From contig NATV01000125.1 in NCBI GenBank assembly GCA_003094535.1, positions 1 through 55,488 on the forward strand: DNA of 55,488 bases. Reading direction: 5' to 3'. Below the pieces are notes generated by a model. That model did not search any database. It was not told the origin of the DNA and saw only the letters and a program-made list of their open reading frames with translations. Origin of the DNA: a gamma proteobacterium symbiont of Ctena orbiculata. Its GTDB lineage: Bacteria; Pseudomonadota; Gammaproteobacteria; Chromatiales; Chromatiaceae. Below, one piece after another: positions 1-55,488 of the stretch. Position 1 is the stretch's first letter. The number at the start of each line of letters is the position of its first letter. The position numbers and the translations under genes were made by a program.

Positions 1-344
1 GGAGCAGGGCTGACCGATCCGGATGGCGCGTTGGGATCCCTATCACCGTTTGTCATGGCTTCTGGCCTCAAACATATTCATCTCCTGCACGATCAATTTT
101 TCGCAAACCTAGTAAATTACTTGGTTATAGTTATGAGGCCTGGAGAAAGAAAAGAAAAATCGAATTTATACGAATAATCAGTCGAATTTTTCGATCTTTT
201 GGAAATTTGACCGGTCCCTACCGCAGGACCAACGAGTGTCAGTGGAATGGATCGGACTAAAGGGGACCGATTGCAGGGAAACGCCAGCCCACTGTTCCCC
301 CTGCAAGGGTCATAGGAAGAAAGTACCGGTGCGGCGTATGAGCT
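1..344. other. Left-edge region without a convincing gene
   Basis: No reading frame here looks like protein. One plus-strand frame is open from base 1 to about 177, but its translation has no recognisable composition or motif and it may be chance or the tail of a truncated gene. The stretch 150-200 is AT-rich with scattered TCGAA words. It lies downstream of the minus-strand HPF-like gene, so a terminator might be expected, but I see no clear hairpin with a T-run. Confidence 0.4.
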
Positions 345-647
345 TCAGATCGAATGTCGGTTCCGGTTCCGCTGCCGACGCATCAGGCTCCGTACGATGC
401 GTGCAAGTGCACGATTCACGGTCAGGGTGATGTCTGCCTGACGCTCCTCAACAGCCAACCTGCCGGAGCGGGGATCCGTGACAACCACCCTGCAAAGATA
501 GAGCGGCTCGTCACCCCTTTTCTCTGTGTGTAGAACACTCATCTCCAATTTATCCACTAGCTCATCAATGGAACCCAGATGAAAATTCAACAGTTGCTGG
601 ACCTGATCCTTGAGCTGTGGATCGTCGCACTTTATCTGCTTAACCAT
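345..647 (-). CDS. HPF/RaiA-like ribosome-associated protein
   Basis: A 100-residue protein with the layout of the HPF/RaiA (sigma-54 modulation) family: an acidic N-terminal half followed by a strand pattern ending in 'YLCRVVVTDPRSG', a segment 'VEERQADITLTVNRAL', and a very basic C-terminal helix (RSLMRRQRNRNR) of the kind that contacts rRNA. Family members bind the 30S decoding centre and hibernate or protect ribosomes under stress. The N-terminus diverges from classical HPF, so this is a family-level call. It lies 25 bp downstream of the release-factor-like gene on the same strand, so the two probably form one transcript, which supports a shared role at stalled or idle ribosomes. The ribosome binding site is weak (GGTG), which may mean coupling to the upstream gene. 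Confidence 0.65.
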   Translation of the reverse strand: MVKQIKCDDPQLKDQVQQLLNFHLGSIDELVDKLEMSVLHTEKRGDEPLYLCRVVVTDPRSGRLAVEERQADITLTVNRALARIVRSLMRRQRNRNRHSI

Positions 648-672
648 CGTGCCACACCATCCACCGACAGCA

Positions 673-1869
673 TTAAGCGGCCATTTCAGTAACAGTCGGA
701 CGCTGCGGTCTGGGCATCACCGCCACATCGGCTGTATCACGTATCAGACCACCAACCCCACCTTGACGAAACAGCTCCCGGGCATTGCTCACCAGTGTTC
801 TTATACCCTGTTGACATGCCAGTCGGGTAAGCTCAATCCCAGGATCCCAATACTGAGTCTGAGTAACGCCAGAAGATTGCCCTGTCTCTGCGCCTACAGT
901 CTTCAACGCAACAGCATGGGCTGTGGTGACCAGAAAGGGCGTACTGTTGCCCGTTATGACCAAGGTATCCAATGCCTGGGACTCCATGGCCGAAAATGTA
1001 CTGCCCGGGCCGGTAACGCATCTGTGCCTGATTGACGGAACTTGCAGACAGGATTCAACAAAGGCATCCACAGCTGCGCGGCATCCCGCTGCCGTGTGAT
1101 CGATAATCTGCCGCAAGGCCCTGTTCCGATCCAGAAAAGGAGACACTGTGACCGTTTGTGATACGGCGGCCAACAGATGACGGGGCAGCCAGTGCCGCAG
1201 TCTCTCCAACCGATTGCTGTCGCCTGCCAGCACCAGCCTGAGTCTACCGGCTGACCGCAAAGCCCTCGAGATGGTCTGCCGGGCAAAACCACCAGTCGAT
1301 TGTTTCTTCCGCGCTACTCTGTTTTTCGCTAACAGATTCTGCTGTTCAGAGGCATGCCAATCCACTCTTTTCTCTGCCACCCAGGCCAGGGTTTGAGTCC
1401 GTCCACCCTCAACTCGCAACAACTCAACGCCGTCAGCTGCCGCCCAAAGCAGAAAACGTTCACCATAAGCATCCCTAAGACTCAACAGAGGTCGGATATC
1501 CGGCACCCGGTAGAAGGTCAACTGATTCCTGAAAGGGAGCATGCTGGGTATCGCTCTGACAAACCGTCCGCCCATGATACTGCGGGTAAAAATCGCCACA
1601 CCGCGTATCTCGTCGTTACTGACGCTGTGGATGGTCTCCTCTATCTTCTCAAAGGCCTCATCGAAATCGAGCCGTTGCATGTCGCCTAGTCCCGCTCTTA
1701 TGGACTCAGCTTCCGATGTCAGAAACGTATGGCAGGATTCCGCGCCAGCCTCGAGATCAAGGTAACAACTGAGGAATGGGGCATCTGCCGGGTCAATTGA
1801 AGACAGTAGCTCAATATTTTTATCAAGCGAATCACAGGATACCGAGGTGACTGTTTCTGAACGACTCAT
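673..1869 (-). CDS. baeRF-type (eRF1-like) release-factor family protein
   Basis: A 398-residue soluble protein whose domain order matches the bacterial archaeo-eukaryotic release factor (baeRF) families. The N-terminal 'APFLSCYLDLEAGAES' segment is typical of the group. A middle RNase H-like domain (about 135-260, 'LLWAAADGVELLRVEGG') and a C-terminal L7Ae-like domain (about 290-390, 'ALDTLVITGN', 'ELTRLACQQGIRTLVSNARELFRQGGVGGLIR') follow. Relatives of eRF1/Pelota act at the ribosomal A site; bacterial members are thought to rescue stalled ribosomes or process peptidyl-tRNA. No GGQ loop is evident, so peptidyl-tRNA hydrolysis cannot be assumed. A GGAG box lies 8 nt before the ATG. The HPF-like gene follows directly, a pairing that strengthens a ribosome-linked role. 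Confidence 0.7.
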   Translation of the reverse strand: MSRSETVTSVSCDSLDKNIELLSSIDPADAPFLSCYLDLEAGAESCHTFLTSEAESIRAGLGDMQRLDFDEAFEKIEETIHSVSNDEIRGVAIFTRSIMGGRFVRAIPSMLPFRNQLTFYRVPDIRPLLSLRDAYGERFLLWAAADGVELLRVEGGRTQTLAWVAEKRVDWHASEQQNLLAKNRVARKKQSTGGFARQTISRALRSAGRLRLVLAGDSNRLERLRHWLPRHLLAAVSQTVTVSPFLDRNRALRQIIDHTAAGCRAAVDAFVESCLQVPSIRHRCVTGPGSTFSAMESQALDTLVITGNSTPFLVTTAHAVALKTVGAETGQSSGVTQTQYWDPGIELTRLACQQGIRTLVSNARELFRQGGVGGLIRDTADVAVMPRPQRPTVTEMAA

Positions 1870-2251
1870 GATTATTCTCCATATTGTCTCTACACTCTGG
1901 ATTATCGTCTGAATTCATCATCGGGGTATTCGGAATAACACCCGACTTGATTCACTTTTTTGGAATTCCCAAAAAGACAGCGTATACACGGCAAAAAACC
2001 GCAAAGAAAAAATGTCTTCTGGAAAGAGATATCAACTCCCATCAAAACAGGTAAAATTGTCAAAGGTTAAAATCAGACCGCATGATCGATTCATGAATAT
2101 ACAGGGAAGCCGGAGGATCAGGCTTTGATTGACTCTTTTCAATGGAGTTAGCAAAAGATCGGATCAGCTCGCAGGCTGCCATCGCCTTTACTGTCAATCG
2201 GATATTCCGACCGGTGAGGGGTGAAAGCCAACTTCCACCCCCACCCAAGCC
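1870..2251. other. Intergenic region upstream of the baeRF gene
   Basis: This 382-bp stretch separates two minus-strand genes and should hold the promoter of the baeRF/HPF pair and the end of the DUF2189 transcript. A 62-codon minus-strand frame at 2060-2248 has no ribosome binding site or recognisable composition, and I do not regard it as a gene. I see no clear terminator or operator. Confidence 0.35.
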
Positions 2252-3019
2252 TCAGTCGGCTATCGTCTCTTTATAGGCATGCCAACTCGCATGACCCAAT
2301 AGAGGCATGATGAGAAGCAAACCGATAAACGCCGTGAACATTCCCGCGATTGTCAGTAGCGCAATGATGAAGGCCCACCGAAACATCACTCTGGGGTTCT
2401 TGCGAACTGCACGCAGACTGGTCATTGCAGCAGTCAGCACATCGACCTTCCGGTCAACAAGCATTGGTATCGAGACAACACTGAGACTGAATACCAGTGC
2501 CGCAAGAACAAAGCCCACCGACACATATAGGGCGATGAATCCCGGATCGGTCAATGCCTGCCAGCTCAACAGATCGCTAAAGGGACCGATTGCAGGTAGA
2601 GAAAGCGCAACCAGCAAACCTGTCAACCTGCCCCAGGCCACCATCACCACACCCAGCACCAGTCCAAACAACAGCACCGACCATCCATGTTTTTTCCAAC
2701 TGTAGACCAACGAATTGTAACCGACAGACTGTCCCCCGTGAATTCGCCTGCTGATCTCATAAAATCCCAATGCCAGCGCCGGCGCTACCAATAAAAAGCC
2801 GGTAACAAAGGTGATTGTTAACAGCGGTATGTTCCAACTGGCGGCCACCAGGGCATAGCCAGCCGCCACGAAGACAAGCCCCAGCGTCAGGCTGGGCATT
2901 GTTGCTTGACGAAAATCCTTCCAACCATTACGCAACCATCCATAGGGCGCTGTCTTATTCAAGCTCCGGATCTCTGGCACTCCGTCTCTGCTCAGTGTCT
3001 CTGTAAATGCGGTATCCAT
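2252..3019 (-). CDS. DUF2189 family inner-membrane protein
   Basis: A 255-residue integral membrane protein with the family opening 'IRSLNKTAPYGWLRNGWKDF' followed by about six hydrophobic segments. These run roughly at residues 42-62, 65-88, 110-135, 155-182, 210-240 and near the C-terminus. The 'W...GW.DF' start and the central region with paired helices are typical of DUF2189, a proteobacterial family sometimes labelled cytochrome c oxidase subunit I-like, for which no activity is established. A GGAGG ribosome binding site sits 6 nt before the ATG. It stands alone, with long gaps on both sides. The function is unknown; a role in membrane or respiratory-chain assembly is only a guess. Confidence 0.75.
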   Translation of the reverse strand: MDTAFTETLSRDGVPEIRSLNKTAPYGWLRNGWKDFRQATMPSLTLGLVFVAAGYALVAASWNIPLLTITFVTGFLLVAPALALGFYEISRRIHGGQSVGYNSLVYSWKKHGWSVLLFGLVLGVVMVAWGRLTGLLVALSLPAIGPFSDLLSWQALTDPGFIALYVSVGFVLAALVFSLSVVSIPMLVDRKVDVLTAAMTSLRAVRKNPRVMFRWAFIIALLTIAGMFTAFIGLLLIMPLLGHASWHAYKETIAD

Positions 3020-3494
3020 TTTTCCTCCGACTCATTTCGTCTGCGATAGCAGTGTCACAAATGTTACTTACATCCATTTTGACTCTTTTGCCTTTTCCCG
3101 GTTCTTCAATAAAGAATCGGATTTAACAGTTGAAACTTTCGATAATTCCGATCATCCTCCTGCACATAGTTACACCTCGGATATTAGCTACCCGTCCCCC
3201 TGGCCCTATAAAGGAACAAGGAACGAATGACCCAAGCATAATTGATTTGGATTCACTGATATGGCTGACCCTGATGATCTGATTTGATACCAGACACGAA
3301 AGGATAGGAAGTAACAAGCCAAAGAACGGTTAATTCAACAGGCAAACGGACATGACGAACTTATGCTACTAATTCAAGCTTATCCCTGTAATCAAGTCCG
3401 TCCTGTCCTATTTTCGGCCTGATCATCATCGATATGAGTTGACAAGGCAACTGATTGGCATTGGCAGTAGCAACGGGTGCCTGACAATTCAGAC
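3020..3494. other. Gene-poor intergenic region
   Basis: About 475 bp upstream of the DUF2189 gene and downstream of the small membrane protein gene. Short frames on both strands have no ribosome binding site and no protein-like composition. The DUF2189 promoter should lie near 3030-3120. I see no RNA gene, repeat or clear terminator. Confidence 0.35.
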
Positions 3495-3683
3495 TCATTG
3501 CCTATAGGAACCCTGGAGCCTACATTCGACAGGTATTTCAGCAAAATTCGGATCCATGGAGCCTGGATGACCTGCACGCATGGTTGCCCTTACAAGCAGC
3601 AGCAGGGCGAAGACTATCAGTCCCAGTTTCAGCAAAATCAGACTCCCGGTAAGGGTTAAAAAAAGCATCGTGGTCAATGTCAT
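3495..3683 (-). CDS. Small single-span membrane protein at the end of the persulfide operon
   Basis: A 62-residue protein consisting of one long hydrophobic segment (residues 2-33, rich in Leu) followed by a short polar tail. A very good ribosome binding site, AGGAGG, lies 9 nt before the ATG, which is the main reason to believe it is translated. It follows the persulfide dioxygenase gene by 49 bp on the same strand, so it probably belongs to the rhodanese-dioxygenase operon. It could anchor or modulate the membrane-bound rhodanese, but nothing in the sequence proves this. I do not recognise the family. The polar tail looks low-information and may be poorly conserved. Confidence 0.5.
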   Translation of the reverse strand: MTLTTMLFLTLTGSLILLKLGLIVFALLLLVRATMRAGHPGSMDPNFAEIPVECRLQGSYRQ

Positions 3684-3732
3684 GTGTATGGCCCTCCTAT
3701 CAGTTTATGACAACCTAAAAACTCATCAGCCA

Positions 3733-4425
3733 TCATGCAGCCGTCTTCAAACCACAGTTACGATTTGCCGGCACTGCAATATCCATCATCCGCGGGTTAT
3801 CCAGTTTTAAACTGTTCATCAGATCTACATATGCCTGTTTATCGGATACCTGCAGCCGCGGATTGTGTTCTTTCTCTTCCCTGATTGTGCTCACAGTCAT
3901 GCCGTTATAGTCATGGGCCGGATAGACCAGTGTCCGCTCAGGCAGTTTGAGCAGTTTATTGAACAGACTGTCATACTGAGCCGCAGGATCTCCGTTTTGA
4001 AAATCGGTGCGTCCGGTACCGCGGATCAAAAGGGTATCACCGGTAAATACCCTATCCGGCAGGACAAAGCTGTATGAATCATCCGTATGTCCCGGGGTAT
4101 AGATAATATCCAGCTGGAGATTATCCACACTGAGTTTTTCTCCCTCCTTGAAGTGAAGTGACACACAATCGGCCTTGGTCATTTCACCCATGGCACTGGT
4201 ACAGCCGGAAATCTGTTGCAACGCACCCAGACCTGTAACATGATCCGCGTGGATATGGGTATCCACCGCCATCACCAGTTGAAGATCCATCTCGTTCACC
4301 AGCTGGATATACTGCACCACATTGGACTTGACCGGATCGATGAGTAAGGCTTCCCCACCCATGCGCTCAGCCAACAGATAGGTATAGGTGGACGATTCAT
4401 GGTCGTAGAGCTGACGGAATATCAT
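3733..4425 (-). CDS. ETHE1-like persulfide dioxygenase (MBL fold)
   Basis: A 230-residue metallo-beta-lactamase-fold protein. ETHE1-type enzymes use mononuclear Fe(II) and O2 to oxidise glutathione persulfide to sulfite. The metal motif 'THIHADH' is at residues 56-62, 'PGHTDDS' at about 110, and the family signature 'FTGDTLLIRGTGRTDFQNGD' at about 128-147, followed by 'PAHDY'. The frame extends 30 codons further upstream, but an internal ATG at 4425 with AGAGGAAG 6 nt before it gives the standard ETHE1 N-terminus (MIFRQLYDHES), so I start there. It lies 34 bp after the rhodanese gene on the same strand. The pair is a common persulfide-handling operon and would supply sulfite to SoeABC, also encoded in this window. 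Confidence 0.88.
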   Translation of the reverse strand: MIFRQLYDHESSTYTYLLAERMGGEALLIDPVKSNVVQYIQLVNEMDLQLVMAVDTHIHADHVTGLGALQQISGCTSAMGEMTKADCVSLHFKEGEKLSVDNLQLDIIYTPGHTDDSYSFVLPDRVFTGDTLLIRGTGRTDFQNGDPAAQYDSLFNKLLKLPERTLVYPAHDYNGMTVSTIREEKEHNPRLQVSDKQAYVDLMNSLKLDNPRMMDIAVPANRNCGLKTAA

Positions 4426-4459
4426 GTTGAAGCTTCCTCTTTTAGGTAAAACAATTCTG

Positions 4460-5035
4460 TTACACAAATGCCTTTTCAGCACAATTGTTATTGCGATTCC
4501 AGGGCATCGTTGCAATCAGCCGGGCCATCCCGCACCAACGGGTCACCCCAGCCATGATCAAACCTGCCCCAATCAAGGCGCCTGCGAGAAAAAACACCTC
4601 ATGCAGGGTGAATCCGAAGAACACCTTCAGAAGAAGCAGACTGCCAATGGCAATCTGCACCTGCCTTTCCAGTGAAATGACTTTACCGCAACGTTTCACC
4701 GGCAGGCCTGCCTTTTCCCAGCCTTCTGTACCGCCTTCCACAAGCACAAGATTTTGATAGCCGGATTCATGCAGCTGCTCGACCGCCTGCTGCGCACGAA
4801 ATCCACTCTGGCAGGTGACATAGATGGAGGCAGTATCTCTTTCCTTGGGATCACCAAGATGTTCAATGAGGCTTTCATCACTGATTACATCGAGTGTCAG
4901 TAGTTTCGCTCCAGGGATATGACCGCTACTGTACTCCATGCCTGTGCGCACATCGAGCAGATCAATCTTCCCGCCTTGGCTCTGCATTGCGTACAGTTTT
5001 GAAGGTGAAATAGTTGATACATTCGCCCTTTCCAT
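4460..5035 (-). CDS. Rhodanese with C-terminal membrane domain (YgaP-like)
   Basis: A 191-residue protein: a rhodanese domain (about 8-110) with the active-site loop 'CQSGFRA' (catalytic Cys in 'YVTCQSGFRAQQA') and the 'DVRTGMEY..GHIPGA' signature, then a DUF2892-type membrane domain with two helices (about 128-170). This is the architecture of E. coli YgaP, an inner-membrane sulfurtransferase whose rhodanese domain faces the cytoplasm. It moves sulfane sulfur between thiosulfate or persulfide and thiols. It is the first gene of an operon with the persulfide dioxygenase. An imperfect palindrome about 92 bp upstream may be an operator. Confidence 0.85.
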   Translation of the reverse strand: MERANVSTISPSKLYAMQSQGGKIDLLDVRTGMEYSSGHIPGAKLLTLDVISDESLIEHLGDPKERDTASIYVTCQSGFRAQQAVEQLHESGYQNLVLVEGGTEGWEKAGLPVKRCGKVISLERQVQIAIGSLLLLKVFFGFTLHEVFFLAGALIGAGLIMAGVTRWCGMARLIATMPWNRNNNCAEKAFV

Positions 5036-5501
5036 ATTGAGTCACCTCGGTGTCGGTTATCTATGTCTTGAGAAAATGATATGGCCTGCCACAACAATTT
5101 AAAATTCGTTATCAAGGTGCAATAGATTCGAAAATTTCGAACCATAGCTGACCAAGATCTATACCTTAAAGAGTTTGAGGAATACTGAAGATACAGTCGG
5201 ACACTGGTTATGGATGGTGGGCTATGCAGACTTTCTCGGCTGTCGAACCAGGCCTAATTTAAAGTCGCAGGTTCGAATATGACATGGGTCGTACCATCAC
5301 TGCAGGGTGTCTCGGAGAGGGTGCCCGGCGGTTTATGACTGATGGCCACCTGCAGGCCTGATAATGTGGAAAATCATAAACTAACCGGAAAATTCACGGT
5401 AATGACTCGATGATGACCAGTTGACAGGTGTTGCCGAAGGACTTTGATACCATGTTTTCGCCTTGATATGACTGGATGATGCGTTTACCCTCCTCACCCT
5501 T
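5036..5501. other. Divergent intergenic region (rhodanese / COG0523 GTPase)
   Basis: About 465 bp between two divergent genes, so it should contain both promoters. The only ordered element I find is the near-palindrome at 5127-5141. No Zur-like palindrome is visible in front of the GTPase gene, in contrast to the perfect one downstream of it. Short minus-strand frames overlapping 5381-5678 are shadows. Confidence 0.4.
5127..5141. promoter_or_regulatory. Near-palindrome, possible operator of the rhodanese operon
   Basis: TTCGAAAATTTCGAA is symmetrical except at the centre and lies about 92 bp upstream of the rhodanese start codon. Sulfide/persulfide operons are often controlled by repressors binding short palindromes. 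The word matches no operator I can name, and AT-rich palindromes of this size arise by chance. Confidence 0.2.
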
Positions 5502-6524
5502 ATGTATCGTGACATACCCACCAATCTGATCACAGGATTCCTCGGTACCGGAAAGACCACCGCCATCCTGCATCTTCTGTCTCAGGCCCCTGTGGGGCAG
5601 CGCTGGGCTGTATTGGTGAACGAGTTCGGGCGTATCGGTGTGGATGGTGACCTGATGCAGATCGAGGCGGGTGATCATGCCGAGGTCTACGTTGAAGAGA
5701 TTGCCGGCGGCTGTCTCTGCTGTGTCGGCAGTGCCTGCATGCAGGTGGGGCTGAATCGGCTGATCCGCAGCTCAAAACCCGACCGCATTCTTATCGAACC
5801 TACCGGCCTCGGACACCCGGCACAACTCATCCAACAACTTACCGGCCCCCAATACGGCGAAGTCATTGATCTCCGGGCGACCATAGGCCTGGTTGATGCT
5901 CGCATGCTTAATGATCCCCGCTATACCTCTCACCCCAACTTCCAGGATCAGCTCCATTTGGCCGATGTGCTCATTGGCAACAAACTGGACTGCTACACTG
6001 AAGCCGACAGGGATGCGTTCTACACCCTGGTTAAAGCTCAGGGTTCAGCCAAAAAGGCTGCCACCATGGTGGCTCATGGTGGCTTTAAACAGGCGTATCT
6101 TGATGAGCCAAGATTGGAACGCACTGCCTTATTTCCCGAGGCGCATGCGTTCAATACCGATAGTCACAAACACCATCATGATCACGAACATGCCGGTGGT
6201 GATTGGTATCGTATTGAAGGTGCTGCCGATGGATTCTATACGGCGGGTTGGACGTTGCCTGCGGATACCTCATTCGTTCCGGGTTGCCTGCGACAGATAA
6301 TGGTCTTGTCAGGTGTGGTGCGAATGAAAGGTTTCGTACCCGCATCTAATGGCCAGCTGAGAATTAACGCAACCCCGGGGGAATGGTCCGAAGAGGCTCT
6401 AGAGCAACAGGTGAACCCAAGAATCGAGCTGATCAGCACTGACCCTTTGGATTGGCGTGTTATTGAACGGCAATTGAGGGAATGTGTAGAGAACCAGGCT
6501 GCACCAGCTGCCTCGCGGAAATAG
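5502..6524 (+). CDS. COG0523 G3E-family GTPase, putative zinc metallochaperone (CobW/YeiR/ZigA-like)
   Basis: A 340-residue P-loop GTPase of the CobW/COG0523 family, which delivers Zn(II) to client proteins using GTP. The Walker A loop 'GFLGTGKTT' is at residues 12-20, the metal-binding 'GGCLCC' at 69-74, the guanine-specificity 'NKLD' near 155, and a His-rich stretch ('HKHHHDHEH') near 215-225 that should bind zinc. The C-terminal CobW_C domain follows. There is no good ribosome binding site before the ATG, but the P-loop begins only 11 residues later, so the start is close to right. It lies directly upstream of a Zur box and a zinc-free DksA paralogue, which places it among the zinc-limitation COG0523 proteins rather than the cobalamin (CobW) or nitrile hydratase ones. 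Confidence 0.85.
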   Translation: MYRDIPTNLITGFLGTGKTTAILHLLSQAPVGQRWAVLVNEFGRIGVDGDLMQIEAGDHAEVYVEEIAGGCLCCVGSACMQVGLNRLIRSSKPDRILIEPTGLGHPAQLIQQLTGPQYGEVIDLRATIGLVDARMLNDPRYTSHPNFQDQLHLADVLIGNKLDCYTEADRDAFYTLVKAQGSAKKAATMVAHGGFKQAYLDEPRLERTALFPEAHAFNTDSHKHHHDHEHAGGDWYRIEGAADGFYTAGWTLPADTSFVPGCLRQIMVLSGVVRMKGFVPASNGQLRINATPGEWSEEALEQQVNPRIELISTDPLDWRVIERQLRECVENQAAPAASRK

Positions 6525-6599
6525 CTCATAGAGTTTATCTCTCCTACCCCTGAAGCTGCTTTACTAGCTAATAACTGAGCAATTTAGTATCCTATATTT

Positions 6600-6616
6600 A
6601 TGTTATAATATAACAT
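6600..6616 (+). promoter_or_regulatory. Zur-box palindrome
   Basis: ATGTTATAATATAACAT is a perfect 8-1-8 palindrome and matches the core of the gammaproteobacterial Zur operator (ATGTTATAnTATAACAT). It lies about 140 bp upstream of the 78-aa gene and 76 bp after the COG0523 GTPase gene. In other gammaproteobacteria Zur-Zn represses dksA2 and COG0523 genes through this operator and releases them when zinc is scarce. The match is seen in the sequence; regulation here is inferred. Confidence 0.82.
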
Positions 6617-6755
6617 AACATTTTTGTTCCGCGATTATTCACTTGTCATACATCGAAACTCAACCAATTCTGAGTTGGCGGCAGGTCCTGAGTCCTGGAA
6701 GACGTACGACGACCCTTTTCAGCATTGGTTCGTAGAGCATGAGGAGGCATGACTC

Positions 6756-6992
6756 ATGAACGATGATACCAAACGCTACGCCGAGGAACTGTTCCCAAGC
6801 AACTATGCGAGCTGGCGCCATTGCATCGAGGTCAAATGCAGTCTGGCCTTGACACCCGAGTTTGTTCAGACGCGTATTGCTGTTCTAGGTGATCCGCACC
6901 ACGAGGAATCACGACGTTTCACGAGCTTATATGGCGAGCCTTGGCGTGAACAGGTTCTGGCGTGGTTTCAACGTTCGGCAACCGAGGTCTAA
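6756..6992 (+). CDS. Conserved-looking 78-aa protein in the Zur/DksA2 operon
   Basis: A 78-residue soluble protein with a strong GAGGAGG ribosome binding site 8 nt before the ATG. It is rich in aromatic and charged residues ('YASWRHCIEVKCSLALTPEF', 'YGEPWREQVLAWFQ'), contains two Cys and several His, and has no membrane segment or known domain that I recognise. It is the first gene after the Zur box and is followed 87 bp later by the zinc-free DksA paralogue, so it is probably induced by zinc limitation. A role as a zinc-sparing or DksA2-associated factor is inference from position only. Confidence 0.6.
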   Translation: MNDDTKRYAEELFPSNYASWRHCIEVKCSLALTPEFVQTRIAVLGDPHHEESRRFTSLYGEPWREQVLAWFQRSATEV

Positions 6993-7079
6993 TGGTGTTT
7001 TTTGCCTTGCCTCACCCCGATCCGGCTTCAGCGGTTCCGACCACTGTGGCCTCACTTTTCAACACTACGACACAGTGAT

Positions 7080-7541
7080 ATGGCCATGAAAGACAGCAAA
7101 TTAGTACAACACGCGCAGCCCCTTGGGTCCTCCGACAAGGAACCCCCCATCGACGATTACATGGGGCCACACCAGGTGGCCTATTTCAAACAGAAACTCC
7201 TGGACTGGCGATCAACGTTACTCGACGAGGTCGACGCAACCCTTGCGGAGCTACGTCACGACAGCCATCATGAGGTCGGCGATGAAGCCGACCGAGCCGC
7301 CCGCGAAGCTGCCCAAACGTTGGAGTTGCGCACGCGAGACCGCTACCGAAAGCTCCTGAGTAAGATCGACGCTGCCCTCGACCGCATCGACGACGGTACC
7401 TACGGTTGGTGCGAAGATACCGGCGAGCCCATCGGCTTGGCGCGGCTTGAGGCACGCCCCGTTACGACGCTCTGTGTGGAAGCTCAGGAGCGACGTGAGC
7501 TGCGAGAACGGCTGACAGGCGTGGATCACGACAGAAACTAA
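7080..7541 (+). CDS. dksA2: DksA2-type zinc-independent transcription factor
   Basis: A 153-residue DksA/TraR protein. It binds the RNA polymerase secondary channel and, with ppGpp, redirects transcription in the stringent response. The coiled-coil tip motif DxxDxA is intact (D68, D71, A73, 'GDEADRA'). The C-terminal zinc finger, normally four Cys, reads C111-x2-T114 ... C132-x2-A135, the same Cys-Thr-Cys-Ala set found in Pseudomonas aeruginosa DksA2, which works without zinc. The open frame reaches back to 7002, but the ATGs at 7080 and 7086 give the expected DksA N-terminus; neither has a strong ribosome binding site. The Zur box upstream fits replacement of zinc-requiring DksA when zinc is short. 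Confidence 0.87.
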   Translation: MAMKDSKLVQHAQPLGSSDKEPPIDDYMGPHQVAYFKQKLLDWRSTLLDEVDATLAELRHDSHHEVGDEADRAAREAAQTLELRTRDRYRKLLSKIDAALDRIDDGTYGWCEDTGEPIGLARLEARPVTTLCVEAQERRELRERLTGVDHDRN

Positions 7542-7581
7542 GCCTAGTCTCTTACATAATGAGCGCACAGAATCACTACAG

Positions 7582-7914
7582 ATGCAGCATTGCCGGATTG
7601 TTAGAAGCAGCCAATTTATGGATACATATGGATACTTATCTGGATATGCCAGATTAAGATCTTGTTTTTATGGATATATTTCCGGGTATGACCTAAACTC
7701 CGATACCCTCAAAATCACTCGTGAAATACTCTTCCTGATTGCTGTGCTTGATGAGTTCAAGGGCGCATGGCGCTCTCTGGGTACACTTGCAGCGGAGAGG
7801 CTTACTGCCCTACTCCATGCAGGGACAATTGAGAGTATCGGTTCATCGACCCGCATCGGGAGGAGTGCTACAGTGGCGTTCAGATCCCTTGCAGTAGGCC
7901 AGCACACCGGCTGA
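7582..7914 (+). pseudogene. Relic of a Fic family protein gene (N-terminal fragment)
   Basis: The frame contains a stretch (about 7717-7860) that reads like the conserved N-terminal helix of Fic/DOC adenylyltransferases: 'EILFLIAVLDEFKGAWRSLG', then 'IESIGSSTRI'. In intact relatives this continues 'EGSKLSD', but here the frame shifts into unrelated sequence and stops 18 codons later. The catalytic HPFxxGNGR domain is absent from all frames downstream. The sequence before 7700 shows nothing Fic-like. I conclude a decayed toxin or housekeeping Fic gene; it could also be an insertion scar. No product is expected to be functional. Confidence 0.6.
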
Positions 7915-8075
7915 AGACGACATACTTAGTCGCCGGGTTAATAACTGCATGCAGTCATAAACAGACATCAGAAAAAAATAGTTTACCTGTCTGCTATTTC
8001 TCTGGTGCAGTACAAAAAAACCATATACTCCACATAACGATCCGTTTCAACGTCCTTGAAGGAGATTTGAGCGTG

Positions 8076-9149
8076 ATGAAGCTCAGCGTTCTGATCATTG
8101 GGTTCCTGTGTATAACCCATGCGATTGCAGCACCGCCAAAGAAACCTGGCCTGGTTACCGTTGCTGAGGTCGTGGAGCAGAACATGCGAGAGGAGATCCC
8201 CCTCTCGGGCACTGCGGAAGCGTTACAGGAATCGCAGTTGTCTCCGCGACTGTCAGGGGTGGTGAAAGCCGTCTTCGTGGAGGAAGGCAAACGGGTCGAG
8301 GCCGGTGAAAAAATTCTCTCCCTCGATTCCGTTATTGCCAAACTGGATGTGGCATCGGCACGGGCCGGACTCGATGAGGCGATCGCCCGGCACCGGGAGG
8401 CCGTGCGACAAAAAAACGAGTACCAGTCATTGCGCCGGAACAAGGCTGTTGCCGCCAGCCTGTTGGCCTCGGCTGTGGCCGACGAGGAGATTGCCCACGC
8501 GTCGATCGCCAAGCAGCGTGCGGAGGTGGAACGCCTGGAAGAGCTGCTGTCCCGACATCTCCTGACCGCCCCTTTTTCCGGCATCGTTGCCGAGAAGAAC
8601 GTGGAAACGGGGCAATGGGTAAAGGCTGAGTCCGGCGTCGTGAAATTGGTTGCGCTGGATCGTATCCGGATACGGGCATCGCTACCACAGCGATTCTACT
8701 CACGGATCAAACCTGACCTGAAGACACGAATCCAGTTCGATTCCCTGCCCGGGGAAGAGTTCACCGGCAAGCTTGCATCAATGGTCGCGGTAGGAAATCG
8801 AAACACCCGGACCTTTCCCCTCCTCTTGCTGCTCGATAACACGGAAAACCGGATTGCCCCCGGTATGTCGGCCCGCATTTTCATTGAACTGAGCGGGGAA
8901 CAGCAACCCTCGATTATGCTTCCGCGAGATGCGATTGTGCTCAAGGCGGATGGCAGCCGTGTCGTCTGGCGCGTGACCGGCTCCGATGAACCATTCAAAG
9001 TGAAACAGGTCAGCGTGGTGACCGGGCGCACCCAGGACAATCTTGTGGAGATCCTGGACAGCAGCCTGAGTGCTGGAGATCGCGTCGTACTGCTGGGCAA
9101 CGAGAACTTACGACCCGGTCAGTCGGTCAAAATCGGCAAGGCGGATTAG
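8076..9149 (+). CDS. RND efflux periplasmic adaptor (membrane fusion protein)
   Basis: About 357 residues with a signal peptide (MKLSVLIIGFLCITHAIA, cleavage near residue 18-19). The lipoyl half-motifs ('LSPRLSGVVKAVFVEEGKRVEAGEKILSLD' and 'LTAPFSGIVAEKNVETGQWVKAESGV') flank a coiled-coil hairpin (about 88-165), followed by beta-barrel and membrane-proximal domains. It links an RND pump to an outer-membrane channel across the periplasm. The ATG at 8076 and a GTG at 8073 both follow the AAGGAGA box; I chose ATG. The pump gene follows after 14 bp. No TolC-like gene is nearby, so the outer channel must be supplied from elsewhere. The substrate cannot be read from the sequence. Confidence 0.85.
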   Translation: MKLSVLIIGFLCITHAIAAPPKKPGLVTVAEVVEQNMREEIPLSGTAEALQESQLSPRLSGVVKAVFVEEGKRVEAGEKILSLDSVIAKLDVASARAGLDEAIARHREAVRQKNEYQSLRRNKAVAASLLASAVADEEIAHASIAKQRAEVERLEELLSRHLLTAPFSGIVAEKNVETGQWVKAESGVVKLVALDRIRIRASLPQRFYSRIKPDLKTRIQFDSLPGEEFTGKLASMVAVGNRNTRTFPLLLLLDNTENRIAPGMSARIFIELSGEQQPSIMLPRDAIVLKADGSRVVWRVTGSDEPFKVKQVSVVTGRTQDNLVEILDSSLSAGDRVVLLGNENLRPGQSVKIGKAD

Positions 9150-9163
9150 GGCCTGTTAACACT

Positions 9164-12100
9164 ATGTTTCGCTTCTGCATCGAAAAACCGGTCATTCTCA
9201 CCGTCGTCATCCTGATTCTGACCCTGTTCGGCTTGCTGGCCATCTTCAGTGTGCCGGTACAGATGATTCCCGACCTGGACGCCCGCCTGATCAAGGTCAC
9301 CGCCACCTGGCCCGGCGCCTCGCCGCAGGATGTGGAGAAGGAGATCATCATCGAGCAGGAGCAGTACCTGACCCGTATCCCGGGGCTTGAGCGGATCATC
9401 TCCACCGCCAATACCGGCAGGGCGGAGATTGAACTGGAATTCCCCTATACCGTCTCCATCGATGAGGCGTTGCTGGACGTCAACAACGCCCTGTCGCAGG
9501 TCGACAACTACCCGGAGAACGTCCGCCAGCCCAGTATCCGCTCCGAGTCGTTCTCATCCAACTCCTTCATGTATTTCCGACTGACACCGCTCAGCGGTGA
9601 CTTTTCCGAGGACGATGTCATCGCTCTCCATGACTGGGCGGAAGAGAACATCAAACGCCCGATGGAGCGGGTGCCCGACGTCTCCAGCGTCCGCCTCTGG
9701 GGCGGTGCGGAGCGGCAGATCAAAATCCATGTCGATCCGGTCAAGCTGGCGGAGCGCAACATCAGCCTGCTGGACGTGAGAAACGCCATTCGGGCGCGCA
9801 ACCGGGATATCTCCGGCGGCGATCTGGACAGCGGCAAGCGACGCTACCTGCTGCGTACCATCGGCCGCTTTCAGTCCGTCGAGGAACTGAATGAGCTGGT
9901 CATCACTGAACGGGACGGCGCCTTCGTTCGATTGAAAGACCTGGGCCATGCGGAACTGGGCTTCGCCGAAGTCCGCAACTACGCCTATGCGTCCGGAAAA
10001 CCCCAGCTGGCCTTCGCGGTGAACCGACAGATCGGCACCAACGTGATCGAGATCAAGCAGGCGATGATGAGGAAGGTGGAGGAGCTCAACGCAGGCATCC
10101 TCAAGGAGAAGGGTCTGGAGCTGGTCCTGAACTCCGATGACGTGGTCTACGTGACCGATGCGGTTGAGGTGGTGAAGCACAACCTGGCGATCGGCGCGAT
10201 CCTCGCCCTGCTGGTGCTGTTCCTGTTTCTACGTTCGGTTTCAGGCACCCTGATCGGCGCCATGGCGATTCCCATCTGTGCCATCGCCGCGTTTCTCGGA
10301 CTGTTGATCGCCGGTCGCACCATCAACGTCATCTCACTCTCTGGCGTGGCCTTCGCCATCGGCATGACGCTGGACAACAATATCGTGGTGGCGGAGAACA
10401 TCTACCGGCACCTGAGCAAAGGCACCAGCCGCCTGCAGGCCGCCCTCAACGGCATCACCGAAGTCTGGCCCGCGGTGTTGGCCTCGACCCTGACCACGGT
10501 CTGCGTTTTCCTGCCGATTCTGTTCATCCACGAAGAGGCCGGGCAGCTCTATTCGGATATCGCCATCGCCATTGCCGCATCGATACTGATGTCGATGCTG
10601 GTGGCGATCACCCTGGTACCGGCGGCGAGCGGCCGTTTCCTCTCCATCCATAAAGAGTCCAAAAACTCATTCCTGGACAGGTTAGGCTCCGCCGTTTCGC
10701 ACGGGGTGCTATCACTGATCCACTGGCTGGTGGCCGGCTTCATACGGCCACTGTCGGTGATCCTGATCGTACTGGCGGGGGCCGGCGCCATCCTCTACTA
10801 CCTTACGCCGCAAACCGAGTATCTGCCGGAAGGCGAAGAGGCCAAGGTCTTCACCATCATGTTCGCCCCACCCGGCTATAACATCGACACCATGAAGGGC
10901 CACTATCAATCGGTGGAAAAACAATTCCTGCCGCAACTGGACGCGGACCCTGAACAATTTACGAAGGGTGAAACCGATATACCGGCCATGACTTTCTCGG
11001 TCAGTTTCGTCAGCAATACCCGGGTGTTCTCCGTTCGCGGCGTGGCGGACCGGCACCAGACCGATGAATTTCTGGAGATCGCCAGCGCCAAGGCCGGTGA
11101 ATTGCCAGGCCTGCGATCCTTCTCCTCCAAGGGATCGATCTTTTCGGGCAATTTCGGCGGTACGCGCAGTATCAACATCGATATCAGCGGCCCGGAACTT
11201 CAATCACTGTTCACTGCCGGGTTGAAGGTCTTTCTCAAATCGAAGCAGATCTTCGACAACCCGAGGGTACGGCCCGAACCCTCCAACCTGACCATGGGTC
11301 AACCCATGCTCGAGGTCCAGCCAGACTGGGAGCGCGCCGCCGAACTCGGCATCGATACCCAGGATCTGGGATACACCATCTGGGCCTATTCAGACGGCGC
11401 CTTTGTCGACGAGTTCTTCCTCGACGATGACCAGATCGACATGTTTCTCTACTCCACTCGGGGCAACATCGAACAGCCCCAGGATCTCGAATCCCTCATG
11501 CTCTACTCATCTCGGGGCGAAATCGTTCCGCTCAATGCCATCGCCCGGCTCGAGGAGAGCGTCAATACCGAGACCATCCGTCGTGTCGACGGTGATCGAA
11601 CCATCACCCTGAGCGTGATACCGCCCAGGGACATCCCGCTGGAAGCCGGCGTGGAGACAGTGACCGAGGAGATCATCTTAGGGATGAAGGAATCCGGTGA
11701 ACTCCCTGCAGATATCCGGCTTGAGATCAGCGGCGCCAGCGACCAACTGACGGCAACACGGGAGGCCCTGTTCGGCAACTTTATCGTGGCCATACTGATC
11801 GCCTACCTGCTGATGGTGGCGGTTTTCTCCCACTGGGGATATCCGCTGCTGATCATGACCAATCTACCCGTGGGCATCAGCGGCGGTATCGCCGGTCTCT
11901 ACCTGGTCAACCTGGCCGGCGCCAACCTTGACCAGATCGGCCTCAATCCCATCAACCAACCCTTCGACATGATTACCATGCTCGGCTTTCTGGTACTGAT
12001 CGGCACGGTGGTCAACAACCCCATCCTGATCGTCGAACTCACCGCAACCAACCTGAAGAAAAAAGGCATGAACATCGTCGAGGCGGTGACGGAAGCCGTG

Positions 12101-12349
12101 CGTATCCGACTGAGACCGATTCTCATGTCGACTGTCACCACGGTAGCCGGGCTGTCTCCGCTGGTATTCAACCCCGGCGCCGGAACCGAGCTTTACCGGG
12201 GGCTGGGGGCCATCGTACTGTTTGGACTCCTGTTCTCAATGATCGTGACTTTGACCTTTATGCCGGCGCTACTGGCGTTGGTGTTCAGAGTATCGGATAG
12301 ATTATTTTCACAGCAGGAAAAGGAAAAGGGGTCAGTACCCTTTAACTGA
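9164..12349 (+). CDS. RND (HAE1-like) efflux pump permease
   Basis: 1061 residues, the normal length for an AcrB-like trimeric proton antiporter. TM1 lies at about 10-30 and the first porter loop follows. A central block of helices (about 340-540) includes 'GMTLDNNIVVAENIYRH', which holds the acidic relay residues. A second half repeats the pattern, with 'LIGTVVNNPILIVEL'. It acts in the inner membrane with the adaptor encoded immediately upstream. The C-terminus is odd: the last codons (KEKGSVPFN) and the stop lie inside a copy of the short palindromic repeat found several times downstream, so repeat insertion appears to have rewritten the 3' end. The substrate is unknown. Confidence 0.88.
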   Translation: MFRFCIEKPVILTVVILILTLFGLLAIFSVPVQMIPDLDARLIKVTATWPGASPQDVEKEIIIEQEQYLTRIPGLERIISTANTGRAEIELEFPYTVSIDEALLDVNNALSQVDNYPENVRQPSIRSESFSSNSFMYFRLTPLSGDFSEDDVIALHDWAEENIKRPMERVPDVSSVRLWGGAERQIKIHVDPVKLAERNISLLDVRNAIRARNRDISGGDLDSGKRRYLLRTIGRFQSVEELNELVITERDGAFVRLKDLGHAELGFAEVRNYAYASGKPQLAFAVNRQIGTNVIEIKQAMMRKVEELNAGILKEKGLELVLNSDDVVYVTDAVEVVKHNLAIGAILALLVLFLFLRSVSGTLIGAMAIPICAIAAFLGLLIAGRTINVISLSGVAFAIGMTLDNNIVVAENIYRHLSKGTSRLQAALNGITEVWPAVLASTLTTVCVFLPILFIHEEAGQLYSDIAIAIAASILMSMLVAITLVPAASGRFLSIHKESKNSFLDRLGSAVSHGVLSLIHWLVAGFIRPLSVILIVLAGAGAILYYLTPQTEYLPEGEEAKVFTIMFAPPGYNIDTMKGHYQSVEKQFLPQLDADPEQFTKGETDIPAMTFSVSFVSNTRVFSVRGVADRHQTDEFLEIASAKAGELPGLRSFSSKGSIFSGNFGGTRSINIDISGPELQSLFTAGLKVFLKSKQIFDNPRVRPEPSNLTMGQPMLEVQPDWERAAELGIDTQDLGYTIWAYSDGAFVDEFFLDDDQIDMFLYSTRGNIEQPQDLESLMLYSSRGEIVPLNAIARLEESVNTETIRRVDGDRTITLSVIPPRDIPLEAGVETVTEEIILGMKESGELPADIRLEISGASDQLTATREALFGNFIVAILIAYLLMVAVFSHWGYPLLIMTNLPVGISGGIAGLYLVNLAGANLDQIGLNPINQPFDMITMLGFLVLIGTVVNNPILIVELTATNLKKKGMNIVEAVTEAVRIRLRPILMSTVTTVAGLSPLVFNPGAGTELYRGLGAIVLFGLLFSMIVTLTFMPALLALVFRVSDRLFSQQEKEKGSVPFN
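12324..12343. repeat. Palindromic repeat copy overlapping the end of the RND pump gene
   Basis: AAAAGGGGTCAGTACCCTTT, the reverse complement of the motif repeated at 12513-12652. It is an imperfect palindrome and encodes the last residues of the pump, ending 3 nt before the stop codon. The shared motif shows that the repeat family entered the coding sequence. Confidence 0.75.
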
Positions 12350-12443
12350 GTTTATTCACAATCAACCTTCATTAGCAATCTGAACAAGGTAGCTCGAATA
12401 CCCAGAGAACCTTTTGGTAGTGCTCACTTATGTGAACAGATTG

Positions 12444-12687
12444 AAAAGTCACAAAAGTATACAGTAGGTCTGGTCAGAAGAAGTCATCAGAAGGGAAGAA
12501 GAACGGTAAGTGAAAAAGGGTACTGACCCCTTTACCGGAAAAAGGGTACTGACCCCTTTACCAAAAGTCACAAAAGTATACAGTAGGTCTGGTCAGAAGA
12601 AGCCATCAGAAGGGAAGAAGAATAGTGAAAAAGGGTACTGACCCCTTTACCGCTGACCCCTTTACCGCTTTACCGCCTTTACCGCTA
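12444..12687. repeat. Tandem repeat array built from an ~92-bp unit with a GGGTACTGACCCC core
   Basis: A unit running from AAAAGTCACAAAAGTATACA to CCCCTTTACC occurs at 12444-12535 and again at 12563-12651, with only a few substitutions and a 3-nt length difference. Between them lies an extra copy of the core AAAAAGGGTACTGACCCC (12539-12562). After the second unit the array decays into shorter pieces: GACCCCTTTACCGCT (12655-12669), then TTTACCGC and TTTACCGCT (to 12686). Four full cores are present in 12324-12652, one inverted relative to the other three. No gene lies inside. Such cores are often mobilised by REP-associated transposases, but none is encoded here. The array separates the pump gene from the tRNA operon terminator. 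Confidence 0.8.
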
Positions 12688-12696
12688 CGTAGAAAC

Positions 12697-12726
12697 AAAA
12701 AGCCCGAACTGTTAGGTTCGGGTTTT
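12697..12726 (-). terminator. Rho-independent terminator of the tRNA operon
   Basis: On the minus strand CCCGAAC (loop CTAACA) GTTCGGG forms a 7-bp stem followed by CTTTTT. It begins 15 bp after the 3' end of tRNA-Lys, as expected for the end of the four-tRNA transcript. The run of A before the stem means it may also work weakly on the plus strand. Confidence 0.8.
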
Positions 12727-12737
12727 CTATTAAAGTT

Positions 12738-12813
12738 TGGTGGGCCATGTAGGATTCGAACCTACGACCAATGGATTAAGAGTCCACTGCTCTACCAGCT
12801 GAGCTAATGGCCC
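12738..12813 (-). tRNA. tRNA-Lys (anticodon CTT)
   Basis: On the minus strand the sequence starts GGGCCATTAGCTCAGC and ends ...ATGGCCCACCA. The acceptor stem (GGGCCAT/ATGGCCC), D arm, TTCGAAT T-loop and encoded CCA are all present. The anticodon loop is C-T-CTT-A-A, so lysine. It is the last of four tRNAs in the cluster. Confidence 0.93.
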
Positions 12814-12855
12814 GTGTGCTGTATTGTCCCCATGCGGGATGGGAAGCTGTTTTAT

Positions 12856-12932
12856 TGGGGTGGACGATGGGTCTCGAACCCACGACCGCCGGAACCACAA
12901 TCCGGAGCTCTACCAACTGAGCTACGTCCACC
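12856..12932 (-). tRNA. tRNA-His (anticodon GTG)
   Basis: On the minus strand it reads GGTGGACGTAGCTCAGTTGG ... CGTCCACCCCA. The extra 5' G(-1) opposite C73 is encoded, the hallmark of tRNA-His. The anticodon loop is T-T-GTG-G-T and CCA is encoded. It sits between tRNA-Arg and tRNA-Lys. Confidence 0.93.
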
Positions 12933-12980
12933 ATTGACCGTTTCTATCCGGCTGTTTCGCAACAGCCGCTCCTACAGACT

Positions 12981-13325
12981 TGGCACGCCCGGCAGGACTC
13001 GAACCTGCTACCCTCGGCTTAGCTTACCAACTACGCCTTTCGGCGCCCCCATCCGGGGTTTGTGGTCTGGACTATCTCTTCACCGTCTCAGGTGTCGCAC
13101 GTATAGTCTCTACGGATCCCCCAGCTACAGAATCGCCCATCCGCTCTTGCGGGATGTCTCAACCTGGGTTTCCTCGGGATTGCCATCAGCACCACCTGTT
13201 AAGGTTTCCCCGATACAGTGCGATCCACTTCATGGGTTGCCTTCCCCATAAAGGCTCCTGGTTGCACTTGGCCTTGGCCAGGTGCGCTCAAAGGCCGATG
13301 CTCTATCCAAATGAGCTACGGGCGC
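12981..13325 (-). tRNA. tRNA-Arg (anticodon TCT), split by a group I intron
   Basis: Two exons on the minus strand: 13325-13291 (GCGCCCGTAGCTC ... ATCGGCCTT) and 13022-12981 (CTAAGCCGAGG ... GGGCGTGCCA). Joined they give a 77-nt tRNA with a complete acceptor stem (GCGCCCG/CGGGCGT, one G-U pair), D arm, anticodon stem TCGGC/GCCGA, T arm and encoded CCA. The loop is C-T-TCT-A-A, the same as the rare-codon tRNA-Arg(UCU) encoded by argU in E. coli. The gene is interrupted between positions 34 and 35 of the anticodon by 268 nt with group I intron core elements. Without splicing this tRNA could not function. Confidence 0.9.
13023..13290 (-). ncRNA. Group I self-splicing intron in tRNA-Arg(UCU)
   Basis: The intron follows an exon ending in U and ends in G, as group I rules require. 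Its core elements are recognisable in order on the minus strand. A Q/P4-like element GGCAATCCCGAGG lies at 13184-13172. An R/P7 element GTAGAGACTATACG lies at 13114-13101. A CACC/GGTG hairpin (P8-like) follows, then the S/P7 partner GAAGAGATAGTCC at 13081-13069; GACTAT and ATAGTC pair. A stable hairpin (GCACcTGGCC/GGCCAaGTGC) stands near the 5' end. There is no homing endonuclease frame. Bacterial tRNA introns in the anticodon loop (tRNA-Leu UAA, tRNA-Ile CAU, tRNA-Arg CCU) are of this small, ORF-less kind. The exact splice points are inferred from tRNA geometry. Confidence 0.85.
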
Positions 13326-13332
13326 AGAAAAC

Positions 13333-13409
13333 TGGTCGGGGTAGAGAGATTCGAACTCCCGACATCCTGCTCCCAAAGCAGGCGCGCTACCAGACTGCGC
13401 TATACCCCG
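13333..13409 (-). tRNA. tRNA-Pro (anticodon TGG)
   Basis: On the minus strand it reads CGGGGTATAGCGCAGTCTGG ... TACCCCGACCA. The acceptor stem CGGGGTA/TACCCCG is intact, the anticodon loop T-T-TGG-G-A gives proline, and CCA is encoded. It is the first tRNA of the cluster, 7 nt upstream of tRNA-Arg, so the operon promoter should lie between 13410 and folD. Confidence 0.92.
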
Positions 13410-13573
13410 AAAATCATCCCAAAAGTATATCCCTACACCCTGGGTGAGCAAAGGGGGGGAATAATACTGGCGAAGCCCCGCTAGGTCAATGGCGACGGGC
13501 ACTGCGCACTGACAGTCGGGTCGGCTTTCTGTATCATCCGATCCCTGGTTTGAATATGACCCCGGATATCCCG

Positions 13574-14446
13574 ATGAGTGCGCAGATTTTAGACGGCAAG
13601 GCCATCGCGGCCGAACTCCGAGAGCAGATCAAGCAGCGTGTGGAGGAGCGCGTGGCAAACGGCATGCGTCGACCCGGGCTGGCGGTAGTCCTGGTGGGGG
13701 ACAATCCTGCCTCCCAGGTCTATGTAAGAAATAAGCGAAAGTCCTGTGACGAGGTCGGCTTTCACTCCGTCTCCCACGATCTGCCCGCTTCAACCAGCGA
13801 GGATCAGCTGCTGGCGCTGATCGACCAGCTCAATGAAGACGAGGCGATCGACGGCATCCTGGTGCAGCTGCCCCTGCCCCAACATGTTGACGAGGAGGCG
13901 GTGATCGAGCGCATCCTGCCCACCAAGGATGTGGACGGCTTCCACCCCTACAACGTCGGCCGCCTGGTGCTGCGGATGCCGCTGCTGCGCTCCTGCACAC
14001 CGAAGGGGATCATGACCCTGTTGGCGAAAACCGGCGAGAAACTCGAGGGACTGGATGCGGTGATCATCGGCCAATCCAATATCGTCGGCCGCCCCATGGC
14101 CCTGGAACTGCTGGCGGCGCGCTGTACCATCACCGTCTGCCACAGCCGCACCAAGGAGCTGGCGGAGAAGGCGCGAAACGCAGACATCCTGGTGGTCGCC
14201 ATCGGCCGTGCTGAGTTTGTGCCGGGTGACTGGATCAAGGAGGGCGCCATCGTCATCGATGTGGGGATGAACCGCAACGATCAGGGTAAACTTGTGGGCG
14301 ACGTGAACTTCGCGGAGGCCAGCGAGCGCGCCAGCTGGATCACTCCGGTACCTGGCGGCGTCGGCCCCATGACCATCGCGACCCTGCTGGAGAACACCCT
14401 GCAGGCGGCGGAGTTGCACAGCGCCTCAACAGAAAATGCCACATGA
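13574..14446 (+). CDS. folD: Bifunctional methylenetetrahydrofolate dehydrogenase / cyclohydrolase
   Basis: 290 residues, close to E. coli FolD (288). It interconverts 5,10-methylene-THF and 10-formyl-THF in the cytoplasm, feeding purine and formyl-Met synthesis. Recognisable blocks: '[10 protein letters not shown]' at the N-terminus, '[13 protein letters not shown]' with the catalytic Lys, 'GILVQLPLP', '[14 protein letters not shown]', '[12 protein letters not shown]' (NADP site) and '[12 protein letters not shown]'. The frame extends to 13550, but the ATG at 13574 gives the family N-terminus; no strong ribosome binding site is seen at any candidate. The stop overlaps the psiE start by 4 bp. 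Confidence 0.93.
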
Positions 14447-14829
14447 TTAAATCTCAGGCCAAACAACTGCTGGAGTGGATCGAGGATCTGGGACTGGTGA
14501 TCATCACCATTGCCACCCTGTTCGCTACCGGCGCCGAGATCATGGTGATGGTCAGGGCCCAGACAGTCACCCTGGCCGACCTGCTGTTGCTGTTCATCTA
14601 TCTGGAGGTCTTCACCATGGTGAAGGTCTACCTGGATTCGGGCAAGCTGCCCGTGCGCATACCGCTCTACATCGCCATCGTCGCCTTGGCGCGCTACATG
14701 ATCCTGGACATGAAGGCGATGGACAACTGGCGCATGCTGGCCGCCGCCGGCGCCTCCCTGGTGCTGGCATTCACCATCCTGGCCATCCGCTATGGCCATA
14801 CCCGCTTCCCCTACGGCAAGGACGAATAG
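14443..14829 (+). CDS. psiE: PsiE family membrane protein
   Basis: 128 residues with four hydrophobic segments (about 15-38, 42-62, 73-90, 98-118) and the PsiE-type pattern '[21 protein letters not shown]', '[12 protein letters not shown]'. PsiE is named for phosphate-starvation induction in E. coli; its molecular function is unknown. The start overlaps the folD stop (ATGA), so translation is probably coupled. No Pho box is evident because it shares the folD transcript, so phosphate control need not apply here. Confidence 0.82.
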
Positions 14830-14862
14830 GATCTTACGGGTCGGCAAACCGCACCGGTAGAA

Positions 14863-16251
14863 TTATCCCCGGCGCCAGCTGGTGCCCTGTGGTCCGTCTT
14901 CCAGAATGATACCGGCAGCTTGGAGATCGTCGCGAATCCGGTCGGCTTCCCCCCAGTTCTTCTCCGTGCGGGCATCGATACGTGCCTGGATCATGGCCTC
15001 GATCGCCTCGTCATTCAGCCCGTCCTCATCCGCGGGAGCGGTACCTCGCAGATAGTTCTCCGCATCGTCCTGTAGGATGCCGAGCATCCCTCCCAGTTCA
15101 CGCAATTGGGCGGCAAGTGATGCCGCCGCTTTGCTGTCGGTCTCTTTCAGGCGATTGATCTCCCTTGCCAGATCGAACAGCACCGCCAGTGCTTCGGGGG
15201 TGTTGAAGTCGTCGTCCATGGCATCGCGGAAACGATTGACATAGCTTTCATCAACGGCAGTCGCTGACTCCGGCAGCCCCCGCAGTGCGGTATAGAATCG
15301 GGTCAATGCGGCGCGGGCGTTGTCGAGGTGCTCGGTATCGTAGTTGAGCGGAGAACGATAGTGGCTGGTGAGGATAAAATAGCGCACCTCTTCGGCGCGG
15401 TAGTGTTCCAGGATCTCCCTCACGGTGAAGAAGTTGCCCAGTGACTTGGACATCTTCTCGTCGTTGATGCGCACGAAGCCGTTGTGCATCCAGTATTTGA
15501 CGAAGGGATGGCCGGTCGCCCCCTCGGACTGGGCGATCTCGTTCTCGTGATGGGGAAAGGTGAGATCCGCTCCCCCGCCATGGATATCGAAGCTGTCGCC
15601 TAGGGCCTTGGTCGACATTGCCGAACATTCGATGTGCCAACCCGGGCGTCCGCGCCCCCAGGGTGAGTCCCAGGCCGGCTCGTCGGGTTTCGCGCCCTTC
15701 CACAAGGCGAAGTCGAGGGGGTCCCGCTTGACATCCCCGGGCTCCACCCGGGCGCCGGCACGCAGGTCCTCGATGGATTTGCCGGAAAGTTTGCCGTAGT
15801 CGCTGAAGCTGCGTACATCGTAGTAGACATCGCCGTTCTCCACCGCGTAGGCGTGTCCCTTATCGATCAGCCGGGTGATCATCGCCAGGATCTCATCCAT
15901 GTGCTCGGTCGCCTTGGGCTCATCCGACGGCCGTAACACGCCGAGGGCATCCGCATCCTGGTGCATCGCCTGAATGAACTCCTTGGTGAGGTCTGCGAAG
16001 TGGACCCCCTTCTCGTTGGCCCGGTTGATGATCTTGTCGTCGATGTCGGTGATGTTGCGGATGTAGTTGACCTCGTAACCGCTCGCCCGCAGGTAGCGAT
16101 AGACCACGTCGAACACCACCATCACCCGCGCATGGCCGAGATGGCAGAGATCGTAGACGGTCATGCCGCAGACATACATGCGCACCTTGCCGGCCTCCAG
16201 GGGCTGAAAGGTCTCTTTGCGATTGCTGAGGTCGTTATAGAGCTTGAGCAT
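14863..16251 (-). CDS. cysS: Cysteinyl-tRNA synthetase
   Basis: 462 residues (E. coli 461). A class I synthetase charging tRNA-Cys in the cytoplasm. The zinc ligand Cys28 lies in 'YVCGMTVYD', the HIGH signature is 'HLGHAR' at 37-42, the second zinc region is '[13 protein letters not shown]' at about 205-217 and '[11 protein letters not shown]' at about 235, and '[10 protein letters not shown]' lies near 270. The C-terminal helical bundle ends in the usual '[14 protein letters not shown]'. It converges on psiE with a 33-bp gap. Confidence 0.95.
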
Positions 16252-16472
16252 AGTCCGTCACATCAACAGGGAAATAAGTGCCGCGCATCTTAACCAAAAG
16301 CAGCGGCTTCCACAAAACGCACTACCCCGGTCGGACGGAAACGAACCTGGCAATGAAGATCTATCGCTATCGATGTCGGATGGTTGGGTGAAATACCCTA
16401 AATATTGTAAACCTTCTTTCCACTAAGGAATTGAAGGTGCAATCGTCGTTTCCATATTTTCACGAGCGTTCT

Positions 16473-16500
16473 ATTCATTGATACTTCTAAGCCAATGAAT
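16473..16500. promoter_or_regulatory. Inverted repeat upstream of the hyb sigma-54 promoter
   Basis: ATTCATTG (16473-16480) and CAATGAAT (16493-16500) are exact inverted 8-mers with a 12-nt spacer, ending 20 nt before the -24 element. The position is close for an enhancer but suitable for an activator such as a HupR/HoxA-type regulator, or for IHF-assisted looping. No regulator gene is in the window, so the partner is unknown. Confidence 0.35.
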
Positions 16501-16519
16501 CTAAGCAACAAAATAAATC

Positions 16520-16535
16520 CGGCACATATATTGCG
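16520..16535 (+). promoter_or_regulatory. Sigma-54 (-24/-12) promoter of the hydrogenase operon
   Basis: CGGCACATATATTGCG fits the sigma-54 consensus TGGCAC-N5-TTGCA with exact GG-N10-GC spacing. Transcription would start about 12 nt beyond the GC, near 16545, leaving a leader of about 65 nt to the hybO ATG. Uptake hydrogenase operons in many proteobacteria use sigma-54 with an NtrC-type activator. The element is seen; its use is inferred. Confidence 0.75.
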
Positions 16536-16608
16536 GAAATTATTGACTCGTCTTTTGCAGACTGCAGCACCCACAACGCCTCAGCAAGATAAACCGGAGT
16601 GAGAACAG

Positions 16609-17730
16609 ATGGCAGCGCACGATTTCGACTTTTCAGCAGTAGAGAAACGCCTCGGCGTCTCTCGCAGAACCTTTCTCAAGTTCTGTACCGGCGTGGCGGC
16701 ATCCCTCGGCCTCTCGAACAATGCCGCCATGGCCATGGCACAGGCGGTGGCCGATCCGAACCGACGCCCGCCTGTCATCTGGCTCCACGGCCAGGAGTGT
16801 ACCGGGCCCAGCGAAGCCCTGCTACGCTCTGAACAGCCCTCCCTCGAACACCTCATCCTCGACCTCATCTCCCTCGATTATCACCAGACCCTGGATACCG
16901 GTGCCGGCCACCAGGTAGAGGAGATCAAAAAGAAGGTCATGGAGGAGAACAAGGGGAAATATCTGCTAGTGGTGGAGGGTGCCATTCCCCTTGCCAACGA
17001 CGGCATCTTCTGCAAGATCGGTGGCGAGACCATGGTCGACATCACCAACGAGGCGGCGGAACACGCTGCCGCCATCGTCGCCTTCGGCTCCTGCGCCAGC
17101 TGGGGCGGGGTGCAATCAGCTGAACCCAATCCCACGGGTGCGGTGGGTGCACCGCAACTGCTGGCAGGCAAGACGGTGGTCACCATCCCGGGCTGCCCGC
17201 CCAACCCGGCCAACTTCATCGGCACCGTGCTCTATTTCGTCACCTATGGCAAGCTGCCCCCCATCGACGAGAAGGGACGCCCGAAATGGGCTTACGGCCG
17301 ACTCATCCACGAGAACTGCTATCGCCGTCCCCACTTCGACGCCGGTCGCTTCGCCAAGGAGTTCGGCGACGAGGGCCACCGCAAGGGGTGGTGCCTCTAC
17401 AAACTCGGCTGCAAGGGTCCCGAGACCTACAACAACTGCCCCAGCCTGGAATTCAACAACGTTGGCGGCGGCGTCTGGCCCATCGGCGTCGGCCACCCCT
17501 GTTTCGGCTGTTCCGAGGGTGGCGTCGGTTTCAACAAACCGCTCTTCAGCCTGGCCGACGTGAAGACCCATACCCCGCCCAACATGTTCCCCGGTATCGA
17601 GGATCGCGAAGGCACGGCCGGCATCTCTGCCGGTGCCGCGGCCATCGCCGGCGCAGCGGTCGGCCTCGCGGTGGGTGCCACCGCCATGGCGTCGAAGAAG
17701 CTCGACGCGAAAGAGAATGACGGGGAGTAA
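16609..17730 (+). CDS. hybO: [NiFe]-hydrogenase small subunit, Hyb type
   Basis: 373 residues. A Tat signal with 'SRRTFLKFC' at about 18-26 leads the folded dimer to the periplasm, and a C-terminal membrane helix (about 338-360) anchors it. The subunit carries three Fe-S clusters that pass electrons from H2 to HybA/B. Cluster ligands seen: 'GSCASWGG', 'PGCPPNP', 'HENCYRRPHF', 'WCLYKLGCKG', 'NNCPSLEF', 'HPCFGCSEGG'. The N-terminal proximal-cluster motif, normally ECTGC, reads E-C64-T-G-P67: the second Cys is proline (codon CCC), two base changes away from TGC. This leaves three Cys for the proximal cluster. The sequence otherwise follows E. coli HybO closely. It is the first gene of the operon, 74 bp after the sigma-54 element. 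Confidence 0.92.
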   Translation: MAAHDFDFSAVEKRLGVSRRTFLKFCTGVAASLGLSNNAAMAMAQAVADPNRRPPVIWLHGQECTGPSEALLRSEQPSLEHLILDLISLDYHQTLDTGAGHQVEEIKKKVMEENKGKYLLVVEGAIPLANDGIFCKIGGETMVDITNEAAEHAAAIVAFGSCASWGGVQSAEPNPTGAVGAPQLLAGKTVVTIPGCPPNPANFIGTVLYFVTYGKLPPIDEKGRPKWAYGRLIHENCYRRPHFDAGRFAKEFGDEGHRKGWCLYKLGCKGPETYNNCPSLEFNNVGGGVWPIGVGHPCFGCSEGGVGFNKPLFSLADVKTHTPPNMFPGIEDREGTAGISAGAAAIAGAAVGLAVGATAMASKKLDAKENDGE

Positions 17731-17739
17731 GGGGGCAGC

Positions 17740-18711
17740 ATGAAACGCAGAGATTTTCTCAAGGCCTCCCTCGGCGGCGGCGCGACCCTGTTGGGCGCCG
17801 GTACGGCCGAGGCGCGGGGCAACCTGGAGCCGGCGGATGAAGCCATCGGCATGCTCTACGACTCCACGCTGTGCATCGGCTGCAAGGCCTGCGTCAGCAA
17901 GTGCAAGGAGGTCAACGGCATGCCGCCGACACCCCTGGGCGATGAGACCGCCTGGGATTCCGCCCAGGACCTTTCGGCCCAGACCCTCAACGTGATCAAG
18001 GTCTACAGCGAGGGTGAAGGAGACCGCAAGGATGCGGTGAAGGACGGTTACGCCTTCGAGAAACGCAGCTGCATGCACTGCGTCGATCCGGGCTGCGTCT
18101 CGGTCTGCCCGGTGACCGCCATGCGGCGCCACCCCAAGACCGGCATCGTCACCCACCACCCGGACGCCTGTATCGGCTGCCGCACCTGCATGGTGGGCTG
18201 CCCCTACAACGTCCCCCAATTCGACTACGACAACCCCTTCGGCGAGATTCACAAGTGCCAGATGTGCAACCAGGCCGGGGTCGAACGTATCGACAAGGGC
18301 GAGATGACCGGCTGTGCCGAGGTCTGCCCCACCGGCGCCACTCTCTTCGGCTCGCGCAAGGCGCTGCTGGAGGAGGCCAAGCGCCGTATGGCCTTGAAGC
18401 CAGGCGAGAGCTACAACTACCCCCGCGGCGACGTGCGCAACCCGGAGAGTCACCACGAAATGGCGGTACCCGCGTACCAGCAGCATGTCTGGGGCGAGAA
18501 GGAGGCGGGCGGTACCAATGTGCTGCACATCTCCTCCATCCCCTTCGATAAGCTGGGCATGCCCCCCCTCGAGGAGCGCTCCTACGCCTCCATCTCGGAG
18601 ACCGTGCAGCACACCCTCTACAGCTATATGGCCCTGCCGGCCATCGCCCTGGCCGGCCTTACCTACGTGGTCCGGCGCAATACCGATGACGAGGGAGGAG
18701 ACGATTCATGA
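17740..18711 (+). CDS. hybA: Hydrogenase Fe-S electron-transfer subunit
   Basis: 323 residues with a Tat signal ('MKRRDFLKASLGGGATLLGA'), four ferredoxin-type Cys clusters and a C-terminal membrane helix (about 292-312). The clusters are 'CIGCKACVSKC' at 45-55, 'CMHCVDPGCVSVCP', 'CIGCRTCMVGCP' and 'CQMCNQ...GCAEVCP'. It passes electrons from the hydrogenase dimer to HybB and the quinone pool, on the periplasmic side. It starts 9 bp after hybO and overlaps hybB by 4 bp. HybA distinguishes this complex from the cytochrome b type (HupC/HyaC). Confidence 0.92.
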   Translation: MKRRDFLKASLGGGATLLGAGTAEARGNLEPADEAIGMLYDSTLCIGCKACVSKCKEVNGMPPTPLGDETAWDSAQDLSAQTLNVIKVYSEGEGDRKDAVKDGYAFEKRSCMHCVDPGCVSVCPVTAMRRHPKTGIVTHHPDACIGCRTCMVGCPYNVPQFDYDNPFGEIHKCQMCNQAGVERIDKGEMTGCAEVCPTGATLFGSRKALLEEAKRRMALKPGESYNYPRGDVRNPESHHEMAVPAYQQHVWGEKEAGGTNVLHISSIPFDKLGMPPLEERSYASISETVQHTLYSYMALPAIALAGLTYVVRRNTDDEGGDDS

Positions 18712-19847
18712 GTGCATATCAACCCCTCAAGCGGCCGGTTCTCACCCTGCCCTTCCTGGCGCTCTCTGTCATCGCCCTGATCGGCACCTACTACCTGGCC
18801 CTGCGTTTCATCCACGGCATGGGCATAGTCACCAACCTCAACGGCGGCTACGCCTGGGGCGTCTGGGTGGTCTACGACGTGGTGGTGGGCACCGCCCTGG
18901 CCTGCGGCGGTTACGCCCTGGCCATCACCGTCTATGTAATGAACAAGGGCAAGTACCATCCGCTGATGCGCACCGCCCTGCTCGCCAGCCTGCTCGGCTA
19001 CGGCCTGGGTGGCGTCGGCGCCATGATCGATATGGGCCGCTACTGGCAGTTCTACAACATCTTCACCCCCTGGCACATGAACTTCAATTCGGTGATGCTG
19101 GAGGTCGGCCTCTGCGTCGCCACCTACATCCTGGTGCTCTGCATCGAGTTCGCCCCCACCCTGCTGGAAAAGATCGGCGCCAAGGGGCTGATCAAGTCGT
19201 TGAACAAGGTGCTCTTCATCTTCATCGCCCTGGGCGTGCTGCTGCCGACCATGCATCAGTCCTCCCTCGGCTCCATGCTGATCGCCATGGGCTGGAAGGT
19301 GCATCCCCTCTGGCAGTCGCTCCATCTGCAGCCCCTGCTGGCGATTCTCACCGCGCTGACCATGGGCTTCGCGGTGGTGGTGTTCGAGGCCTCGTTCAGC
19401 AGTGTCGGCTTTCGCCGGCGATCTGAGACGCCGCTGTTGGCCGGTCTCGGCAAGGGGATCGTCGGCCTCATCGCCGTCTACCTGCTGTTCCGCTTCGGTG
19501 AGCTCCTGGTGAACGGCAAGCTGGGGCTGATCTTCGCCGGCGACCTGGGCAGCCTGATGTTCCTGCTGGAGACGGCACTGTTCGTCTTCCCGCTGGTGGT
19601 GTTGAGCTCGGCAAAATACCGGGAGCACGGACCCCTGCTGCTCTGGGCCTCGGTCTCGATGCTCTTTGCCGGCTCGCTCTACCGTTTCAACGCCTTTCTT
19701 ATCACCTACGATCCGGGTGCGGGTTACAGCTACTTCCCCTCTGTTCCGGAGATCATGGTCACCGCCGGCATGGTGGCCCTGGAGATCATGGTCTTTCTGT
19801 TCGTGGTGAAGAAATTCCCCGTGCTACACGACGCAAAACATGCGTGA
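18708..19847 (+). CDS. hybB: Hydrogenase membrane subunit, NrfD family
   Basis: 379 residues with about ten membrane helices; it matches the NrfD/PsrC family. It takes electrons from HybA and reduces quinone, and in E. coli Hyd-2 it couples this to proton movement. Typical features are the early 'GGYAWGVWVVYDVVVGTALACGGYAL' helix and 'LGSMLIAMG...HPLWQ' in the second half. No haem-ligating pattern is needed in this family and none is obvious. The start overlaps the hybA stop. Confidence 0.92.
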   Translation: MSAYQPLKRPVLTLPFLALSVIALIGTYYLALRFIHGMGIVTNLNGGYAWGVWVVYDVVVGTALACGGYALAITVYVMNKGKYHPLMRTALLASLLGYGLGGVGAMIDMGRYWQFYNIFTPWHMNFNSVMLEVGLCVATYILVLCIEFAPTLLEKIGAKGLIKSLNKVLFIFIALGVLLPTMHQSSLGSMLIAMGWKVHPLWQSLHLQPLLAILTALTMGFAVVVFEASFSSVGFRRRSETPLLAGLGKGIVGLIAVYLLFRFGELLVNGKLGLIFAGDLGSLMFLLETALFVFPLVVLSSAKYREHGPLLLWASVSMLFAGSLYRFNAFLITYDPGAGYSYFPSVPEIMVTAGMVALEIMVFLFVVKKFPVLHDAKHA

Positions 19848-19866
19848 CCTTTGAGGAGATTCCATT

Positions 19867-21570
19867 GTGACGACAAGAATTACTGTTGACCCGATAACCC
19901 GTATCGAAGGCCACCTGCGTATCGATGTGGAGGTGGATGACGGCAAGGTGAGCAAGGCCTGGTCATCCGGTCAGATGTGGCGCGGCATCGAGAAGATCCT
20001 GGTGGGCCGCGATCCCCGCGAGGCCTGGAGCTACACCCAGCGCTTCTGCGGCGTCTGCACCACGGTCCATGCCATCACCTCGGTGAGGGCGGTGGAGAAC
20101 GCCCTCGACCTGGAGGTGCCGGTCAACGCCCAGCTGATCCGCAATATCATCCAGGCAGCCCACGCGGTGCAGGACCATATCGTCCACTTCTACCACCTCT
20201 CCGCGGTCGACTGGGTGGATGTGGTCTCGGCCCTGGATGCCGATCCGGTGGCCGCCGCCAAGCTGGCGGAGAGCCTCTCCGACTGGCCATTGAACGGCCC
20301 CCACGAGATGAAGGCGGTACAGGAGCGATTGAAGACCTTCGTCGGCAGCGGCCAGCTAGGCCCCTTCGCCAGCGGCTACTGGGGCCACCCGGCGATGAAG
20401 CTGCCGCCTGAAGTCAACCTGCTGGCAGTGGCCCATTACCTGCAGGCACTGGACGTGCAGAACCACGCCAACAAGATCGTCGCCATCCTCGGCGGCAAGA
20501 GTCCCCACATCCAGAACGTGGCGGTGGGCGGCGTCAGCAACTCCATCGGCCACGACGCTCCCTCGGTGCTCAATATCGAGCGCCTGATGCTGATCAAGGG
20601 TTTCATCGACAAGCTGGACCACTTCGTCAAATCGACCTATCTGGTCGACGTGCCGGCGGTGGGCGCCTTCTATCTCGACTGGGCCGGCGTTGGCGGCGGT
20701 GTCAACAACTACCTGACCGTGCCCGACTGTCCCCAGGATCCCAAGGGCACGGTCTTCGATCTGCCAGGCGGCTATATCGAGAATGGTGATATCGAAAACA
20801 TGAAACCGATCACCACCTTCGGCGACCCCTACTTCCGCGATGGCGTTGCAGAGAGCTCCAAGCACGCCTGGTACAGCGGCGGCGACGCCCTGCATCCCTG
20901 GGTGGGGGAGACAGAGCCGGAGTACACCGACTTCCAGGACGAGGGTAAATACTCCTGGGTCAAGGCCCCCACCTTCTACGGCAAGCGGGCCGAGGTGGGG
21001 CCCCTGGCCGATGTTCTGGTGGGCGTCGCCAGCGGTCATCAGGGCTACACCAACTACCTCAACAAGGCACTGGATGTCCTCAAGGCGGTCTCGCAGAATC
21101 CGGACATCCCGCTGGCCGCGGTCAACTCCACCATCGGTCGCCACGCCGCCCGCGCGGTGCGCTGCGCGGTGATGATGGATACCCTGGAGGCCCAGTGGCA
21201 GAAACTGGTCGACAATATCGGCACCGGTGACCTGGATACCTTCAACGCCCCGGTCTTCCCCAAGGGAGAAGTCAAGGGTGTGGGTTTTCACCAGGCACCC
21301 CGCGGCACCCTCTCCCACTGGGTGGTGATCGAGGATGCCAAGATCAAGAACTACCAGGCGGTGGTGCCCAGCACCTGGAACGCCGGCCCCCGCGACGCCA
21401 ACGACGAGATCGGTCCCTATGAGTCCTCGCTGATGGACAACCCGGTGGCCGATCCGGAGAAGCCCCTGGAGGTGCTGCGTACCGTCCACTCCTTCGATCC
21501 CTGTATCGCCTGTGCCATTCACATGGTCGACACCGAGCAGCAGGAGATCGTGCGGGTCAAGGCGCTGTGA
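19867..21570 (+). CDS. hybC: [NiFe]-hydrogenase large subunit
   Basis: 567 residues carrying the Ni-Fe active site. The N-terminal L1 motif is 'RFCGVCTTVHAITS' (Cys61, Cys64) and the C-terminal L2 motif 'DPCIACAIH' (Cys546, Cys549, His552), so all four metal Cys are present. A 15-residue tail after His552 (MVDTEQQEIVRVKAL) should be cut off by HybD after nickel insertion. The start is GTG with GAGGAG upstream. The enzyme splits H2 in the periplasm, exported with HybO by Tat. Residues around the active site look normal, unlike the altered proximal cluster motif of the small subunit. Confidence 0.95.
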   Translation: MTTRITVDPITRIEGHLRIDVEVDDGKVSKAWSSGQMWRGIEKILVGRDPREAWSYTQRFCGVCTTVHAITSVRAVENALDLEVPVNAQLIRNIIQAAHAVQDHIVHFYHLSAVDWVDVVSALDADPVAAAKLAESLSDWPLNGPHEMKAVQERLKTFVGSGQLGPFASGYWGHPAMKLPPEVNLLAVAHYLQALDVQNHANKIVAILGGKSPHIQNVAVGGVSNSIGHDAPSVLNIERLMLIKGFIDKLDHFVKSTYLVDVPAVGAFYLDWAGVGGGVNNYLTVPDCPQDPKGTVFDLPGGYIENGDIENMKPITTFGDPYFRDGVAESSKHAWYSGGDALHPWVGETEPEYTDFQDEGKYSWVKAPTFYGKRAEVGPLADVLVGVASGHQGYTNYLNKALDVLKAVSQNPDIPLAAVNSTIGRHAARAVRCAVMMDTLEAQWQKLVDNIGTGDLDTFNAPVFPKGEVKGVGFHQAPRGTLSHWVVIEDAKIKNYQAVVPSTWNAGPRDANDEIGPYESSLMDNPVADPEKPLEVLRTVHSFDPCIACAIHMVDTEQQEIVRVKAL

Positions 21571-22133
21571 GCATGGCCGAGGAGAAAACCGGCAAGGTCT
21601 TGGTCATCGGCATGGGCAACGTGCTGATGCAGGACGAGGGTATCGGTGTGCGCGCCGTCGAAGAGCTGGTGAACCGCTACCGGATCCCCGCAGGTGTCGA
21701 GGTCGTCGACGGCGGCACCACGGGCATGGAACTGTTCGAACCGATGCGCCGGGCGAATAGCCTGATTATCGCCGATGCGGTGAATACCGGTGCAGCCAAC
21801 GGCAGCCTGATACGCATCGCCAATGATGAGATCCCTGCCTTTTTTCAGACCAAGCTCTCCAACCACCAGCTCGGTGTCTCGGACCTGCTGGCCCTGCTCG
21901 CGCTCAAGGGAGAAACCCCGGAACAGGTCACCATTGTCGGCATGGTGCCCCACTCCCTGAAGAACCGCCTCGGCCTGACCCCCGAAGCAGCAAAGGGACT
22001 GGAGGCTATGGTACAGATGCTGGTGGAGGAATTGGCCTCGCTGGGCATCGAACTCGAATCCCGACCTCAGGTGCGCAGCGGGCACTGGAAACGGGAGGCC
22101 GAGTTCGAGGCAGCGGCGGGTCTAGCTAGTTAG
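21567..22133 (+). CDS. hybD: Hydrogenase maturation endopeptidase
   Basis: 188 residues. HybD cleaves the C-terminal tail of HybC after nickel is in place. The family signature 'VIGMGNVLMQDEGIGVRAVEEL' contains the Glu/Asp region that senses nickel, 'DGGTTGMEL' follows, and a conserved His is in 'LSNHQLGVSDLLALL'. The GTG at 21567 overlaps the hybC stop; an ATG at 21573 is an alternative start. The C-terminal 25 residues are an extension beyond E. coli HybD (164 aa). Confidence 0.92.
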   Translation: MSMAEEKTGKVLVIGMGNVLMQDEGIGVRAVEELVNRYRIPAGVEVVDGGTTGMELFEPMRRANSLIIADAVNTGAANGSLIRIANDEIPAFFQTKLSNHQLGVSDLLALLALKGETPEQVTIVGMVPHSLKNRLGLTPEAAKGLEAMVQMLVEELASLGIELESRPQVRSGHWKREAEFEAAAGLAS

Positions 22134-22141
22134 ATTAAACA

Positions 22142-22299
22142 GTCCGCAAATGAACGCAAATAAGTTTCATTGCCTTGATATGTTTAGCGTATTTCCTATC
22201 GTCTCAACTAACGCCAACATCATGTTCGAAACGGGTGAAGGTGTGGTTGCCACACCCTACTCATTAAACATTTGCGTTTATTTGCGTTCATTTGCGGAC
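22142..22299. repeat. 158-bp inverted-repeat (MITE-like) element in the hyb operon
   Basis: The ends are exact 22-bp inverted repeats: GTCCGCAAATGAACGCAAATAA (22142-22163) matched by its reverse complement at 22278-22299. The outer arm contains the word CGCAAATGAACGCAAATAA, and the inner right edge repeats TTTGCGTTTATTTGCG. A small perfect hairpin GGTGTGG-TTG-CCACACC lies inside, near 22239-22255. No protein is encoded. The element separates hybD from hupF and ends 23 bp before the hupF ATG, leaving its GAGGAA box intact. Transcribed as RNA it would fold into a long stem, which could affect read-through or mRNA stability. I see no clear target-site duplication. Confidence 0.8.
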
Positions 22300-22322
22300 T
22301 TATTCATTTTGAGGAAACAGCG

Positions 22323-22595
22323 ATGTGCGTAGGTATCCCCGCCCAGGTGATCGAGGCTGGCGAGTTTGTCGCCCGCTGCCGCAGCCGCAACGGCGAGGAG
22401 CCGATCAACATGATGCTGATCGGTCCTCAGCCCGCTGGGACCTGGCTGCTGACCTTTCTCGGCTCTGCCCGGGAGGTGATCAGCGCGGAGGACGCTCGCA
22501 CGATCGATCTGGCCCTGGACGGTCTCAGCGCCATCATGGGCGAGAGCGCCGAAATCGATGTCGACCACTACTTTCCCGGCCTGACAGACTCCTGA
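22323..22595 (+). CDS. hupF: HupF/HypC-family hydrogenase chaperone
   Basis: 90 residues starting Met-Cys (MCVGIPAQV); the N-terminal Cys exposed after Met removal is essential in HypC-type chaperones, which carry the Fe(CN)2CO unit with HypD and hold the immature large subunit. The segment 'NMMLIGPQPAGTWLLTFLGSAREVIS' is closer to rhizobial HupF than to HypC or HybG; HupF also protects the large subunit under oxygen. I start at the ATG at 22323 because the family demands Met-Cys and a GAGGAA box lies 6 nt before. It follows the inverted-repeat element. Confidence 0.88.
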   Translation: MCVGIPAQVIEAGEFVARCRSRNGEEPINMMLIGPQPAGTWLLTFLGSAREVISAEDARTIDLALDGLSAIMGESAEIDVDHYFPGLTDS

Positions 22596-22622
22596 CAACC
22601 GACACCTGATTGAGGTGAACAG

Positions 22623-23210
22623 ATGCACGACCTTGATGAGCTGACCCGTAAGATCGAAGAGAGCTTCCGCCGCATTGAAGATGAACGGATGCAGGGAATT
22701 CCTCTGCTCAATCCCATGCTGAGGGTGGAGACCGTAGGTTTCCAGCAGTTTGAGGAACGCAGCGTCGGCATCATCATCACCCCCTGGATGATGAGCCTGA
22801 TCCTCTTCCCCGCGGAAAACGAGGATTGGAGTGAAATGGAGCTGGGCCATAAGCAGCCGCACCGTTTTCCCGCCAACCGATACAAATTCATGGTCAACGA
22901 GATCGAGGGTATCGGCCGCTGCCAGACCCACTCCCTCTACTCACCGATGCATGAGTTCGTCAATCAGGAGCATGCGCTGGCGGCCGCCGGAAGTTTCATG
23001 CAGACCCTGATGGTCGAAGTCGAACAGGCGGATGAAGATCCCTACGACGAAGAGCTGCTGGGACGGATATTGAGGGGCGAGGAAGAGGTTGAAACCGGGG
23101 TCGACGGCTTCGCCCTTGCTGAACAGGGTACAGAGGCGGTGGAGAACGGCGGGGATAGACTGATAACCCGTCGCGAACTGCTGCGCGGAAGCCTGAATCG
23201 GGAGACCTGA
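22623..23210 (+). CDS. hybE: Hydrogenase assembly chaperone HybE
   Basis: 195 residues. The HybE family (including HupJ/HoxT-type proteins) is a chaperone for hydrogenase precursors, proposed to proofread before Tat export. Recognisable segments are 'RIEDERMQGIPLLNPMLRVE', 'VGIIITPWMMSLILFP' and 'HRFPANRYKFMVNEIEGIGRCQTHSLYSPMHEF'. The last 45 residues form a variable tail. It starts 27 bp after hupF with GAGGTG before the ATG and is the last gene of the operon. No hypABDEF genes are in the window, so the common maturation genes lie elsewhere. Confidence 0.9.
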   Translation: MHDLDELTRKIEESFRRIEDERMQGIPLLNPMLRVETVGFQQFEERSVGIIITPWMMSLILFPAENEDWSEMELGHKQPHRFPANRYKFMVNEIEGIGRCQTHSLYSPMHEFVNQEHALAAAGSFMQTLMVEVEQADEDPYDEELLGRILRGEEEVETGVDGFALAEQGTEAVENGGDRLITRRELLRGSLNRET

Positions 23211-23226
23211 CCCGGCTCGCGCCGGG
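23211..23226. terminator. GC-rich hairpin between convergent hybE and MCP genes
   Basis: CCCGGC-TCGC-GCCGGG lies just after the hybE stop and before the end of the chemoreceptor gene. There is no T-run on either side, so it may be a transcript stabiliser or Rho-assisted end rather than a classical terminator. Confidence 0.35.
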
Positions 23227-23244
23227 CGGTCCCGATTCTACCCA

Positions 23245-24852
23245 TCAAACCTTGAACTGATTTACCATCTGATCCAGCTGCGAGGAGATCCGCGCCACCT
23301 CTTCACTCTCCTTGAGTGTACGGCAGGTACCTTCCGCCGTCTGGTGTGACACCTCGTTGATGGCGATGATATTTTTGTTGATCTCGTTGGCCACGGAGGT
23401 CTGTTGCGAGGCCGCGGTGGCGATCACCGAGTTCATTTCACTGATCGACTCCACGGCACTGGCGATCTGAGCCAGGGCGTCACCGGCGCGGTTGGAGTCG
23501 GAGACACTCTGGTCAGCCTCCTTTTTGCTGCCATCCATCACCTTCACCGCCTGCCTGGAAGCGGAGACCAACTGTTCGATAATATCCTGAATCTCATGGG
23601 TCGCCTCCTGGGTACGCTGTGCCAGGTTGCGCACTTCATCCGCCACCACGGCAAAGCCGCGACCCTGCTCGCCGGCCCGCGCCGCTTCGATTGCCGCATT
23701 CAGCGCCAACAGGTTGGTCTGTTCGGCGATCGCGGTGATCGATTCGGAGACCTGACCGATGCTCTGGGTGCCATCCGCCAGCTGGCGCACGACAACCGCG
23801 GCATCGTCGACACGCTTGGCCAGCCGCTTGATGGAGTCGGATACCTGGGCCACCACGTCACTGCCGCCGTTCGCGTTGGACTTCGCATCCACCGCTGCCT
23901 GCTCGGCACCAGCCGCATTCCTTGCCACCTCTTCCGCCGCCTGGGTGAGCTCGCCGATGGCCACGGTAAGCTGGCTGGTCTCCTTATCCTGCTGATCCAC
24001 CCCGTCTCGGGTCGTCTTGGTGACATGGGCGAGTTGCTCTGCCGAGTTCGCCAGGCCATCCATGGTTTGTGCCAGATCGGTGATTGTCGGTTGAAACTTA
24101 TCCAGCATCTGGTTGACGGCTGTACCGACCTGACGGAACTCGTCATTGGCGCCAAGGGTTACCCGCGGACGCAGATCGGATTCGGCCCCAATATTCTCCA
24201 TCGTGCTGCGCAGTCCGCAGAGCGGTTTGATCACCACCTTGCGCATAATCAGGTTGATGATGAAAAGGCCAACCAGCAAGACAAGAAAGTTGATACCGGC
24301 GCTGAACAGCAGCTCATTCTCGATCGCCTTGTCCCGTTTCCCCAGGTTGAATGTCAGTCTCCCCGCACCCAGGATTGTCCCTTCCGGTAACGCGTGACAG
24401 GTCAGGCAGTTGGTGCCGTTGCGGTCGGAGACTGCTGCGAAGGGCTCGATGACGGTGACAATGCGTTCACCCTTGACATTCTCCACCTTGACAATCTGTT
24501 CGCCATTCAAGGCCCGCTTGTCAAGCTCATCCAACGGCTTTTCATGATCTAATCCGGGGCCGAAGGTAGTGTTCACCGACTCACCACGGAGCATGCGTAC
24601 CTCGACCACGCCATCACGCTTCTCGATTTTCTGCTTCAACATCTCCCTGTTGCCCATCGTTCCGGTAAACATCATTGCGTTCATGCTGTCGAGATAACCA
24701 TGTAAGACATCAAAAATCTGATGCTCAGTCAGTCTTAACAACCGCTCCTTCTGCTGATGCGCGGAATAGACGGTTACGACTGACATGATGAGAATGAAGA
24801 TCAGGGCCATCGGTGTGAGAATTTTCCACTGAACCGAGATGTATTTACTCAT
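23245..24852 (-). CDS. Methyl-accepting chemotaxis protein with periplasmic c-type haem domain
   Basis: 535 residues. TM1 (about 10-30) and TM2 (about 184-204) bracket a 150-residue periplasmic sensor domain containing 'CLTCH' near residue 150, a CxxCH c-type haem attachment motif. A HAMP domain and a long signalling hairpin follow, with the conserved tip '[40 protein letters not shown]'. The sensor resembles the DUF3365/Tll0287-type or c-haem PAS-like domains seen in Geobacter MCPs. It should send redox or gas (O2, NO) signals to CheA. The ATG at 24852 has AGCAGG upstream; the TTG two codons earlier is less likely. It converges on the hydrogenase operon. Confidence 0.85.
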
Positions 24853-25195
24853 GGTCAAACCTGCTTATTGAATTATCTAATCATCTCTCTATTTTTCGGC
24901 AACTCGCAGAATCTCTTGAGTAAATCTCACGTAAAGCGACAAACGCAGCCGTAGAAGCGCCTGCGAGGAGAAAAATCCGCGCACGGCCCGGGAGAGAAAA
25001 AAAAGAGTAAATTCAAAAATCTACTTGCGCACTACGCTGGCCTGGTGCTGCAATACGCTGATTAACTTGGCTTTCCACCAATGATGCGTTAAAGAATCCG
25101 CTCTCCCTCCCGACACAGTGTATGTGGTCTAACGGGCCGTAGACCGGGTGGCAACGCCTGGTGCGGCCTATTCAAAATAGTTTTGGAGTACATAG
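24853..25195. other. Divergent promoter region (MCP / cytochrome c)
   Basis: About 340 bp between the divergent chemoreceptor and cytochrome c genes. I see no open frame, RNA gene or strong palindrome. Promoters for both genes should be here. GGAG before the cytochrome start (near 25183) is the only clear signal. Confidence 0.4.
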
Positions 25196-25513
25196 ATGCG
25201 TAAAATCGCCATTGCTGCAGTGACTCTTGCTACCCTCTTCAGCCAGGCCGTGGTTGCCGATCAGACCCTGGCCATGCGCTCAGGATGCATGGGCTGCCAC
25301 AAAACCGATGCCAAGTTGGTCGGACCCGCATTCAAGGATGTCGCCGCGAAGTATGCAAGCGAAGCGGGCGCCGTGGACCGGCTTGCCGCAAAGGTAAAGG
25401 CCGGCAGCACACCCGGGGAACCTCTGGTTTGGGGAGCGGCGGCCATGCCACCCAGTCCGGCAAGCCTGGATGATATAAAAGGTGTAATTACCTGGGTGAT
25501 GGGCCTGAAATAA
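25196..25513 (+). CDS. Small periplasmic cytochrome c (class I, c-551/c-552-like)
   Basis: 105 residues: a signal peptide (cleavage after about 21, 'VVADQ'), the haem motif 'CMGCH' at 31-35, and a distal Met ligand in 'AAAMPPSPASLDD', with the C-terminal helix 'IKGVITWVMGLK'. Such monohaem cytochromes shuttle electrons in the periplasm between quinol-oxidising complexes, sulfur-oxidising enzymes and terminal oxidases. GGAG lies upstream of the ATG. Next to it are another small cytochrome and the haem chemoreceptor, but no dedicated partner is adjacent. Confidence 0.88.
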   Translation: MRKIAIAAVTLATLFSQAVVADQTLAMRSGCMGCHKTDAKLVGPAFKDVAAKYASEAGAVDRLAAKVKAGSTPGEPLVWGAAAMPPSPASLDDIKGVITWVMGLK

Positions 25514-25685
25514 ACAGGGTGTTGATCGCAGTACCCTTTCTGACAAAACACAGCCTACAGTCGAAATTTCTCACCTGTTGATGGTAGAGTATTGACAAAG
25601 TCCTCTACAGGTTGGATATAGCAAGTGGATCACTGGAAACCTTGCCCGGCGGATCCTATAAATTGACGCATTAAGGAGCTGATTA

Positions 25686-26066
25686 ATGTCTAAAAGCACG
25701 ACCCTCTTACTGTCATCAACTCTCGCCGCCATCCTCTTGGCGGGGTGCAGCTCCGGTCCGGCACCGGTCAGTTTCAAGTCAGAGGTTAAGCCATTGGTCG
25801 ACAAGTATTGTACCGAGTGCCACCTGCCAGGGGGTGCCGGTACAGAAGCCAGTGGCTTCATGACCGACAGTTATGAAAACGTCATGAAAGGAACCAAGTT
25901 TGGCCCGGTCGTGGTGGCCGGTGATCCACTCTCCAGCTCCTTTTACCGCCTGATTGCCGGTAAGGTTGATCCCTCGATTCGCATGCCCCACGGGAAGGAG
26001 GCGCTGACCGAGATGGAAATTGCCACCGTAGAGACCTGGATCACCCAGGGGGCCAAGAACAACTGA
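25686..26066 (+). CDS. Lipoprotein with a single c-type haem motif
   Basis: 126 residues. The signal ends in a lipobox 'LLAGC' (Cys at about 21), so the protein is lipidated. A CxxCH motif, 'CTECH', occurs near residue 44, and 'RMPHGKEALTEMEIATVETWITQGA' near the C-terminus supplies a likely Met ligand and the final helix. This layout matches the small planctomycete-type cytochrome c domain (PSCyt1-like). It would sit at the inner or outer membrane facing the periplasm. AAGGAG lies upstream of the ATG, and a strong terminator follows 29 bp after the stop. Confidence 0.82.
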   Translation: MSKSTTLLLSSTLAAILLAGCSSGPAPVSFKSEVKPLVDKYCTECHLPGGAGTEASGFMTDSYENVMKGTKFGPVVVAGDPLSSSFYRLIAGKVDPSIRMPHGKEALTEMEIATVETWITQGAKNN

Positions 26067-26094
26067 TTCTGGTTCAAATCCCGACTCGATCCAC

Positions 26095-26124
26095 AAAAAG
26101 CCATGCCCAACCGCATGGCTTTTT
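26095..26124 (+). terminator. Rho-independent terminator after the cytochrome lipoprotein
   Basis: AAAAAGCCATGC (loop CCAACC) GCATGGCTTTTT is a perfect 12-bp inverted repeat with a T-run, typical of an intrinsic terminator. Confidence 0.9.
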
Positions 26125-26240
26125 CATACCCGGGTCGATGGCTTGCCGTGCCTTCTCACAACATCAGGAATCTCCCCTTTTTATGCTGCCGGCGAACCGT
26201 TATGATGCACCGATCGGATAGTGATTACCCTGAGGATGCC

Positions 26241-26810
26241 ATGAACAAAGCAAGATCCAGCCTTTTCCTATGCCTGCTCTCAGTTACCTTTCTCTCCAGC
26301 AATGCCTGGGCCGAAAAGGTCGAGGTGTTGATGAAGACATCGATGGGCGAGATCAGGTTGTCGCTCGACAAGGAAAAGGCGCCGAAATCTGTGGAGAACT
26401 TCACTCAGTATGTAAAAGATGGCTTTTATGACGGTACGATTTTCCACCGCGTGATTAAAGGCTTTATGATCCAGGGAGGTGGTTTCGATGAGTCCATGGA
26501 ACGAAAACAGACCCGCGATCCCGTGGAAAATGAGGCGAAGAATGGCCTTAAGAACCTCCGCGGCACCATCGCCATGGCGCGGACATCGGCGCCGCACTCC
26601 GCAACGGCTCAGTTCTTTATCAACCACAAAAACAACTATTTTCTCGATTATCCCGGCCAAGACGGATGGGGGTATGCGGTATTTGGCAAAGTCACGGCTG
26701 GGATGGATGTAGTGGACAGCATCGCCGTGCAACCTACCGGCGTCTCCAGCGGCATGCGTGATGTGCCTAAAGCATCCATCGTCATCGAGAAGGTCACCGT
26801 TCTCGAGTAA
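26241..26810 (+). CDS. ppiA: Periplasmic cyclophilin peptidyl-prolyl isomerase
   Basis: 189 residues with a signal peptide (to about 'SSNAWA', residue 24). The cyclophilin core shows '[20 protein letters not shown]' with the catalytic Arg, then '[19 protein letters not shown]'. It catalyses cis-trans isomerisation of Xaa-Pro bonds in exported proteins. The frame is open to 26103, but that part overlaps the terminator; the ATG at 26241 with TGAGGA upstream gives a clean signal peptide. The cytoplasmic paralogue follows immediately, so the two probably arose by duplication or keep an ancient tandem order. Confidence 0.9.
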
Positions 26811-26847
26811 TTCCTATTACACCAAAGCTATTGCAAACAGGAATCTT

Positions 26848-27336
26848 ATGATCACATTGACTACAAATCTCGGGCCCATCGTCATTGAATTGGACGAGGC
26901 CAACGCCCCGAAGACCTGTGAGAACTTCAAACAGTATGTAGAGGATGGCTTCTTCGACGGCACGATCTTCCATCGCGTAATCGATAATTTCATGATTCAA
27001 GGAGGCGGATTTCTGCCCGGCATGGTCCAGAAGCAGACCGGTGAACCGATAGAAAACGAGGCCAAGAACGGTCTCTCGAATGAGGTCGGCAGCATCGCCA
27101 TGGCGCGCACCATGGATCCCCACTCAGCCACCGCCCAATTTTTCATCAACGTCGCGAACAACAAGTTCCTCGATCACCCGGGTCAGGACGGCTGGGGCTA
27201 CTGTGTCTTTGGCAAGGTTATCAGCGGTATGGATGTAGTCAATCAGATCAAAGGGACCGCAACCACCACCCGTGCCGGTCACCAGGACGTACCGGTGGAT
27301 GACATCGTCATCGAGAAGGCCGAAGTCACGGAGTGA
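26848..27336 (+). CDS. ppiB: Cytoplasmic cyclophilin peptidyl-prolyl isomerase
   Basis: 162 residues without a signal peptide, matching PpiB (164 aa in E. coli): '[21 protein letters not shown]', '[21 protein letters not shown]'. It speeds proline isomerisation during folding in the cytoplasm. The frame is open further upstream, but the ATG at 26848 with CAGGA before it gives the standard start MITLTTNLG. It overlaps the lpxH start by 4 bp, the same ppiB-lpxH order as in many gammaproteobacteria. Confidence 0.93.
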
Positions 27337-28058
27337 CCCAGTCGCTGTTCATCTCCGACCTGCACCTATCCGCCGAAGAGACGGATAGGGTGCGGCTGTT
27401 CCTTCGTTTCCTCACCGACCGAGCCCCGCTGGCTGACCATCTTTACATCCTCGGCGACCTGTTCGACGCCTGGGTCGGCGACGACAACATGCAACCCCCG
27501 ATCCCGGAAATCAAACTGGCCATGCATCACCTCAGCGATGCCGGGACCCGTTTGTGGCTGATGCATGGCAACAGGGACTTCCTCATCGGCGATGACTTCT
27601 GCCGTGAGACCGGTGCGACGCTTCTGCAAGACCCGACACTGGTGGATCTCTACGGCACCCCGACCCTGTTGATGCATGGCGATCTCCTGTGCAGCGACGA
27701 TGTGGCGTACCAGCAGTTTCGCCGGGAAATTCGTGAGCCGGAAAATGTAAAAGTGTTTCTCTCGCATTCGCTGGCACAGCGTTTGGCCCTGGCACAGAGC
27801 TACCGGGAAAAAAGCGGCGAGGCCAAATCACTCAAGCCCGAATCGATCATGGATGTCAATCAGGAAACCGTGAAATCCTATCTCATCGAGTATGGTGCCG
27901 AACGATTAATCCATGGCCATACCCATCGGCCCGCCGACCATAGGATTGAACTCAGGACCAAACCGGTCCAGCGCCATGTATTGGCGGAGTGGCGTCAACA
28001 TCAAGCCGAGTCGTTATGCGTAACCCCTGAGGGGGTCAGCAGAGAGCGATTCCGCTAG
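27333..28058 (+). CDS. lpxH: UDP-2,3-diacylglucosamine hydrolase
   Basis: 241 residues (E. coli 240). A calcineurin-like metallophosphoesterase that makes lipid X in lipid A synthesis at the inner-membrane face. Metal motifs: 'FISDLHLS' at 5-12, '[12 protein letters not shown]', 'HGNRDFLIG', '[10 protein letters not shown]' and 'IHGHTHRP'. The start is GTG, overlapping the ppiB stop (GTGA), so translation is coupled. Confidence 0.93.
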
Positions 28059-28172
28059 CGTCCGTCAGCATCGATCCAGCCGATACCGCTGGCCCTGAAC
28101 AAAAGACCGATCGCGGGGCCATCCGCGAGGCAAAGATAACACCCGGCGGTGTTACCACTCACTCAGCCAAAA

Positions 28173-28895
28173 TCACTGCAACCGTGACATCGGCACGAAG
28201 TGATAATCCTTGGGCAGGTGGAAGAGCTCGATGCCGACCTGTTTCTCAACGGAGAAATCCAGCAGACTCTGCTGAGAACCCCGCTGATCCCAGATCCGAA
28301 TCGGGAGTCCTTTCTCGAGAAACAGGGCCGGCGCGAAGACATGGACCACATCATCGCAGGGATCGCGATACTCGCCGGGGATTGCATCCAGGCCGAGATA
28401 GTGTTGCTTGGCAAGCAGCATCAGATAGTCCCGATAGAGTAGCAGCTGGTCCGTCATCAAACCCGGCGCCAGAATCACATCGCGGCAGACGATCTCATTC
28501 ACTGTCAGCCGCCAGTGTTGCGGCTTGCTGCCGCCGATTGCGGGTGCATCGATGTCGTCAATCCTCTCCAACCTCAACGCCATATCGTCAGGGATCTTTA
28601 CCCTTTCCGCTTCGGGTTGAATGACCAGGATCGTCCTCTCGTCAGGCGTCACGCTGTAGATGGTTGCCGCCTCGCTGTGGTAGAGGATGTAACCGCCCGC
28701 CTGATCCAGCGGCTCGATTCGCAACTTATCCGAGGTAAACAGCAGCCGATTGACGACCTCTTCGCCGCCTGCCTCGCGCTCACCATAGAGCAGGAATCCG
28801 GCCCGGGCTTGTTCCGCCAGCGATTCCGCACCCGGCATGGCCAGCCACAGCATAGCCATGCAGGTGGAACAAATCTTGATCAGCCCCCGGTACAT
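28173..28895 (-). CDS. Exported protein of unknown function
   Basis: 240 residues with an N-terminal signal peptide (about 1-27, hydrophobic 'CMAMLWLAMPGAESLA'). The rest is soluble and beta-rich, with one Cys pair candidate (in 'VNEIVCRDV' and 'RDPCDDVVHVF'). Segments such as 'LLFTSDKLRIE', 'YILYHSEAATIYSV' and 'ILVIQPE' recall DUF4412-like periplasmic proteins, but I cannot assign a family. The start has GGAGG 5 nt before it and overlaps the end of the DUF455 gene by 16 bp, so the two are probably co-transcribed and coupled. Confidence 0.65.
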   Translation of the reverse strand: MYRGLIKICSTCMAMLWLAMPGAESLAEQARAGFLLYGEREAGGEEVVNRLLFTSDKLRIEPLDQAGGYILYHSEAATIYSVTPDERTILVIQPEAERVKIPDDMALRLERIDDIDAPAIGGSKPQHWRLTVNEIVCRDVILAPGLMTDQLLLYRDYLMLLAKQHYLGLDAIPGEYRDPCDDVVHVFAPALFLEKGLPIRIWDQRGSQQSLLDFSVEKQVGIELFHLPKDYHFVPMSRLQ

Positions 28896-29695
28896 AGCGC
28901 CTCCAGGCGGTTCAACTCGCGCTTGCTGAAGCCCGCCTGCCGTCTTGCCTCATGATGCAGGGGACAGCGGATCCCACCGTTGAGAAAATTCTCCAGGAGA
29001 TCGAAATAGGTCTGCTCGGGATCCAGTCCCCGCTGTTGACAGAGGTAGTGATACCAGCGGCTGCCAAACTGAACATGCCCCACCTCCTCGCGCAGAATAA
29101 CCTGCAACACCTCGACTGTCTCGTCGTCGCCGATGGCTTGGAAACGGCGAATGATACCGGGCGTCACATCCAGTCCCCTGGCCTCGAGCATGCGCGGCAC
29201 CAGGGCCATTCTGATCAATGGATCATGGGCCGTTCTCTGCGCCATCTCCCATAAGCCGTTGTGAGCTGGGAAATCGCCATACTCGGCTCCACCGGCATGC
29301 AGCCGCTCTCTCAGCAGACGAAAATGGTAGACCTCTTCCCGCGCCACTTGAATCCAGTCGTCATAGTAGGAGCTGGGCATATCGGGAAAGCGCAACACCG
29401 CGTCCCAGGCAAGGTTGACGGCATTGAATTCGATGTGGGCAATGGCGTGGATCAAGGCCAGGCGGCCATTTTCACTACCCAGGCCGCGTCTCGGCAATCG
29501 GCTCGGATGGACCAGTTCAGGTCGTTGCGGATGCCCCGCTCGGGTTATCTCGTCACAGGCTGACCACGTCTCTGCAACCAGCTCGCCGTTTGCCCAGGCA
29601 TCGGCTGCAGCATCAGTGAGTTGCAGCTTTTCATCCAGAATTTCCGAGAGCAGGCACCGCTTCGCCGCCTGAAATAGAGACCGCTCTAAACCCAT
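28880..29695 (-). CDS. DUF455 ferritin-like protein
   Basis: 271 residues of the DUF455 family, a ferritin-like four-helix bundle related to the tRNA hydroxylase MiaE. Di-metal ligand motifs are visible: 'IAHIEFNA', 'REEVYHF' and 'REEVGHVQFG' (Glu...ExxH pairs), which suggests a di-iron or Mn site for oxygen-dependent oxidation or peroxide handling. The substrate is unknown. It is followed, with a 16-bp overlap, by the exported unknown protein. Confidence 0.8.
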   Translation of the reverse strand: MGLERSLFQAAKRCLLSEILDEKLQLTDAAADAWANGELVAETWSACDEITRAGHPQRPELVHPSRLPRRGLGSENGRLALIHAIAHIEFNAVNLAWDAVLRFPDMPSSYYDDWIQVAREEVYHFRLLRERLHAGGAEYGDFPAHNGLWEMAQRTAHDPLIRMALVPRMLEARGLDVTPGIIRRFQAIGDDETVEVLQVILREEVGHVQFGSRWYHYLCQQRGLDPEQTYFDLLENFLNGGIRCPLHHEARRQAGFSKRELNRLEALCTGG

Positions 29696-30152
29696 TTCAC
29701 ACCCATTTTCCTATCCTCGCCTCTACCTCCAGCCTGGAGATTGATTGATCCTCTTTTCCCTCTTCTCATATAACAATACTGGATGGACCCTGCAACAGCT
29801 TCCCTGGCTTCCGCCCCCGTCACCGCCATTTAGCGGTGAATTGCGACAGCCTGCCCGCCGCCCAGGCGATCGCGTCTACGAACCTGACCGATGGGACAGA
29901 AATCACCGGCATCTGTGGCGAGGTACACTTGGCTGGGTTACACTGTGACAGCCAAAAGAGGTGAGTTCGAAGTGGCTGTTTATTGCAAGTAATTGATTCA
30001 AATAGCGGAATAAGATTTACAAAAATCCATATACAGTTTATGCGGTCGCCGCCCGCCATTTCGCCAACTGAATAACGACTCTGCAATCCGCCCTTGATCT
30101 CATCTAATTTTGTGACTGATAACGAAATTTCATATCCCCGGGGAGCAGAGCG
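29696..30152. other. Intergenic region upstream of the MotA-like operon
   Basis: About 457 bp between divergent genes. An 88-codon minus-strand frame (29820-30086) has mixed composition and no ribosome binding site; I do not count it. The promoter for the stator-like operon should be near 30050-30130. No repeat or RNA gene is evident. Confidence 0.35.
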
Positions 30153-31082
30153 TTGGGAAGCATACAGTTACGTCGAAACCTCAGCCGTAACATCCTGATA
30201 CGGATGATACTCCTGTCCGTTGTGATCGCGGCACTCATTTTCTGGAAGTACGAATTCATCAATGACGTCTATTTCCGCAATCAGCTGACCAGTACCGGCC
30301 TGATCATCAACGGTACCATCGTCGGGCTGTTTGCCACCGGAATCCTGCGCATGATCACCATCTTTCTCCACTACGCGGGAGAAGAGAACGCCCTGATCCG
30401 ATTCCTGCGCAATCTCCGGGAAGGTGAGCAGGATCCACTGATAAAGATCAATAAAAAGGCGATCATTGCCAACCGTTATCGGACCATGCTCGGCCTGCAC
30501 AAGGCGAATTGCCCGATCAACCACGGATCCCTGGCCTCCACCCTGGTCGCCAGCGAGAGCACCCGCAACAGTCTGCCGAAATTTATCAACAACATACTGA
30601 TTTTGACCGGCGTATTCGGCACTATCGTCTCTCTCTCCATCGCCTTGATCGGTGCCTCCGACCAGCTCGCCACCTCGATCAACACGAGCGGCATGGGTCT
30701 GGTGGTTCACGGCATGTCCACCGCACTCTCGACCACCATTACCGCGATTGTCTGCTTCATCTTTTTTGGCTATTTCAATCTCAAGCTGGGCGATGTCCAG
30801 ACCAACCTGCTCAGCGCGGTGGAACAGGTAACGGTGAACGAGCTGATTCCCAGATTCCAGGTTCAGACCGACAGCGCGCTCTATGAATTCACCGGTCTGG
30901 TACGCTCCCTGCAAGAGCTGGTCAATCAGATGGAGCAGTCCCAACAGACCTTTGAAACAGTGGAGCAACGCATTCTGGAGACGCTTCAGGGTCAAGAAGA
31001 GAGGAGTGAGGCGCTGCATAACGACATGGCCGAGATCAAACATGTATTGAAGCGCGGCTTCCGCCTGCATGAGGATGATTGA
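30153..31082 (+). CDS. MotA/TolQ/ExbB-like proton-channel protein
   Basis: 309 residues with four hydrophobic segments (about 16-34, 47-68, 145-167, 184-207) and a soluble, helical C-terminal tail (210-309). This is the arrangement of MotA/TolQ/ExbB subunits, with the large cytoplasmic loop between helices 2 and 3. The helix 3-4 region ('ILTGVFGTIVSLSIALIGA' and 'VVHGMSTALSTTITAIVCFIFFGYFN') shows the small-residue, Thr-rich pattern of this family. Five such subunits around two MotB-like subunits form a proton-driven rotary motor. The start is TTG with GGGGAG upstream. It is followed by its MotB-like partner after 5 bp. It is not flagellar: no chemotaxis or flagellar genes adjoin it. Confidence 0.78.
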   Translation: MGSIQLRRNLSRNILIRMILLSVVIAALIFWKYEFINDVYFRNQLTSTGLIINGTIVGLFATGILRMITIFLHYAGEENALIRFLRNLREGEQDPLIKINKKAIIANRYRTMLGLHKANCPINHGSLASTLVASESTRNSLPKFINNILILTGVFGTIVSLSIALIGASDQLATSINTSGMGLVVHGMSTALSTTITAIVCFIFFGYFNLKLGDVQTNLLSAVEQVTVNELIPRFQVQTDSALYEFTGLVRSLQELVNQMEQSQQTFETVEQRILETLQGQEERSEALHNDMAEIKHVLKRGFRLHEDD

Positions 31083-31087
31083 TTCCG

Positions 31088-32089
31088 ATGGATAACAACT
31101 TCATCGATCTTCGTCTCAACCAGCAGGGCAGTCAGGGGGATGACAGCTTTTGGCCATCCTTCACTGATATCATGACCGTGATCGTCATGATCTTCCTGCT
31201 GGCGATGGTGATCCTGCTGCTGCGGAACATGGAGCTGCTCTCCCAGCTCAGGATGTCCATAGAGTCGGAACAGGAGGCCTTGGAACTGGTGCGGACCACG
31301 GACGAAGAGAACGAAACCCTGGAAGAGCGGCTGATCGCCCGCGAGCACGAGATCACCATGCTGCGGATGCAGCTGATGCGCATGACCGAACGCACCGAGG
31401 AACAGGAAGCGGCGATTTCCAGTCAGCGCTTCCAGATCACCAACCTCAGCCGCGAGCGGGACGAGCTTGAAAGCAAGCGCAAGCTGTTGACCCAGGAACG
31501 TGACAGCCTGACCTCCCAGGTGACGCGCCTGAACCGGGAGACCAGCAGATTGCAAGACCTGATCACCGAGTCAAACCGAAGTATTGACAACCTGCGGGCC
31601 GACCTGGAACAGGCAAATGCCCGCCAGGCGGCCACACAGCAGGATCTGGAGCAGCTTCGCATCACCCTGAGCGAAAAAGACCGGGAACTGCTGGCGGCCC
31701 TGAGCCGCAGCCAGGAAGCGGATGAGCAGCTTGTCGATCTGAAACAGGACTATTCAGAACTGAAGATTCAGTACAACAAGCTGTTACGGCCGGCCCGCAC
31801 TGCCAAGGGCAAGACGGTGGTGGAGGTGCGTTATACAAAGTCCGGAAAATACTTCCGCATCGATTATAGAGGACCGGAGGATAAAGGTTTCTCCTCGATC
31901 TCGCGGAAAAAGCTCGAACAGAACTTGAAGCGCCTGAAACAGAAGGATGACAATCTCTACGTCAAGGTCATCATCCCCAAAAACAGCGGCCTCTCGTATA
32001 ACGAAGCCTGGTCTTTCACCAATCATATGCACCAGAATTATGACTACTACTACCAGGAAGAGGCGGAAAAGGAACGTATCGTGGAGTAG
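31088..32089 (+). CDS. MotB/ExbD-like protein with long coiled coil
   Basis: 333 residues. A short cytoplasmic N-terminus ends in 'FWPSFTDIMTVIVMIFLLAM': Asp27 at the start of the single membrane helix (28-46) is in the position of the proton-carrying Asp of MotB. Residues 47-230 are a long heptad-rich coiled coil in the periplasm, and residues 235-333 form a small domain ('VVEVRYTKSGKYFRIDYRGP', 'YVKVIIPKNSGLSYNEAWSF') that is not a typical OmpA peptidoglycan-binding domain. The geometry suggests a stator whose force is transmitted about 25 nm into the periplasm. The ATG at 31088 has GAGGAT upstream. Zorya ZorB has the same 'WPSFTD' motif, but other Zorya genes are absent. Confidence 0.75.
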   Translation: MDNNFIDLRLNQQGSQGDDSFWPSFTDIMTVIVMIFLLAMVILLLRNMELLSQLRMSIESEQEALELVRTTDEENETLEERLIAREHEITMLRMQLMRMTERTEEQEAAISSQRFQITNLSRERDELESKRKLLTQERDSLTSQVTRLNRETSRLQDLITESNRSIDNLRADLEQANARQAATQQDLEQLRITLSEKDRELLAALSRSQEADEQLVDLKQDYSELKIQYNKLLRPARTAKGKTVVEVRYTKSGKYFRIDYRGPEDKGFSSISRKKLEQNLKRLKQKDDNLYVKVIIPKNSGLSYNEAWSFTNHMHQNYDYYYQEEAEKERIVE

Positions 32090-32190
32090 ACTGAGCCGCA
32101 ATAGGCAAGCTCAATCCCAGAACCGGGGGTAAAGGAATTTAATCGCAGCCATAGAGTCAAATTCGGCATCAAGACTATCATGTCCAGGAT

Positions 32191-32742
32191 GTGATGATGT
32201 TTGCAATGACCAGATGCAACAGTCAGATAGCGCTAACTATCCTCACACTAGTGCTGCTTGCGGGCTGTGCCTCGAAAGTCCCTAAAGTAATCGGCACTCC
32301 ACCCGCAGGCAATATACGGGTGGACGAGGTGCAGCAGCATCAGCAGCAGTTCTCAAACTCGAGAGTACGCTGGGGCGGGGAGATCATCTCGGTGGAGAAC
32401 CTGGCCGATGAGACCCATATCGAAATTCTCTCCCGACAACTCACCGATAAGGGCAAACCCAAGGATGACCAGCGCAGCATCGGCCGCTTCATCGCCCGTA
32501 TCGAAGGCTACCTGGAGCCCGAGGAGTATCCAAAAAACAGACAGATCACGGTCACCGGCACCTTGCTGGAGGTAGTGAAAAAACCGGTCGGCGACTACCC
32601 CTACCCCTATCCCGTGGTCGAGGTAGAGGCCTACTATCTCTGGCCTGAGGAGAAGGTCTACCACCGCCCCTACTATTACGACCCGTTCTACGATCCATTC
32701 TATTTTCCCTATTGGCGTCGATACCCCTACTACTACTGGTGA
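32191..32742 (+). CDS. Slp-family outer-membrane lipoprotein (first copy)
   Basis: 183 residues with a signal ending in lipobox 'LLAGC' (Cys near 29). The Slp-like domain shows 'RWGGEIISVEN...THIEILSRQL' and 'SIGRFIARIEGYLEPEEY', typical of Slp. The C-terminus is a tyrosine- and proline-rich tail ('YYYDPFYDPFYFPYWRRYPYYYW'). Slp proteins are starvation- or stress-induced outer-membrane lipoproteins of unknown function. It lies 102 bp after the MotB-like gene and overlaps the second Slp by 4 bp. Several in-frame ATG codons (32194, 32197, 32206) are possible starts. Confidence 0.82.
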   Translation: MMMFAMTRCNSQIALTILTLVLLAGCASKVPKVIGTPPAGNIRVDEVQQHQQQFSNSRVRWGGEIISVENLADETHIEILSRQLTDKGKPKDDQRSIGRFIARIEGYLEPEEYPKNRQITVTGTLLEVVKKPVGDYPYPYPVVEVEAYYLWPEEKVYHRPYYYDPFYDPFYFPYWRRYPYYYW

Positions 32743-33260
32743 TCCAAGTGGGACGACACTGGTCTCTCATCATCTTGCTCTCACTGCTGCAGGCCTGCAG
32801 CACGCAACCGGTTGTTCCGGCCGCCGATCGCAGCATCACGCCAAAACAGGCGGCCGATACCCAGCCCGCCTCGGGAGAGACGCCGCTGCAGTGGGGCGGA
32901 GTTATTGTCGAGAACCGAAACCTGCGGCAAACGACGGAGGTCCAGATTCTCGCCTTTCCTCTGGACGAGGACGGACGCCCCGAGACCGACGCCACCTCGA
33001 TCGGGCGTTTCATCGCCCGCCTGCCCGGCTATCTTGAACTGGAGGAGTATGCGGTGGGCCGCATGGTAACGGCGACGGGCAGGTTCTCGGCGATCCACGA
33101 AGGCATGGTCGCCGACAGCAGTTACTCCTTCCCGGTTCTGACCTGCGATGAGCTTACCCTTTGGCCTGAGAGCGAACCGAGACGCAAGCCCCGCATCCAT
33201 TTCGGTTTCGGCGCCAGTTCAGGCGGTAGGGGTTACGGGTCCATCGGTATCAGCTTCTGA
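32739..33260 (+). CDS. Slp-family outer-membrane lipoprotein (second copy)
   Basis: 173 residues with a lipobox near 'LLQAC' (Cys about 19). It shares with the upstream protein the pattern 'QWGGVIVENRNLRQTTEVQILAFPL' and 'SIGRFIARLPGYLELEEY', so the pair is a tandem duplication that has diverged. It ends in a Gly-rich tail instead of the Tyr-rich one. The GTG at 32739 overlaps the previous stop (GTGA). Translational coupling implies the two lipoproteins are made together. Confidence 0.8.
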   Translation: MIQVGRHWSLIILLSLLQACSTQPVVPAADRSITPKQAADTQPASGETPLQWGGVIVENRNLRQTTEVQILAFPLDEDGRPETDATSIGRFIARLPGYLELEEYAVGRMVTATGRFSAIHEGMVADSSYSFPVLTCDELTLWPESEPRRKPRIHFGFGASSGGRGYGSIGISF

Positions 33261-33274
33261 ATGCCCCGCGGCCA

Positions 33275-33952
33275 CTACCTCTTCTCGGCGACCTGATTGC
33301 GGAGATAGACGGGCAGCGCATGCTCCGGGGCCACCGCCTCGCCACGATGAAAGTAGTCGGCAGCCAACTGCGCGACATCCCGCGCGCTGCAATACATGTC
33401 GGCCTTGTAACCCAAAAGGGTTCCATTTAAACGATGTTCAAGCTGTTTGGCATACGCTCCCCAGCCGGAGCCGACACCATACCATTCATCGTCGACGGGT
33501 AACTCGACCCGCTCTGCACTGGCGACCTGTTCCGGTATTGCCGGCACCACCAGTTCATTTTCGCCGACTCGATAGCCGGCCCAGTAGAGCTCCCCCATCC
33601 TCGCATCGAATGCGGTCAGCAGCTTCGGCTCACCCTTCTCCCGATAGGCGCGCTGCGCCAGTGCGGCCAGCGTGGATACGGGTACGACAGGCAGATCCGC
33701 CGCGAACGCCACACCCTGAATCACTCCCGCCGCGATACGAACCCCGGTGAATGAGCCGGGACCGCGGCCATAGGCCGCTGCATCCAGATCGGTGAGCCGG
33801 AGCTCCGCTTCCGCCAAGACCTCATCCATCATCTTCAGGATCAGCTCGCTATGGCCCCGGGGTTTCACCTCATAGCGCAGATAGATCTCCCCGTCTTGGA
33901 AAAGTGCCGCGGAACAGGTCTCGGATGCGGTTTCGATGGCGATCAGTTTCAT
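33275..33952 (-). CDS. tsaB: tRNA threonylcarbamoyladenosine synthesis protein TsaB
   Basis: 225 residues (E. coli 231). A Kae1-like ASKHA-fold scaffold that activates TsaD in making t6A37 on ANN-decoding tRNAs. 'MKLIAIETASETCSAAL' opens the fold, and 'AAYGRGPGSFTGVRIAAGVIQGVA' is the signature glycine-rich segment. It converges on the second slp gene with a 14-bp gap. t6A would be needed on the intron-bearing tRNA-Arg(UCU) and on tRNA-Lys in this window. Confidence 0.92.
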   Translation of the reverse strand: MKLIAIETASETCSAALFQDGEIYLRYEVKPRGHSELILKMMDEVLAEAELRLTDLDAAAYGRGPGSFTGVRIAAGVIQGVAFAADLPVVPVSTLAALAQRAYREKGEPKLLTAFDARMGELYWAGYRVGENELVVPAIPEQVASAERVELPVDDEWYGVGSGWGAYAKQLEHRLNGTLLGYKADMYCSARDVAQLAADYFHRGEAVAPEHALPVYLRNQVAEKR

Positions 33953-34158
33953 GGTTTCTAAAAACTCTTACAGGTCGGTGACAAGAAAGCTGGGCAAATT
34001 AGAAAAAAAACGCCTAATTTATGTAAGGTCACATCTTAACATATTGATTATTAACAAAAATACTAATTTTTCAAAAGTGTCGGTTCTCTTTACATATTTC
34101 TTTAATCATTTTATTACTAATGGATATATCTTTTTGTAATTAAAAGATAAATATATTC

Positions 34159-34174
34159 TGGCACGCATGCTGCA
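34159..34174 (+). promoter_or_regulatory. Sigma-54 promoter of the PEP-CTERM gene
   Basis: TGGCACGCATGCTGCA has TGGCAC at -24 and TGCA at -12 with exact GG-N10-GC spacing. Transcription would start near 34185, about 37 nt before the ATG. PEP-CTERM genes in exosortase-bearing proteobacteria commonly depend on sigma-54 with the PrsK/PrsR pair. The surrounding 33953-34221 is very AT-rich and contains no gene. Confidence 0.78.
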
Positions 34175-34221
34175 TTATATAAGGCAAATGTTGTAATAAA
34201 TGGAAGCCTAGAGGACTTGTG

Positions 34222-35001
34222 ATGAACACCAAACACATTATTACAAAAGCGGCATTTGCTGCCTTGTTTGCCTGCAGCGCTGCTGTCAACGCAAGCATTA
34301 TGTCCATCGGAGACGTAGCCTCTTTCAGTTTTGGTTCAAACGGACTCATCTACGACTGGAATGACGGTGTCGACAGTGCCGGAAACAACATCCGTACTGT
34401 GGTCAGTGATGTACAGACTGTCAGCCTGGACCGCTTTAATGGCAGTCTGGGTGAGCTGCTGGACGTGCAGATCGGGTTTACCACCGACTGGTCCCTCACC
34501 TCCATCGTCCACTCCTATGATGAAAGAACGCGCGCCTGGACCGCGTCCGCGGCAGGCAGGTCGATCTCCAGGCAGTCGATTCGACTCGTCGATCCGGACA
34601 GAGAGGTCGAGCGCAATCGCGAGGTGGTGCGTTCAAACTGCAGGGGCGAGAGCAGCTGCAACGATGTTTCCAGGGATTCAGGTAGCTTCAACGGCCTGTT
34701 CGACCTGGATGACGGGTTCTCCTTGAGCGATTTCATCGGTACCGATGATCTTGATTTCAGGATCGTACGCACCCTGATCTCTGATCTGACCCGCTGCGGC
34801 TACTACGACACCTGCTATCAGAGAAACAAAGAGAATGCATGGAGCGGCAGCCTCTACGTCAGTTACCTCTACGATGACGGTATCTATGATGAGGTAGAAC
34901 CGGAACCGCAGTATAACGTTCCTGAGCCGTCTACGCTGGCATTGCTCGGACTCGGACTTCTAGGCATGGGAGCAAGCCGCATAGGCCGCAAGAAAAGCTA
35001 G
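34222..35001 (+). CDS. PEP-CTERM sorting-domain protein
   Basis: 259 residues: a signal peptide (cleavage near 'AAVNA'), a secreted domain of about 200 residues, and the C-terminal PEP-CTERM signal 'VPEPSTLALLGLGLLGMGASRIGRKKS' in which Pro-Glu-Pro, a hydrophobic span and a basic tail are processed by exosortase A. The middle carries four Cys in two short-spaced pairs ('SNCRGESSCNDVS', 'CGYYDTCYQ'), likely disulfides. Products of this class usually end up in the extracellular polysaccharide matrix. An AGAGGA box precedes the ATG; the gene sits alone under its sigma-54 promoter with a terminator after it. The exosortase is not in the window. Confidence 0.88.
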   Translation: MNTKHIITKAAFAALFACSAAVNASIMSIGDVASFSFGSNGLIYDWNDGVDSAGNNIRTVVSDVQTVSLDRFNGSLGELLDVQIGFTTDWSLTSIVHSYDERTRAWTASAAGRSISRQSIRLVDPDREVERNREVVRSNCRGESSCNDVSRDSGSFNGLFDLDDGFSLSDFIGTDDLDFRIVRTLISDLTRCGYYDTCYQRNKENAWSGSLYVSYLYDDGIYDEVEPEPQYNVPEPSTLALLGLGLLGMGASRIGRKKS

Positions 35002-35021
35002 TCACTTGCTTTCATATCTTT

Positions 35022-35052
35022 AAAACGCCCACTCAAGTGGGCGTTTTTTTTA
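35022..35052. terminator. Bidirectional terminator between PEP-CTERM and RND genes
   Basis: AAAACGCCCAC (loop TCAA) GTGGGCGTTTT is an 11-bp stem followed by further T residues and preceded by A residues, so it can stop transcripts from both sides. It overlaps the last bases of the RND pump gene. Confidence 0.85.
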
Positions 35053-38000
35053 TCGCCACTCTTCCCCTACCCCACTCGCACGGCGGCGATTCATCCACTC
35101 CTGCAGTCCCTGCACCAGATCCCATAATACCGGAATGATAAACAGGGTAAGGGCCGTCGCGGTCGCCAGTCCAGTGACAAAAGTGGAAGCCATGGTTCCC
35201 CAGATCAGCGAATAGCTGGGAAATCCTATCGCCATGGGCAGGAGGCCCAATGAGGTGGTCAGCGTGGTCAACAGGATTGGCCGCAGCCTGATGTTGACCC
35301 CCTCTACAATCGCCTCGCGTCTGGAAAGCCCCCTGCGATAGCGTTTGTTGATAAAGTCGATCAGCACCAGGGCGTCATTGACCACAACACCCGCCACGCC
35401 GATCACGGCAATGAAACTGTTTACGGTAAACAGCGACTGGGTCACCAATTTGCCGAATACGACTCCTATCAGCGCAAAAACGATGGCAGAGAGTATGATC
35501 AGCGGCTGCAGGTAGGATTGGAACTGCGTCGCCAGAATCACATACATCACCAGCACCGCGATGATGAAGGCATAGGCCAGTGACTCGAAGGAGCGCTGGG
35601 TATCCTCGTGTTCGCCGCCGAAGGTCACCGTGGCTCCCGGATAGCCATCGCGAATGGTCTCGAAGTGGCCCTTGACCCGGTTCACCACCGCCGGTGTCGA
35701 TGTCGGTGCCCCATCCCGGATATCGGCCTTTAGGCTGATCGCCCGCTGCCCCTGGTAGCGTTTGATCTCACCGGATTCGTTATAGGTCCGCACACTCACC
35801 AGGTCGGCGAGATAGATTGGGCGCTCCGCATCCTCCACCACCGGTATATAGAGGGCATTTTCCGGATCCCGCAGTGCTTGCGGATCGATCCGGAGCTTGA
35901 GATCGACCTCCTCATCGATATGCCGGTACTTGCCCAGGTAGCGGCCATCGAGCACGCTCGCCGCCAGCTGCGCAACCTGACCGCTGTCCAACCCATACTC
36001 CGCCACTCTCTCCTGCTCAACCTGGAGTCGGAACACGCGCTTGGGAACCCCGCGGTCGTCATTCAGTCCGATCAGATGGGGACCGATCTCGGGGGATTCA
36101 CGCATAAATTTCAGCAACTCCGTGGCCAGCCCCGATACAGCATCCACGTTCGCGCCCACCACCCGGACATTGATATCCTTGCCACTCGGTGGACCGTCAT
36201 TTTGCGGATGGATATGGAGCCTGTAACCATCCGTTTCATAGATCGGCTTCAAACGTTCTCGCATGCGTTCGAGATGGGCCAAAGGATCATCGAAGGTCTG
36301 ATCGGCGGCACTCGGCATGGTCACCATCACCGAGCCATGATTGTTGCCATAGATCGGTTCGTAGTCCTCGTTGAAATAGAGACCGGCAAGTCCCGCCGCG
36401 GCACTGGCCATTCCCGGCCCATCCTCCATCACGCTCTCGGCAATCCGCTTGACCCGTTCATCCACCTCTTCAATCGCAATGTTGCTCGGCCCGACAATAT
36501 CGACGTAGTAGAGTTTATAGTCGTCGGGAAAGAACTGGATTCGAATCAAGGGAACCTTGCCGCTCGCGGATAGCGCAAGAATCATTACCGCCACGCCAAA
36601 CAGCAGCGTGACCACCATCAGGGATGTCAGGCGATAGCGCATGGTCAGGGACAACAGCCAGTCGGTAAACCGGCGCGCCACCCGCATCATTGCGTTGTCC
36701 CGCTGCATCAGATCCACGGCACCCTGCTGACGGGGACCGAAATCCAGGTAGTGGATCGGCAGGATCAGCAGACACTCGACCAGCGAGGCAATGATGGCGA
36801 AGCTTACCGCCTTGGGTACCAAGGCAAAAAACTGACCGGTGGAACCCGACATGATCAACATCGGCAGGAATGCGGCCACAGTGGTCATGGTGGCCGAAAT
36901 CACCGGCAGCGCCACCTCGGCCGTGCCGTTGATGATTGCCTCCCGCAGCGGCTTTCCTTCCTGGACGTGACGATAGATATTTTCGGTCACGACGATCGCA
37001 TCATCCACCACGATGCCGGTCACCAGGACAAAGGAGAAGAGGGTGATCTCGTTGAGGCTGTTACCGGTCAGGTACATGATCAACATGGTGATCATGAACG
37101 AAAAGGGGATGCCGATCGTCACCAGGCCGGCATTGCGTATGCCCATGAAGTACCAGATGATCAGCGACACCAGAAAGATACCGACCAGCATGTTCATGCC
37201 CAGGGTCGTCAATCCATCCTTGATGTAGACGGTTGAATCCTGGGTCAGTACCACATCCACCCCCTGTGCCTTCAGCACTGGTCGGAACTCGTCGATCACG
37301 GCGACGACCTGATCCCGGATCTCCATCGCATTGCCCTGATCCGATTTGATCACCTTGAGTCCCAAGGCGGGTTGACCGTTGACGGATGAGATGACAATGG
37401 AATCGCGATACCCCATCCCGGTATGGGTTATCAGATCCATGACGCGAACCAGACTGCCATCCGCATCTCTGCGTACCACCGTCGAATGCACCTGCTCAAG
37501 GGAGTGGAATCGTTCGTCCATCTTCACCAGGTATTCGCCGCTTCGATTGGTATATTTCCCCGCCGGTATGGTGAGATTGGCCGCGCTCAGTGCCCTGGCC
37601 ACCTGCTCGAAGCCGATGCCGAACTCGCGCAGCTTCTGGGGGTCGAGATAGACGTGAAACTCCTGGGTCTGCTTACCGGAAAAGTCGACCTGCTGCACAT
37701 GGGGAATCTTCAGCAGCCTTGTCTTTATCTCCTCACCCATCAGGGCCAAGGCGCGGTTGCTATGGTCGCCAACGAGATTGATGGCGATAACCGGCAGCCA
37801 GTCCTGAACCTTGGCATTCAGCAGAGAGGGGGGATCCACCCCCTCGGGCAGCTCGCTGATGATATTGAGTACCTCGAACCTGACTTCGTTGAAGAGGGTA
37901 TCGTAGTCGGAGTCGTCCACGAACTTGAGGCGTATGTTGGAGCGTCCGCTATACGATGTGGAACTGATCCACTCGACATCATCGACCTGTTCAATGGCGT

Positions 38001-38208
38001 CTTCGATTTTCCGGGTAACCAGGGTTTCGACCTCCACCGGCGAAGCGCCAGGATAGACAGTGGAGATGATCACTTCGCCAAATCCGAAGTTGGGATAGCG
38101 TTCCGCGGGCAGGGCAAACAGGGTGTAGAAGCCAATTACGATCAATACCACAAACATCAGGTTGTAGAAGACCCGCTGCTTGAGAGAAAAGGCGACTACC
38201 TCATGCAT
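35050..38208 (-). CDS. RND efflux pump permease (second system)
   Basis: 1052 residues of the AcrB/HAE1-like superfamily. TM1 lies at about 13-30 ('FYNLMFVVLIVIGFYTLFALPAE'), the two large periplasmic loops are present, and 'GIVVDDAIVVTENIYRH' near 400 holds the paired Asp residues of the proton relay. The second half repeats the layout with 'GVAGVVVNDALVLIDFINKRYRRG'. It is the partner of the adaptor encoded 3 bp upstream. It is clearly a different subfamily from the pump at 9164. No outer-membrane channel gene adjoins it. The substrate is unknown. Confidence 0.9.
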   Translation of the reverse strand: MHEVVAFSLKQRVFYNLMFVVLIVIGFYTLFALPAERYPNFGFGEVIISTVYPGASPVEVETLVTRKIEDAIEQVDDVEWISSTSYSGRSNIRLKFVDDSDYDTLFNEVRFEVLNIISELPEGVDPPSLLNAKVQDWLPVIAINLVGDHSNRALALMGEEIKTRLLKIPHVQQVDFSGKQTQEFHVYLDPQKLREFGIGFEQVARALSAANLTIPAGKYTNRSGEYLVKMDERFHSLEQVHSTVVRRDADGSLVRVMDLITHTGMGYRDSIVISSVNGQPALGLKVIKSDQGNAMEIRDQVVAVIDEFRPVLKAQGVDVVLTQDSTVYIKDGLTTLGMNMLVGIFLVSLIIWYFMGIRNAGLVTIGIPFSFMITMLIMYLTGNSLNEITLFSFVLVTGIVVDDAIVVTENIYRHVQEGKPLREAIINGTAEVALPVISATMTTVAAFLPMLIMSGSTGQFFALVPKAVSFAIIASLVECLLILPIHYLDFGPRQQGAVDLMQRDNAMMRVARRFTDWLLSLTMRYRLTSLMVVTLLFGVAVMILALSASGKVPLIRIQFFPDDYKLYYVDIVGPSNIAIEEVDERVKRIAESVMEDGPGMASAAAGLAGLYFNEDYEPIYGNNHGSVMVTMPSAADQTFDDPLAHLERMRERLKPIYETDGYRLHIHPQNDGPPSGKDINVRVVGANVDAVSGLATELLKFMRESPEIGPHLIGLNDDRGVPKRVFRLQVEQERVAEYGLDSGQVAQLAASVLDGRYLGKYRHIDEEVDLKLRIDPQALRDPENALYIPVVEDAERPIYLADLVSVRTYNESGEIKRYQGQRAISLKADIRDGAPTSTPAVVNRVKGHFETIRDGYPGATVTFGGEHEDTQRSFESLAYAFIIAVLVMYVILATQFQSYLQPLIILSAIVFALIGVVFGKLVTQSLFTVNSFIAVIGVAGVVVNDALVLIDFINKRYRRGLSRREAIVEGVNIRLRPILLTTLTTSLGLLPMAIGFPSYSLIWGTMASTFVTGLATATALTLFIIPVLWDLVQGLQEWMNRRRASGVGEEWR

Positions 38209-38211
38209 CGA

Positions 38212-39213
38212 TCACCGCTCTTGGTTCAAGGTGAATTGATCCCCCGGTTTGATCCCCGGACCGGTTACCCGCACCCATGCCTCGTCATCACCCTTGATGC
38301 GCCCGAGATAGACCACCCGTAACTCTTCGCCGTTCGCGCGCTTCAGCCAATATTGTTCATAACGCTGGGTAAGCGCCCGCTCGGGAATGAGAACGGCATC
38401 GCCGCGAAAGGGGATATCAAGCGCCAACTCCACCCTTAGGCCGCCGCGGGCAAGCGACTGTTCAACTGCGATCTCCAGTTCGATTTTGATTTTGCGCGAG
38501 ACCTCGTCAAAAGCGGGTGAAATCCTTAGAATCGAGGCATCGACCTCGCTTTTCAATTCTGGCAGGGTCAGCTTGAGTTCACCCTCCAACGCATTCAATG
38601 CCTGGTACTCGGCCATACTGAGGGCAAAGGGGACAACCAGGCTGTGATAGTCACCCACGTCCACCACCGGCTCTCCCGTATTGACCCACTCACCGGGTTC
38701 GATATAGCGTTTCACCACTCTCCAGCCGGCAGGCGCCATGATACAGAGGCGTTTTTTGCGCTCCTTCAGAATATCGGCGGCAACGGTTAAGGCGGCAAGC
38801 TGGGTGTTGATTTTATCCTGGCTGCGCAGTGCCGAGTCGAGTTGGCTCTGAGATGAGCTGTTCTGCTTCAGCAATTGACGATAGCGGGCCACCTCCTTGC
38901 GAAAATAGGCCCTATCCACAGCCAGGGCATCGCGCTCGGCCTTATTGCTGCGCAATTCCATGTTGATGAAGGTTTGATCCTGACAGGCAAACGGTTCACC
39001 CTCTTTGATCCGGTCTCCCACGTCGCCATTGACCGATTCAATGCGGCCTGCGTTCTCCGCCGACAGCAGGACCCGGGAACGGGCGCGGGTAAAACCGGAG
39101 AGGACTTCACGCTGCAGCGCCGGCTTGGCCGTCACCAGGCGATCATCCGCGAAGCTATGGATCGGCAACAGCAGGAGACCGAAAATGAGTGATGACAGGT
39201 TGATAATTCGCAT
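38212..39213 (-). CDS. RND efflux periplasmic adaptor (second system)
   Basis: 333 residues with a signal peptide (to about 'SFA', residue 22), a lipoyl half-motif ('ENAGRIESVNGDVGDRIKEGEPFA'), a coiled-coil hairpin (about 85-150), the second lipoyl half ('IMAPAGWRVVKRYIEPGEWVNTGEPVV') and a beta-barrel domain. It should connect the pump encoded immediately downstream to an outer-membrane factor. It lacks a lipobox, so anchoring is not by lipid. Confidence 0.85.
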   Translation of the reverse strand: MRIINLSSLIFGLLLLPIHSFADDRLVTAKPALQREVLSGFTRARSRVLLSAENAGRIESVNGDVGDRIKEGEPFACQDQTFINMELRSNKAERDALAVDRAYFRKEVARYRQLLKQNSSSQSQLDSALRSQDKINTQLAALTVAADILKERKKRLCIMAPAGWRVVKRYIEPGEWVNTGEPVVDVGDYHSLVVPFALSMAEYQALNALEGELKLTLPELKSEVDASILRISPAFDEVSRKIKIELEIAVEQSLARGGLRVELALDIPFRGDAVLIPERALTQRYEQYWLKRANGEELRVVYLGRIKGDDEAWVRVTGPGIKPGDQFTLNQER

Positions 39214-39751
39214 CTTAATTTTCTATTCTAGGTAGTTCCCGATCTGACAGTGATTCGGGATAATCGGCTCACTGGAGAGCACCCCAGCCCAGCCCAGCCA
39301 TTGTCATGAGATGTCGACACGATGCTGAATAGGTGCCGTTCAGGTTACTGCGACTCCTGGAACAACAGCATATTAACCCTTGAAAAAAAACAAGAATATT
39401 GAATACCATCCGTGGGTTAGTATTATCCCAATCGGATATATTATGCATAAATAACTATAAAAACAATAAGTTATGCTTTTCCGCCCTTCCCTCCGAAATA
39501 ACCTGGCCTGCGCGGCCGAACAAATCACACAGCGACAGCATAAAAAGTTATACTGGGGGGACGAGAGAGATAAAAATCAACAAAGGTGGTCTTGGCCTGG
39601 TCGCAGAGTGAAAACTGCGACCGCCAGCCTTAATGGAGAAGAAGTGATCACACTGCTCAGGGAAATCTGGAGAATGGACAGGCCAGGTGAGGGATTCGGT
39701 GATCCTTCTTATGTCATGGCGATGACCATCATGGCAATTTGAGGAGCGCAC
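39214..39751. other. Gene-poor region with a hairpin and a possible microprotein
   Basis: About 540 bp. A hairpin with a perfect 8-bp stem, GGTCGCAG (loop AGTGAAAA) CTGCGACC, lies at 39599-39622. After it a frame starting GTG at 39644 (GGAGAA 7 nt upstream) encodes 32 residues (MITLLREIWRMDRPGEGF... ending MAMTIMAI) and stops 9 bp before the next gene's ATG. It could be a leader peptide or microprotein, or the scar of a longer gene. The remaining sequence shows nothing clear; short longer frames overlapping it are unlikely. Confidence 0.3.
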
Positions 39752-40150
39752 ATGTGGATCTTTTATAAGCATCTCCCCCGTGGAGTCTCCACCAAGGAGA
39801 TAAAAAAGGTCACGTTGAGAGGCACAAGGCCCAGCTGGTCACTGTTGCCGGTGACAAAAAAGAGTGCCGTAAAACGTACCAAAATAATTCGCATCAAGGA
39901 TCTAAATTCCGAGTCGACCGAATACCACGCCATCGTTCAGGTCGAGTCTCCCGTGCTGGCGGACACCATTATCGAGAACCTGGATGGCAGGACCGTAAAC
40001 GGTCTGTTTCTCAAGCCCCATCGCTACCACCGCAGGTTCCCAAACCGCGACCGGCGCATCAGAGAACAATCGACCGAGCTGGACGAAGAGCGACGCAAGC
40101 AGGACAGACGCAGAAACAACCTGATCACGCGGGTATTGGATATCAATTAA
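39752..40150 (+). CDS. Small basic protein, possible RRM-like RNA-binding fold
   Basis: 132 residues, strongly basic. A GAGGAG box lies 6 nt before the ATG. The pattern 'MWIFYKHLPRGVSTKEIKKVTLR' ... 'YHAIVQVESPVLADTIIENLDGRTVNGLFLKPHRY' follows the beta-alpha-beta-beta-alpha-beta order of RNA-recognition motifs, with aromatic residues in the first strand. The C-terminus is a charged helix rich in Arg ('RRFPNRDRRIREQ...ERRKQDRRRNN'), as in nucleic-acid-binding tails. The fold is inferred from pattern only. No operon partner beyond the tiny upstream frame is seen. Confidence 0.6.
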   Translation: MWIFYKHLPRGVSTKEIKKVTLRGTRPSWSLLPVTKKSAVKRTKIIRIKDLNSESTEYHAIVQVESPVLADTIIENLDGRTVNGLFLKPHRYHRRFPNRDRRIREQSTELDEERRKQDRRRNNLITRVLDIN

Positions 40151-40172
40151 CGCGATAACCTGCTTCCCGACG

Positions 40173-40213
40173 CCACTGGTCTCTATGGTTGGCGAACCTG
40201 GTCCAACCAGTGG
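40173..40213. terminator. Inverted repeat between convergent genes
   Basis: CCACTGGT (40173-40180) and ACCAGTGG (40206-40213) form an exact 8-bp inverted repeat with a 25-nt loop between the ends of two convergent genes. No T-run follows, so it is only a weak terminator candidate. Confidence 0.3.
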
Positions 40214-41011
40214 TTAGAGTTCTGCCATCAATTCTGCGAGAACGCGACCGTCAATTGGCTGCAGGGCATGGCTGACCGCGTAGAGACGGGTAGCGGACTG
40301 CCCTTTCAGTGCTTGAATATTGTTCATATCCTGACTGAAAGCGGGCACCAGCTCATCTCCCATACCAACCGGTCCGCTACGCACTATCGATACATATCGG
40401 ATCGCGGGGTGGGACTGACGATTCAACCAAAACAGAAGATTACCCGGTCGCTCGGGTACCAGGTCGAGCAACACTGCCCATGAATCGCGCACTACATCGT
40501 AGAGTTCGCCGCTGAAGAACTCCTTGACCATGCTTATGGGAAATGGATCGTCGGTCTCATCCAGGGCCTCCACAGCACGCACTGTTCCCAGGTGGGGCGA
40601 GGCGATGGTAATCAAGGCCTTTTGGTTTTTCACCCCACCTCGCACTAACGCCATCCTTGCCACGACACCGCCCGCGGAGTGCCCGACCAAAATAATCGGT
40701 TCATCGGGATGGCGCTGTGCCACCAACGCCAACATCCCCCGAAGCAGCTCAGCCTGCAAACCCACCGCATCCATCGAAGGCAATTCAACGCTATAGAATT
40801 TGTTCCCCGGGGTCTCGCTGGCTGCAGGCAGCAAACCCCTTGGGGTGAACACGCCGGCAGGTTGCCAACCATGCTGAACCAAAGCCGCATTAACCCCGCT
40901 GGCGTGCCAGGAGTGGGCGCTACCGAGATAGCCATGGATCAATACAGCCACGTCCGCATGGAGCGGCAGGCAAAACAGCGCTAACAACAATGACAGGATG
41001 AATCGTTTCAT
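40214..41011 (-). CDS. Exported alpha/beta hydrolase (lipase/PGAP1-like)
   Basis: 265 residues with a signal peptide (MKRFILSLLLALFCLPLHADV, cleavage after about 19). The alpha/beta-hydrolase fold shows 'VLIHGYLGSAHSW' (oxyanion region) and the nucleophile elbow 'GHSAGG' near 120, with later Asp and His candidates ('PAFSQDMN', 'AVSHAL'). The PGAP1/lipase-like group hydrolyses lipid or GPI-like esters; the substrate here is unknown. The frame extends 6 codons further, but the ATG at 41011 with GGAGG 6 nt upstream is clearly preferred. It lies 24 bp after soeC on the same strand and may share its transcript. Confidence 0.82.
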   Translation of the reverse strand: MKRFILSLLLALFCLPLHADVAVLIHGYLGSAHSWHASGVNAALVQHGWQPAGVFTPRGLLPAASETPGNKFYSVELPSMDAVGLQAELLRGMLALVAQRHPDEPIILVGHSAGGVVARMALVRGGVKNQKALITIASPHLGTVRAVEALDETDDPFPISMVKEFFSGELYDVVRDSWAVLLDLVPERPGNLLFWLNRQSHPAIRYVSIVRSGPVGMGDELVPAFSQDMNNIQALKGQSATRLYAVSHALQPIDGRVLAELMAEL

Positions 41012-41035
41012 AGCAACCTCCGGTAGCAATCTATA

Positions 41036-42013
41036 TCAAGCCATACTCTGGTAGTAGAGATTCTGTGGGTGCTTGGCTTCTGTGAAGAAGTGATAGCGTT
41101 CCAAGACCAATCCGATGTATTGAATGGCAAAGGCGGCAACAGGCAACCTTGACGATTCCAGCAGATAGGCGAGCAGAATCAGCAAAACCGGTAGCGCAAA
41201 GACCAGCAGCAGAAACAGGTAACGTATCATGAGCAGAAAGGCCTCCGATTTGCCATGGAAGAACTCACGGGTGTTGAAGGAGCCCCCCATGAATCCCTGC
41301 GCCTTCTGATGCAGCTGGGCATGGTGCACGCCCAGCGCCGACTGCATATCCACCTTGCAGCGGAAACGGCTGTTGCGATAGAGGGATGAGCCCCGGCTGA
41401 CGCCACCCAACAGGGTTGCGATTACCGCCCAGGTACCGTAGAAGGCGACCAGTTCGGTGCCCATGTAGGCGGACAAGGCGGCAGCCAGCATAAAACCCGA
41501 GGCAATACCGAGAAAGAGGAAATTGGCCACTGTCAGCGGCGAATGCCAGGCCTTGATGAAGCGCAGGCTGGCGTAGATCATCGCCGTGCAGAGAAAGAGC
41601 ACGAAGCTGGCAAGGGTGGCGAGGGCACCAACGATCAGGGTGATATCCACCGGCAGGGTCTCGGAAACCACGAACAGGGGGTTGGTCCATCCCAGGTAGT
41701 GGAAGAGACCATAGAGAAGGATCAGCCCCATGGCCGCCGGCAATGCGATGACCTCCCGCGAAAGCCAGGAGGTGCGCCACTGGGTGGCGGCGCGCCAGGC
41801 CCGTTCGGGACGGCCCAGATGGAAGACCGAGGCGACCAGACCAGCGACCAGCAGTGCCAGCGCGATGATGCTGCCAAGGGCGTAGAAGCTCTCGCTTTGC
41901 ACCGGCAGCAGCCGGGCCAGGGAGTAGAGCTGGCCGGTGTAGAGGGCCAGGAACAGGCCCTGGCCGGCGCCGATCAGGGTGGTCAGGAAGATTACCGAGA
42001 AAGCCGGATGCAT
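41036..42013 (-). CDS. soeC: Sulfite dehydrogenase membrane anchor SoeC
   Basis: 325 residues with eight to nine membrane helices, of the DmsC/NrfD-like anchor family. In Allochromatium vinosum SoeABC oxidises sulfite to sulfate on the cytoplasmic side and SoeC delivers electrons to quinone. Family features are 'PAFSVIFLTTLIGAGQGLFLALYTGQL' in helix 1, 'SVFHLGRPERAWRAATQWRTSWLSREV' and 'ALPVLLILLAYLLESS'. The start ATG at 42013 has CGGAG upstream. It lies 44 bp after soeB. Confidence 0.88.
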   Translation of the reverse strand: MHPAFSVIFLTTLIGAGQGLFLALYTGQLYSLARLLPVQSESFYALGSIIALALLVAGLVASVFHLGRPERAWRAATQWRTSWLSREVIALPAAMGLILLYGLFHYLGWTNPLFVVSETLPVDITLIVGALATLASFVLFLCTAMIYASLRFIKAWHSPLTVANFLFLGIASGFMLAAALSAYMGTELVAFYGTWAVIATLLGGVSRGSSLYRNSRFRCKVDMQSALGVHHAQLHQKAQGFMGGSFNTREFFHGKSEAFLLMIRYLFLLLVFALPVLLILLAYLLESSRLPVAAFAIQYIGLVLERYHFFTEAKHPQNLYYQSMA

Positions 42014-42057
42014 CTATTTTTTTCTCCGAAAAGAAATAATTTTGAATTGCGAATTAG

Positions 42058-42780
42058 CTACCATGCGACGTCGTCCAATGTCTCCCCCGCCTCCGGTGTC
42101 GGCAGCTGCTCCTTCTTCAACGGATTGTCAGCCCGCACCAGTTCATCCTCGTGGATCTGGATGCGGGTCTTGCGCCTGGGCAGGTAGTGGTTGGCCGGCC
42201 GGGTTCCCCACTCCGGCTGCAGCTGGTAGCCGCCCTCCTCGCGGATCGCCACCGAGACCTCCGAGTTGGGATCGTGCACATCGCCGAAGAGGCGGGCATT
42301 GGTCGGGCAGGCCAGTACACAGGCGGGTTTGCGTAGGGACTCGGCAAGACTCAAGTCTGTGATGCGATCGATGCACAGCGTGCACTTCTTCATCACCCGC
42401 TGTTTCTCATCGATCTCGCGGGCGCCATAGGGGCAGGCCCAGGAGCAGTATTTGCAGCCGATACACTTGTCGTAATCGACCAGCACCACACCGTTATCCT
42501 CCCGCTTGTAGGAGGCCCCGGTAGGGCAAACCGGCACGCAGGGCGGGTCCTCGCAGTGGAGACACGACTTGGGAAAGTGGTAGGTCTCGGTATTGGGGAA
42601 AATCCCTGCCTCATAGGTCTGCACCCGATTGAAGAAGGTCCCGCTGGGATCCTCGTCATAGGGTCGCAGGTCGGTCATGGGACCGGCCCAGCCGGAGGTG
42701 TTCCACTCCTTGCAGCTGGTGACGCAGGCATGGCAGCCGACGCAGACGTTGAGGTCGATAACGAGTGCCAATTGGGTCAT
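42058..42780 (-). CDS. soeB: Sulfite dehydrogenase Fe-S subunit SoeB
   Basis: 240 residues, no signal peptide, so cytoplasmic. Four ferredoxin-type Cys clusters: 'CVGCHACVTSCKEWN' (N-terminus), 'CLHCEDPPCVPVCPTGA', 'CIGCKYCSWACPYG' and 'CTLCIDR...CVLACPTNA'. It passes electrons from the molybdopterin subunit SoeA to SoeC. An AGAAGG box lies just before the ATG, and the inverted-repeat element at 42797-42919 ends 16 bp upstream of the start, between soeA and soeB. Confidence 0.92.
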   Translation of the reverse strand: MTQLALVIDLNVCVGCHACVTSCKEWNTSGWAGPMTDLRPYDEDPSGTFFNRVQTYEAGIFPNTETYHFPKSCLHCEDPPCVPVCPTGASYKREDNGVVLVDYDKCIGCKYCSWACPYGAREIDEKQRVMKKCTLCIDRITDLSLAESLRKPACVLACPTNARLFGDVHDPNSEVSVAIREEGGYQLQPEWGTRPANHYLPRRKTRIQIHEDELVRADNPLKKEQLPTPEAGETLDDVAW

Positions 42781-42796
42781 GGTATACCTTCTTAAC

Positions 42797-42919
42797 AGTT
42801 TTTAGTTTTGAGTTTTAAGTTTTGAGTTGATGCGTTCGCTTCGCACACAACCCGTTTCAAAATCGACGTACGCAGAGCGCACACCTCAACTAAAAACTCA
42901 CAACTCATAACTCAAAACT
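42797..42919. repeat. Inverted-repeat (MITE-like) element between soeA and soeB
   Basis: Two 34-bp arms, 42797-42830 and 42886-42919, are inverted copies differing at about five positions. They are built of AGTTTTgAGTT-type words (AGTTTTTAGTTTTGAGTT on the left), with 55 bp between them and no coding capacity. The outer end of the right arm supplies two bases of the soeA stop codon (TAG at 42920-42918), so the element abuts the coding end exactly. It is transcribed with the operon and would form a long hairpin that could dampen or process the mRNA. Confidence 0.8.
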
Positions 42920-45830
42920 AATCTCTTATGTTGTTTTTGCGCCGAGACGTTCCGGCAAAAAACCCCTGCCATTTCCCCCGCTTAGCATCCTGCCCAGGCA
43001 GCCGTTTCATCGGCTCGAACTGGGGTGATGTCTGCTTCGGTTCCCCCGCTCCCGCCGGATAGAGGCGCACCCGTACGTCGAACCAGGCGGCCTGACCGGT
43101 GATCGGATCGGAGTTGGACATATGGTCCCCCGCCTCACAGGGAGGCAGCTCCTCGGCGATCAGATGATTGAGCAGGAACCCCTTTTGCGACTCGTTGGCC
43201 CTGAGCGACAGGCCCCAGGCCCCGGCGGCCTTGCCGATGGCGTTCCAGGTCCAGACCGTTCCCGGCTCCACAGCCTCGGTGAAACGGGCCATACAGCGCA
43301 CCTTGTTGGTGGGGGACTCGACCCATATCCAGTCGCCGTCGCCGAAACCACAGGCTTCTCCCAACCTGGGATTGACGAAAAGGTAGTTGTGGGTGTGGAT
43401 CTGTCGCAACCAGGCATTCTGGGAGTCCCAGGAGTGGTACATGGCCATGGGCCGCTGGGTCAGAGCGTTGATCGGATAGTGGTGGGTGTCGACCAGCTTG
43501 TGCTCCAGCGGCGCGGTGTAGAAGGGCAGCGGATCGAAATGTTCCGCGACCCGCTTGCGCAGACGCTGCGGCGGCTGCTTGCCGGGCAGCTTGCCCTCGG
43601 CCGCCAGGCGGAAACGCTGCAGCACCTCGGAGTAGAGATGCAGGGTGATCGGCTCCACGTAGCGGGTCATGCCGTGGTAGCGGGCCCACTCCAGGTAACC
43701 CTGGTTCCAGTTGCGCATGTACTGATAGGACTTCGGCAGCTCGTAGTGGTAGACGCAGCCGTTCTCCTTATACATCTCCCACTGGCGCGGATTGGGCTCG
43801 CCTTTGAGGAACTTCTCGCCCCCCTTGCCGCGCCAGCCGGCAAGGAAGCCGATGCCGGAACCGGGAGAGGTCTCATAGTTGGTGACAAAGTCGGGGTAGT
43901 TGCGGAATTTGCGGCTGCCATCCTCTCTCACAAAGGCGGGCAGGCCGAGCCTGCTGCCCATCTCGATCAATACTTCCTGGAAGGGCTTGCAGTCGCCCCG
44001 GGGCTCCACCACCGGGATACGCACCGAGTCGACAGGGCCGTCATACTCGGAGATCGGCCGGTCGAGCATCGACATGGCGTCGTGGCGCTCCAGGTAGGTG
44101 GTGTCGGGCAGCACCAGGTCGGCGAAGGCCACGGTCTCTGACTGGAAAGCGTCGGCGACGATGATGAAGGGAATCTTGTACTCCCCGTTCTCATCCCTGT
44201 CCCGCAGCATGTCGCGCACGTTCTCCGTGTTCATGGAGGAGTTCCAGGCCATGTTGGCCATGAACAGCAGCAGGGTGTCGATCTTGTAGGGGTCGCCGCG
44301 CCAGGCGTTGGTGATGACATTGTGCATCAGGCCGTGGACCGAGAGGGGGTATTCCCAGGAGAAGGCCTTGTCGATGCGCACCGCCTCGCCCGCTTCGTCG
44401 ACGAAGAGATCGTCCGGTTTGGCTGGCCAGCCCAGGGGCATGCCGTCCAGCGGGGTGTCGGGCTGTACGCCCTCGGGTCCCTTGGGCGGCTTGGGACAGG
44501 GTGGGATCGGCCGCGGAAAAGGCGCCTTGTGGCGGAAGCCACCGGGACGATCGATGGTGCCGAGAATGGTCATCAGAATGCCCAGGGCGCGGATGGTCTG
44601 GAAGCCGTTGGAGTGGGCCGCCAGGCCGCGCATGGCGTGGAAGGAGACCGGATTGCCGGTGACGCTGTCGTGTTCGTTGCCCCAGCTGTCGGTCCACTGG
44701 ATCGGCAGCTCGATCTTCTGGTCCCGGGCCACCACGCCCATTTCATGGGCCAGGCGGCGGATGGTCCCGGCGGGGATGCCGGTGATGTCCTCGGCCCACT
44801 CCGCGGTGTACTCCTGCACCCGTTCCTTGAGCAGCTGCATGGCGGGCTTTACCGGGGTGCCATCCTCCAGGGTGAAGCTGCCGAGCAGACGTGGATCGGT
44901 GCCGGGGGTGTGGGTGGAGATCTCCCGGTCGAGCTCCCGGTCCCACCAGAGCTTGTTTTCCGGGTCGAAGCAGCCCTCTTCGATGTGGGTCTCGAAACGG
45001 CGGAAGAGGCCGTGGTCGTCCCGTTGGGGATCGTCCACCACCAGCTCGGCCGCGTTGGTGTACTTGATCAGGAACTCGCGGTCGTAGAGGCCGGTCTGGA
45101 TCAGCTCGCGGATGATCGCCAGCAACAGGGCACCGTCGGTGCCCGGTTTGATCGGCACCCATTCGTCGGCAATGGCCGAGTAACCGGTGCGGATCGGGTT
45201 GATCGAAATAAAGCGCCCGCCACGGCGCTTGAAGTCGGAGAGCGCGATCTTCATCGGATTGGAGTGGTGATCCTCGGCGGTGCCGATCATGATGAAGAGC
45301 TTGGAGCGCTCCAGGTCGGGGCCGCCGAACTCCCAGAAAGAGCCACCGATGGTGTAGATCAGCCCGGCCGCCATGTTGACCGAGCAGAAGCCGCCGTGGG
45401 CGGCGTAGTTGGGGGTGCCGAACTGCTTGGCGAACATGCCGGTCAGCGCCTGCATCTGGTCGCGGCCGGTGAAGAGGGCGAACTTCTTCGGGTCCTCGGT
45501 ACGGATACGGCCCAGGCGCTCCTCCATGATCTCAAAGGCCTTCTCCCAGGAGATCTCCTCGAAATCGGAGGCGCCCCGCTCCGCCGCGGGCTTGCGCAGC
45601 AGGGGCTTGGCGAGGCGGGCCGGGGAGTACTGTTTCATGATACCCGAGGAGCCCTTGGCGCAGATTACCCCTTTATTCAGCGGATGGTCGGGATTGCCTT
45701 CAATATAGCGCACCTCGCCGTCGCGCAGGGTGACGCGGATGCCGCAGCGGCAGGCGCACATGTAGCAGGTGGTCTCCTTGACTTCGCTACGCCCCATATC
45801 GCTGTCGGAATGGGCAGTGGGATCCAGCAT
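42918..45830 (-). CDS. soeA: Sulfite dehydrogenase molybdopterin subunit SoeA
   Basis: 970 residues of the DMSO-reductase superfamily. The N-terminal [4Fe-4S] motif is C22-x2-C25-x3-C29 ... C57 ('TCYMCACRCG', 'GVICAKG'). The bis-MGD-binding body follows, and the C-terminal cap domain includes 'HSWDSQNAWLRQIHTHNYLFVNP'. There is no Tat signal, consistent with a cytoplasmic SoeA rather than exported PsrA or SorA types. It oxidises sulfite to sulfate. This gene heads the soeABC operon (promoter beyond 45830), with AAGGT before the ATG. Confidence 0.92.
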   Translation of the reverse strand: MLDPTAHSDSDMGRSEVKETTCYMCACRCGIRVTLRDGEVRYIEGNPDHPLNKGVICAKGSSGIMKQYSPARLAKPLLRKPAAERGASDFEEISWEKAFEIMEERLGRIRTEDPKKFALFTGRDQMQALTGMFAKQFGTPNYAAHGGFCSVNMAAGLIYTIGGSFWEFGGPDLERSKLFIMIGTAEDHHSNPMKIALSDFKRRGGRFISINPIRTGYSAIADEWVPIKPGTDGALLLAIIRELIQTGLYDREFLIKYTNAAELVVDDPQRDDHGLFRRFETHIEEGCFDPENKLWWDRELDREISTHTPGTDPRLLGSFTLEDGTPVKPAMQLLKERVQEYTAEWAEDITGIPAGTIRRLAHEMGVVARDQKIELPIQWTDSWGNEHDSVTGNPVSFHAMRGLAAHSNGFQTIRALGILMTILGTIDRPGGFRHKAPFPRPIPPCPKPPKGPEGVQPDTPLDGMPLGWPAKPDDLFVDEAGEAVRIDKAFSWEYPLSVHGLMHNVITNAWRGDPYKIDTLLLFMANMAWNSSMNTENVRDMLRDRDENGEYKIPFIIVADAFQSETVAFADLVLPDTTYLERHDAMSMLDRPISEYDGPVDSVRIPVVEPRGDCKPFQEVLIEMGSRLGLPAFVREDGSRKFRNYPDFVTNYETSPGSGIGFLAGWRGKGGEKFLKGEPNPRQWEMYKENGCVYHYELPKSYQYMRNWNQGYLEWARYHGMTRYVEPITLHLYSEVLQRFRLAAEGKLPGKQPPQRLRKRVAEHFDPLPFYTAPLEHKLVDTHHYPINALTQRPMAMYHSWDSQNAWLRQIHTHNYLFVNPRLGEACGFGDGDWIWVESPTNKVRCMARFTEAVEPGTVWTWNAIGKAAGAWGLSLRANESQKGFLLNHLIAEELPPCEAGDHMSNSDPITGQAAWFDVRVRLYPAGAGEPKQTSPQFEPMKRLPGQDAKRGKWQGFFAGTSRRKNNIRD

Positions 45831-45855
45831 CTGACAATAACCTTTGTAGATCTAC

Positions 45856-45869
45856 GCCTTAAATAAGGC
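45856..45869. promoter_or_regulatory. Small palindrome upstream of soeA
   Basis: GCCTTAAATAAGGC is a perfect 6-2-6 palindrome 25 bp before the soeA ATG, inside the presumed 5' leader. It may be an operator or an mRNA hairpin. No cognate regulator can be named. Confidence 0.25.
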
Positions 45870-46066
45870 ATTCGGTAATCTGCTTATATTAGTCTTTTCT
45901 GATTTACCCTGCCAGACCTGGCGCCATCACAATCCTTTGGGGGTGGAATATCTGGCTTAATGGAATGACTGTTTAGCACCTGGTGAACGACACCCGGCGC
46001 GCACTGTTTTTCGGTTTAAGAACCGGGCCCAATCAATCCTTAGCAGATCCTGGCAGGCTGCGACTG

Positions 46067-46468
46067 TTATATCGGAGGTTTTAAGAGTACCGCGTAGTCG
46101 CTCATATCACGAGAAATCCTTTTCGATGTCCAACGCTCTGGATCGTCGTATTCAAACATTACATTGATCTTCATCCCGGGTTTTGTAATGTGGATCAGGC
46201 ACTGATGCCAAGCCTTCCCGTCCGGATTCCTCTCAATTTTCATCGCCTCGCGTAACTCCCCCACCTTGTCCAAGACATCGAAACCCTTAGGTGTTCTCGC
46301 CTCAAAATCCCCGTCTTCGTAGTAGACATAGCCGCTCATGCGCTCTTGGCCAAAGGAAAAGTTACCCATCAGTGCAAGCCCTATCCATTTATCTTCAGTG
46401 TATCGGGCATTGTCGATGATCAACGATCCTATCTCGAGGATCAGGGAGTCACAACGATTTATGCTCAT
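46067..46468 (-). CDS. YezG/immunity-like small protein (family uncertain)
   Basis: 133 residues, soluble. The segment 'GKAWHQCLIHITKPGMKINVMFEYDDPERW' recalls the YezG (DUF600) immunity family, in which a W...L.I...G...F.Y pattern recurs. 'YVYYEDGDFEARTPKGFDVLDKVGELREAM' precedes it. These proteins protect against secreted polymorphic toxins; no toxin gene is nearby, so this may be an orphan immunity gene, as often seen. The assignment rests on pattern memory and is uncertain. Confidence 0.45.
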   Translation of the reverse strand: MSINRCDSLILEIGSLIIDNARYTEDKWIGLALMGNFSFGQERMSGYVYYEDGDFEARTPKGFDVLDKVGELREAMKIERNPDGKAWHQCLIHITKPGMKINVMFEYDDPERWTSKRISRDMSDYAVLLKPPI

Positions 46469-46603
46469 AAATGGTTCTCTCGATCGGCAGCGGGTTGTTT
46501 CACAGCATCGCTCACCTAACCAGGCGGGCTGTAGGCCAGCAACAGGTCAACGAACCTCGAAATCACTCAATCCATCACATTCCGCCCGCTCCGGTTAAAA
46601 GCA

Positions 46604-47686
46604 TTATTGTTCAGCCTGATGAAATGCAGCTGGATTCTCAACGGAGTGGGTAAGCGGTGTATTCAAGCCGATCCCAAGCTCGTAGGAGAGATCATAGGCC
46701 GCCCTGTTGATCAGGTACTCGGCCTCGATGAGCCGGTAGGCGCTGTTGATCCGGTAGGAGAGCCGCCACACCACCGCATGGTCGCCGTTCTCCACGATGC
46801 GCACCTTGGGTGGACGCTCCTCGTTTATCAATGAACCGTCATCGGCGACCCGCTGCCAGGCCTGGATCAGGAACGACTCGATCTGCTCGCTGCTGAAACC
46901 GTAGCCGATCTTGAAATCGGCATTACAATCGAGATTGTCGTTCGAGTTACTGGTCAGGATCTCGATCTTGCAGGAGCGGAAGCGGGAGTTGGGAAGGAGG
47001 ATTTTGTACTTCCGGCGCAGATCCTTGAACACTGTCTGGGTAAGGGAAGTGCGCACCACCACCGCCAGCAGATCGATCTCCGTTACCTGGACAACCGAGC
47101 CGGGCTCCACGTCGTTGTTGTAGAGCAGGATCAGACCATTGATATTGTCGGGTGCCCAGACATCCTTGGTGGAGTAGACGATGAGCACAACCGCGCCCAG
47201 TACCGAGGTGGTGTGCAGCCAACTGGTCATATCCCAGACATTGATAATGATGAGAAAAGAGATCAGGGCGGCCACGGCCCAGCCGATCAGACCGATGACT
47301 TCCGACTGGTAGGTGTGGGACAACGTCTCTGTGCCGGCGATCTCCCGGGTGCGGCCGTAGCGCTTCAGCGCATGCAGCTGAAAGAGGTGCGCCAGCAAGA
47401 AGGAGCAGAGCAGGGTCAAACCGGTGACCGACAAAGGGCGCGCCTTTTCGGTAAAGAAGACCGCAAGAAAGTAGAGCGCGAACAGGGTCAGGTTGACGAG
47501 ACGCAGCATCCACACAGAGGCGTTGTAGCGCCGGTCACTCTCAGCATAACCCAGTTTCGAGACGATCTTCGACGAGAAGAGAAATATCAGGGCGTTGACG
47601 CCCAGCACGAAATAGTCGAAGAGCGAGTAGACGCTGTTTACCTTGCTCAGCAGAAACTGGCCGAACTCACCGAAATACTGCTCCAA
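46604..47686 (-). CDS. MscS-like membrane protein (divergent)
   Basis: 360 residues. About five hydrophobic segments (20-42, 60-80, 82-105, 128-150, 155-175) precede a soluble domain. The junction 'WAPDNINGLILLYNNDVEPGSVVQVTEIDLLAVVVRTSLTQTVF' and 'ILLPNSRFRSCKIEILTS' follow the MscS pattern: a pore helix, a short beta domain ('GD.V.V'), then 'IPNS'-like residues. It is a candidate mechanosensitive or small-conductance channel, but the key glycine-alanine pore face is not obvious. Confidence 0.6.
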   Translation of the reverse strand: MEQYFGEFGQFLLSKVNSVYSLFDYFVLGVNALIFLFSSKIVSKLGYAESDRRYNASVWMLRLVNLTLFALYFLAVFFTEKARPLSVTGLTLLCSFLLAHLFQLHALKRYGRTREIAGTETLSHTYQSEVIGLIGWAVAALISFLIIINVWDMTSWLHTTSVLGAVVLIVYSTKDVWAPDNINGLILLYNNDVEPGSVVQVTEIDLLAVVVRTSLTQTVFKDLRRKYKILLPNSRFRSCKIEILTSNSNDNLDCNADFKIGYGFSSEQIESFLIQAWQRVADDGSLINEERPPKVRIVENGDHAVVWRLSYRINSAYRLIEAEYLINRAAYDLSYELGIGLNTPLTHSVENPAAFHQAEQ

Positions 47687-47792
47687 GATCCTTCCCTATC
47701 CTAAACCTGGTTGATTTGGCACCTTACTAGGCCATATTCAAGACTTCAAGCAGGCTTGCCATCAAGACCCATCGCGCCACCGATTGAGGCCT

Positions 47793-48395
47793 TCACCCAG
47801 GCAAAAAGGGTACCCAGTCCGGCAATCCCTCAACCCGCCCGAGCCAAGCGCATACAGCCGGATAGGGTTGTAGCGAGACCTCCCCTTCTGCGGCCAACGA
47901 TACATAGGGATAACAGGCGATGTCCGCAATGGAGACGTTATCAGCGGCCAGCCAGTCACTTTCCGACAGCTTCAGTTCCAACACCGAGAGTCCGGCACGG
48001 CCATCCTGTTGACACAACTTGAGGTCGAAGGGTTTGCCAAAGACCAGTGCAGCACGGGCCCGCGCAAGCCCGTAGAGCAGTTCGTTCTCCGATACCGCCA
48101 GCCACTGCATCACCCGGGTCTCTCCCAGCGGATCCGTCGGCAGCCAGTCGGATGCGGCATATCGCCTGGCGAGGTAGACCAGTATCGCCATCGAATCCCA
48201 GATGACCAGATCCCCATCCACCAATACCGGCACCTGTCCGCGAGGATTGATCCGTTTGAACGCCTCAGTCAGCGACTCTCCCTTGATCAGATCGAGATCG
48301 ACGCGTTCATAATCGAGGCCCAGCATCGACAGCAGCAGGCGGACTTTGTAACAGTTACCCGACCTGGGGAAGTTGTAGAGTTTTAGATCGGCCAT
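47793..48395 (-). CDS. Glutathione S-transferase family protein
   Basis: 200 residues with an N-terminal thioredoxin-like domain ('LKLYNFPRSGNCYKVRLLLSMLGLDYERVDLDL', then 'RGQVPVLVDGDLVIWDSMAILVYLARRY') and an all-helical C-terminal domain ('LAADNVSIADIACYPYVSLAAEG'). The substrate is unknown; it uses glutathione for conjugation or reduction. The ATG at 48395 has CAGGA 8 nt upstream and gives the usual start MADLKLYNFP; the frame extends 9 codons further. It is divergent from the Clp1-RNase Z gene. Confidence 0.9.
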   Translation of the reverse strand: MADLKLYNFPRSGNCYKVRLLLSMLGLDYERVDLDLIKGESLTEAFKRINPRGQVPVLVDGDLVIWDSMAILVYLARRYAASDWLPTDPLGETRVMQWLAVSENELLYGLARARAALVFGKPFDLKLCQQDGRAGLSVLELKLSESDWLAADNVSIADIACYPYVSLAAEGEVSLQPYPAVCAWLGRVEGLPDWVPFLPG

Positions 48396-48478
48396 GGTTG
48401 AGATCCTGTCATTGGTTGTCAACGAAGTTATAGTACGAAGAAAGCGAAGGCTTAACGATTAACTATAGAGGTTCTCAG

Positions 48479-50440
48479 ATGAACCAACAGATCCGCGCCG
48501 ATCATCCCGATGCCCTGGTGAAACTGCTGTCTGCCGGGGTGCGACGGCTGCTGCTGTTCGGACCGCCAGGCATCGGCAAGACCACCCTGGCGGCAACCCT
48601 GGCGCATCAGCTGAACTTGGCCGGCAGGGAGGTCCGTTGTCTGGCAGCCGATCCGGGGATGCCGGCATTCGGTCCCCCCGGTGCCGTCAGCCTGGGCGTG
48701 TGGCGGCAGGGTGAATGGAAGATGGAGGCCTTTGAAGCCCTCTGCAGCCTCGATGCCGCCCGTTTCCGACTGCCGCTGATCGAGGCAGTGGGCAGGTTGG
48801 CGGGAAGAGCTGGTCAGGGGACCCTGCTGATCGATGCGCCGGGGGTGATGCGCGGCGTGGCGGGATCGGAACTGCTGACCTCGATCGTAGCCGCGGCGGC
48901 CGTCGATCTGGTCGCGGTGCTGCTGCGTGATGATAAAACACCTCCCCTCCAGCGGGAGCTGCAGGCACTCAGGGTTGATCTGGTCGAGGTCGCGGCCTCA
49001 CCCCTGGCCAGGCGGCCAGGCAAGAACAGCCGCGACCGTGAACGTACCCGTTCATGGGATAATCACCTGGCCGATGCCGAGGTGAGGGAGATCTCGTTGA
49101 ATCAGGTAACCAGCCTCGGCACACCGCCGCGAAAGGCGCCCGAAGCCTGGATTGGCAAACAGGTCGCATTCCTGCAGGATGGGGCCAGTGTCGGCATGGC
49201 CGAGATCATCGCAATGGATGGGGATTCCCTAAGGTTGCGGCTGCCGCCCGGGGAGAGGCTGTCGTCGTCGCTGCTGGTGCGCGATGCCGTCCGCGATCGA
49301 TCCGGCATGCTGGTCACCGGCAAGCGCTTCGGCGACAGCGTGGTGCGCTACCTCCCCCCATCCGATCTGGTACCCGACTATCCGCAGACACTGCAGGGCG
49401 GATACCGCCCCATGGTACAGACCGGGAGCGCCTCCGTGCTGTTGATGAACGGGGTCTTCGGCGATCCCCAGCTCCACCTGCGCCTGGCACATCAACGGCG
49501 CAGCCTGCTCTTCGATCTCGGCGACGGCACGCGACTGCCTGGGCGGGTGGCGCACCAGGTCAGCGATATCTTCATCAGCCACGCCCATATGGATCACATC
49601 TGCGGCTTTCTCTGGCTGCTGCGCGCGCGCATCGGTGAAAGGGAAAGCTGCCGGCTCTACGGACCGCCTGGACTGGCCACTCGCATCGAACACCTGATCG
49701 AAGGTATCCACTGGGACCGCATCGGTGACCGGGGGCCCAGGTTCGAGGTTTCGGAACTGGATGGCGATCGCCTGCGGCGTTTTGTCTTACAGGCCGGCAA
49801 ACCGGGCCGTCAACACCTCGGTGAGAAGCCCGTCATGGAGGGTGTTGTACTGGATGAAAATGGATTTCAGATTCGCGCTGTCACCCTCGATCACGGCATC
49901 CCGGTAGTCGCCTACGCCTTCGAGCCGGTGATGCAGATCAATATTCGCAAGGAACGGCTGCTGGCGCGCGACCTGGAACCCGGTCCCTGGTTGACCGAGT
50001 TGAAGCAGCTTATTTTACAACAACGGCCGGAGAGCCAGCTCTCGCTGCCGAACGGGGAGCATGCAACAGTTAAACAGCTGGCCGAAGAGCTCACGCTCAT
50101 CTCACCCGGCAGTAAGATCGTCTATGCCACCGATCTCGCAGACACAGCCGATAACCGTGATCGACTCATTGCCCTTGCCGAAGGGGCCCACACCCTCTTC
50201 TGCGAATCGCCCTTCCTGCAAAGAGACGCCGATCAGGCGCGGCGCACAGGTCACCTGACTACCACCGCCTGTGCCGAAATCGCCACCCGGGCATCGGTCC
50301 GCCACCTGATCCCTTTCCATTTTTCCCGCCGTTACGAGGAAACACCGCTACAGCTCTATGACGAGATCGCTGCACACTGTCCTCATGTGGTAAGACCGAC
50401 TATTTCATCTGTTACAATCGCAGCGGGCTCGAACCGATAA
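48479..50440 (+). CDS. Clp1-like P-loop NTPase fused to an RNase Z-like MBL domain
   Basis: 653 residues with two recognisable halves. Residues 1-290: a P-loop NTPase with Walker A 'GPPGIGKTT' (28-36), the Walker B-like 'LLIDAPG' (116-122), then 'DLVAVLLRDDK' and an Arg-rich 'RRPGKNSRDRERTRSW' (179-193) followed by a beta domain, the order seen in Clp1/Grc3 polynucleotide 5'-kinases. Residues 300-653: an RNase Z-like metallo-beta-lactamase domain with 'SHAHMDHICGF' (HxHxDH, 368-373), 'LDHGIPVVAYAF', 'YATDLADT' and 'HLIPFHFSRRY' near the end. The first half suggests phosphorylation of RNA 5' ends and the second 3' trimming of tRNA; a single protein could mend or process RNA termini. The start ATG has GAGGTT upstream. 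It stands alone and is divergent from the GST gene. Confidence 0.75.
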   Translation: MNQQIRADHPDALVKLLSAGVRRLLLFGPPGIGKTTLAATLAHQLNLAGREVRCLAADPGMPAFGPPGAVSLGVWRQGEWKMEAFEALCSLDAARFRLPLIEAVGRLAGRAGQGTLLIDAPGVMRGVAGSELLTSIVAAAAVDLVAVLLRDDKTPPLQRELQALRVDLVEVAASPLARRPGKNSRDRERTRSWDNHLADAEVREISLNQVTSLGTPPRKAPEAWIGKQVAFLQDGASVGMAEIIAMDGDSLRLRLPPGERLSSSLLVRDAVRDRSGMLVTGKRFGDSVVRYLPPSDLVPDYPQTLQGGYRPMVQTGSASVLLMNGVFGDPQLHLRLAHQRRSLLFDLGDGTRLPGRVAHQVSDIFISHAHMDHICGFLWLLRARIGERESCRLYGPPGLATRIEHLIEGIHWDRIGDRGPRFEVSELDGDRLRRFVLQAGKPGRQHLGEKPVMEGVVLDENGFQIRAVTLDHGIPVVAYAFEPVMQINIRKERLLARDLEPGPWLTELKQLILQQRPESQLSLPNGEHATVKQLAEELTLISPGSKIVYATDLADTADNRDRLIALAEGAHTLFCESPFLQRDADQARRTGHLTTTACAEIATRASVRHLIPFHFSRRYEETPLQLYDEIAAHCPHVVRPTISSVTIAAGSNR

Positions 50441-50457
50441 GTATTGGCTGGTCTATT

Positions 50458-50631
50458 TCATTCCTCGGCGGAACCAGGTTTAATCATCAAGGCAAAAGGG
50501 ATGGCCAAAGGTCCGAAGAGCGCGCCCAGCAGTGCCCAGAGAAGGGAGTTGGCTCCGCGAGATTTCGCAATATGATGACAGATGACAATGCTGGCGAGAT
50601 TCAGCGCCAGTAAAAGATAGAGCATTGTCAT
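50458..50631 (-). CDS. 57-aa membrane protein coupled to the methyltransferase gene
   Basis: 57 residues with two hydrophobic segments (about 3-20 and 30-49, 'LLWALLGALFGPLAIPFAL'). The ATG overlaps the methyltransferase stop by one base (TGATG), the classical arrangement for translational coupling. The composition is strongly membrane-like and the frame is free of rare gaps, so I take it as real. The function is unknown. Confidence 0.6.
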   Translation of the reverse strand: MTMLYLLLALNLASIVICHHIAKSRGANSLLWALLGALFGPLAIPFALMIKPGSAEE

Positions 50632-51257
50632 CACACCGTGGCTTCTGTCTTACTGAACCGAAAATAGGTAAACTTTTGTTCACCACCTGCCGGTGTGACG
50701 TGAAGTTCTTCTCTCTCTTCCATCAACTCAAACCCCTTTCCCAGTTCGCGCATCAGCTTCGCTGCGTCATACTGCACGATATCCAGACCACTGCACTTCT
50801 CGGGACCGCCGATGGCAAATGCCGCAATGACGAGATGGCCGTTTGGACGCAGGGCCAGGTTCAAGGCATCGATATATTTCTCTCTATCCGGTTTAGCGGT
50901 TAAAAAGTGGAAGACTGCCCGGTCGTGCCAGAGAGAAAACGGGTGTGGCGGCATAAATTCGGTTACGTCCGTCTCGTACCACTCGATGCTTGCAGCTGCA
51001 TCACCCAATCGCTGTTTGGCAACCGAGAGCGCATACCCGGAGATATCCAATACCGCCAAATTGCTGAATCCCTCTTTCCAGAGGTAGTCCACCAACAGAG
51101 ATGCACCGCCGCCGACATCTATTACCGCCTCGTCTCTATCGATACCGCTGCTATGCATGAGTTGCAGTGATAGTTCCGGTTCGGACTGATGCCAACTCAC
51201 CTCTGTCGGGGCTTTTTCCCGGTAGAGATTCTGCCAGTGTGCTTTTTTATCGACCAC
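50631..51257 (-). CDS. Class I SAM-dependent methyltransferase
   Basis: About 208 residues. The Rossmann methyltransferase motifs are 'VIDVGGGASLLVDYL' (motif I), 'LAVLDISGYALSVAKQRL' (motif II), 'DVTEFMPPHPFSLWHDRAVFHFL' and 'LNLALRPNGHLVIAAFAIGGPEKCSGL' (post-I). The segment 'HWQNLYREKAPTEVSWHQ' before motif I is typical of a small bacterial subfamily, often annotated as thiopurine- or tellurite-resistance-like, and may methylate small molecules. A longer frame reaches 51326, but the GTG at 51257 with GAGGTG 8 nt upstream gives the family start VVDKKAHW. It is followed by the coupled 57-aa protein. Confidence 0.82.
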   Translation of the reverse strand: MVDKKAHWQNLYREKAPTEVSWHQSEPELSLQLMHSSGIDRDEAVIDVGGGASLLVDYLWKEGFSNLAVLDISGYALSVAKQRLGDAAASIEWYETDVTEFMPPHPFSLWHDRAVFHFLTAKPDREKYIDALNLALRPNGHLVIAAFAIGGPEKCSGLDIVQYDAAKLMRELGKGFELMEEREELHVTPAGGEQKFTYFRFSKTEATV

Positions 51258-51518
51258 GCTAACCGCACCTCGCCATGAGAGATCTTCAAAGTCTCGCAAC
51301 CATGAGCCAATTGAAATCCGGTTCATAGCTGCGACCCAAAAAACGGCAATTGAAGCGGCAGCTATAGTGTTATTTTAGGCGATAATACAGGCTGTCTGGC
51401 GATCTCCGCAGCAATACCAGACTGGGTTCCGGATTTATGGAATTGGATCTACCTCTAGCCAATGCGGAAGTCGCTGATCCGGCATTTGACCTCAACCGGT
51501 GATTCGACTGGATTGCGA

Positions 51519-51992
51519 TCAATATCGAAGCGACTCCACCACTTCATATCCCTTCTCCGGCTTCCACCCCCAGGAATAGTTGCGCAGATCATGGAGAGCC
51601 GCCTGTTGCGCTTCGGCGGCCGAGCGAGGGCTGTAGCCACAACCGTAGCTGGTGCGTTCGCGACCGGTAAGGGTAGTGTATCTGGTCTTGACGATCACCA
51701 TATAGGCGTGGCGCAGCCCGGTACTCGCCTGGACGTGCACGTCCTGCCCCTTCTTGCGGTAACCCTGATCGAGGAGCTTCTGCCTGGCCTTGAAAACGGC
51801 CGAATCGACACTCTCATCCGCGGCGGCCACCCACTCGATGGCCAGCGAGTCACCAAGGCGTTTAGCTACCACGCAGCCGGCACCCGCCATCGTTTCAGTC
51901 GTCCAACACAGCGTCGTTAGCGCGAGCAGGAGTAGCGGCCGAACGCCCTGCTCACCCCCCCTGCATCGATTCCAGACTTTCCCAACGTTCAT
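51519..51992 (-). CDS. Small exported protein of unknown function
   Basis: About 157 residues from the ATG at 51992. A hydrophobic stretch (about 18-32, 'VRPLLLLALTTLCWTTETMAG') suggests a signal peptide. The remainder has 'SAVFKARQKLLDQGYRKKGQDVHVQAS' and 'YSPRSAAEAQQAALHDLRNYSWGWKPEKGYEV', with two or three Cys, as in small DUF4189-like periplasmic proteins. The frame is open further upstream inside the uup gene; the ATG at 51992 overlaps uup by 41 bp. The exact start is uncertain. Confidence 0.55.
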   Translation of the reverse strand: MNVGKVWNRCRGGEQGVRPLLLLALTTLCWTTETMAGAGCVVAKRLGDSLAIEWVAAADESVDSAVFKARQKLLDQGYRKKGQDVHVQASTGLRHAYMVIVKTRYTTLTGRERTSYGCGYSPRSAAEAQQAALHDLRNYSWGWKPEKGYEVVESLRY

Positions 51993-53850
51993 AGGCCTGA
52001 TCCAGTTGCTGTTGCACCTCTGACAAATGCTGCTGAAGTTCTGCGACCCGCTCCCCCCCGGTGCGATAGAGAACCGGGTCTCCCAGCCGGGTCTGCAGCT
52101 CGCCGAGCCGCTCCTCGAGCTGCTCGATTCTCTGCGGCAGCGCCTCGAGTTCACGCTGGTCGTTGTAACTCAGCTTCTCACTCTTCTTTTTCGGCTTTCC
52201 GGCGGCAGACTTGATAACCGCCTTCTCCTTCGGCTTTGACCCCGCTGACTGCTGGGTTGGTCTATAAGTCTCCCAGTCGCTATAGCCACCGATGTATTCC
52301 GCCACCCGGCCATCGCCCTCGAAGACCAGGCAACTGGTCACCGCGTTATCGAGAAATTCACGGTCGTGGCTCACCAGCAGCAGGGTGCCCGGGTAGTCGG
52401 AGAGCAGCTCCTCCAACAGCTCCAGGGTCTCCACATCGAGATCGTTGGTCGGTTCGTCGAGCACAAGCACGTTCGCCGGCTTGGTAAACAGTTTGGCCAG
52501 CAGCAGGCGGTTGCGCTCGCCCCCCGAGAGGGCCTTTACCGGGCTTCTCGCCCGCGCCGGGGTAAAGAGGAAATCCTGCAGATAACCGATGATGTGCTTG
52601 TTCCTGCCGCCGACCTCCACCTTGTCGCTGCCGCCGCCCACATTTTCCTGTACCGAGCGCTCTTCATCGAGCTGGCTGCGCAGCTGGTCGAAATAGGCCA
52701 CCTGCAGGTTGGTGCCGAGCTTGACCTGGCCGTTGTCGGGTTCGAGCTGCCCAAGCAGCAGATTGAGCAGGGTGGTCTTGCCCGATCCGTTGGGACCGAT
52801 AATGCCGACCCGGTCACCGCGCAGGATGGTGGTGGAGAGATCGCGGATGATCGGCGTGTTCTCCCAGGCATAGCTGATCTTTTCCGCCTCCACCACCAGC
52901 TTGCCGGAGCGCTCACCTGTTGTGATCTGCATCTGTGCCTTACCGCTCTGTTCACGGCGTTGCCTGCGTGCCTCGCGCATCGCCTTTAGCGCCCGTACCC
53001 GTCCTTCGTTGCGGGTACGCCGTGCCTTGATACCCTGGCGAATCCAGACCTCCTCCTGGGCAAGTTTTTTGTCGAAACGCTGATTGGCCTGTTCCTCGGC
53101 ATGCAGCATCTCCTGTTTACGGCGTAGAAAGTTGCTGTAATCACCTGGCCAGTCGGTCAGCCTGCCGCGATCCAGTTCAAGAATCCGGGTGGCGATACGG
53201 CGCAGGAAGGCCCGGTCATGGGTAACAAAGAGGATGGCTCCGGAATAGCCGAGCAGAAACTCCTCCATCCATTGGATCGCCTCGATATCGAGGTGGTTGG
53301 TGGGCTCGTCGAGGAGCAGCAAATCGGGCTCGGTCACCAGGGCCTGGGCCAGCAGTACGCGGCGCTTGAGGCCGCCGGACAAGGTACTGAACGCCGCATC
53401 CGCCTCCAGGCCGAGACGGGATATCACCGTCTCCACCCGCTGCTCCAACTGCCAGCCATGAACGGCCTCGAGCTCGTGCTGAGCCTGTGCCAGGGATGAC
53501 AGCAGGCTTTCTTCCCCTGTCTCGGCAAGCCGGTTGCTGATTCTGTGGTAGGCCTTGATCTTATCCGCAAGCTCCCCGATCCCGTCCGCCACCACATCGA
53601 AGACACTCCCGATCGCCGTTTCCGGCACCTCCTGAACCAAGTGCGCGATTCCTACCCCACTGCCTACCACACGCTCACCATCATCGGCGATGACACTACC
53701 CTGTATCACCCGCATCAGGGTCGATTTTCCCGCGCCGTTACGCCCGAGCAGGGCAATCCTCTCCCCTTTCTCGATAGTGAGATCGAGCTGATCCAGCAAC
53801 GGCATATCGCCATAGCTGAGCTGCAGGTTGCGCAGGGTAATCAGCGGCAT
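51952..53850 (-). CDS. uup: ABC-F ATPase Uup
   Basis: 632 residues (E. coli Uup 635), with no membrane segments. It has two ABC domains: Walker A 'GRNGAGKST' (37-45) and 'GPNGSGKTT' (about 353-361); signatures 'LSGGLKRR' and 'LSGGERNR'; Walker B 'LLLLDEPTNHLD' and 'VLVLDEPTNDLD'. A linker of basic helices lies between them, and the C-terminal region (about 545-632) is a coiled coil, which distinguishes Uup from EttA/YheS. ABC-F proteins act at the ribosomal E site; Uup also affects transposon excision and branch-migration intermediates. It overlaps the small exported gene at its 3' end. Confidence 0.93.
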   Translation of the reverse strand: MPLITLRNLQLSYGDMPLLDQLDLTIEKGERIALLGRNGAGKSTLMRVIQGSVIADDGERVVGSGVGIAHLVQEVPETAIGSVFDVVADGIGELADKIKAYHRISNRLAETGEESLLSSLAQAQHELEAVHGWQLEQRVETVISRLGLEADAAFSTLSGGLKRRVLLAQALVTEPDLLLLDEPTNHLDIEAIQWMEEFLLGYSGAILFVTHDRAFLRRIATRILELDRGRLTDWPGDYSNFLRRKQEMLHAEEQANQRFDKKLAQEEVWIRQGIKARRTRNEGRVRALKAMREARRQRREQSGKAQMQITTGERSGKLVVEAEKISYAWENTPIIRDLSTTILRGDRVGIIGPNGSGKTTLLNLLLGQLEPDNGQVKLGTNLQVAYFDQLRSQLDEERSVQENVGGGSDKVEVGGRNKHIIGYLQDFLFTPARARSPVKALSGGERNRLLLAKLFTKPANVLVLDEPTNDLDVETLELLEELLSDYPGTLLLVSHDREFLDNAVTSCLVFEGDGRVAEYIGGYSDWETYRPTQQSAGSKPKEKAVIKSAAGKPKKKSEKLSYNDQRELEALPQRIEQLEERLGELQTRLGDPVLYRTGGERVAELQQHLSEVQQQLDQAYERWESLESMQGG

Positions 53851-53993
53851 TGAAACTTCCTAACATTCATGACTTATCTCAAGCAAAAAGGTCCTCACAG
53901 ATGGCAAAATGCCTACGTTTAGATGTCTGCATCACGGATGGGCTATGAAATCACTATTCAGGACTCGGGCCAAGTAGCGGGAGAGATTAATCG

Positions 53994-55343
53994 ATGAAGA
54001 CAAAGATTCTGCTGAAGGAAGCGGAAATGCCGACTCACTGGTATAACGTCGTGGCCGACATGCCCAATCCACCGGCCCCTATCCTCACTCCCGACGGATC
54101 GCCGGTAACCCCCGACGCCCTCAGCGCCATCTTCCCCAACGCCATCATTGAGCAGGAGGTCAGCGCGCAACGCTGGATCCCCATTCCCGAGGAGGTCCGT
54201 GAAATGCTGCGTCTGTGGCGGCCATCCCCGCTCTACCGGGCGGAACGCCTGGAGATGGCGCTGAAGTCCCCGGCCAAGATCTACTTCAAGAACGAAGCCG
54301 TAAGCCCGGCGGGATCGCACAAACCGAACACCGCGGTCGCCCAGGCCTACTACAACAAGCAGGAGGGGATCAATCGGCTCACCACCGAGACGGGGGCGGG
54401 ACAGTGGGGCTGCTCCCTGGCCCTGGCGGGACAGCTCTTCGACATGGAGGTACGGGTCTATATGGTGAATGTCAGTTATCAACAGAAGCCCTATCGGCGC
54501 TCGATGATGCAGACCTGGGGCGCGGAGGTCTTCGCCAGTCCCACCGAGATGACCCAGTCGGGGCGACATATCCTGGAGCAAGACCCCGACTCCCCGGGTT
54601 CGCTGGGGATCGCCATCTCCGAGGCGGTGGAGGAGGCGGCGGGCCGGGCGGATACCAACTACTCCCTGGGTTCGGTGCTCAACCATGTACTGCTGCACCA
54701 GACCATCATCGGCGAGGAGGCGAAAAAGCAGCTGCAGCTGGCGGGGGACTACCCGGATGCGATCTATGCCCCCTGCGGGGGCGGCTCCAACTTCGGCGGT
54801 ATCGCCTTCCCCTTCTTTGCCGACAAGGCGGCGGGCAGGGAGATCGACCTGGTGGCCGTCGAACCGACCTCCTGTCCGACCCTGACCAAGGGTGTATACG
54901 CCTATGACTTCGGCGACACCGAGGGCCTCACGCCGCTGACCAAGATGTACACCCTGGGCCACGATTTCATGCCCCCCGGAATCCACGCCGGCGGTCTGCG
55001 CTATCACGGCGATTCGGCCCTGGTCAGTCAGCTCTATGACGAGGGCCTGTTGAGCGCCGTGGCCATTCCCCAGCTGGAGACCTTCCAGGCCGGGGAGCTG
55101 TTCGCCAAGACCCAGGGCATTATCCCGGCGCCCGAATCCTGCCATGCGGTGGCGGCGGTGATCCGCGAGGCGAAACGCTGCGCCGAAACGGGGGAGGCGA
55201 AGACCCTTCTGTTCAACCTCTCCGGGCATGGCCATTTCGACATGAGTGCCTATGACCGCTATTTCAAGGGGGAGCTGGAGGACTTCGACTACCCGGACGA
55301 GGCGATCCAGGCATCATTGGCCCACCTGCCGAAGGTCGGCTGA
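53994..55343 (+). CDS. trpB2: TrpB2-type tryptophan synthase beta-like enzyme
   Basis: 449 residues, longer than TrpB1 (about 400) and typical of TrpB2. The PLP-binding Lys110 sits in 'AGSHKPNTA', the phosphate loop is 'CGGGSNFGG' near 260, and 'LSGHGHFDM' lies near the C-terminus. It condenses indole with serine to tryptophan; TrpB2 often acts without TrpA, as an indole-salvage enzyme or a serine dehydratase-like enzyme. No trpA, trpF or trpC is adjacent, which supports stand-alone use. GGGAGAG precedes the ATG. It is divergent from uup. Confidence 0.92.
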
Positions 55344-55359
55344 GCAAGCGCTGTTGCGG

Positions 55360-55488
55360 TCACGCCTGATATGACTCCCAAGCCATGCGCAAGCGGTTCA
55401 GGTCGTGACATGCCTGATCCCAGTTGAGGTCGTCTCCCGAGCCCTGCAGTTGTTCTATCAATTGGTGAATACCCCCGATCAGGGACTG
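55360..55488 (-). CDS. Partial gene at the right edge (C-terminal 42 codons)
   Basis: A minus-strand frame is open from the window edge to a TGA at 55362-55360 and translates to a helical, amphipathic stretch ('IHQLIEQLQGSGDDLNWDQACHDLNRLRMAWESYQA'). It looks like the end of a real protein, but too little is visible to name it. It converges on trpB2 with a 16-bp gap. Confidence 0.45.
   Translation of the reverse strand, partial: QSLIGGIHQLIEQLQGSGDDLNWDQACHDLNRLRMAWESYQA

Follow-up and report, generated by a model that had tools for sequence, protein, structure and literature searches.

The window, by which we mean the whole stretch of DNA that we analyzed (55,488 nucleotides from a gammaproteobacterial symbiont of Ctena orbiculata; contig NATV01000125.1), contains an operon of four tRNA genes in the order Pro-Arg-His-Lys, all on the minus strand. 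The second gene, for tRNA-Arg(UCU), is split within its anticodon by a 268-nt insert. From upstream to downstream, the features are:

13461..13489, minus strand: promoter-like site upstream of tRNA-Pro, TTGACC-17-TATTAT, 10/12 (consensus match only)
13333..13409, minus strand: tRNA-Pro(UGG), first gene of the operon (ARAGORN)
13291..13325, minus strand: 5' exon of tRNA-Arg(UCU), with U34 as its last base (ARAGORN and genus comparison)
13023..13290, minus strand: group I intron of 268 nt, U first and G last (13023) (ARAGORN, RF00028, and genus comparison)
12981..13022, minus strand: 3' exon of tRNA-Arg(UCU), from C35 to the CCA (ARAGORN and genus comparison)
12856..12931, minus strand: tRNA-His(GUG) (ARAGORN)
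12738..12813, minus strand: tRNA-Lys(CUU), final gene of the operon (ARAGORN)
12703..12722, minus strand: terminator-like hairpin and T tail, 3' of tRNA-Lys (consensus match only)

If introns are disallowed, ARAGORN reports only tRNA-Lys, tRNA-His, and tRNA-Pro in the window. Once introns are allowed, a tRNA-Arg(tct) appears at 12981-13325 on the minus strand, with an intron of 268 nt. (Three of the five option sets that we tried give the split Arg(tct); one gives Ser(tga) instead; and one, with the intron fixed, gives tRNA-Pro only.) When joined, the exons have the standard 77-nt fold of a tRNA-Arg(UCU). ARAGORN thus bears out the initial annotation, which had described two tRNA halves that fold correctly once joined and a four-tRNA operon.

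That annotation had also placed the insertion after position 34, and an intronless relative agrees with ARAGORN's exons on this point. G044, from another genus of the same family, has an intact tRNA-Arg(UCU) that is identical to the joined exons at 77/77 nt and likewise lies within the order Pro-Arg-His-Lys. This identity supports the junction (U34, then the intron from U to G, then C35).

The acceptor stem of the tRNA-Arg opens with a G-U pair (13325 with 12985 of the window). The same pair is present in the intronless relatives G044 and G027, so it is not linked to the intron. Also, on the 3' side of the operon, close to where a large transporter-like open reading frame (ORF) ends, GGGTACTGACCCCTTTACC occurs in four copies (12322-12651 of the window; one copy is inverted, with a mismatch), while the mean in shuffled sequences was 0.00.

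Group I structure of the insert

The insert is a real group I intron, as the initial annotation had claimed. It matches the Rfam model RF00028 over the model's entire length (1-253), with 29.7 bits and E = 7.6e-6 in a search of a 386-base stretch, and nothing else in the genome matches the model at E ≤ 0.001. Because the gathering score is 50 bits, a gathering-level Rfam scan misses the intron. Those introns in tRNA-Arg(UCU) that RF00028 detects in other members of the genus (which we take to be Candidatus Thiodiazotropha) all score below this value as well. Given the subthreshold match, the identification also rests on covariation across 57 aligned introns. These comprise 19 distinct introns from the genus, one from the same family, and 37 from a pattern scan of other genomes (described below); introns of over 360 nt, duplicates, and loci that could not be delimited are excluded. 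We drew the group I structure on the window's row of the alignment and then counted the pairing. The parts of the intron are:

13253..13259, minus strand: internal guide sequence AGGAGCC, which pairs with 13291-13296 of the 5' exon (P1) and places a G opposite U34 (drawn structure and covariation)
13229..13252, minus strand: P2 hairpin, 8 pairs, all 8 of them changed on both sides (covariation)
13174..13223, minus strand: 5' strand of P3 (13218-13223), P4 (13209-13213 with 13174-13178), and P5 (13203-13204 with 13183-13184) (covariation)
13120..13166, minus strand: P6 extension, variable within the genus, and the position of the endonuclease gene in relatives that have one (column conservation and ORF position)
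13070..13108, minus strand: P7 (13103-13108 with 13070-13075), 3' strand of P3 (13095-13100), and P8 (13091-13094 with 13081-13084) (covariation)
13034..13058, minus strand: P9 (13055-13058 with 13047-13050) and P9.1 (13042-13045 with 13034-13037) (covariation)

Standard pairs fill 95.6% of the 2,950 alignment cells, as compared to 80.7% in shuffled alignments and 37-46% if the partners are slid. (Shuffling breaks the relatedness of the introns, while sliding the partners preserves it.) Both sides change at 33 of 52 pairs, and 386 cells have changes on both sides, versus 85.8 in the shuffles. On each of the five measures, none of 500 shuffles reached the observed value. The 12 helices, which include the P3-P4-P5-P6-P7-P8 core with its P3/P7 pseudoknot, are each paired in 88-100% of cells, and compensated variation is seen in P2, P3, P4, P5b, P8, P9, and P9.1. 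P7 is almost invariant and gives little information about covariation; furthermore, the 37 pattern-scan rows were fetched via ATAGTCC, so the 3' strand of P7 is fixed there by the pattern.

At the splice sites, the details given in the initial annotation (a P7 of GACTAT/ATAGTC, a U before the intron, and a G at its end) are all accurate. The U at the 5' splice site faces the G of the guide sequence in the window and in 57/57 introns; the exon U was demanded when delimiting the 38 rows from outside the genus, but the guide G was not. Among the 20 copies from the genus, all seven columns of the guide sequence are invariant and the intron always ends with AAG. (In the loci that were fetched by pattern, the terminal G is part of the search pattern.) P1 is imperfect: C32 is opposite an A in the window, and the outermost pair is broken in 13 of the 57 introns. 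In the P1 register that we used, C35 is also opposite an A and a canonical P10 is not apparent; P10 is not known to be universal among group I introns. The minimum free energy fold of the whole gene scores just slightly better than shuffled sequences (z = -2.15, with 1 of 100 shuffles as low) and does not contain the pseudoknotted core.

We also considered the protein-spliced tRNA introns of archaea and eukaryotes, which are short and mostly at 37/38, according to PMC4033280. The length of 268 nt, the location between 34 and 35, and the group I core do not fit that class.

Probable inheritance and splicing in Thiodiazotropha

The split gene is present, at the same site, in 20 of the 22 genomes from the genus (including the window's own genome), with introns of 225-298 nt. 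In the other two (G008 and G012), neither half of tRNA-Arg(UCU) is listed, and an intact tRNA-Arg(UCU) was found in none of the 22 genomes. Across the 20 copies, two long segments of the core are nearly invariant (58/61 and 46/51 columns), as compared to 1/81 columns in the P6 loop and 5/31 in the P1 extension. The gene folD adjoins the operon at all 20 loci, and 10% of its third positions are invariant. Pairwise distances between introns are correlated with those between the folD genes (r = 0.44; 0 of 9,999 permutations gave a value as high). The trees for the intron and for folD agree on the shallow groups but differ in the deep branches. Judging from these comparisons, the intron looks to have been inherited vertically, which fits its presence in the ancestor of the genus.

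The window's genome (182 contigs totalling 4.29 Mb, and 99.99% complete) has 41 tRNAs that are found with RF00005, and the only arginine anticodons among them are ACG, CCG, and CCT. Searching the genome with the joined exons yielded the two halves and, elsewhere, two short matches and tRNAs that are 76-81% identical. Neither approach found a second intact tRNA-Arg(UCU) gene, which would have been a reason to doubt that the split copy is used. AGA is in use (7 of the 2,883 codons in six genes of the window), and with no alternative tRNA-Arg(UCU) gene found, splicing must presumably work well enough for it to be decoded. The tRNA-Arg(CCU) gene is present and intact and can read AGG, so at most the decoding of AGA depends on the split gene.

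Could the tRNA gene instead be a dead copy, interrupted by an insert that has lost the ability to splice? A score below the RF00028 cut-off is what one might point to, but no other tRNA-Arg(UCU) is found in the genome, the exons are identical to the intact tRNA of G044, and the core and the exons are conserved in 20 genomes while the loops vary. We give this explanation almost no credence. Rather, on the evidence of these sequences, the intron is very likely active.

Our proposal for how it works is as follows. A precursor would be transcribed from the Pro-Arg-His-Lys operon. Within it, the guide AGGAGCC would pair with the 5' exon, which would place U34 opposite a G, and a guanosine would be bound in the P3/P7/P8 core. 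Two transesterifications, at U34 and at the terminal G, would then join U34 to C35 within the anticodon. We infer this chemistry from the group I family.

Splicing might also be regulated: if it were tuned by temperature, magnesium, or guanosine, it could gate the translation of genes that are rich in AGA or AGG. Consistent with this, the split gene is the only tRNA-Arg(UCU) that was found, it is kept in 20 of 22 genomes, and these codons are rare: among the 2,883 codons of six genes in the window, which we named by eye, AGA and AGG account for 7 each of the 167 arginine codons. However, AGG can be read by tRNA-Arg(CCU), and the conserved parts of the intron are those that plain splicing needs; its loops, including the variable P6 loop and P1 extension, do not contain a conserved extra domain. 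We consider a regulatory intron to be quite unlikely, and a function beyond self-removal, including the gating of translation by splicing, is not supported.

The same site in other bacteria and in phages

Outside of Thiodiazotropha, introns at this site are patchy. Within the family, our site pattern matched 21 of 194 sampled genomes (12 from the genus and 9 across six other genera), while a reversed control pattern matched 2 of the 194. The nine matches from other genera could all be delimited as introns. Five of these have a full ORF for an endonuclease, three have a broken or deleted ORF (including G056, whose genome is a single contig), and one has none. In a sample spread across the class, the pattern matched 14 of 369 genomes (two are from the genus, and G061 looks like a chance match); these are pattern matches only.

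We also scanned named genomes with a pattern for the 3' strand of P7, the terminal G, CTAA, and the T arm. This matched at least 114 stretches, 80 of which we took as loci. Among the 80 loci listed, at least 67 are tRNA-Arg(UCU) introns after position 34 by a strict rule; the other 13 could not be delimited by that rule, although ARAGORN accepts two of them (L158 and L174). The 67 among the matches listed are from Pseudomonadota (35), Bacteroidota (11), Bacillota (9), Acidobacteriota (5), Omnitrophota (2), Chloroflexota (1), and Thermodesulfobacteriota (1), with three unassigned to a phylum; phyla were taken from the record titles, and four of the 67 are apparently Thiodiazotropha genomes that were already counted. 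So the site is occupied in at least seven phyla, some of them through single metagenome-assembled genomes (MAGs). Many of the loci are from MAGs, in which stray contigs are possible, but those from Bacillota and Thermodesulfobacteriota include named strains.

Among the matches listed, 19 of the 67 introns contain an ORF of about 136 amino acids for an endonuclease and another 7 contain a remnant (one of which is weak). (L151 and L251 apparently come from a single genome, which is counted in both the 67 loci and the nine introns from the family.) The ORF lies within the P6 loop, and its final codons extend into the 3' strand of P6. All three of the ORFs that we scanned belong to Pfam's PDDEXK_5 (E = 1.4e-39, 5.6e-35, and 1.6e-33), and the endonuclease also resembles PDB 2ost (E = 2.6e-5), which we take to be I-Ssp6803I. 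I-Ssp6803I is the endonuclease of an intron in tRNA-fMet. That system is like ours in the type of endonuclease that the relatives of the window's intron encode (2ost, PDDEXK_5), but it involves another tRNA, and the window's intron itself does not encode an endonuclease.

In fact, five endonuclease queries had no match in any of the 20 introns from the genus (at E = 1e-2). PF11645 was not found in the window's genome, although the same search gave matches in G225 and G131, and it was unmatched in 20 of the 21 other genomes from the genus that we searched. Given these results, we do not classify the window's intron as a mobile intron that bears its own endonuclease. The exception within the genus is G003, which has a weak match to PF11645 (22.1 bits; L261, G003:C15:235-513) that lies outside of the intron.

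Endonuclease genes are also found in phages. We identified matches in 31 phage records, all at under 60% identity, but none in plasmids at E = 1e-3. The two best matches are from Synechococcus phage Sf-FR1 (58.5%) and Acinetobacter phage Herod (42.1%), and in both, a free-standing gene lies directly 3' of an intact tRNA-Arg(UCU):

L262, 1851-2426, and L263, 1906-2441: free-standing PDDEXK_5-like gene and tRNA-Arg(UCU) in the two phages

We looked at the surroundings of the gene in five of the 31 records. Of the genes in the other three, two adjoin different tRNAs; around the third, no tRNA is annotated within 1.5 kb. The location of the phage genes directly after tRNA-Arg(UCU) hints that the enzyme may target the anticodon region of this tRNA and that the intron may have captured it.

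An endonuclease that is encoded elsewhere could, in principle, keep the intron homing today. The endonucleases in the introns of relatives, the two phages in which a free-standing relative directly follows tRNA-Arg(UCU), and the match in G003 are compatible with this. However, PF11645 was found neither in the window's genome nor in 20 of the 21 others searched in the genus, and the divergence of the intron tracks that of folD at shallow levels. We think it very improbable that the intron is still mobile.

Instead, we are confident that this is a functional group I intron that is spliced from the operon's precursor and that most likely derives from a mobile form with an endonuclease. To judge from its relatives, the intron most likely originated as a mobile form with a gene for a PD-(D/E)XK homing endonuclease in the P6 loop; Thiodiazotropha would then have lost that gene and passed on the intron with the host. 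A broader proposal, which we consider possible but hold at slightly less than even, is that the window's intron is the endonuclease-less descendant of an undescribed and widespread mobile family. In seven or more phyla, members of this family would home into the tRNA-Arg(UCU) anticodon by means of a PD-(D/E)XK enzyme encoded in P6, and phages with the free-standing enzyme may supply or shuttle it. A tree of 23 endonucleases mostly tracks the phyla (four changes of label, when the minimum possible is three) and shows no clear recent transfer across phyla. Nor can transfer between phyla be judged from a tree of intron cores, in which the branches are long and the forks weak. Removing 5 duplicates from 96 introns left 91 for that tree, of which 48 could be cut automatically and 43 could not.

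The initial annotation had considered introns in tRNA-Arg(UCU) to be all but unheard of in gammaproteobacteria. This does not hold: besides the introns from 35 Pseudomonadota in our scan, PMC4853749 describes introns, putatively of group I, in the tRNA-Arg-TCT genes of Ca. Maribeggiatoa (BOGUAY) and of Ca. Thiomargarita nelsonii Bud S10, in which tRNA-Leu(UAA) is split as well. As with the window's intron, these are in tRNA-Arg(UCU) of gammaproteobacteria, and that paper indicates that the gene was absent from the annotation. In titles and the beginnings of abstracts, our literature search found no other bacterial group I introns in tRNA-Arg(UCU), and it found no literature that covers both Thiodiazotropha and an intron. 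Nor did it find, with thin coverage of subscription literature, any description of introns at 34/35 that spans several phyla and includes a PDDEXK_5 enzyme within P6.

Other known introns are similar by description. PMC7717549 reports that alphaproteobacterial tRNA-Arg(CCU) introns (such as BbgpI) self-splice in vitro and are spliced in vivo; by description, these are also group I introns in an unannotated gene for an arginine tRNA, but the anticodon is CCU rather than UCU. The window's intron is not a member of that group, as its host tRNA is UCU and the genome's CCU gene is intact. PMC4033280 lists bacterial tRNA introns for cyanobacteria and for alpha- and betaproteobacteria. The intron in PMC8155191 is in 23S rRNA and not relevant here.

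The tRNA-Ile(CAU) intron of Azoarcus belongs to subgroup IC3. Like the window's intron, it is a small group I intron in the anticodon region of a tRNA, although the tRNA is different (again, this likeness is by description).

So the window's intron is ordinary in type, but its insertion site is under-described. Its interest lies in the wider family of introns and in the invisibility of the gene to routine annotation: both default tRNA finding and the Rfam cut-off miss it, so annotation can falsely suggest that a tRNA that reads AGA is missing. The wider set forms a series at one tRNA site, along which the endonuclease gene goes from intact through decayed to absent, and is a setting in which to study the homing cycle of bacterial introns. 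It also makes tRNA-Arg(UCU) a testable target for PD-(D/E)XK homing enzymes.

Finally, we noticed group I introns above the RF00028 cut-off in other tRNAs. Another member of the genus (G006; L037, 1419-1727) has one in tRNA-Leu(UAA), with 72.3 bits; that tRNA is intact in the window's genome. Within the class, there are introns in tRNA-Gln(CUG) from three genomes (L032, L033, and L036) and in tRNA-Lys(CUU) (L034, near an intact tRNA-Arg(UCU)). In G089, also of the class, tRNA-Arg(UCU) is split after U36 rather than after U34 as in the window (L109, 983-1306). The insert there is 247 nt long and its core is similar, so this one tRNA has two insertion sites. Both tRNA-Arg(UCU) and tRNA-Leu(UAA) are split in G089, as in Maribeggiatoa and Thiomargarita, and our guess is that G089 belongs to their group.
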